Below, piece after piece: positions 1 to 21,043 of a DNA stretch of 21,043 bases (position 1 is the first letter of the stretch; every line of letters starts with the position of its first letter). The translations under genes were made by a program, and so were the position numbers. The stretch comes from a virus: IMG/VR virus record IMGVR_UViG_3300004369_000186, positions 1-21,043 of that record. One strand, 5' to 3'. The notes beneath the pieces were generated by a model. The model was not told the origin of the DNA. It searched no databases and saw nothing but the letters and a program-made list of their open reading frames with translations.

Positions 1-58
1 ACAACGGCCGCGACCACTTATATCTATACATGTTCTTTTTTACTAAAGGGGATATCAA
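1..58 (+). promoter_or_regulatory. Leader upstream of the packaging genes
   Basis: This short stretch before the small terminase gene is AT-rich in its second half and unlike the surrounding coding DNA. It contains AAAGGGG at 45-51, seven bases before the ATG at 59. That is the only convincing Shine-Dalgarno-like sequence I saw before a gene in this window. A TA-rich stretch at 18-30 could hold a -10 element, but any -35 element would lie at or beyond the window edge. A cos or pac site is often near the small terminase gene; I cannot identify one here. Confidence 0.35.
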
Positions 59-394
59 ATGAACACTGAACACATGACACCTGCACAGCTTGACGTGCTG
101 TGCGAACTGCAGGAACAGCTATCTGCAGGCAGGATGCTGACCCACCTTGAAAATCTGATGCTGCCTGACATGGCATGCATGATTGACGAAATGCGCACCC
201 TGCAGAAATACATCAATGCCAACGGCACTACATACCAGGTGCGCGGGAAATCTGGTGACACCTACAGCAGGCAGCGACCAGAATACCAGCAGCTGAATGA
301 CCTGCGCAAAGAACTGCGACAGATGCGCAAGGCACTGACCCTGGATGCTGTGGAAGTGCCATCAGCAGCAGACGCATTTTTCACTGCGGCATGA
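59..394 (+). CDS. terS: Terminase small subunit, P27-like
   Basis: The 111-residue protein is probably the DNA-recognition subunit of the packaging motor, which binds the phage DNA end and hands it to the large terminase. The C-terminal half looks like the P27 small-terminase family: a segment with RQRPEY near residues 72-77, then a basic helix (LRKELRQMRKAL). The N-terminal half is helical and acidic. Its place at the head of the packaging cluster, before the methyltransferase and large terminase, supports the call. The start has a Shine-Dalgarno-like AAAGGGG. Its stop overlaps the next start (ATGA at 391-394), so translation is probably coupled. The family match is from memory of the pattern, not a search. 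Confidence 0.72.
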   Translation: MNTEHMTPAQLDVLCELQEQLSAGRMLTHLENLMLPDMACMIDEMRTLQKYINANGTTYQVRGKSGDTYSRQRPEYQQLNDLRKELRQMRKALTLDAVEVPSAADAFFTAA

Positions 395-1125
395 AAACAG
401 ATCACATCTACAATGAAGACTGTCTGACCACGTTGGCCAGGATTCCAAGCAACAGCATTGATCTGGTGTTGACATCACCACCCTACAACAAGAACCATTG
501 GCTGCGCAACAAAAGTGCAACCAATGGTGGTCGCAGGGTGATTGCATATGATTCCATTTTGGATGACATGCCACAGGATGAATACGTGAAACAGCAGAAG
601 CAGGTGCTGAATGAATGTCTGCGGGTGATCAAACCAGAAGGAAGCATTTTCTACAATCACACCGACATCCTGCACAAACATTCCACCATCCATCCAACGT
701 ATGTGCATGATTTTCCTGTGAAGCAAATTCTGATCTGGGACAGGACAAACACACCCAAACTGGATGGCAGCTATTTTTTGCCAGTTTCAGAATGGATCTT
801 CTGGATAAAGAAAACACATGATGCAAAACCAAAGCTGAACAGGGGCAGAATGGCTTTTCAGAAAAACATCATCAAGATTCCACCAGCAGTCAAGAATGAT
901 CACCCCGCACCATTTCCATTGTCACTGGCAAACAACTTCATTCTGGGATGCACAGAAATTGGTGATGTGGTTTTGGATCCATACATGGGCAGCGGCACCA
1001 CAGCCATTGCATGCGTCTTGAATGATCGCAGATACATTGGAAGTGAAATCAGCCATGAATATCACCAGGCAGCTTTGAAAAGGATTGAAGCAAACCAGGC
1101 ACAGCAGCTGCTGCCTTTTGGGTAA
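391..1125 (+). CDS. Beta-class DNA methyltransferase (N4-cytosine or N6-adenine)
   Basis: The 244-residue enzyme should transfer a methyl group from S-adenosylmethionine to an exocyclic amino group of DNA. Catalytic motif IV, TSPPYN, is at residues 28-33. The SAM-binding motif I, LDPYMGSGTT, comes late at 195-204, followed by YIGSEIS at 215-221. The order IV then I defines the beta class. TSPPY is common in N4-cytosine enzymes but is also found in N6-adenine ones, so the modified base is open. The length is that of a compact stand-alone enzyme and no restriction endonuclease lies beside it, so this is an orphan phage methylase, probably protecting phage DNA from host restriction. Its position between the two terminase genes is unusual. 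It starts on a 4-nt overlap with the small terminase. Confidence 0.92.
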   Translation: MKTDHIYNEDCLTTLARIPSNSIDLVLTSPPYNKNHWLRNKSATNGGRRVIAYDSILDDMPQDEYVKQQKQVLNECLRVIKPEGSIFYNHTDILHKHSTIHPTYVHDFPVKQILIWDRTNTPKLDGSYFLPVSEWIFWIKKTHDAKPKLNRGRMAFQKNIIKIPPAVKNDHPAPFPLSLANNFILGCTEIGDVVLDPYMGSGTTAIACVLNDRRYIGSEISHEYHQAALKRIEANQAQQLLPFG

Positions 1126-1137
1126 ATACACAAACAG

Positions 1138-2685
1138 ATGAAGACAGCTGAAGAAAAATACTATTTTGACCAGGTTGCAGCTGACAGGGTGGTGACCTTC
1201 ATTGAAACGTACTGCACCCACACAAAAGGTGATTTGGCAGGGCAGCCTTTCCTGCTGGAAGAATGGCAAAAAAAAGACATCCTGCACCCGTTGTTTGGCA
1301 TCAAAGACAAAGCCACTGGGCTGCGCAGATTTAAAACTTGCTATGTGGAAATTCCCAGGAAGAACGGGAAGTCATCACTGGCAGCTGCAGTGGCATTGTA
1401 TCTGCTGCTTGCTGATGGTGAAAAAGGTGCTGAAATAGTCAGTGCAGCTGCAGACAGGGGACAGGCCAGGATCATTTATGAAATAGCTGCAGACATGATC
1501 AGGAATCACCCTGAACTGGAAAAACGCTGCACCATACTGCAAAGCAGAATCAAATTCGGAACTTCCTTTTATCAATCCATTTCAGCGGAATCAAACACAA
1601 AGCATGGATTCAACTGCAGTGCAGTCATCTTTGATGAACTGCATGCACAGAAAAGGGGAAGGGATCTGTGGGATGTACTGGGCACTTCAGTGCTGTCCAG
1701 AAGCCAGCCCATCATTCTGGCACTGACCACAGCAGGTGATGACATCAATTCCATTGGCTTTGAAGTGCACGAATATGCCAGGAAGGTCAAAACGGGTGAA
1801 ATCAAAGATGAAACCTTTTTGCCTGTGCTTTACTGCGCTGACCCAGAAGATGACTGGTCTGATCCTGCTGTGTGGGCAAAGGCAAACCCTGGGCTGGGCA
1901 CCACATGTTCACAGGCTTACTTTGAAACCTATGTGAACAGGATTGAACAACAGCCATCAGAACTGTACACCTTCCAAAGGTTGCACCTGAACATCTGGAC
2001 GGATGCACAGGATACTGCCTGGATCCAGGATCATGATTTCATGCAAGGGGCAGACCCACTGCCATCAGATGAACACCTGCAAACTTTGCCCTGCTGGGGT
2101 GGTCTGGATTTGGCCAGCACACGTGACCTGACAGCCTTCAGCATCATTTGGCGGGATGGACACAAATACTATCTGAAGGCACACAGCTTTGTGCCAGAAG
2201 CCACAGCATCAGAAAGAAAGAAGTACAGGCAATTTGCAGACGCTGGGCACATGACCATCACTGCAGGCAATGTGGTGGACTATGATGTGATTCTGCAGCA
2301 CATCCTGGAAGCATCTGAAAAGTATGGCATCAGGGCTGTGGCCTACGACAGAAAATTCAGTGCCTACATTGTGCCCAAACTGATGGAAGCAGGTGTGAAC
2401 CTGGAACCATTTGGGCAGGGCTTCCTGTCTTTGTCCCACCCCACCAAAATGATGGAAAGGCTGCTGGTGGGTGGTGACCTGGTGCATGGTGGCAATGAAG
2501 TTCTGCGCTGGCAGTTCAGCTGTGTCCAGATTGCCAGGGATCCAGCAGACAACATCAAACCAACAAAGAACAGAAACAAAGCAGGTGAAATGATTGATGC
2601 AGTGGTGTCCAGCATCATGGCTTTGGGGCAGTCAGAACTGGAACAGGACACAGAACCTGAATCATTTGAAATATGGACACTGTGA
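1138..2685 (+). CDS. terL: Terminase large subunit (ATPase and nuclease)
   Basis: This 515-residue protein is the packaging motor: it translocates DNA into the prohead with ATP and cuts the concatemer. The N-terminal ATPase has Walker A PRKNGKSS at residues 73-80, Walker B VIFDELHA at 163-170 and coupling motif LTTAG at 196-200. The C-terminal RNase H-like nuclease has its three expected acidic residues: D324 in GLDLASTRD, D404 in AYDRK and D487 in MIDAVVS. All key residues are present and the length is normal for the HK97-like/Terminase_1 group. The start follows the methyltransferase by 12 nt with no Shine-Dalgarno; its last 13 nt overlap the next small gene. Confidence 0.97.
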   Translation: MKTAEEKYYFDQVAADRVVTFIETYCTHTKGDLAGQPFLLEEWQKKDILHPLFGIKDKATGLRRFKTCYVEIPRKNGKSSLAAAVALYLLLADGEKGAEIVSAAADRGQARIIYEIAADMIRNHPELEKRCTILQSRIKFGTSFYQSISAESNTKHGFNCSAVIFDELHAQKRGRDLWDVLGTSVLSRSQPIILALTTAGDDINSIGFEVHEYARKVKTGEIKDETFLPVLYCADPEDDWSDPAVWAKANPGLGTTCSQAYFETYVNRIEQQPSELYTFQRLHLNIWTDAQDTAWIQDHDFMQGADPLPSDEHLQTLPCWGGLDLASTRDLTAFSIIWRDGHKYYLKAHSFVPEATASERKKYRQFADAGHMTITAGNVVDYDVILQHILEASEKYGIRAVAYDRKFSAYIVPKLMEAGVNLEPFGQGFLSLSHPTKMMERLLVGGDLVHGGNEVLRWQFSCVQIARDPADNIKPTKNRNKAGEMIDAVVSSIMALGQSELEQDTEPESFEIWTL

Positions 2686-2870
2686 CCTTCACATGTGATC
2701 GCGCCACTGCACACAGCTTCATCAGGGTGTTCAACCTGATGCTGAAGCTGCACCAGTACAGGGGTGAAGCATATGAAGCCACAGAACGTCTGCATGTCCA
2801 GCAGTATGGCAGACGCAGGTTCAGCGAATACCAGAATTTTCTTGCAGCCAGAAGAAGGATGAAAATGTGA
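2673..2870 (+). CDS. Small basic protein of unknown function
   Basis: I do not recognise this 65-residue protein. It overlaps the end of the large terminase gene by 13 nt and stops 42 nt before the portal gene, so it belongs to the packaging/head operon. It looks helical, with a strongly basic C-terminal third rich in Arg and Lys (for example RRRMKM at the end) and several aromatic residues. Codon use matches its neighbours, which supports a real gene. Position and charge would fit a packaging accessory protein, but that is inference. Confidence 0.68.
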   Translation: MDTVTFTCDRATAHSFIRVFNLMLKLHQYRGEAYEATERLHVQQYGRRRFSEYQNFLAARRRMKM

Positions 2871-2912
2871 ATGCCACACACCCCATCTGCTGGTCATGCG
2901 TATGTTTGAACT

Positions 2913-4106
2913 ATGCTGGAAAGATTGCGTGAACTGCTGACCAGATCCAGGGTGGGGTATGCTTACCCAGGCTGGCAGTACAGTGGCTTGACCAAGATGG
3001 TGAGTGCTGGACAAAACGTGAACCCTGACAGCGCACTGGGTGTGCCTGCAGTGTACAGCTGTGTCAGTTTGCTGGCCAGAACCATTGCAAACCTGGGATG
3101 CGGTATCTACAGGATGGAGAACGGCACCAGGGTGCTGGCAGAAGATCATCCACTGCACTACCTTTTGAATGTCAGCCCAGATGGGCAGATGTCTGCACAT
3201 GAATGGTGGGAAACCATTGTGGCAGATATGCTGCTTTGGGGCAAAGGATACGCATATATCCAGCGGGATGCAGCTGCACAGCCCATTGGCCTGCGCATCA
3301 TTCACCCCAGCAAAGTGGATGTGCGACCAGTGGACGGATCGCGCATCTATGTGGTAGAAGGATACACTGACCCCATTTTCAATGAAGACATGCTGTGTCT
3401 GCGCTGGCTGTACAACACCAGCCCCATTGAATCACAGAAGACCACCATTGGCCTGGCTTTGGCTGCACAGCAGTTTGCATCAGCTTTCTTTGCTGGCAAA
3501 GGCAACATGCTGGGCATCTTGTCTTTTGACCAGCCCTTGAAAAAGGAACAGATGGAACAAATACGGGAAAGCTGGAACAGGGACGGTGGTGAACTGGGCA
3601 CGAAAATGCTTCCCTTTGGTGGCAAGTACAACAGAATCAGTGTGGATCCACAATCTGCACAAACGCTGGAATCCAGACGGCATGCAGATGAAGCCATTTG
3701 CACAGCCTTTGGTGTGCCCCCAGCCCTGGTGCAAATCCAGACCCAGACCACATACAGCAACACTGAACAGCAGAATTTGCACTTTGCGCAGCACACCATT
3801 GCACCCCTGGCCAAAAGGATTGAAAGTGAAGTGGCTTTGAAATTGATTTCATCCAGCCAGCGCAAAACCATTGTGCCCAGGGTGAACATGCGTGAACTGT
3901 ACAGGGGTGACCTGGCAGCACGTGCGGAATACTTCAGGCAGATGCTTGAAAGTGGTGGCATGTCAATCAATGAAGTCAGAAAAAATGAAGACATGCAGCC
4001 TGTGCCTGGTGGTGACACCCTGCGCGTCCAGGTAAACACAATCAGTTTGGATCGCTTTGATGAATACAGCGTGAAGCTGTCCACAAGTGAAAACCCACAA
4101 ACATGA
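2913..4106 (+). CDS. Portal protein, HK97 family
   Basis: The 397-residue protein should form the twelve-subunit ring at the prohead vertex through which DNA enters and to which the tail attaches. The N-terminal region has the typical pattern of this family: a conserved stretch around residues 40-75 with VPAVYSCVSLLARTIANL, then a segment with HPLHYLLN. The middle part with FFAGKGNMLGILSF and the FGVPPALVQIQ stretch also match HK97-type portals. The length is normal. Position between large terminase and protease-capsid is canonical. The ATG at 2913 has no Shine-Dalgarno; two upstream ATGs at 2896 and 2902 are out of frame. The stop overlaps the next start by 4 nt. Confidence 0.95.
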   Translation: MLERLRELLTRSRVGYAYPGWQYSGLTKMVSAGQNVNPDSALGVPAVYSCVSLLARTIANLGCGIYRMENGTRVLAEDHPLHYLLNVSPDGQMSAHEWWETIVADMLLWGKGYAYIQRDAAAQPIGLRIIHPSKVDVRPVDGSRIYVVEGYTDPIFNEDMLCLRWLYNTSPIESQKTTIGLALAAQQFASAFFAGKGNMLGILSFDQPLKKEQMEQIRESWNRDGGELGTKMLPFGGKYNRISVDPQSAQTLESRRHADEAICTAFGVPPALVQIQTQTTYSNTEQQNLHFAQHTIAPLAKRIESEVALKLISSSQRKTIVPRVNMRELYRGDLAARAEYFRQMLESGGMSINEVRKNEDMQPVPGGDTLRVQVNTISLDRFDEYSVKLSTSENPQT

Positions 4107-6169
4107 AAGATGAAAATGTGACCAGCACCACAGGTGCTGAAGTTGAATACACTATGCCCCACCCACAGAAGCGGGAAAAGGCAGAAATGGAAGCAGCAGA
4201 AAAAGCCTGTGATGGGGTGCATTCCTGCAGCTGTGGTGGCTGGGTGCCAGTGCAGACAGAACGCAGTGCCACCCATGATGACAGCCAGGTGCAGCAGCGC
4301 ACCCACATGGCAGATTTTGAAGTGCGTGAAGACGGCAATGGTCAGCCAGTGATTCGAGGATACGCAGCTGTCTTTGATGCACCCACACGCATTGGCAGCT
4401 TCACTGAAACAATCGCACGGGGTGCCTTTGATGAAGTGATGTCCACTGCTGATGTTCGTGCCCTTTTCAATCATGACCCAAACATGATCCTGGCCAGACG
4501 GCATTCAGACGGATCAGGCACACTGAAGCTGTCCACTGATGCACATGGCCTGTCATATGAATTCACCCCAGGGTCACAGACCTATGCACGTGATTTGGTT
4601 GAAAGCATGAAACGTGGTGATATCAATGCCAGCAGTTTTGCTTTCACCATCCAGGAACAAACCTGGTCTGAAGACCATTCACAGCGCACGGTGGAAAAGG
4701 TGGGAATGCTTCTGGATATAGCACCAGTGACATTCCCAGCCTACAACCAGACAGAAGCCAGCCTGCGACATGAAGAAGTGAAAGCTGAAGTGCGCAGTGC
4801 AGAACAAAAAGAAACCCCAGCTGAAGTGCGCAGTGAAGCACCAAAGCAACCCCAATTTGAAACAAACAAACAAACCCCTTTCAACATGAAAAATTCAAAT
4901 GAATTGAAAGAGTTGCGCGGGAAGCACACTGCAGAATTTGAAGCAATCAATGCTGCAGCTGATGCCGATGGCCGCAACCTGACAGAAGCGGAATCACAGC
5001 GATGTGATTTCTTGAATGCAGAGATTTTCCGCATTGATGACAAATTGAAGCGCGCTATCCAGCAGGAAGAAATGACTGCGCGCATGGCACAAATGGGCGG
5101 CACTTCAGTGCCTTCAGAAGTGCGTGAAGCACAGCGCACACACAAAGCATTCAGCATTGCACGTGCAGCTGCGCAGATCATCAAAAATGGAAAGCTGGAA
5201 GGTGCTGAAGCTGAATGGAAGCAGGAAAGTGACCGTGAAGCACAGCGCACTGGCATTCTTTTGGAAGGAAACGTGGGCATTCCAGAAGTGGCACTGCGCG
5301 CATCAGCAGACAACTTCACTGCAGGTTCTGGTGATGGTTCAGGCTTTGTGGGCACAGACGTTGGTTCTGCCATTGCTGCCCTGCGTGAACCTTCATTGAT
5401 TGAACGTCTGGGTGCCACTGTCATCACAGGTGCCACAGGTAACGTGAAATTTCCTCGCATCAGTGAAGAAGCTGTGGCTGTCTGGGAAACGGAAGTGGCT
5501 GCTGGTGACAACAGCACAATGGAAATGGATGACCTGACCTTGACCCCAAAGCGGGTGGGATGCGTCACCAAATATTCACGCCAGTTGCTGCTTCAGGGTG
5601 GTGCTTCTGTGGATCAAGTTATTTCACAAGACATTTCATCAGCCATCAATCATGCGATTGATGCAGCTGCCTTTGCAGGTTCAGGTGCTTCAGGACAGCC
5701 AACAGGTATCCTGGCCACCACAGGTGTGAATGACAACACCACATCAGGTGCAGGCAACACCACTGACATTCATGCGCTGGTGACCCAGATGGAAGCTGAT
5801 TTGATTGGCTACGGGGCAGCAAATGGTGCGCAGTACATCTTCAGCCCATTGGCCATGAAGCTGGCCAAAGGTGATGCGTTTGTAGATGCAATCACACCCC
5901 TTTGGGATTTGACGAACAACACCGTGAACGGATACGGGGCTGTCCAAACTGGATACCTTGCAAACGTTTCAGCCACTGTGGGTCAGGTAGTGTTTGGCAA
6001 TTTCCAGCAGTTGCTGCTGGTGTACTTTGGCGCAGGATTGGATTTGATGATTGATCCTTACACTGCGGGTGCCAACATGCAGGTGAAAATCAATGCCAAC
6101 CGTTTCGTGGATTTGGCTGTGCGTCAACCCAAAGCATTCAGCATCTGCAAAGACGTTGCTGCTTCCTAA
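4103..6169 (+). CDS. Prohead protease fused to major capsid protein (HK97 type)
   Basis: This 688-residue polyprotein combines two head functions that are usually separate genes. Residues about 70-225 are an HK97-type (U35) serine protease: IRGYAAVFD at 84-92, the catalytic-histidine motif LFNHD at 121-125 (H124), the serine region NASSFAF at 175-181 and a conserved PVTFPAYN segment near 208-215. Residues about 225-260 are a linker with two copies of AEVRS. Residues about 262-345 are a charged helical segment like the scaffolding delta domain of HK97 capsid. Residues about 375-688 carry the HK97-fold capsid core. The first 68 residues are unlike the protease and have several Cys and His. After assembly the protease should release capsid by cleavage. 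An in-frame ATG at 4886 (residue 262) could also make capsid alone. A terminator follows. Confidence 0.93.
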   Translation: MKDENVTSTTGAEVEYTMPHPQKREKAEMEAAEKACDGVHSCSCGGWVPVQTERSATHDDSQVQQRTHMADFEVREDGNGQPVIRGYAAVFDAPTRIGSFTETIARGAFDEVMSTADVRALFNHDPNMILARRHSDGSGTLKLSTDAHGLSYEFTPGSQTYARDLVESMKRGDINASSFAFTIQEQTWSEDHSQRTVEKVGMLLDIAPVTFPAYNQTEASLRHEEVKAEVRSAEQKETPAEVRSEAPKQPQFETNKQTPFNMKNSNELKELRGKHTAEFEAINAAADADGRNLTEAESQRCDFLNAEIFRIDDKLKRAIQQEEMTARMAQMGGTSVPSEVREAQRTHKAFSIARAAAQIIKNGKLEGAEAEWKQESDREAQRTGILLEGNVGIPEVALRASADNFTAGSGDGSGFVGTDVGSAIAALREPSLIERLGATVITGATGNVKFPRISEEAVAVWETEVAAGDNSTMEMDDLTLTPKRVGCVTKYSRQLLLQGGASVDQVISQDISSAINHAIDAAAFAGSGASGQPTGILATTGVNDNTTSGAGNTTDIHALVTQMEADLIGYGAANGAQYIFSPLAMKLAKGDAFVDAITPLWDLTNNTVNGYGAVQTGYLANVSATVGQVVFGNFQQLLLVYFGAGLDLMIDPYTAGANMQVKINANRFVDLAVRQPKAFSICKDVAAS
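4866..4888 (+). promoter_or_regulatory. Candidate internal translation start for free capsid protein
   Basis: The in-frame ATG at 4886-4888 lies exactly where a stand-alone HK97 capsid gene would begin, just before the delta-like helical domain. It is preceded by an A/C-rich, G-free leader ending CCCTTTCAAC, very like the leader of the connector gene at 6239 (AAAACTTCCAAC before ATG). Start by this route would give a 427-residue capsid protein free of protease. Inference; no expression data. Confidence 0.4.
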
Positions 6170-6191
6170 TTGACAACAACAAACTGAAAGC

Positions 6192-6224
6192 TGGGGGTGG
6201 GTTTCTGCCCACCCCTGTCTTTTC
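6192..6224 (+). terminator. Rho-independent terminator after the capsid gene
   Basis: A perfect 8-bp stem, GGGGTGGG at 6194-6201 with CCCACCCC at 6208-6215, closes a 6-nt loop (TTTCTG) and is followed by a T-rich tail (TCTTTTCTC). It sits 24 bases past the capsid stop codon. It probably lets through part of the transcription and so sets a high capsid-to-connector ratio, a common arrangement in phages. Confidence 0.85.
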
Positions 6225-6238
6225 TCAAAACTTCCAAC

Positions 6239-6808
6239 ATGTACGGCACACTGGCATTTTCTACAGGTGAAGCATATTCCACCAGCATCACCACTGATGA
6301 AGCAAAGGCATGGCTGAAGGTGGATCACACTGATGAAGATTCATTGATTTCTGCCCTGCGGGATGCAGCTGTGCACCATGTGGAAGAATACACTGGGCGC
6401 AAGTTCAGAACTGGTCTGTTCAGTATCCTGGCACCCAATTTCCAGGATGTGCGCAGATTGCCCCTGGGCTACATTTCAGGCACTGTCACCATTCAGTACA
6501 GATTGGAAAATGATGCTTCAGTGTACACCCTGGCATCCACAGAGTACAGCAGCACAGTCATTGCAGATGTGCTGTACACCAATTTTAGAAACAGCCTGCC
6601 CACTGTGGATCCATACAATTCAGGTGCTGTCATTTTCAGCGTCAGTGGTGGGGTGACTGCAGCCAGCATGCCAGAGGACGTGCGCACAGCATGCCTGCTT
6701 CTGGTGGGACACTGGTTTGAAAACAGAAGTGCTGTCCACATTGGATCCAGCATTGAAAAAATGCCAATGGCTGTGGATGCACTGCTGGCAAAATACATTC
6801 TGCAGTGA
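6239..6808 (+). CDS. Head-tail connector, gp6/phiE125 gp8-like
   Basis: The 189-residue protein is probably the first connector ring below the portal. The N-terminal helical region, ITTDEAKAWLKVDHTDEDSL followed by a helix and EEYTGRKF, is the standard signature of the gp6-like (Phage_connect) group; a middle strand-rich part and a C-terminal helix ending near ALLAKYIL also fit. I chose the ATG at 6239: the longer reading frame begins at a GTG inside the terminator stem at 6197 and is unlikely. The ATG is preceded by an A-rich leader without Shine-Dalgarno. The stop overlaps the next start (GTGA at 6805). Confidence 0.85.
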   Translation: MYGTLAFSTGEAYSTSITTDEAKAWLKVDHTDEDSLISALRDAAVHHVEEYTGRKFRTGLFSILAPNFQDVRRLPLGYISGTVTIQYRLENDASVYTLASTEYSSTVIADVLYTNFRNSLPTVDPYNSGAVIFSVSGGVTAASMPEDVRTACLLLVGHWFENRSAVHIGSSIEKMPMAVDALLAKYILQ

Positions 6809-7134
6809 AATTCGGGCTGATGAAAAACAGGGTGGAAGTGCAGCAGTACACCACTGTCAAGGATGAATGGAACCATGAAACAAAAACATGGACAGCCAAA
6901 GCAACTGTGTGGGCTGAAAAGAAATACAAGAACAGCCAGCTGGTGTCAGAAGTGAAAGGTGTGACCCATGTGATGCAGGTGATTTTTCGCATCAGGTTCA
7001 TGGATGAAATCACCACAAAAATGCGCATCAAAGAAGGAAACAATTTCTTTGATATTGTGGGCATGAAGGTGATTGGAAATCAGGAAGTGCTGGAATTGAT
7101 AACCGTTGAAAGAAATGGTGACAGCAGCAGTTGA
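6805..7134 (+). CDS. Head closure / head-tail adaptor protein
   Basis: The 109-residue protein fits the small beta-barrel head-tail adaptor family (SPP1 gp16-like, Phage_H_T_join). Features are an N-terminal MKFGLMKNRVEVQQYT strand, VWAEKKYKN near residues 35-43, FRIRFMDEITTKMRIKEG in the middle and FFDIVGMK near residues 80-87, then a last strand. It should close the head after packaging and dock the tail. I use the GTG at 6805, which overlaps the previous stop by 4 nt and gives the usual family N-terminus; the ATG at 6820 is the alternative. The end overlaps the next gene by 20 nt. Confidence 0.8.
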   Translation: MKFGLMKNRVEVQQYTTVKDEWNHETKTWTAKATVWAEKKYKNSQLVSEVKGVTHVMQVIFRIRFMDEITTKMRIKEGNNFFDIVGMKVIGNQEVLELITVERNGDSSS

Positions 7135-7699
7135 CAAAGAAGGTGTGCGCAAAATTTTCAGCGCACTGGATGACCTTGAACTGAAGCTGGGTGACAGGGC
7201 TTTGATCACGGCCATGAAGCGCGCCATGAAGCCCAGTGTGGCAGCAGCCAAAAACAATGCACCCAGAAGGTCAGGCAGCCTGGCCAGGTCACTGCATGTC
7301 ATCAAAGGCAAGATGTCCAGGCAGGGCAGCCCCTATGTGATCATGCGCGTGAATCCAAAAAGCCAGCTGATTGACAGCAAAGGCAAGAAGGTCACAAAAA
7401 AGCGCATCATTGAAAGCAAAGGATATCTGCAGACATCAGTGCGCACCCCAGGCAGATACCTTCACTGGACATTGATTGGCACCAGGTCAGGCACAAGAAC
7501 CACACAGAAAAAAGGCTTTGTGGTGTACAATGACCAGGGCAGGCCAATGCGCGTGAAGAAGATTCAGCACCCTGGCTTCACTGGTCGTGACTGGATCCAA
7601 GACAGCTGGAATCAAACGCGCACCCTGGCATTCAATGGCTTCCTGCCTGAACTGCAGAAGCGCGTGAACGAAGTGAAATATCAATACGGCATCAGATGA
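7115..7699 (+). CDS. Tail completion protein, HK97 gp10-like
   Basis: The 194-residue protein resembles the HK97 gp10-like family of tail terminator/completion proteins. It has an N-terminal helix (VRKIFSALDDLELKLGDRAL), then the family-typical stretch of a basic helix followed by KNNAPRRSGSLARSLHV (the APxxSG.L core), and a basic C-terminal half longer than in the smallest members. Gene order, after the adaptor and before the tail-terminator-like protein, agrees. The longer frame starts with a TTG at 7106; the ATG at 7115 is more likely. Ends with an ATGA overlap (7696-7699) with the next gene. Confidence 0.8.
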   Translation: MVTAAVDKEGVRKIFSALDDLELKLGDRALITAMKRAMKPSVAAAKNNAPRRSGSLARSLHVIKGKMSRQGSPYVIMRVNPKSQLIDSKGKKVTKKRIIESKGYLQTSVRTPGRYLHWTLIGTRSGTRTTQKKGFVVYNDQGRPMRVKKIQHPGFTGRDWIQDSWNQTRTLAFNGFLPELQKRVNEVKYQYGIR

Positions 7700-8067
7700 T
7701 TCATTACCTGATTAACCAGCTGGAAGCTACAACAGCAGTGACATCCATTGTGGGTGAAAACATCTTCACCCTGTCACGGATGCAGAACAGACAGCTGCCC
7801 TGCCTGGTGCTGCAGATGACAGGCAGCAGTGAAAATGAATCAAAGGGATTCCACCTGAACCTTGTGACCTGCTTTGTGGAAGTGACAGCCATTCATGAAA
7901 ATCCAGCAGACGCATGGCGGCTGTCATTGGCCACAGTGAAAAGTTTGAATGGCCACAAGGATACCAATGTGCTTTCATCACAATTCAATCAATGGGCTTC
8001 AGACATCTTTGAAGCTGACGAACTTTTCACCATTACCATGTCATTTACAGTACAAATTAAAATCTGA
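7696..8067 (+). CDS. Tail terminator / tail completion protein (DUF3168-like)
   Basis: The 123-residue protein is in the position of the tail terminator, the ring that caps the tail tube and joins it to the head. The sequence pattern is right for the DUF3168/gp11-like group: an N-terminal helix followed by VTSIVGENIF, a central strand pair with LPCLVLQM and FVEVTAIHENPADAWRL, and a C-terminal strand (FTITMSFTVQ). The similarity is weak and the call rests partly on gene order. Starts on a 4-nt overlap with the previous gene. Confidence 0.65.
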   Translation: MIHYLINQLEATTAVTSIVGENIFTLSRMQNRQLPCLVLQMTGSSENESKGFHLNLVTCFVEVTAIHENPADAWRLSLATVKSLNGHKDTNVLSSQFNQWASDIFEADELFTITMSFTVQIKI

Positions 8068-8072
8068 CGAAC

Positions 8073-8240
8073 ATGCTTGAATTTATCACAACAAACTGGG
8101 CTGCCCTTTTGCTGGCTGCCCTGGCATTTGGCAAAGCCATTGTGAACCTTTTGCCATCAGAACACCCAGCCATTCCAGTGTTTGGGTACCTTGATATCAT
8201 TATCACTGCCATCACTGGTGATCGCAGAAAGAAGAAGTGA
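8073..8240 (+). CDS. Small membrane protein of unknown function
   Basis: This 55-residue gene is short but convincing. It starts 5 nt after the tail terminator stop and ends 29 nt before the tail tube start. The protein has a hydrophobic segment at about residues 8-27 (NWAALLLAALAF is its core), a second apolar stretch around residues 37-48 (FGYLDIIITAIT) and a basic end GDRRKKK, which by the positive-inside rule should be cytoplasmic. Small proteins of this shape occur in other phages of Bacteroidota as I recall them, without known function. A membrane protein within the tail cluster is odd; it might be an extra holin-like or superinfection protein, but nothing in the sequence settles this. 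Confidence 0.72.
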   Translation: MLEFITTNWAALLLAALAFGKAIVNLLPSEHPAIPVFGYLDIIITAITGDRRKKK

Positions 8241-8269
8241 AAAACAAAACCCCATAAAACCCAAAAAAA
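8241..8269 (+). promoter_or_regulatory. A-rich, G-free translation leader of the tail tube gene
   Basis: The 29 bases before the tail tube start contain 20 A and no G, ending in a run of A. In Bacteroidota, strong translation starts lack a Shine-Dalgarno and favour A-rich unstructured leaders. This fits the high copy number expected for a tail tube protein. Confidence 0.5.
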
Positions 8270-8770
8270 ATGGCCACCCCAAAAACACAAGGTGCCGTGC
8301 ACAGCAATGCCATTGGCATTTTTGTCAGCACAGACGCAGGATCGAATTTTGAAATTGTAGCATACAGCACCAGTGGATCACTGGAACTGTCACGTGAAAC
8401 CATTGATGCCACCACCAAAGACAATGATGGTGCAAAGACCATCATTCTGGGTGGCCAGGGATGGTCAATGTCATGTGATGGTGTGGTTAGCTACATTGCA
8501 GAAAACCAGTCAGGAACCGTGGTCGGTGATGTTCAGACCACCATTGACCTGTTTGATCTTTGGTACAATAAAACGGAAGTCACATTGGCTTGGACAACCG
8601 CTGTGAAGGATGCAACGGATTCTGACTACATGTACAAAGGCAAGGCATATCTGTCCAGCTACAGTGAATCAGCTGGTGTGAATGATGTTGCCACCTACAG
8701 CTGCACCTTTGAATCAAATGGTGACATTGAAAAAGTTGCAGTGTCAGGAACCTTCACGGTGATTGACTAA
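8270..8770 (+). CDS. Major tail tube protein (TP901-1 type)
   Basis: The 166-residue protein should polymerise into the tail tube. It shows the TP901-1-type pattern: an early strand with AIGIFVSTD, then SGSLELSRETIDATTKDNDG, GGQGWSMSCDGVV, an LFDLWYNK helix at mid-length, KGKAYLSSYSESAG and a final strand with SCTFESNGD. These are the standard blocks of the family, in the right order. The length is normal. It lies between the head-completion genes and the tail chaperone, as in siphoviruses. The A-rich leader suggests strong expression. Confidence 0.9.
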   Translation: MATPKTQGAVHSNAIGIFVSTDAGSNFEIVAYSTSGSLELSRETIDATTKDNDGAKTIILGGQGWSMSCDGVVSYIAENQSGTVVGDVQTTIDLFDLWYNKTEVTLAWTTAVKDATDSDYMYKGKAYLSSYSESAGVNDVATYSCTFESNGDIEKVAVSGTFTVID

Positions 8771-8779
8771 TTTGCGCAC

Positions 8780-9130
8780 ATGAACACACTGCGCGGATTT
8801 GTTGAACTGAACCTGCCAATGGGCAAGGTGGAATGTTTGTTGAACTTGAATGCGCTGCGCATTGCCAGCCAGGACATGAAGTGCGAACTGCATGAACTGC
8901 TGGAGGGGGCAGATAAAAGACCCCTGACCACTTTGCCAGCCATCTATTTTGCAGGGTACAAAAATGCACTGTACCTGAAGAATGAACAGCCACAGCTTCA
9001 GTTTGAACATTTTGCTGCGCAGCTGGGCACCCTGGATTTTGAAGAACTGACAAAGGATCTTCTGGATTCAGTGGGTGCCAATGATGACACACTGGGAAAC
9101 GGGATGGGGGCAGCAGCCCCCACCCCCTGA
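8780..9130 (+). CDS. Tail assembly chaperone, zero-frame product (gpG-like)
   Basis: The 116-residue protein lies between tail tube and tape measure, the place of lambda gpG. It is acidic and mainly helical, with no recognised motif, as usual for this fast-changing family. Shortly before its stop, codons 106-107 (GGA AAC) form part of the slippery heptamer GGGAAAC at 9094-9100. Most ribosomes should stop at 9128-9130; a fraction should shift back one base and enter the frame ending at 9447. The short and long products coat the tape measure during tail assembly and are absent from the finished tail in known cases. Confidence 0.83.
   Translation: MNTLRGFVELNLPMGKVECLLNLNALRIASQDMKCELHELLEGADKRPLTTLPAIYFAGYKNALYLKNEQPQLQFEHFAAQLGTLDFEELTKDLLDSVGANDDTLGNGMGAAAPTP
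9094..9100 (+). promoter_or_regulatory. Programmed -1 frameshift slippery site GGGAAAC
   Basis: The heptamer reads G|GGA|AAC relative to the upstream gene, the exact X XXY YYZ phase needed for tandem -1 slippage. Lambda uses GGGAAAG at the same genetic position. The -1 frame is open from 9088 to 9447 and has no good start codon of its own, so the shift is the natural way to express it. Confidence 0.88.
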
Positions 9131-9447
9131 CCTGGGATCATTTGTACACCAGTGCGCTGGAAGCAGGGTACTATCCTGAACAATTCTGGACATTCACCCT
9201 GCGTGAGTACCTGCACCACAGCAGGCATTTTGAAAATGAAGACAGGGCTGCATGGCTGCGCACAGCATCCATTCAGGCACTTCTGGCAAACATCAACCGC
9301 AGAAAGGGCAGCCAGCCATTCACTGCGCAAGATTTTAACCCATACAGGGAAATTGACCAGAAGAAAGCCAGGCAGAAAAAGGCAGCAATGCAACCCACCA
9401 AAAAACCTGAATGGTTTGCTGCAATGGGCAAACATTTGAAAACTTGA
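9100..9447 (+). CDS. Tail assembly chaperone, -1 frameshift extension (gpT-like)
   Basis: This frame adds 115 residues to the first 107 residues of the chaperone, giving a 222-residue fusion. Read alone it begins only at a TTG (9142) and its first ATG comes far inside, which argues against independent translation. The encoded part has the family look: TWDHLYTSALEAGYYPEQFW, then FTLREYLHH, a helix with WLRTASIQALLANI and QDFNPYREID, followed by a basic tail. In known systems this extension binds the tape measure while the gpG part recruits tail tube subunits. It ends 4 nt before the tape measure start. Confidence 0.83.
   Translation, partial: RDGGSSPHPLTWDHLYTSALEAGYYPEQFWTFTLREYLHHSRHFENEDRAAWLRTASIQALLANINRRKGSQPFTAQDFNPYREIDQKKARQKKAAMQPTKKPEWFAAMGKHLKT
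9101..9126 (+). promoter_or_regulatory. Stem-loop that probably stimulates the frameshift
   Basis: GGGATGGGGGC at 9101-9111 pairs with GCCCCCACCCC at 9116-9126 around an AGCA loop, with a single A-C mismatch. The uninterrupted inner helix (9105-9122) begins 4 nt after the heptamer, close to the usual spacing for a stimulatory structure. The hairpin is not followed by a T run, so it is not a terminator. Confidence 0.75.
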
Positions 9448-9451
9448 AACA

Positions 9452-12130
9452 ATGGGCAAAGCATCTGCAGCATTCAATATCATTTTCGGTGCCAAAACCG
9501 ACAAACTTTCAAAGGATCTGAAAGGGGTTCAGCGGCAGATGACCATTGTGCAGCGGAACCTGGGGAACATTGGCAAAAAGATGACCATTGGGGTCACAGC
9601 ACCCCTGGCAGCCATTGGCACCAGCGCATTCAGAACTGCAGCCCAGTTTGAAGAATCAATGGCCAAAGTGCGCGCTGTGTCTGGTGCCACTGGCAAGGAT
9701 TTCCAGGAACTTGAAAAGCTGGCACTGGATCTGGGAAAAAGCACAGTGTTCACAGCTTCAGATGTGGCTGGGCTGGAAGAATCATTTGCACGTCTGGGCT
9801 TCACCACAGATGAAATTCTGAATGCCACTGAAGCCACTTTGAATCTTGCACAGGCTTCAGGCACAGACCTGGCAAATGCAGCTGATGTGGCTGGCAGTAC
9901 GTTGCGCGCATTTGGGCTGGATGCAGAACAGACAGGAAGCATCACTGATGTGATGGCCAAAAGTTTCAGTGAAACGGCACTGGACATGACCAGCTTCCAA
10001 GAAGCCATGAAGATGGTGGGGCCTGTGGCTGCGTCTGCAGGTCTGTCCATTGAAGACACCACTGCCCTGCTGGGCACCCTGGCAAATAGTGGTGTGAGAG
10101 GAAGCCAGGCAGGAACTGCTTTGCGCAGGATTATTTCTGAACTGGGCACCACTTCAGGTGATGTGTCTGGTGAAATTAAAAAACTGGCTTCAGAGGGTTT
10201 GAATCTGGCTGATGCAAAGGATGAAGTGGGACGGAATGCACAAAGTGCCCTGCTGATTCTGGCCAAAGGAACTGAAACCACTGACAAACTGGGGGTGTCA
10301 TTCCGAAATGCTGAAGGCAGTGCCAAAGCTATGGCTGATGTCATGAACGACACTGCAGCTGGATCCATGAAGCGGATGCAGTCAGCAGTGGAAGGGGCAC
10401 AGATTGCCCTGGGCACAGCCCTGGCACCATCAGTGGAAGCAGCTGCTGGGGCTGTGGCAAACCTTGCAGAAAAGTTCAGCAGCCTATCTGCTGGCACACA
10501 GAAGGGCATTGCTGGTGTGGGTCTATTTTTGGCAGGCATTGGCCCAGTCAGTTCAGGGCTGTCTGGCATGGTGGGTGGCCTGAAGAATGTGGTGAAAGGA
10601 ATGAAGGCACTGCGTCTGGCCATCATTGCAAACCCAATCGGTGCCCTGGCCACTGCGCTGCTGGCTGTGGGCAGTGCTGCCATCATTTTTGCCAGCAACA
10701 CTGATGGCATGACTGAAGCACAGCGTGAACAGCTAAAGGTGACACGTGAGCAGAATTTGGAACTGGCAAAGCAGGCAGGTCTGCTGAAAAGGGCTTTCAA
10801 TCTGGACGTTGATTTGGCCAGCCTGAAGGAACTGCAGTCATCTTTGGCCACCATCAACAGCGAACTGGAAGCCATCAGTGTCAAAAAATTGGCGCAGGAT
10901 ATCACCGTTGATGTCAATGCAAAGCCATTCCAACAGGTGAAGCTGGGTGCAGCATTTTCAGAAATCAACCCACAAAGCAAAAAGGAAATTCAGGACAGGC
11001 TGCAAACACAATATGCGCTGGTGCAGTCACAGGCCATTTCGCAGGGTTTGTTTGGTGAAGATGCAGTGGCCTTCATTCAGGCAGGTCTGGAAGCGCAGCT
11101 GACCAAAGTGGTGCAGGGATTCCAGCAGGATCTGAAAAGTAAGCGGGAAGAAATCCAGAAACAGATTGAGGAAATCAATGCCGCTGATGCACCAGAAGTG
11201 GTGACACCAACAGAAGACACCACCAGCACCACCACCAAAGAACCACAGGCAGCCACCTTTGACCAGGTTGAAACTGACCTGGAAAATCTGATGGCAAAGC
11301 TGTCTGAAGCAGAAAATTCTGCTGCAGCTGTCTTCAGCCTGGAAGGTGACGAACTTGAAAGATTGCAGGCACTGGCACAGGCATACCTGGCAGCTGCTTA
11401 CAACGCAGCTGAAATTGGGGAAACAGGTTTGGCTGATGAACTGTACACCCAGGCAGAAGCATACCAGGCACAGGCCACTGCTGCTGAAAAGGCAGCAAAG
11501 GCCACAGAAGACGCTGCTGATCGTCAAAAGGAAGCCATTGAAAAGATTGCAGGTGATGTGAAGTCACTGATCCAGGGAATAGGCACTGCCTTTGTGGAAG
11601 CACAGCGGAACTACAATGAAGGGCTGCAGGAACTGCAGACAGCTTTCAATGAACAGGAATTGACTGCTGAAGAATTTGCAGCCAAACAGCAGCAGCTGGA
11701 ACAACAGCGAAAGTTTGAAAGACAGCAGGCCACCTTCGACATCATTCAAATGTATGTCGCAGAAGCTGTGGCAGCTATGGTGGCCAGTGCCATCAAACAG
11801 GCAGCTGCAGTTCCTGGTGGCTTTGCTTTGGCACCTGTGCTGGCAGCTACAGCCAGCAGTTTGGTCAAAGGCATATTTTCTGGCCAGGTGCCAGCCTTTG
11901 CTGAAGGTGGTGCTGTGACATCACCCACCCTGGCACTGCTGGGGGACAACCCATCAGGAAAGGAAATGGTGGTGCCCTTTGAAAAGCTGCCCCAGTTTCT
12001 GAACATGTTTCAGACAAAGCAGGCAGTGGATGTGCAGGTGACTGGTGTGCTGCAGGGCAGGGACATCTTCCTATCTGCAGCCAGAAGCCAAAGAAACACA
12101 CAGCGATCTGTGGCATCACTTGCATTCTGA
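9452..12130 (+). CDS. Tail tape measure protein
   Basis: The 892-residue protein sets tail length and probably leaves the tail during DNA injection. Residues about 60-280 form the TP901-type core, with GTSAFRTAAQFEESMAKVRA, GVRGSQAGTALRRI and similar blocks. Residues about 350-415 hold two hydrophobic segments (GVGLFLAGIG and PIGALATALLAVGSAAIIF). About 579-603 is a Pro/Thr-rich linker. About 620-765 is Ala/Glu/Gln-rich coiled coil. A last hydrophobic stretch lies near 767-809. The C-terminus has AFAEGGAVTSPTLALLGD, common at tape measure ends. At about 0.15 nm per residue the tail would be near 130 nm. The ATG at 9452 has an A-rich leader. Confidence 0.96.
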   Translation: MGKASAAFNIIFGAKTDKLSKDLKGVQRQMTIVQRNLGNIGKKMTIGVTAPLAAIGTSAFRTAAQFEESMAKVRAVSGATGKDFQELEKLALDLGKSTVFTASDVAGLEESFARLGFTTDEILNATEATLNLAQASGTDLANAADVAGSTLRAFGLDAEQTGSITDVMAKSFSETALDMTSFQEAMKMVGPVAASAGLSIEDTTALLGTLANSGVRGSQAGTALRRIISELGTTSGDVSGEIKKLASEGLNLADAKDEVGRNAQSALLILAKGTETTDKLGVSFRNAEGSAKAMADVMNDTAAGSMKRMQSAVEGAQIALGTALAPSVEAAAGAVANLAEKFSSLSAGTQKGIAGVGLFLAGIGPVSSGLSGMVGGLKNVVKGMKALRLAIIANPIGALATALLAVGSAAIIFASNTDGMTEAQREQLKVTREQNLELAKQAGLLKRAFNLDVDLASLKELQSSLATINSELEAISVKKLAQDITVDVNAKPFQQVKLGAAFSEINPQSKKEIQDRLQTQYALVQSQAISQGLFGEDAVAFIQAGLEAQLTKVVQGFQQDLKSKREEIQKQIEEINAADAPEVVTPTEDTTSTTTKEPQAATFDQVETDLENLMAKLSEAENSAAAVFSLEGDELERLQALAQAYLAAAYNAAEIGETGLADELYTQAEAYQAQATAAEKAAKATEDAADRQKEAIEKIAGDVKSLIQGIGTAFVEAQRNYNEGLQELQTAFNEQELTAEEFAAKQQQLEQQRKFERQQATFDIIQMYVAEAVAAMVASAIKQAAAVPGGFALAPVLAATASSLVKGIFSGQVPAFAEGGAVTSPTLALLGDNPSGKEMVVPFEKLPQFLNMFQTKQAVDVQVTGVLQGRDIFLSAARSQRNTQRSVASLAF

Positions 12131-12132
12131 TC

Positions 12133-15027
12133 ATGGCAGTCAATATCAAATACACCCACACCTGGAAGCCAGTGCAGGCAGGTCAGTACACAGTCAACCT
12201 TTGTGACACTGATTTTTCTGGTGCAGCCACAGACATTGAAATGACATCACAGCCTTTTGTGCTGTCATGGCAAAATGATGACCCACATGCCAAAGTGATT
12301 TCCAGTGAATGCACACTGAACTTCATTGTGGAAACGGATGCACAGCTGCAATGGTTTGAACTGGTTGCACAGGATCAAACAGGCAGATTCACGGTGGAAA
12401 TACGTGAAGGGGTTTCAGAGGATTTGTACTGGGTGGGTGTGATCCAGGCAGAAGGGGTGTCCATTCCGTACCTGGCACCCCCATTTATTGTGACTGTCCA
12501 GGCAAATGATGACCTGGCAAGATTGGCAGACAGCTTTCACAACCAGACAGGTGAAGAAGGTGGTGTGCCCTACAGCGAAACAAATGAACTGACGCATGTT
12601 CACCTGCGCAGGTGCCTGCTGCGTCTGCGCACACAGCACCACTGGGAAAATACTGACATCATGGTGCAGCTGATTTCCTACTATGAATCAGTTTCAGGTG
12701 ATGGCTTGACTGGTCTGAAAATACCTTCATCTGCATGGGACAAAAGCAGCAGCACAGAAAATGCTGCGCTGACAGATCTGGAAGTGCTGGAAGAATTGTG
12801 TTTGATATTCAACAGCAGATTCCTGCTGCAGGGTGGTCTTTTCATGTTCCATTCTTTGGCGCACATGGAAAACACCAGTACCTATGAAATGGATGTGGCC
12901 AATTACACCAAAGGTGGCACCCTGTATTCACCCATTTCTGTAGATTTTGAACGGCCCTTTTCAGACATCACAAAGGTGGCAGGGTGGTCACACACGTATT
13001 TGCCAGCCCTGCACACAGTGAAAATGCAAACCACTGGGGGCTTTTTGTTTCCTGTGGGTGTGGTTGATTTTGTGCCGCCATTGAATCAGATTACCCCAGG
13101 CAACAGCTTGGATGGAACTTTTTACAACACCATTGGTGATGCGCTGTATTTTGAAATCAATGGACAGGGTGACTATTTTGCCAGTTACCAGGCAGAACAG
13201 ACCCTGCTGGATTTCTGGCTGCAGGCCAGCTTCAGTGCCTTCACCCTGACAGCTGGAAGTGATGTGGATGAAGTGGTGCGATTGAAGGTGACCATTCTGC
13301 ATGTGGCCACCCAGTTTGGCGGCACAAACAATGGCACTTCATTTCTGATGTCAAACACAGCAAGTTTTGACAGCACCAACACACAGCCCATCCTGGGTGA
13401 AAATGGCCAAAGCATTGAATGTGCTTCAGTAAGCTACAGCAGCCCCACCTTCAGCACCACCACATCAAACAGGCTTGTGTTTTATTCTGATCCTGTGCAC
13501 TGTGGTGGCAATAACGCAAGGGCATTCAGCCAAAGGTTCACCATTGGGCTGCCTGCCTATGACACATCAGCTGGCCTGGCAAATGCTTCTGTGCCAAAGA
13601 TTGGCGGCATGATTGAAGTGGTGAAGCATGATGGATCCAGCTTCAGCGCAGGCAACCTGGCCACCATTGAAGCGGCATGGGATCAGGGCTACATTCTGGG
13701 TGCGAAGATGACCAGCACCCTGGCACAAAATGAAGGCACCAATTCACAATGGACAGCCAGCCAAACCACACAGCTTTTCAGGGAAAGGCTTGACCTGGGC
13801 ACTTCATCATTTGGGCTGGGCTTCACAAATAGTGCTGTGTTCATTGACAGCACGGGTGCAGCAGTGACTGATTTCACGAATGCAGGCAATGTGGATGGCA
13901 CTGATTACATTTCACAAATTGTGGTGCAAGACGTGCTGCGCATGCGATCACTGCCCAGAAAGCTGCTGACAGGTGCTGGGTTGATAAACACCACCCAGTT
14001 CCTTTTCAATAACATTTACCATGACAATGGCACCAGGTATGCACTGATTTCCTTGAGCATTGACGGTGGCACCAATCTGCAGCAGGTCACATTCTTTGAA
14101 TTGAACCATGACACAGCTGTGGTCATTGATGATGATGGTGGTGATGCCTATGATTTCAGAACCAGCGCACGAACAAAGACAGGGCAGGGGCAGGTGTCTG
14201 AATATCCACTGGCACAGGCCACTGATGAAACGGTGAATGCCCTGTCATTTGAATACCTGAACGAGAAGCTGCAGCTGGCCATGTCACGTCTGATGACAGC
14301 AGAAGAAAGGAAGCTGCTGCGATCCAGAATCCTTGCAAATGGTGCGACCATTGCCCAGGCTTTGGATCCAACAGATACCACCACACCTGTGCTGCAGGTG
14401 TACACATCAAACACAGGCAGTGCCCAAAGCACAGACAGTGTGAGCATCAAAGCTGACACCCCCAGTGGTGCAGAAAACATCCTGCTGCCCACCCTGCCCA
14501 GCAGCAATGGCAGCCACATCCTGACCATGCGCACCACAGCTGGAAGCAAAGTGGGCAGAATGCAGGCAGCTGTGGCCTATGGCACCACAGCAGGTGATGT
14601 GCTTACAATGGTTTCCAGTGGTGGCACGTTGGTGCCACAATTTGCCACACCTTCAGCTGGTGGTGCTGGTGGACATTACACCTTGACTGGATACGCTGGA
14701 TGGAAAAGCAGTGCAGCAGAATGGGTCACCATCAATGGTGACACACGTGCCACTTCAGGCACTTCAGCTTTTGCTGTGTGGCCAGTTCCTGAAGCATGCA
14801 CGGTGGCAGAATTTAGCCTGTACAGCCAGGGTGCTGCAGGCAGCACATCCATTTCATTGTATGTGAATGGCAGCAGCACTGAAACTGAAACAGGCACCCT
14901 GAATGCAGGAACCACCATCACAGGCACCTTCAGCACAGCAGTCAGCGCAGGTGATCAAATAGCCTTCAGAATAGCACCCACCACAAACCCCAGTGCCATG
15001 TCACTGGTGGTCAAATTTGAACTGTGA
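12133..15027 (+). CDS. Large tail-tip protein, possible receptor-binding protein
   Basis: The 964-residue protein directly follows the tape measure, where siphoviruses encode tail-tip and adhesion proteins. The first ~170 residues are strand-rich and look like the start of tail-hub/distal-tail proteins of Bacteroidota phages: a beta segment with DTDFSG, then YWVGVIQAEGVSIPY and VQANDDLARLADSF. The long middle has few charged residues and many Thr, Ser and Asn. Residues ~735-775 contain a helix (LNEKLQLAMSRLMTAEERKLL). From ~847 to the end, a Gly/Ser/Thr-rich beta domain resembles fibre-tip jelly-rolls, so the C-terminus may contact the host. A separate fibre gene is not visible, so adhesion may lie here. 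Starts 2 nt after the tape measure stop. Confidence 0.72.
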   Translation: MAVNIKYTHTWKPVQAGQYTVNLCDTDFSGAATDIEMTSQPFVLSWQNDDPHAKVISSECTLNFIVETDAQLQWFELVAQDQTGRFTVEIREGVSEDLYWVGVIQAEGVSIPYLAPPFIVTVQANDDLARLADSFHNQTGEEGGVPYSETNELTHVHLRRCLLRLRTQHHWENTDIMVQLISYYESVSGDGLTGLKIPSSAWDKSSSTENAALTDLEVLEELCLIFNSRFLLQGGLFMFHSLAHMENTSTYEMDVANYTKGGTLYSPISVDFERPFSDITKVAGWSHTYLPALHTVKMQTTGGFLFPVGVVDFVPPLNQITPGNSLDGTFYNTIGDALYFEINGQGDYFASYQAEQTLLDFWLQASFSAFTLTAGSDVDEVVRLKVTILHVATQFGGTNNGTSFLMSNTASFDSTNTQPILGENGQSIECASVSYSSPTFSTTTSNRLVFYSDPVHCGGNNARAFSQRFTIGLPAYDTSAGLANASVPKIGGMIEVVKHDGSSFSAGNLATIEAAWDQGYILGAKMTSTLAQNEGTNSQWTASQTTQLFRERLDLGTSSFGLGFTNSAVFIDSTGAAVTDFTNAGNVDGTDYISQIVVQDVLRMRSLPRKLLTGAGLINTTQFLFNNIYHDNGTRYALISLSIDGGTNLQQVTFFELNHDTAVVIDDDGGDAYDFRTSARTKTGQGQVSEYPLAQATDETVNALSFEYLNEKLQLAMSRLMTAEERKLLRSRILANGATIAQALDPTDTTTPVLQVYTSNTGSAQSTDSVSIKADTPSGAENILLPTLPSSNGSHILTMRTTAGSKVGRMQAAVAYGTTAGDVLTMVSSGGTLVPQFATPSAGGAGGHYTLTGYAGWKSSAAEWVTINGDTRATSGTSAFAVWPVPEACTVAEFSLYSQGAAGSTSISLYVNGSSTETETGTLNAGTTITGTFSTAVSAGDQIAFRIAPTTNPSAMSLVVKFEL

Positions 15028-15452
15028 TGCCAGCCCTTGAAATTCCAGGCATTGTGATCCACTGCAGCGGCACACATGAAGGCATCTGGTTTGATATCGA
15101 AGATGTGGACAGGTGGCACAAAGAACGGGGGTGGAAGGGCTGTGGATATCACTATGTCATCGGGCTAAATGGCGACATCTGGCAAGGCAGGGCAGTGGGT
15201 GAAACTGGTGCACATGCAAAAGGATTCAATGACTGGGTAGGGGTTTGCTACATTGGGGGTCTGGATAGCGCAGGCAAAGCAGCTGACACCAGGACACCCA
15301 GCCAGCGCAGGGCAATGGCTGAACTGGTGCATGCCTTTCACATGGTCTTTGGACAGATTGCAGTGGTGGGGCACAGGGATTTGCCAGGTGTCAAAAAAGC
15401 CTGCCCCTGCTTTGATGTGCAGTCAGAATTTGAAGAATATTGGACAGAGTAA
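15027..15452 (+). CDS. Endolysin: N-acetylmuramoyl-L-alanine amidase, T7 lysozyme-like
   Basis: The 141-residue enzyme should cut the amide bond between N-acetylmuramic acid and L-alanine in peptidoglycan for lysis. It matches the Amidase_2/T7-lysozyme fold along its whole length. Zinc ligands are H12 (VIHCSGT), H116 (VVGHRDL) and C126 (KKACPCFD). The catalytic-side residues Y41-H42 (GYHYVIG) and K124 are also present, as are HAKGFND and VCYIGG. No signal peptide, so it needs the holin. The ATG at 15027 overlaps the tail-tip stop codon (TGATG); a GTG one codon earlier is possible. Residue numbers are for the ATG start. Confidence 0.95.
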   Translation: MPALEIPGIVIHCSGTHEGIWFDIEDVDRWHKERGWKGCGYHYVIGLNGDIWQGRAVGETGAHAKGFNDWVGVCYIGGLDSAGKAADTRTPSQRRAMAELVHAFHMVFGQIAVVGHRDLPGVKKACPCFDVQSEFEEYWTE

Positions 15453-15475
15453 AGAACACACCCCTGGGGGCATGG

Positions 15476-15922
15476 ATGGCCACAGCTGCACCTGATGTGC
15501 TGAAAGCTGTGGGTGGATTGATTGCAGAAAAGGCTGTGTGGCCATTGATCCAGCGCATGCTGAATAGGCGCAGGATGTCAAAGGATGACATGCAGCATGC
15601 TGTGAAGCTGGCTGAAGTCAGTTTCAAGGATGTCAGATCAGACCTGTGGAAGCATGACACTGTGCATGGATCCTGGCTGCAGAGGAATGCCAGGCCACTG
15701 ATGACCTTTGGCAGCATGCTGGGTGCAGCTGCAGTGACCGTGCTGGAATCCACAGGGCATGATGTTTCTGATCTTTGGGAAGGTGTGTGGGCAACACTGG
15801 CCATCAGTACAGTGGGCACCTATTTTGTGGTTCAGACATTGAATGATGGAAGACCTAAAAACACACATCGGAAACGTATTTGGCGCAGGCTGGACAGCAG
15901 GAATGCTGATGGAATATCTTGA
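15476..15922 (+). CDS. Holin, 3TM-type
   Basis: The protein (148 residues from this ATG) should form the membrane lesion that lets the endolysin out. It has a basic helical region (IQRMLNRRRMSKDDM), then the block GSWLQRNARPLMTF that is typical of 3TM-family phage holins just before the first membrane helix, a hydrophobic segment around residues 77-93, a second at about 105-123, and the family-like ending with DGRPKN and a basic tail. The frame is open upstream to a TTG at 15440, which overlaps the endolysin stop by 13 nt and would add MDRVKNTPLGAW; that start is possible. The end overlaps the next gene by 80 nt. Confidence 0.78.
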   Translation: MATAAPDVLKAVGGLIAEKAVWPLIQRMLNRRRMSKDDMQHAVKLAEVSFKDVRSDLWKHDTVHGSWLQRNARPLMTFGSMLGAAAVTVLESTGHDVSDLWEGVWATLAISTVGTYFVVQTLNDGRPKNTHRKRIWRRLDSRNADGIS

Positions 15923-16034
15923 AGGCACAGTGGCTGTCTGTGGTGGCCTGGCCATCATTTGGATGAATGTGCAAAAAGGTCTGCACCACAAACAGCGCAG
16001 AAAGCAGGAAAAGGACGTACCTTCAGGCAGCTGA
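15843..16034 (+). CDS. Small membrane protein of the lysis cassette
   Basis: The 63-residue protein overlaps the holin C-terminal coding region by 80 nt in another frame, an arrangement typical of lysis genes. It has one hydrophobic segment at about residues 29-42 (GTVAVCGGLAIIWM), preceded by a weaker apolar stretch (VFGAGWTAGML), and a basic C-terminal tail (HHKQRRKQEK). It may be a second holin, an antiholin or a spanin-like part; no lipobox is visible, so an outer-membrane spanin is unlikely. Function is inference from place and topology. ATG at 15843 and 15846 are equivalent starts. Confidence 0.65.
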   Translation: MMEDLKTHIGNVFGAGWTAGMLMEYLEGTVAVCGGLAIIWMNVQKGLHHKQRRKQEKDVPSGS

Positions 16035-16069
16035 TCTTCTGACATCTTCAGCTTTGTTCCTTTCATCTG

Positions 16070-16099
16070 AAGGGGTGCCCACACCAGGGTGCCCCTTTT
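16070..16099 (+). terminator. Rho-independent terminator ending the late operon
   Basis: AGGGGTGCCC at 16071-16080 pairs with GGGTGCCCCT at 16087-16096 over a 6-nt loop (ACACCA), ten base pairs with two G-T wobbles, extended by A16070-T16097 and followed by a T-rich tail (TTTTGTTTG). It separates the lysis genes from the replication module. Confidence 0.88.
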
Positions 16100-16153
16100 G
16101 TTTGCCCTTCATCAGAAAAAAATGCAGAAAAAATTTGGTGGTGAAATATTCCT

Positions 16154-16168
16154 GTGCTTAATTAGCAC
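16154..16168 (+). promoter_or_regulatory. Inverted repeat, candidate operator
   Basis: GTGCT and AGCAC flank the 5-nt centre TAATT, one base before the ATG at 16170. It overlaps the weak promoter box and precedes a gene for a winged-helix-like protein, so it could be an operator for autoregulation, or an RNA hairpin limiting translation. One copy only, so this is suggestive. Confidence 0.3.
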
Positions 16169-16169
16169 C

Positions 16170-16436
16170 ATGAAAGAACAAAACAACACCCCCACCATGT
16201 ACAACCTGAACACCAACGAAGCTGCCGTGCTGGAATGTATCCAGACAGAAGCAAAAAAGTCAACAGGTGGTGAATTCACCTACTTTGATGATGTCTTGAA
16301 AAGCACCTGGATTGGATCAATCATGACACCAGCCCAGTTCAAAGGCTATCTGTCACAGCTGCAGAAGAAAGGTCTGCTGATGGTCGAAGACGCAGACAGC
16401 AACCGACCAAAGCAGATCTTCAACATTGTTTACTGA
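16170..16436 (+). CDS. Small winged-helix-like protein
   Basis: The 88-residue protein opens the replication region. It has the helix pattern of a small winged-helix domain: NTNEAAVLECIQTEA, then FTYFDDVLKS, MTPAQFKGYLSQLQKKGLLMVED as the likely recognition helix with the wing, and a last strand (KQIFNIVY). Small proteins of this kind are common in Bacteroidota phages. It may be a regulator of the early operon or a replication accessory. The ATG at 16170 is chosen; the open frame runs upstream through the terminator and cannot be real there. A second in-frame ATG at 16197, after a C/A-rich leader, is also possible. Confidence 0.75.
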   Translation: MKEQNNTPTMYNLNTNEAAVLECIQTEAKKSTGGEFTYFDDVLKSTWIGSIMTPAQFKGYLSQLQKKGLLMVEDADSNRPKQIFNIVY

Positions 16437-16450
16437 TCACTTCCCACTGA

Positions 16451-16621
16451 ATGAACAGCAACGTGAACGAAATGACAAAGAACCTGGATCAGATGTCACA
16501 GCATCTGCTTCAGGTCTTTGTTTGTGACAGCATGAAAGGCATGGATGCTGGTGATCTGGAACAGGCAAACAGGCACCTGCGCAAAGCACATGCAATCCTG
16601 ACCAAATACAGCAACACATGA
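16451..16621 (+). CDS. Small hypothetical protein
   Basis: This 56-residue frame starts 14 nt after the previous gene and overlaps the next start by 4 nt (ATGA at 16618-16621), so it is very likely translated as part of the operon. It is predicted helical, with two segments (MTKNLDQMSQHLLQVFV and a longer one with EQANRHLRKAHAIL) joined by a Gly/Asp turn. Nothing in it suggests a function. Confidence 0.66.
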   Translation: MNSNVNEMTKNLDQMSQHLLQVFVCDSMKGMDAGDLEQANRHLRKAHAILTKYSNT

Positions 16622-17277
16622 AACTGAAGCAAATAAAAAAAGACAAACTTACCAGGGCACAGCTGCAGAAGTTGATGCCTGGTGACCTGCAGACCTACCT
16701 GCAGCGTATGTGGTATGCCAGTGATGGCATTGAACCCATTGTGACCATGCAGCGCAGATCAGGCATCATGATGGAACTGCACACAATGGCTGAAAAAGAA
16801 CCCACATACATGATGACCACCAGCGGCAAACGCAGCAGGGTCAGTGTCCATGACCTGCCTGATGTGTGCCAGGCACTGAAGAACTGGGTGAGCAACACAG
16901 CACTGCATGGATCCATTCAGGTCACATGGCAGGATCTGCAGGAAGATTGGGAACCCACTGCTGAAGACAGGGGTGAAATCATTTCTGAAATGGCTTTCAA
17001 TATGCCGCTGGATGAATGGCAGGAAGCCTGGGTGCAAAGACATCCTGAAGTGCTGGGTGATGACATTGCAGGCATGGTCATGACATCAGCAATGATTGAA
17101 ATGCTGCAGAAGCTGCAGCTGGCAGAACGTGAATACTTGAAGACAGTGCAGAAGCCTGAAAGCTATGGCATCAGCATGCGACATGGCCAGCATGGTCTTC
17201 TGAACAACACCCTGCAGAAAATGCTGCAGGAATTGAAGCAGTACATTCAAAATGGAATCAACAGCCAGACGGCATAA
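16618..17277 (+). CDS. Protein of unknown function in the recombination cluster
   Basis: I do not recognise this 219-residue protein. The N-terminus is basic (KLKQIKKDKLTRAQLQKL). The middle has short strands with VTMQRRSGIMMELHTM and a Trp-rich acidic part (WQDLQEDWEP, DEWQEAWVQRHPEVLGDD). The last third is helical, with LQKLQLAEREYL and a Gln-rich coiled-coil end. It lies directly before the ssDNA-binding protein, in a cluster with a RecE-like exonuclease. A single-strand annealing partner for that exonuclease is not otherwise visible, so this is one candidate for that role; the sequence itself does not show RecT, Erf or Redbeta motifs. Start overlaps the previous stop by 4 nt. Confidence 0.8.
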   Translation: MKLKQIKKDKLTRAQLQKLMPGDLQTYLQRMWYASDGIEPIVTMQRRSGIMMELHTMAEKEPTYMMTTSGKRSRVSVHDLPDVCQALKNWVSNTALHGSIQVTWQDLQEDWEPTAEDRGEIISEMAFNMPLDEWQEAWVQRHPEVLGDDIAGMVMTSAMIEMLQKLQLAEREYLKTVQKPESYGISMRHGQHGLLNNTLQKMLQELKQYIQNGINSQTA

Positions 17278-17287
17278 AAAACAACAC

Positions 17288-17845
17288 ATGTCATTTTTCA
17301 AAAACAACTACGAACAGGCAGAAAGTGGTGCAGGCAATTACCTGCGCATCCAGGCAAATGAAACAGCCACATTCCGCATCATTTCAGCACCAGTGGAAGG
17401 GCTGCAGGTCTTTGACAACAAAACACCTGTGCGCTGGGCACATGGCCAGCAGACACCTGAAGTGGTGGCCACACTGGATGAAAAACCCAGACAATTTGCA
17501 GCCTTTGGGGTGTACCACTATGAAGCAGGTGCACCAAAGATCTGGGTGTGCACCACCAAATCCATTCTGCTGGATCTGCAGAACATCATTGAAATGGAAG
17601 GCCACCCCTTTGAATTTGATGTGCAGGTGATCAGGAAAGGTGCAGGATTGAACACCAGGTATTTCACCAAAATGCTGCGCAAATCACCACCAGAAGAAGA
17701 AGTGAAGGCAGCTGCCCACTACTATGCCAATGAAGTGGATTTGAATAAGCTGTACACCAATGGCAACCCATTTGAAAAGTCACCAACAAACACCCAGCAA
17801 GATGGCACGACCAAAGAAGAACCAGCAGCCACAACCCCTTTCTGA
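17288..17845 (+). CDS. ssDNA-binding protein, gp32-like
   Basis: The 185-residue protein probably coats single-stranded DNA in replication and recombination. The N-terminus MSFFKNNYEQ and the block NYLRIQANETATFRIIS, then VRWAHG, FAAFGVYHYEAGAPKIWVCTT, a helix with SILLDLQNIIEMEGHPFEFD and the strand DVQVIRKGAGLNTRY match proteins often annotated gp32-like or SSB in Bacteroidota phages. The end PAATTPF, after a short Glu pair, recalls the SSB tail that ends in PF and binds partner proteins, but it is less acidic. I chose the ATG at 17288 with an A-rich leader; an earlier in-frame TTG or GTG-type start at 17252 would overlap the upstream gene. The family call is from pattern memory. Confidence 0.68.
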   Translation: MSFFKNNYEQAESGAGNYLRIQANETATFRIISAPVEGLQVFDNKTPVRWAHGQQTPEVVATLDEKPRQFAAFGVYHYEAGAPKIWVCTTKSILLDLQNIIEMEGHPFEFDVQVIRKGAGLNTRYFTKMLRKSPPEEEVKAAAHYYANEVDLNKLYTNGNPFEKSPTNTQQDGTTKEEPAATTPF

Positions 17846-18113
17846 AGTGATGCAACAGCTTCAGTCAGGCATTTTGGTGCCCCTTCCTGACATCTTCACC
17901 TGCACACTGGATGCCACCCCTGCTGATGTGCTTTCATTGGAACTGATGCTGAAGCAAATGCGCAGACGGCACCTGTGGGATTTTGTGCAGTTCAAAAAGC
18001 CCAAACAAAGGGAAGAAGCCTGGAAGAAAGCTGAAAGGTGCCAGGCAGGGCTGTACATGATCACCAGTGAAGAGAAATACAACACCCTGGAACAATATGC
18101 AGAACAAGTTTGA
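17802..18113 (+). CDS. Hypothetical protein between SSB and exonuclease genes
   Basis: The 103-residue protein overlaps the SSB-like gene by 44 nt and the exonuclease gene by 17 nt. It begins with a basic, Pro/Gln-rich tail (MARPKKNQQPQP), then has a helix (LSEVMQQLQSG), a Pro-rich turn, and a helical C-terminal half with basic and aromatic residues (QMRRRHLWDFVQFKKPKQRE). I do not recognise it. The start at 17802 is preferred over an upstream in-frame ATG at 17760, which would lie deeper in the SSB-like gene. Confidence 0.68.
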   Translation: MARPKKNQQPQPLSEVMQQLQSGILVPLPDIFTCTLDATPADVLSLELMLKQMRRRHLWDFVQFKKPKQREEAWKKAERCQAGLYMITSEEKYNTLEQYAEQV

Positions 18114-18855
18114 CCCCCAGCAGGCACTGCCCATTTCATTCAGTGGCCTGAAGCAGTTTGCCAAATCACCTGCCCACTTTGTGCACTACAAAACAAAGGA
18201 ATGGACAACCACACCTGCAATGCGCAGGGGCACCCTGGTGCACAGAATGCTGCTGCAACCAGAAGACATGCAGCGCATGGTGGTCATTGATTCAAGCACC
18301 AGAAGCACCAAAGCATTCAAGGAAGCAGAACAGGCACATGGTGAATGGGCATGCCTGCAGAAAGAACTGGATGAAGCTGCAGCCATTGCAGAAGCAGTGA
18401 AGCAGCATGAAACCGCATCCAATCTGCTGGAACGTGCACAGCACAAAGAACAGCACCTGCACTGGCAGTGTGATGGTCTGCACATGCACGGATTTCCTGA
18501 TGCCTATGGCAATGGCATTCTGCTGGATCTGAAGGTGTCAAACCCTGAACCTGTGAAGTTTCAGCGCATGGTGCTGGATCAGGCATATCACATGCAGCTG
18601 GCATTGTACAGCATGGCCATTGAAGAACCTGTGCAACAGTTCTGGGTGGTGGTGGATCCAAACCCACCCCACACTGTGTGTGTCTTTGAACCATCAAAGC
18701 AGATGCAGGAAGATGGTGTGAACATGGCACGTCTTGAATCGCGTATGTTCCTAAATTGGATGCAAACCCACAAACCAGGGGCACCCCTTCTGGGTTTTGA
18801 TCACTATGATCAGGGTGCACCAATGACATTGGAACTACCATCATGGCACAGATAA
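18097..18855 (+). CDS. RecE-like exonuclease (PD-(D/E)XK fold)
   Basis: The 252-residue protein looks like the nuclease domain of exodeoxyribonuclease VIII, which degrades one strand of duplex DNA to leave a 3' single-stranded tail for annealing. Features in order: LPISFSGLKQFAKSPAHF at 11-28, the RRGTLVHRMLL block with H49, an acidic residue E118, GFPDAYG with D135, LLDLKVS with D144 and K146 as the core D-x-K, and DQAYHMQLALYSMA with Q166 and Y171. These are the expected active-site positions. ATG at 18097 chosen; a GTG at 18067 is the alternative and would overlap the previous gene more. The last 13 nt overlap the resolvase-like gene. Confidence 0.88.
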   Translation: MQNKFDPQQALPISFSGLKQFAKSPAHFVHYKTKEWTTTPAMRRGTLVHRMLLQPEDMQRMVVIDSSTRSTKAFKEAEQAHGEWACLQKELDEAAAIAEAVKQHETASNLLERAQHKEQHLHWQCDGLHMHGFPDAYGNGILLDLKVSNPEPVKFQRMVLDQAYHMQLALYSMAIEEPVQQFWVVVDPNPPHTVCVFEPSKQMQEDGVNMARLESRMFLNWMQTHKPGAPLLGFDHYDQGAPMTLELPSWHR

Positions 18856-19208
18856 ATGCGAGGAACAAAGGACATCAGTTTGAAATCTATGTGCGCAACA
18901 TCTTCAGGATACTGGGGTATCCAGACGCAAAGACCAGCAGAAGCTGCAACAGGGAACTGGATGCAGCAGGTGTGGATCTGGTGGAAACAGGAAGATACCT
19001 GGTGCAATGCAAAGCAGTGGAACGGTCACAGGACATGCACAAACTGCTGGACAAAATGCCAAAGCCACCAGGCACCATGCCACTGGTCATGCACAAAAGA
19101 AACAGACAGGGCATCACAGTCAGCATGCCATTGGAAGCCTTCCTGCGTCTGGCCACAGCTTTTGAACGTCAACACGCATGCCCATTGTGCGCATCAGAAC
19201 TTGAATGA
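18843..19208 (+). CDS. Holliday-junction-resolvase-like PD-(D/E)XK nuclease
   Basis: The 121-residue protein has the compact Hjc/VRR-like nuclease plan: N-terminal RNKGHQFEIYVRNIFRILGY with E14, then the strand with GVDLV (D45) and VQCKA with Q55 and K57, giving the E...D...QxK active site. A conserved-looking PLVMHKRNRQGITVSMPLEAFL follows. It probably cuts branched DNA, either recombination junctions or replication forks before packaging. A C-terminal CPLC could be half a metal site. It overlaps the exonuclease gene by 13 nt and the next gene by 4 nt, so the three are translationally linked. Confidence 0.82.
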   Translation: MAQINARNKGHQFEIYVRNIFRILGYPDAKTSRSCNRELDAAGVDLVETGRYLVQCKAVERSQDMHKLLDKMPKPPGTMPLVMHKRNRQGITVSMPLEAFLRLATAFERQHACPLCASELE

Positions 19209-19441
19209 AAACACAGCTGCACAAATACAGGCAGAAGCTGGTGCAGCTGCTGGCAGAAAGGGACATGCTGCGCAGGCAGTATGGCAGGCACAGCCCCAGG
19301 TCAAAGATTCTGGATCAGGAAATAAATGCCACAGCCAAAGAATATGCTGCAGCCAGGAAAGCCATGCTGCACATCACACTGGCAGAATTGAAGCAGCAGT
19401 GGGGCAAAAGATTGGGCTGGGATGAAACAGATTGGAACTGA
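19205..19441 (+). CDS. Small basic helical protein
   Basis: The 78-residue protein appears to be two long helices with basic faces (LHKYRQKLVQLLAERDMLRR and NATAKEYAAARKAMLHITLA), a probable coiled coil, and a Trp-containing end. It starts on the previous stop (ATGA) and overlaps the initiator gene by 20 nt. I do not recognise it. Position between recombination and replication initiation genes suggests a helper role in one of these. Confidence 0.72.
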   Translation: MKTQLHKYRQKLVQLLAERDMLRRQYGRHSPRSKILDQEINATAKEYAAARKAMLHITLAELKQQWGKRLGWDETDWN

Positions 19442-20162
19442 CAGCACCAGGGATTTTCAGGGCATCTGGATACCTGCAGCCCTGTGGAAGGATAGAACAC
19501 TATCCATGACACAGAAGGTCATTTTGCTGGAAGTGCGATCATTCCAGAAGCATGGCATGGCCTGCTTTGTTTCAAATGAACACCTGGCTGATCTGTGTGG
19601 TGTCAGCAGCAGCGCCATTGAAAAAGCACTGCAGAAGCTGGTGCAGGATGGACACCTGAAAAGGTGGACGGAATACACAGGGAAGAAACGCAGCAGGAAG
19701 ATGGCTGTGCTGCATCACCAGATGTGGGAACACCCACAGCCAGCTGTGGCACCTGACCAGAACCAGCTGAGGGTACCACCCACAGCCAGCTGTGGCACCC
19801 ACCCACAACCAGCTGAGGGTACCACCCACAGCCAGCTGCGGAATAATAATACAAGAGAACAGTACAAAGAACAATCCAAAGGAAGAAAGGAAAGCACACC
19901 CCAATCCATTCAGGATGTGGTGACATACTTCAGCCAGCTGCAGGTACTTGATCCTGAAAGCATGGCAGAAGATTTCTGGAACTACTATGAAAGCAATGGA
20001 TGGCAAGTGGGCAAAAACAAAATGAAGAACTGGCATGCAGCAGCCAGCCAGTGGAACAAAAGACAAAAGCAATACCATGAAGAACGAACTGCAAAAGGCA
20101 AGGGATACACAGGTGTCAATTCAGCAGACCTTGCAACAGCTATCCAAAATCAAACCAGCTGA
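19422..20162 (+). CDS. Replication initiator-like protein, lambda O-like in organisation
   Basis: The 246-residue protein has an N-terminal winged-helix domain at about residues 27-95: LSMTQKVILLEVRSF, then SNEHLADLCGVSSSAIEKAL as the helix-turn-helix, QKLVQDGHLKRW and a basic wing. Residues about 104-142 are a low-complexity Pro/Gln/Thr linker that is simply the readout of five 23-bp DNA repeats. The C-terminal part has FWNYYESNGWQVGKNKMKNW at ~188-207, common in replication proteins of Bacteroidota phages. The plan, DNA-binding domain, repeat-bearing linker and C-terminal partner domain, is that of lambda O. It should bind the repeats in its own gene and start replication. Overlaps the next gene by 86 nt. 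Confidence 0.8.
   Translation: MKQIGTDSTRDFQGIWIPAALWKDRTLSMTQKVILLEVRSFQKHGMACFVSNEHLADLCGVSSSAIEKALQKLVQDGHLKRWTEYTGKKRSRKMAVLHHQMWEHPQPAVAPDQNQLRVPPTASCGTHPQPAEGTTHSQLRNNNTREQYKEQSKGRKESTPQSIQDVVTYFSQLQVLDPESMAEDFWNYYESNGWQVGKNKMKNWHAAASQWNKRQKQYHEERTAKGKGYTGVNSADLATAIQNQTS
19732..19846 (+). repeat. Five iteron repeats at 23-bp period, candidate replication origin
   Basis: Five copies start at 19732, 19755, 19778, 19801 and 19824; the CAGCTG core recurs at 19741, 19764, 19787, 19810 and 19833, exactly 23 bp apart. Most copies read ACCCACAGC-CAGCTG-TGGCACC or ACCCACAAC-CAGCTG-AGGGTACC, the two forms alternating, so a 46-bp unit is also repeated. Copies 1 and 3 contain the perfect inverted repeat CCACAGC-CA-GCTGTGG. 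Since 23 is not a multiple of three, each copy is read in a different frame, so the repeat is selected as DNA and not as protein. They are likely binding sites for the initiator. Confidence 0.82.
19841..19895 (+). other. A-rich, purine-biased stretch beside the iterons, candidate unwinding element
   Basis: Directly after the fifth repeat the + strand becomes A-rich and purine-rich; in 19841-19880, 29 of 40 bases are A or T. The lambda origin has an AT-rich, strand-biased region next to its iterons where melting begins. The same order here supports the origin call. Confidence 0.6.
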
Positions 20163-20664
20163 CCTGACACCATCAGCTGCATTCACAGCAGGAACCAATG
20201 TGCGCACAGCTTACAGGCTGGCACCACATGAAACCACAATGGCACTGGCTGCCATGATTGACAGCACCTGCAAATACATTGATGCAAACAAAAGCATCCA
20301 GGGTGCAGAAGCACTGGCTGAATGTGCCAGGTATCTGCTGGATCAGTTTCCTGTCTTCACACTGCAGGAATGGATGCTGGTGCTGTACAGGATCAGGCAT
20401 GGCTACTATGTCAAACAATATGGGGACAGGTTCAAAATCTATGAACGTCTAAAGACAGAAGAACTGGCCAGGTTTGCATGCAAGCATGAAGAAGAAAGAT
20501 CCTACCTGCTGGAAGAAATACACAAACCACAGCCAGCACGTGGATTGCCTATGGGTGTGGAAACCACCAGCATCAGATACCAGCCATCAGGCAGGAAAGG
20601 AAGTGGAACCAGAATCAGGGAATACTTTGATAAGGTGATGCCTGAAGACAAAGCCAATGAATGA
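20077..20664 (+). CDS. Possible helicase loader or replication accessory protein
   Basis: The 195-residue protein follows the initiator, the place of lambda P. It starts with a helical, Gln-rich segment (LQKARDTQVSIQQTLQQL), then IDANKSIQGAEALAECARYLLDQFPVFTLQEWMLVL and IRHGYYVKQYGDRFKIYERL, a pattern I associate with a small family of replication-region proteins in Bacteroidota phages. The C-terminus is basic and Gly/Arg-rich. A loader role is inferred from place only; no ATPase motif is visible. ATG at 20077 chosen; the frame is open to 20035. The overlap with the initiator gene is 86 nt. Confidence 0.7.
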   Translation: MKNELQKARDTQVSIQQTLQQLSKIKPADLTPSAAFTAGTNVRTAYRLAPHETTMALAAMIDSTCKYIDANKSIQGAEALAECARYLLDQFPVFTLQEWMLVLYRIRHGYYVKQYGDRFKIYERLKTEELARFACKHEEERSYLLEEIHKPQPARGLPMGVETTSIRYQPSGRKGSGTRIREYFDKVMPEDKANE

Positions 20665-20827
20665 CATGCAAACAGTTTGGGTGCTGTGGTCGCACACTGA
20701 TGGGGAACTGCCCAGGATTGAAGCTGTCTTCAGATACAGACATGAAGCAGAACTGACCCTGAACTGCATGCGCGCCATCTGGACAGACATGAAGCAGTTT
20801 GAAATTGAAGCAAAACCATTGATGTGA
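20657..20827 (+). CDS. Small hypothetical protein
   Basis: This 56-residue frame overlaps the previous gene by 8 nt and the HNH gene by one base (TGATG), so it fits the operon. It reads as a strand, a loop, then a helix (VWVLWSHTDGE, AVFRYRHEAELTLNCM), a small alpha/beta fold. No function can be given. Confidence 0.6.
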   Translation: MNDMQTVWVLWSHTDGELPRIEAVFRYRHEAELTLNCMRAIWTDMKQFEIEAKPLM

Positions 20828-21043
20828 TGCCATACCTGCCCAGACGCAAACCCAGACCTGCACACCAGGGAAGGAAGTACAAAGATGACAGGTACAATGG
20901 CAGGCAGTGGAGGAATGCACGGATGACCTACCTGAAGCAGAACCCACTGTGCTGCATCTGCAACAGGGCTGCTGATGTGGTGGATCACGTCTGCCCAGTA
21001 CGCATGGATCCATCTTTGTTCTTTGAACCACAGAACTGGCAGC
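20827..21043 (+). CDS. HNH endonuclease, cut by the window end
   Basis: The visible 72 residues have a basic N-terminus (MPYLPRRKPRPAHQGRKY), then RWRN-type helix residues around WRNARMTYLKQNPLC and the HNH start: CCICN, VVDHV with the first catalytic His, PVR, and PQNWQ, where the Asn of the motif is expected. The rest (the second His and the second Cys pair) lies beyond the window. Small HNH proteins like this often act with the terminase in cos packaging; here it lies at the end of the replication cluster. Starts at ATG 20827 (a GTG three bases upstream is possible), overlapping the previous stop. Confidence 0.85.
   Translation, partial: MPYLPRRKPRPAHQGRKYKDDRYNGRQWRNARMTYLKQNPLCCICNRAADVVDHVCPVRMDPSLFFEPQNWQ

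Follow-up and report, generated by a model that had tools for sequence, protein, structure and literature searches.

An initiator gene with an internal array of dyads

The window analysed here, all 21,043 bases of contig IMGVR_UViG_3300004369_000186 from an uncultured virus, is probably a fragment, because its final gene runs past the contig end. Open reading frames, together with Pfam and PHROG profile matches, outline a replication/recombination cluster at ~17-21 kb, which includes genes for a PD-(D/E)XK exonuclease of the exonuclease VIII kind and a Mrr/RusA-like nuclease, a replication initiator gene with a lambda O-like layout (19422-20162, + strand, an open reading frame of 246 aa), an overlapping gene and an HNH gene. 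The initiator matches PHROG families for replication initiation (1.8e-17) and O-like proteins (1.6e-11; families 270 and 391), and its N-terminus matches HTH_36 (1.8e-10). Against the Pfam family Phage_rep_O (PF04492) it scored 17.7 bits, under the curated cut-off of 28.7, and a Foldseek search with the initiator model returned nothing at E <= 0.001. Homology to lambda O itself is therefore not established.

AlphaFold2 modelling divides the protein into two folded domains joined by a disordered linker (residues 109-154). The N-terminal winged-helix domain (residues 19-96; 19476-19709, + strand; pLDDT about 80-93) is the putative iteron-binding domain in this model and has weak fold matches to the DnaD N-terminal domain, MarR proteins and plasmid initiator-DNA entries. 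The C-terminal helical domain (residues 163-224; 19908-20093, + strand; motif YYESNGWQVGKNKMKNWH) is kept across relatives and putatively contacts the helicase or its loader. The model confirmed the order proposed in the first-pass annotation, namely, DNA-binding domain, iterons, A-rich region and C-terminal domain.

The gene carries five 16-bp dyads spaced exactly 23 bp apart, each unit consisting of a 16-bp CCNNA-N6-TNNGG element and 7 further bp. The iterons lie at 19734-19749 (CCACAGCCAGCTGTGG), 19757-19772 (CCAGAACCAGCTGAGG), 19780-19795 (CCACAGCCAGCTGTGG again), 19803-19818 (CCACAACCAGCTGAGG) and 19826-19841 (CCACAGCCAGCTGCGG); between 4 and 7 of the 8 arm pairs are complementary in each, with 7/8 in copies 1 and 3. 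Thus, the first-pass report of five exact 23-bp repeats in the middle of a winged-helix replication gene stands, with the dyads at 19734-19841 inside the 19422-20162 reading frame and the HTH_36 match at its N-terminus. The array encodes the mostly disordered linker. Tandem Repeats Finder (TRF) assigned periods of 23 and 46 to 19717-19838, and the copies are most alike when compared as 46-bp units. A degenerate form of the repeat matches the array only, with none of 100 shuffles giving 4 hits, and the rest of the contig holds no other match within 3 mismatches. Lag-23 identity amounts to 63/94, compared with 41.2 +- 4.7 in synonymous recodings that drew on the phage's own codon usage, and was reached in 0 of 20,000 of them.

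Two details of the earlier description were revised. CAGCTG, previously taken as the core, is indeed present in all five copies (starting at 19741, 19764, 19787, 19810 and 19833) but was rejected as a specific core: its 61 copies place it second in frequency among the contig's hexamers, so that its presence says little, and the conserved unit is CCNNA-N6-TNNGG. Likewise, the 23-bp step does shift the reading frame, but the encoded peptide is not different in every copy, because copies 1 and 4 share one frame and copies 2 and 5 another, so that only three frames are used.

As the first-pass annotation had noted, the repeats are followed by an A-rich stretch. The flank at 19842-19880 contains a 12-bp repeat (AATAATAATACAAG...; TRF period 12 at 19848-19881), and 19841-19880 is 72.5% AT in a contig of 50% GC, the most A-rich stretch nearby. 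Its A content of 60% puts it among the highest 0.15% of 40-bp windows, and by AT content the 40-bp window at 19843 is in the contig's top 0.7%. The flank is probably a DNA-unwinding element. The 12-bp repeat may be a single-strand recognition element. A 12-bp periodic repeat of the ACTAATACAAG type is found in the A-rich flank across the family, where it encodes an N/T/S-rich peptide.

The overlapping downstream gene (20077-20664, + strand), which occupies the position of lambda P and is without functional assignment, is kept beside the initiator in relatives. The products of these related genes match DUF6633 weakly (E 4e-4 to 6e-3), and the 20077-20664 product is a candidate helicase loader, perhaps of a new family.

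GC skew showed no turning point at the array and is uninformative here, since the contig is a fragment coding almost entirely on one strand. A promoter scan, with a consensus that may not apply to this virus, found no promoter. Comparison of the region with cultured phages by blastn gave no match, and searching genomes of bacteria and archaea at the protein level yielded no confirmed relative. At 391-1125, the window also encodes a predicted N6/N4 DNA methyltransferase (PF01555, 2.1e-35), and its target site is perhaps of interest given the high frequency of CAGCTG in the contig. CAG/CTG-type words are abundant in general over positions 1-21043 (CAGGCA, 67 copies; CAGCTG, 61; CAGCAG, 60; CTGCAG, 57), apparently as a codon or composition bias.

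Conservation of the dyads among related initiators

The nearest relative, L013/L014 (the same contigs also appear as L019/L020 and L043/L044), came to light through the repeat motif as well as through the downstream gene. Of the matches to CAGCTGNGG pairs spaced 23 bp apart, it alone was relevant, the remainder being unrelated. Its initiator is 68% identical to that of the window, and it carries five dyads at 23 bp followed by the same GGAATAATAATACAA of the A-rich flank. Identity at third codon positions between the two genes is 0.71 in the array, compared with 0.39 on its N-terminal side and 0.45 on its C-terminal side, and synonymous codons are identical in 22/31 cases within the array versus 48/123 outside it (P 0.002). 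Agreement is 66/80 in the iteron boxes and 30/30 at the CC..A......T..GG positions, compared with 14/28 for spacers. A comparison of this kind had been proposed in the first-pass annotation. The loss of codon-position bias within the array, together with the fully identical core, supports the earlier proposal that selection acts on the DNA.

A profile search recovered 36 related loci from viruses, the relatives being 29-68% identical. Averaged over 20 loci, linker DNA self-similarity was 0.42, 0.39 and 0.37 at lags 23, 46 and 69, against a mean over lags of 0.27, and no such peaks were seen in the N-terminal region of the same 20 loci. The synonymous-recoding test gave z values of 2.1-5.5 for period 23 in 14 relatives. 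Nearly all full-length relatives keep the 23-bp dyads while sequence and peptide differ, the pattern being only weakly present in L062, L063 and L073. The first-pass annotation had named relatives that keep the peptide and lose the repeats as the observation that would count against it; the opposite was seen. Where the spacing departs from 23 bp, the frame is kept: L045 is spaced at 23, 22, 24 and 23 bp, and the two more iterons that distinguish L056 from L064 amount to 45 rather than 46 bp. Among the distant C-terminal relatives L001-L005, significant in-gene repeats were detected only in L004 (24-bp) and L005 (a simple repeat).

The half-site differs by clade (CCTCA, CCGTA, CCGGA or CC(A/G)CA); the middle bases vary and the period of 23 stays. 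Half-site sequence tracks both the initiator phylogeny and the recognition-helix variants. Arm complementarity exceeds that of shuffles at positions 3/14, 4/13 and 7/10, indicating that the arms covary, in a test that ignores relatedness and draws on few independent switches; the signal is inflated by kinship, because the tree needs only about 5 half-site class changes.

Two further features of relatives are worth recording. In L056, L059 and L074, a dyad CCGTAGAATTTTACGG or similar lies at bases 252-267 of the initiator gene, over wing codons (RRILR), so that the same DNA would be both a target of the binder and the code for one of its structured parts. In L046 (3201-4097), L055 (1536-2549) and L071 (4162-5025), the gene after the initiator and its downstream partner resembles, by eye, a DNA cytosine methyltransferase (HGSLFSGIGGFDLAA).

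As an independent test that left protein information unused, we scanned a set of 2.9 million viral contigs for CCNNA-N6-TNNGG dyads occurring three times at 23-bp steps. The pattern was matched by 27 contigs, in 22 of which the array lies within an ORF matching the initiator profile. Sixteen of the 27 were already known through protein searches, and 6 of the other 11 match the profile and are thus new from DNA alone. In control scans, initiator ORFs accounted for 2 of 43 matches at 24 bp and 2 of 7 at 22 bp, with L108 counted in both, which ties the 23-bp period to initiator genes. The arrays of L099 and L107 lie in ORFs that by eye look like helix-turn-helix replication genes and match no Pfam or PHROG family. 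In cellular genomes the triple dyad is not diagnostic, because only 2 of the 80 matches listed (at least 80 in all) fall in initiator-like ORFs; these are Roseibaca L169 (1508-2596; E 1e-6) and Sulfitobacter L183 (1304-2413; E 5e-5).

A candidate origin and the alternatives to it

Considering the array, its flank and their conservation together, we regard it as very probable that 19734-19880 is a replication origin located in its own initiator gene, with one initiator dimer per dyad, melting of the flank and delivery of the helicase. The encoded winged-helix protein would occupy each 16-bp dyad as a dimer, and five dimers at 23-bp steps would form a compact nucleoprotein array with bent or wrapped DNA. 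This array would melt the adjacent A-rich flank (19842-19880), the C-terminal domain and/or the 20077-20664 product would then recruit the helicase, and replication would start within 19734-19880.

The array could instead be an operator or a copy-number control site through which the initiator autoregulates, with replication beginning elsewhere. Winged-helix proteins are often autoregulators, iteron-based copy-number control is known in iteron plasmids, and binding to the array would look identical in sequence under either account. Nevertheless, the contig contains no further copies of the repeat, the array sits mid-gene with a conserved A-rich stretch after it, and annotation places the family among replication initiators, all of which makes a purely regulatory site unlikely. 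Nor does a host factor, acting in place of the encoded initiator, fit the data well: although recognition of the repeats by the encoded protein is something we infer from sequence, the half-sites follow the initiator phylogeny and the recognition-helix variants, and the matches found from DNA alone fall in initiator genes, leaving this account barely credible.

The remaining alternatives concern the origin and the level of action of the repeats. Slippage could have grown a tandem repeat that is tolerated in the linker, or the repeat could be kept for the linker peptide; the linker is disordered, and tandem duplication could add copies, for which the best resemblance as 46-bp units would speak. 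Against both versions, a step of 23 bp does not divide into whole codons, the period is lost on synonymous recoding, third positions are conserved in the array, and relatives preserve period and dyads with a different sequence and peptide. Moreover, a repeat at the peptide level would favour a period of 24 bp, yet initiators show no enrichment of that period, and we consider this explanation very unlikely. A row of mRNA hairpins was rejected as not conserved and is extremely unlikely: predicted folding of the array in the window beats that of shuffled sequences (z -3.67), but the same array in the nearest relative shows no such excess (z -0.02); the arm pairs show 74 mismatches and only 6 G-U pairs, and in many sites the two half-sites differ from each other, as would be expected if protein dimers bind there.

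Relation to known in-gene origins

Replication origins within initiator genes have ample precedent, having been established for lambda O, SPP1 gene 38 and several plasmids. In lambda, O attaches to its inverted-repeat iterons as a dimer, and the adjoining AT-rich region opens (PMC5043065, PMC7466680); comparison of lambdoid origins goes back to 1979 (Grosschedl and Hobom, as cited in PMC5043065). The window shares with lambda O/ori, and also with 933W and P27, an N-terminal DNA-binding domain, dyad iterons in mid-gene and an AT-rich flank on the C-terminal side, and as in lambda the next gene sits in the helicase-loader position. Variation in iteron number with the frame kept is shared as well: in Stx phages, two extra iterons amount to 13 codons (PMC7466680), comparable with L056 versus L064. 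In contrast, the iteron of the window is a 16-bp CCNNA-N6-TNNGG element rather than the 18-19 bp ATCCCTCAAAACGAGGGA of lambda, the pitch is strictly 23 bp, and no recognisable lambda P lies downstream. The first-pass view that the period is unlike lambda's is not supported: the annotated 18-bp iterons of lambda are spaced 20, 24 and 23 bp apart, and a 23-bp period is thus less foreign than first thought. Lambda O itself, in the same lag test, gave a best lag of 23 that was not significant (P 0.09). A lambda-type in-gene iteron origin is supported in kind for the layout, with a protein that falls outside Phage_rep_O in the Pfam sense.

In the SPP1 origin oriL, the initiator binds direct repeats within its own gene 38, beside an AT-rich unwinding element (PMC6316719). 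The window has the same combination of in-gene repeats and AT-rich element, whereas the second SPP1 origin, oriR, has no counterpart in this partial contig. The plasmids pSK1, pSK41, pAD1, pSX267 and pLS32 also carry iterons inside the initiator coding region (PMC3155836); they differ in being plasmids rather than phages, and the initiator model has weak fold matches to the initiator/Rep-DNA entries 4pql, 4pt7 and 5kbj (E about 0.008-0.02). The replication initiation protein of Pseudomonas phage Skulduggery is related to that of the window (31% over part), and its gene has an in-gene repeat array at codon 94 and is followed by a DnaC-like loader gene, but with a period of 22 and another repeat sequence.

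New in this system are the family of 16-bp dyads itself, the strictness of its 23-bp pitch, and half-sites that turn over while that pitch stays; a literature search, not an exhaustive one, found no paper on a 23-bp dyad family. More tentatively, and with rather less than even confidence, we suggest that these genes form a widespread class of phage initiators that carry a fixed 23-bp dimer ruler (CCNNA-N6-TNNGG) in their own linker codons, with half-site bases and recognition-helix residues switching together. The ruler would not vary, since the geometry of the initiator array depends on it. If so, each gene would be a matched lock and key, with a specificity code readable by sequence comparison. 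Because site and binder are one gene, every uncultured member would supply a DNA-binding domain paired with its target, and such matched pairs would amount to a natural data set on the evolution of initiator specificity, in which a single coding stretch is under two constraints at once. The 23-bp dyad signature could also be used to search unannotated phage contigs for origins and initiators.

In the cellular data, Roseibaca L169 and Sulfitobacter L183 have O-like genes with in-gene 23-bp repeats (CCGGA...), and these contigs are possibly prophages or plasmids in culturable relatives.
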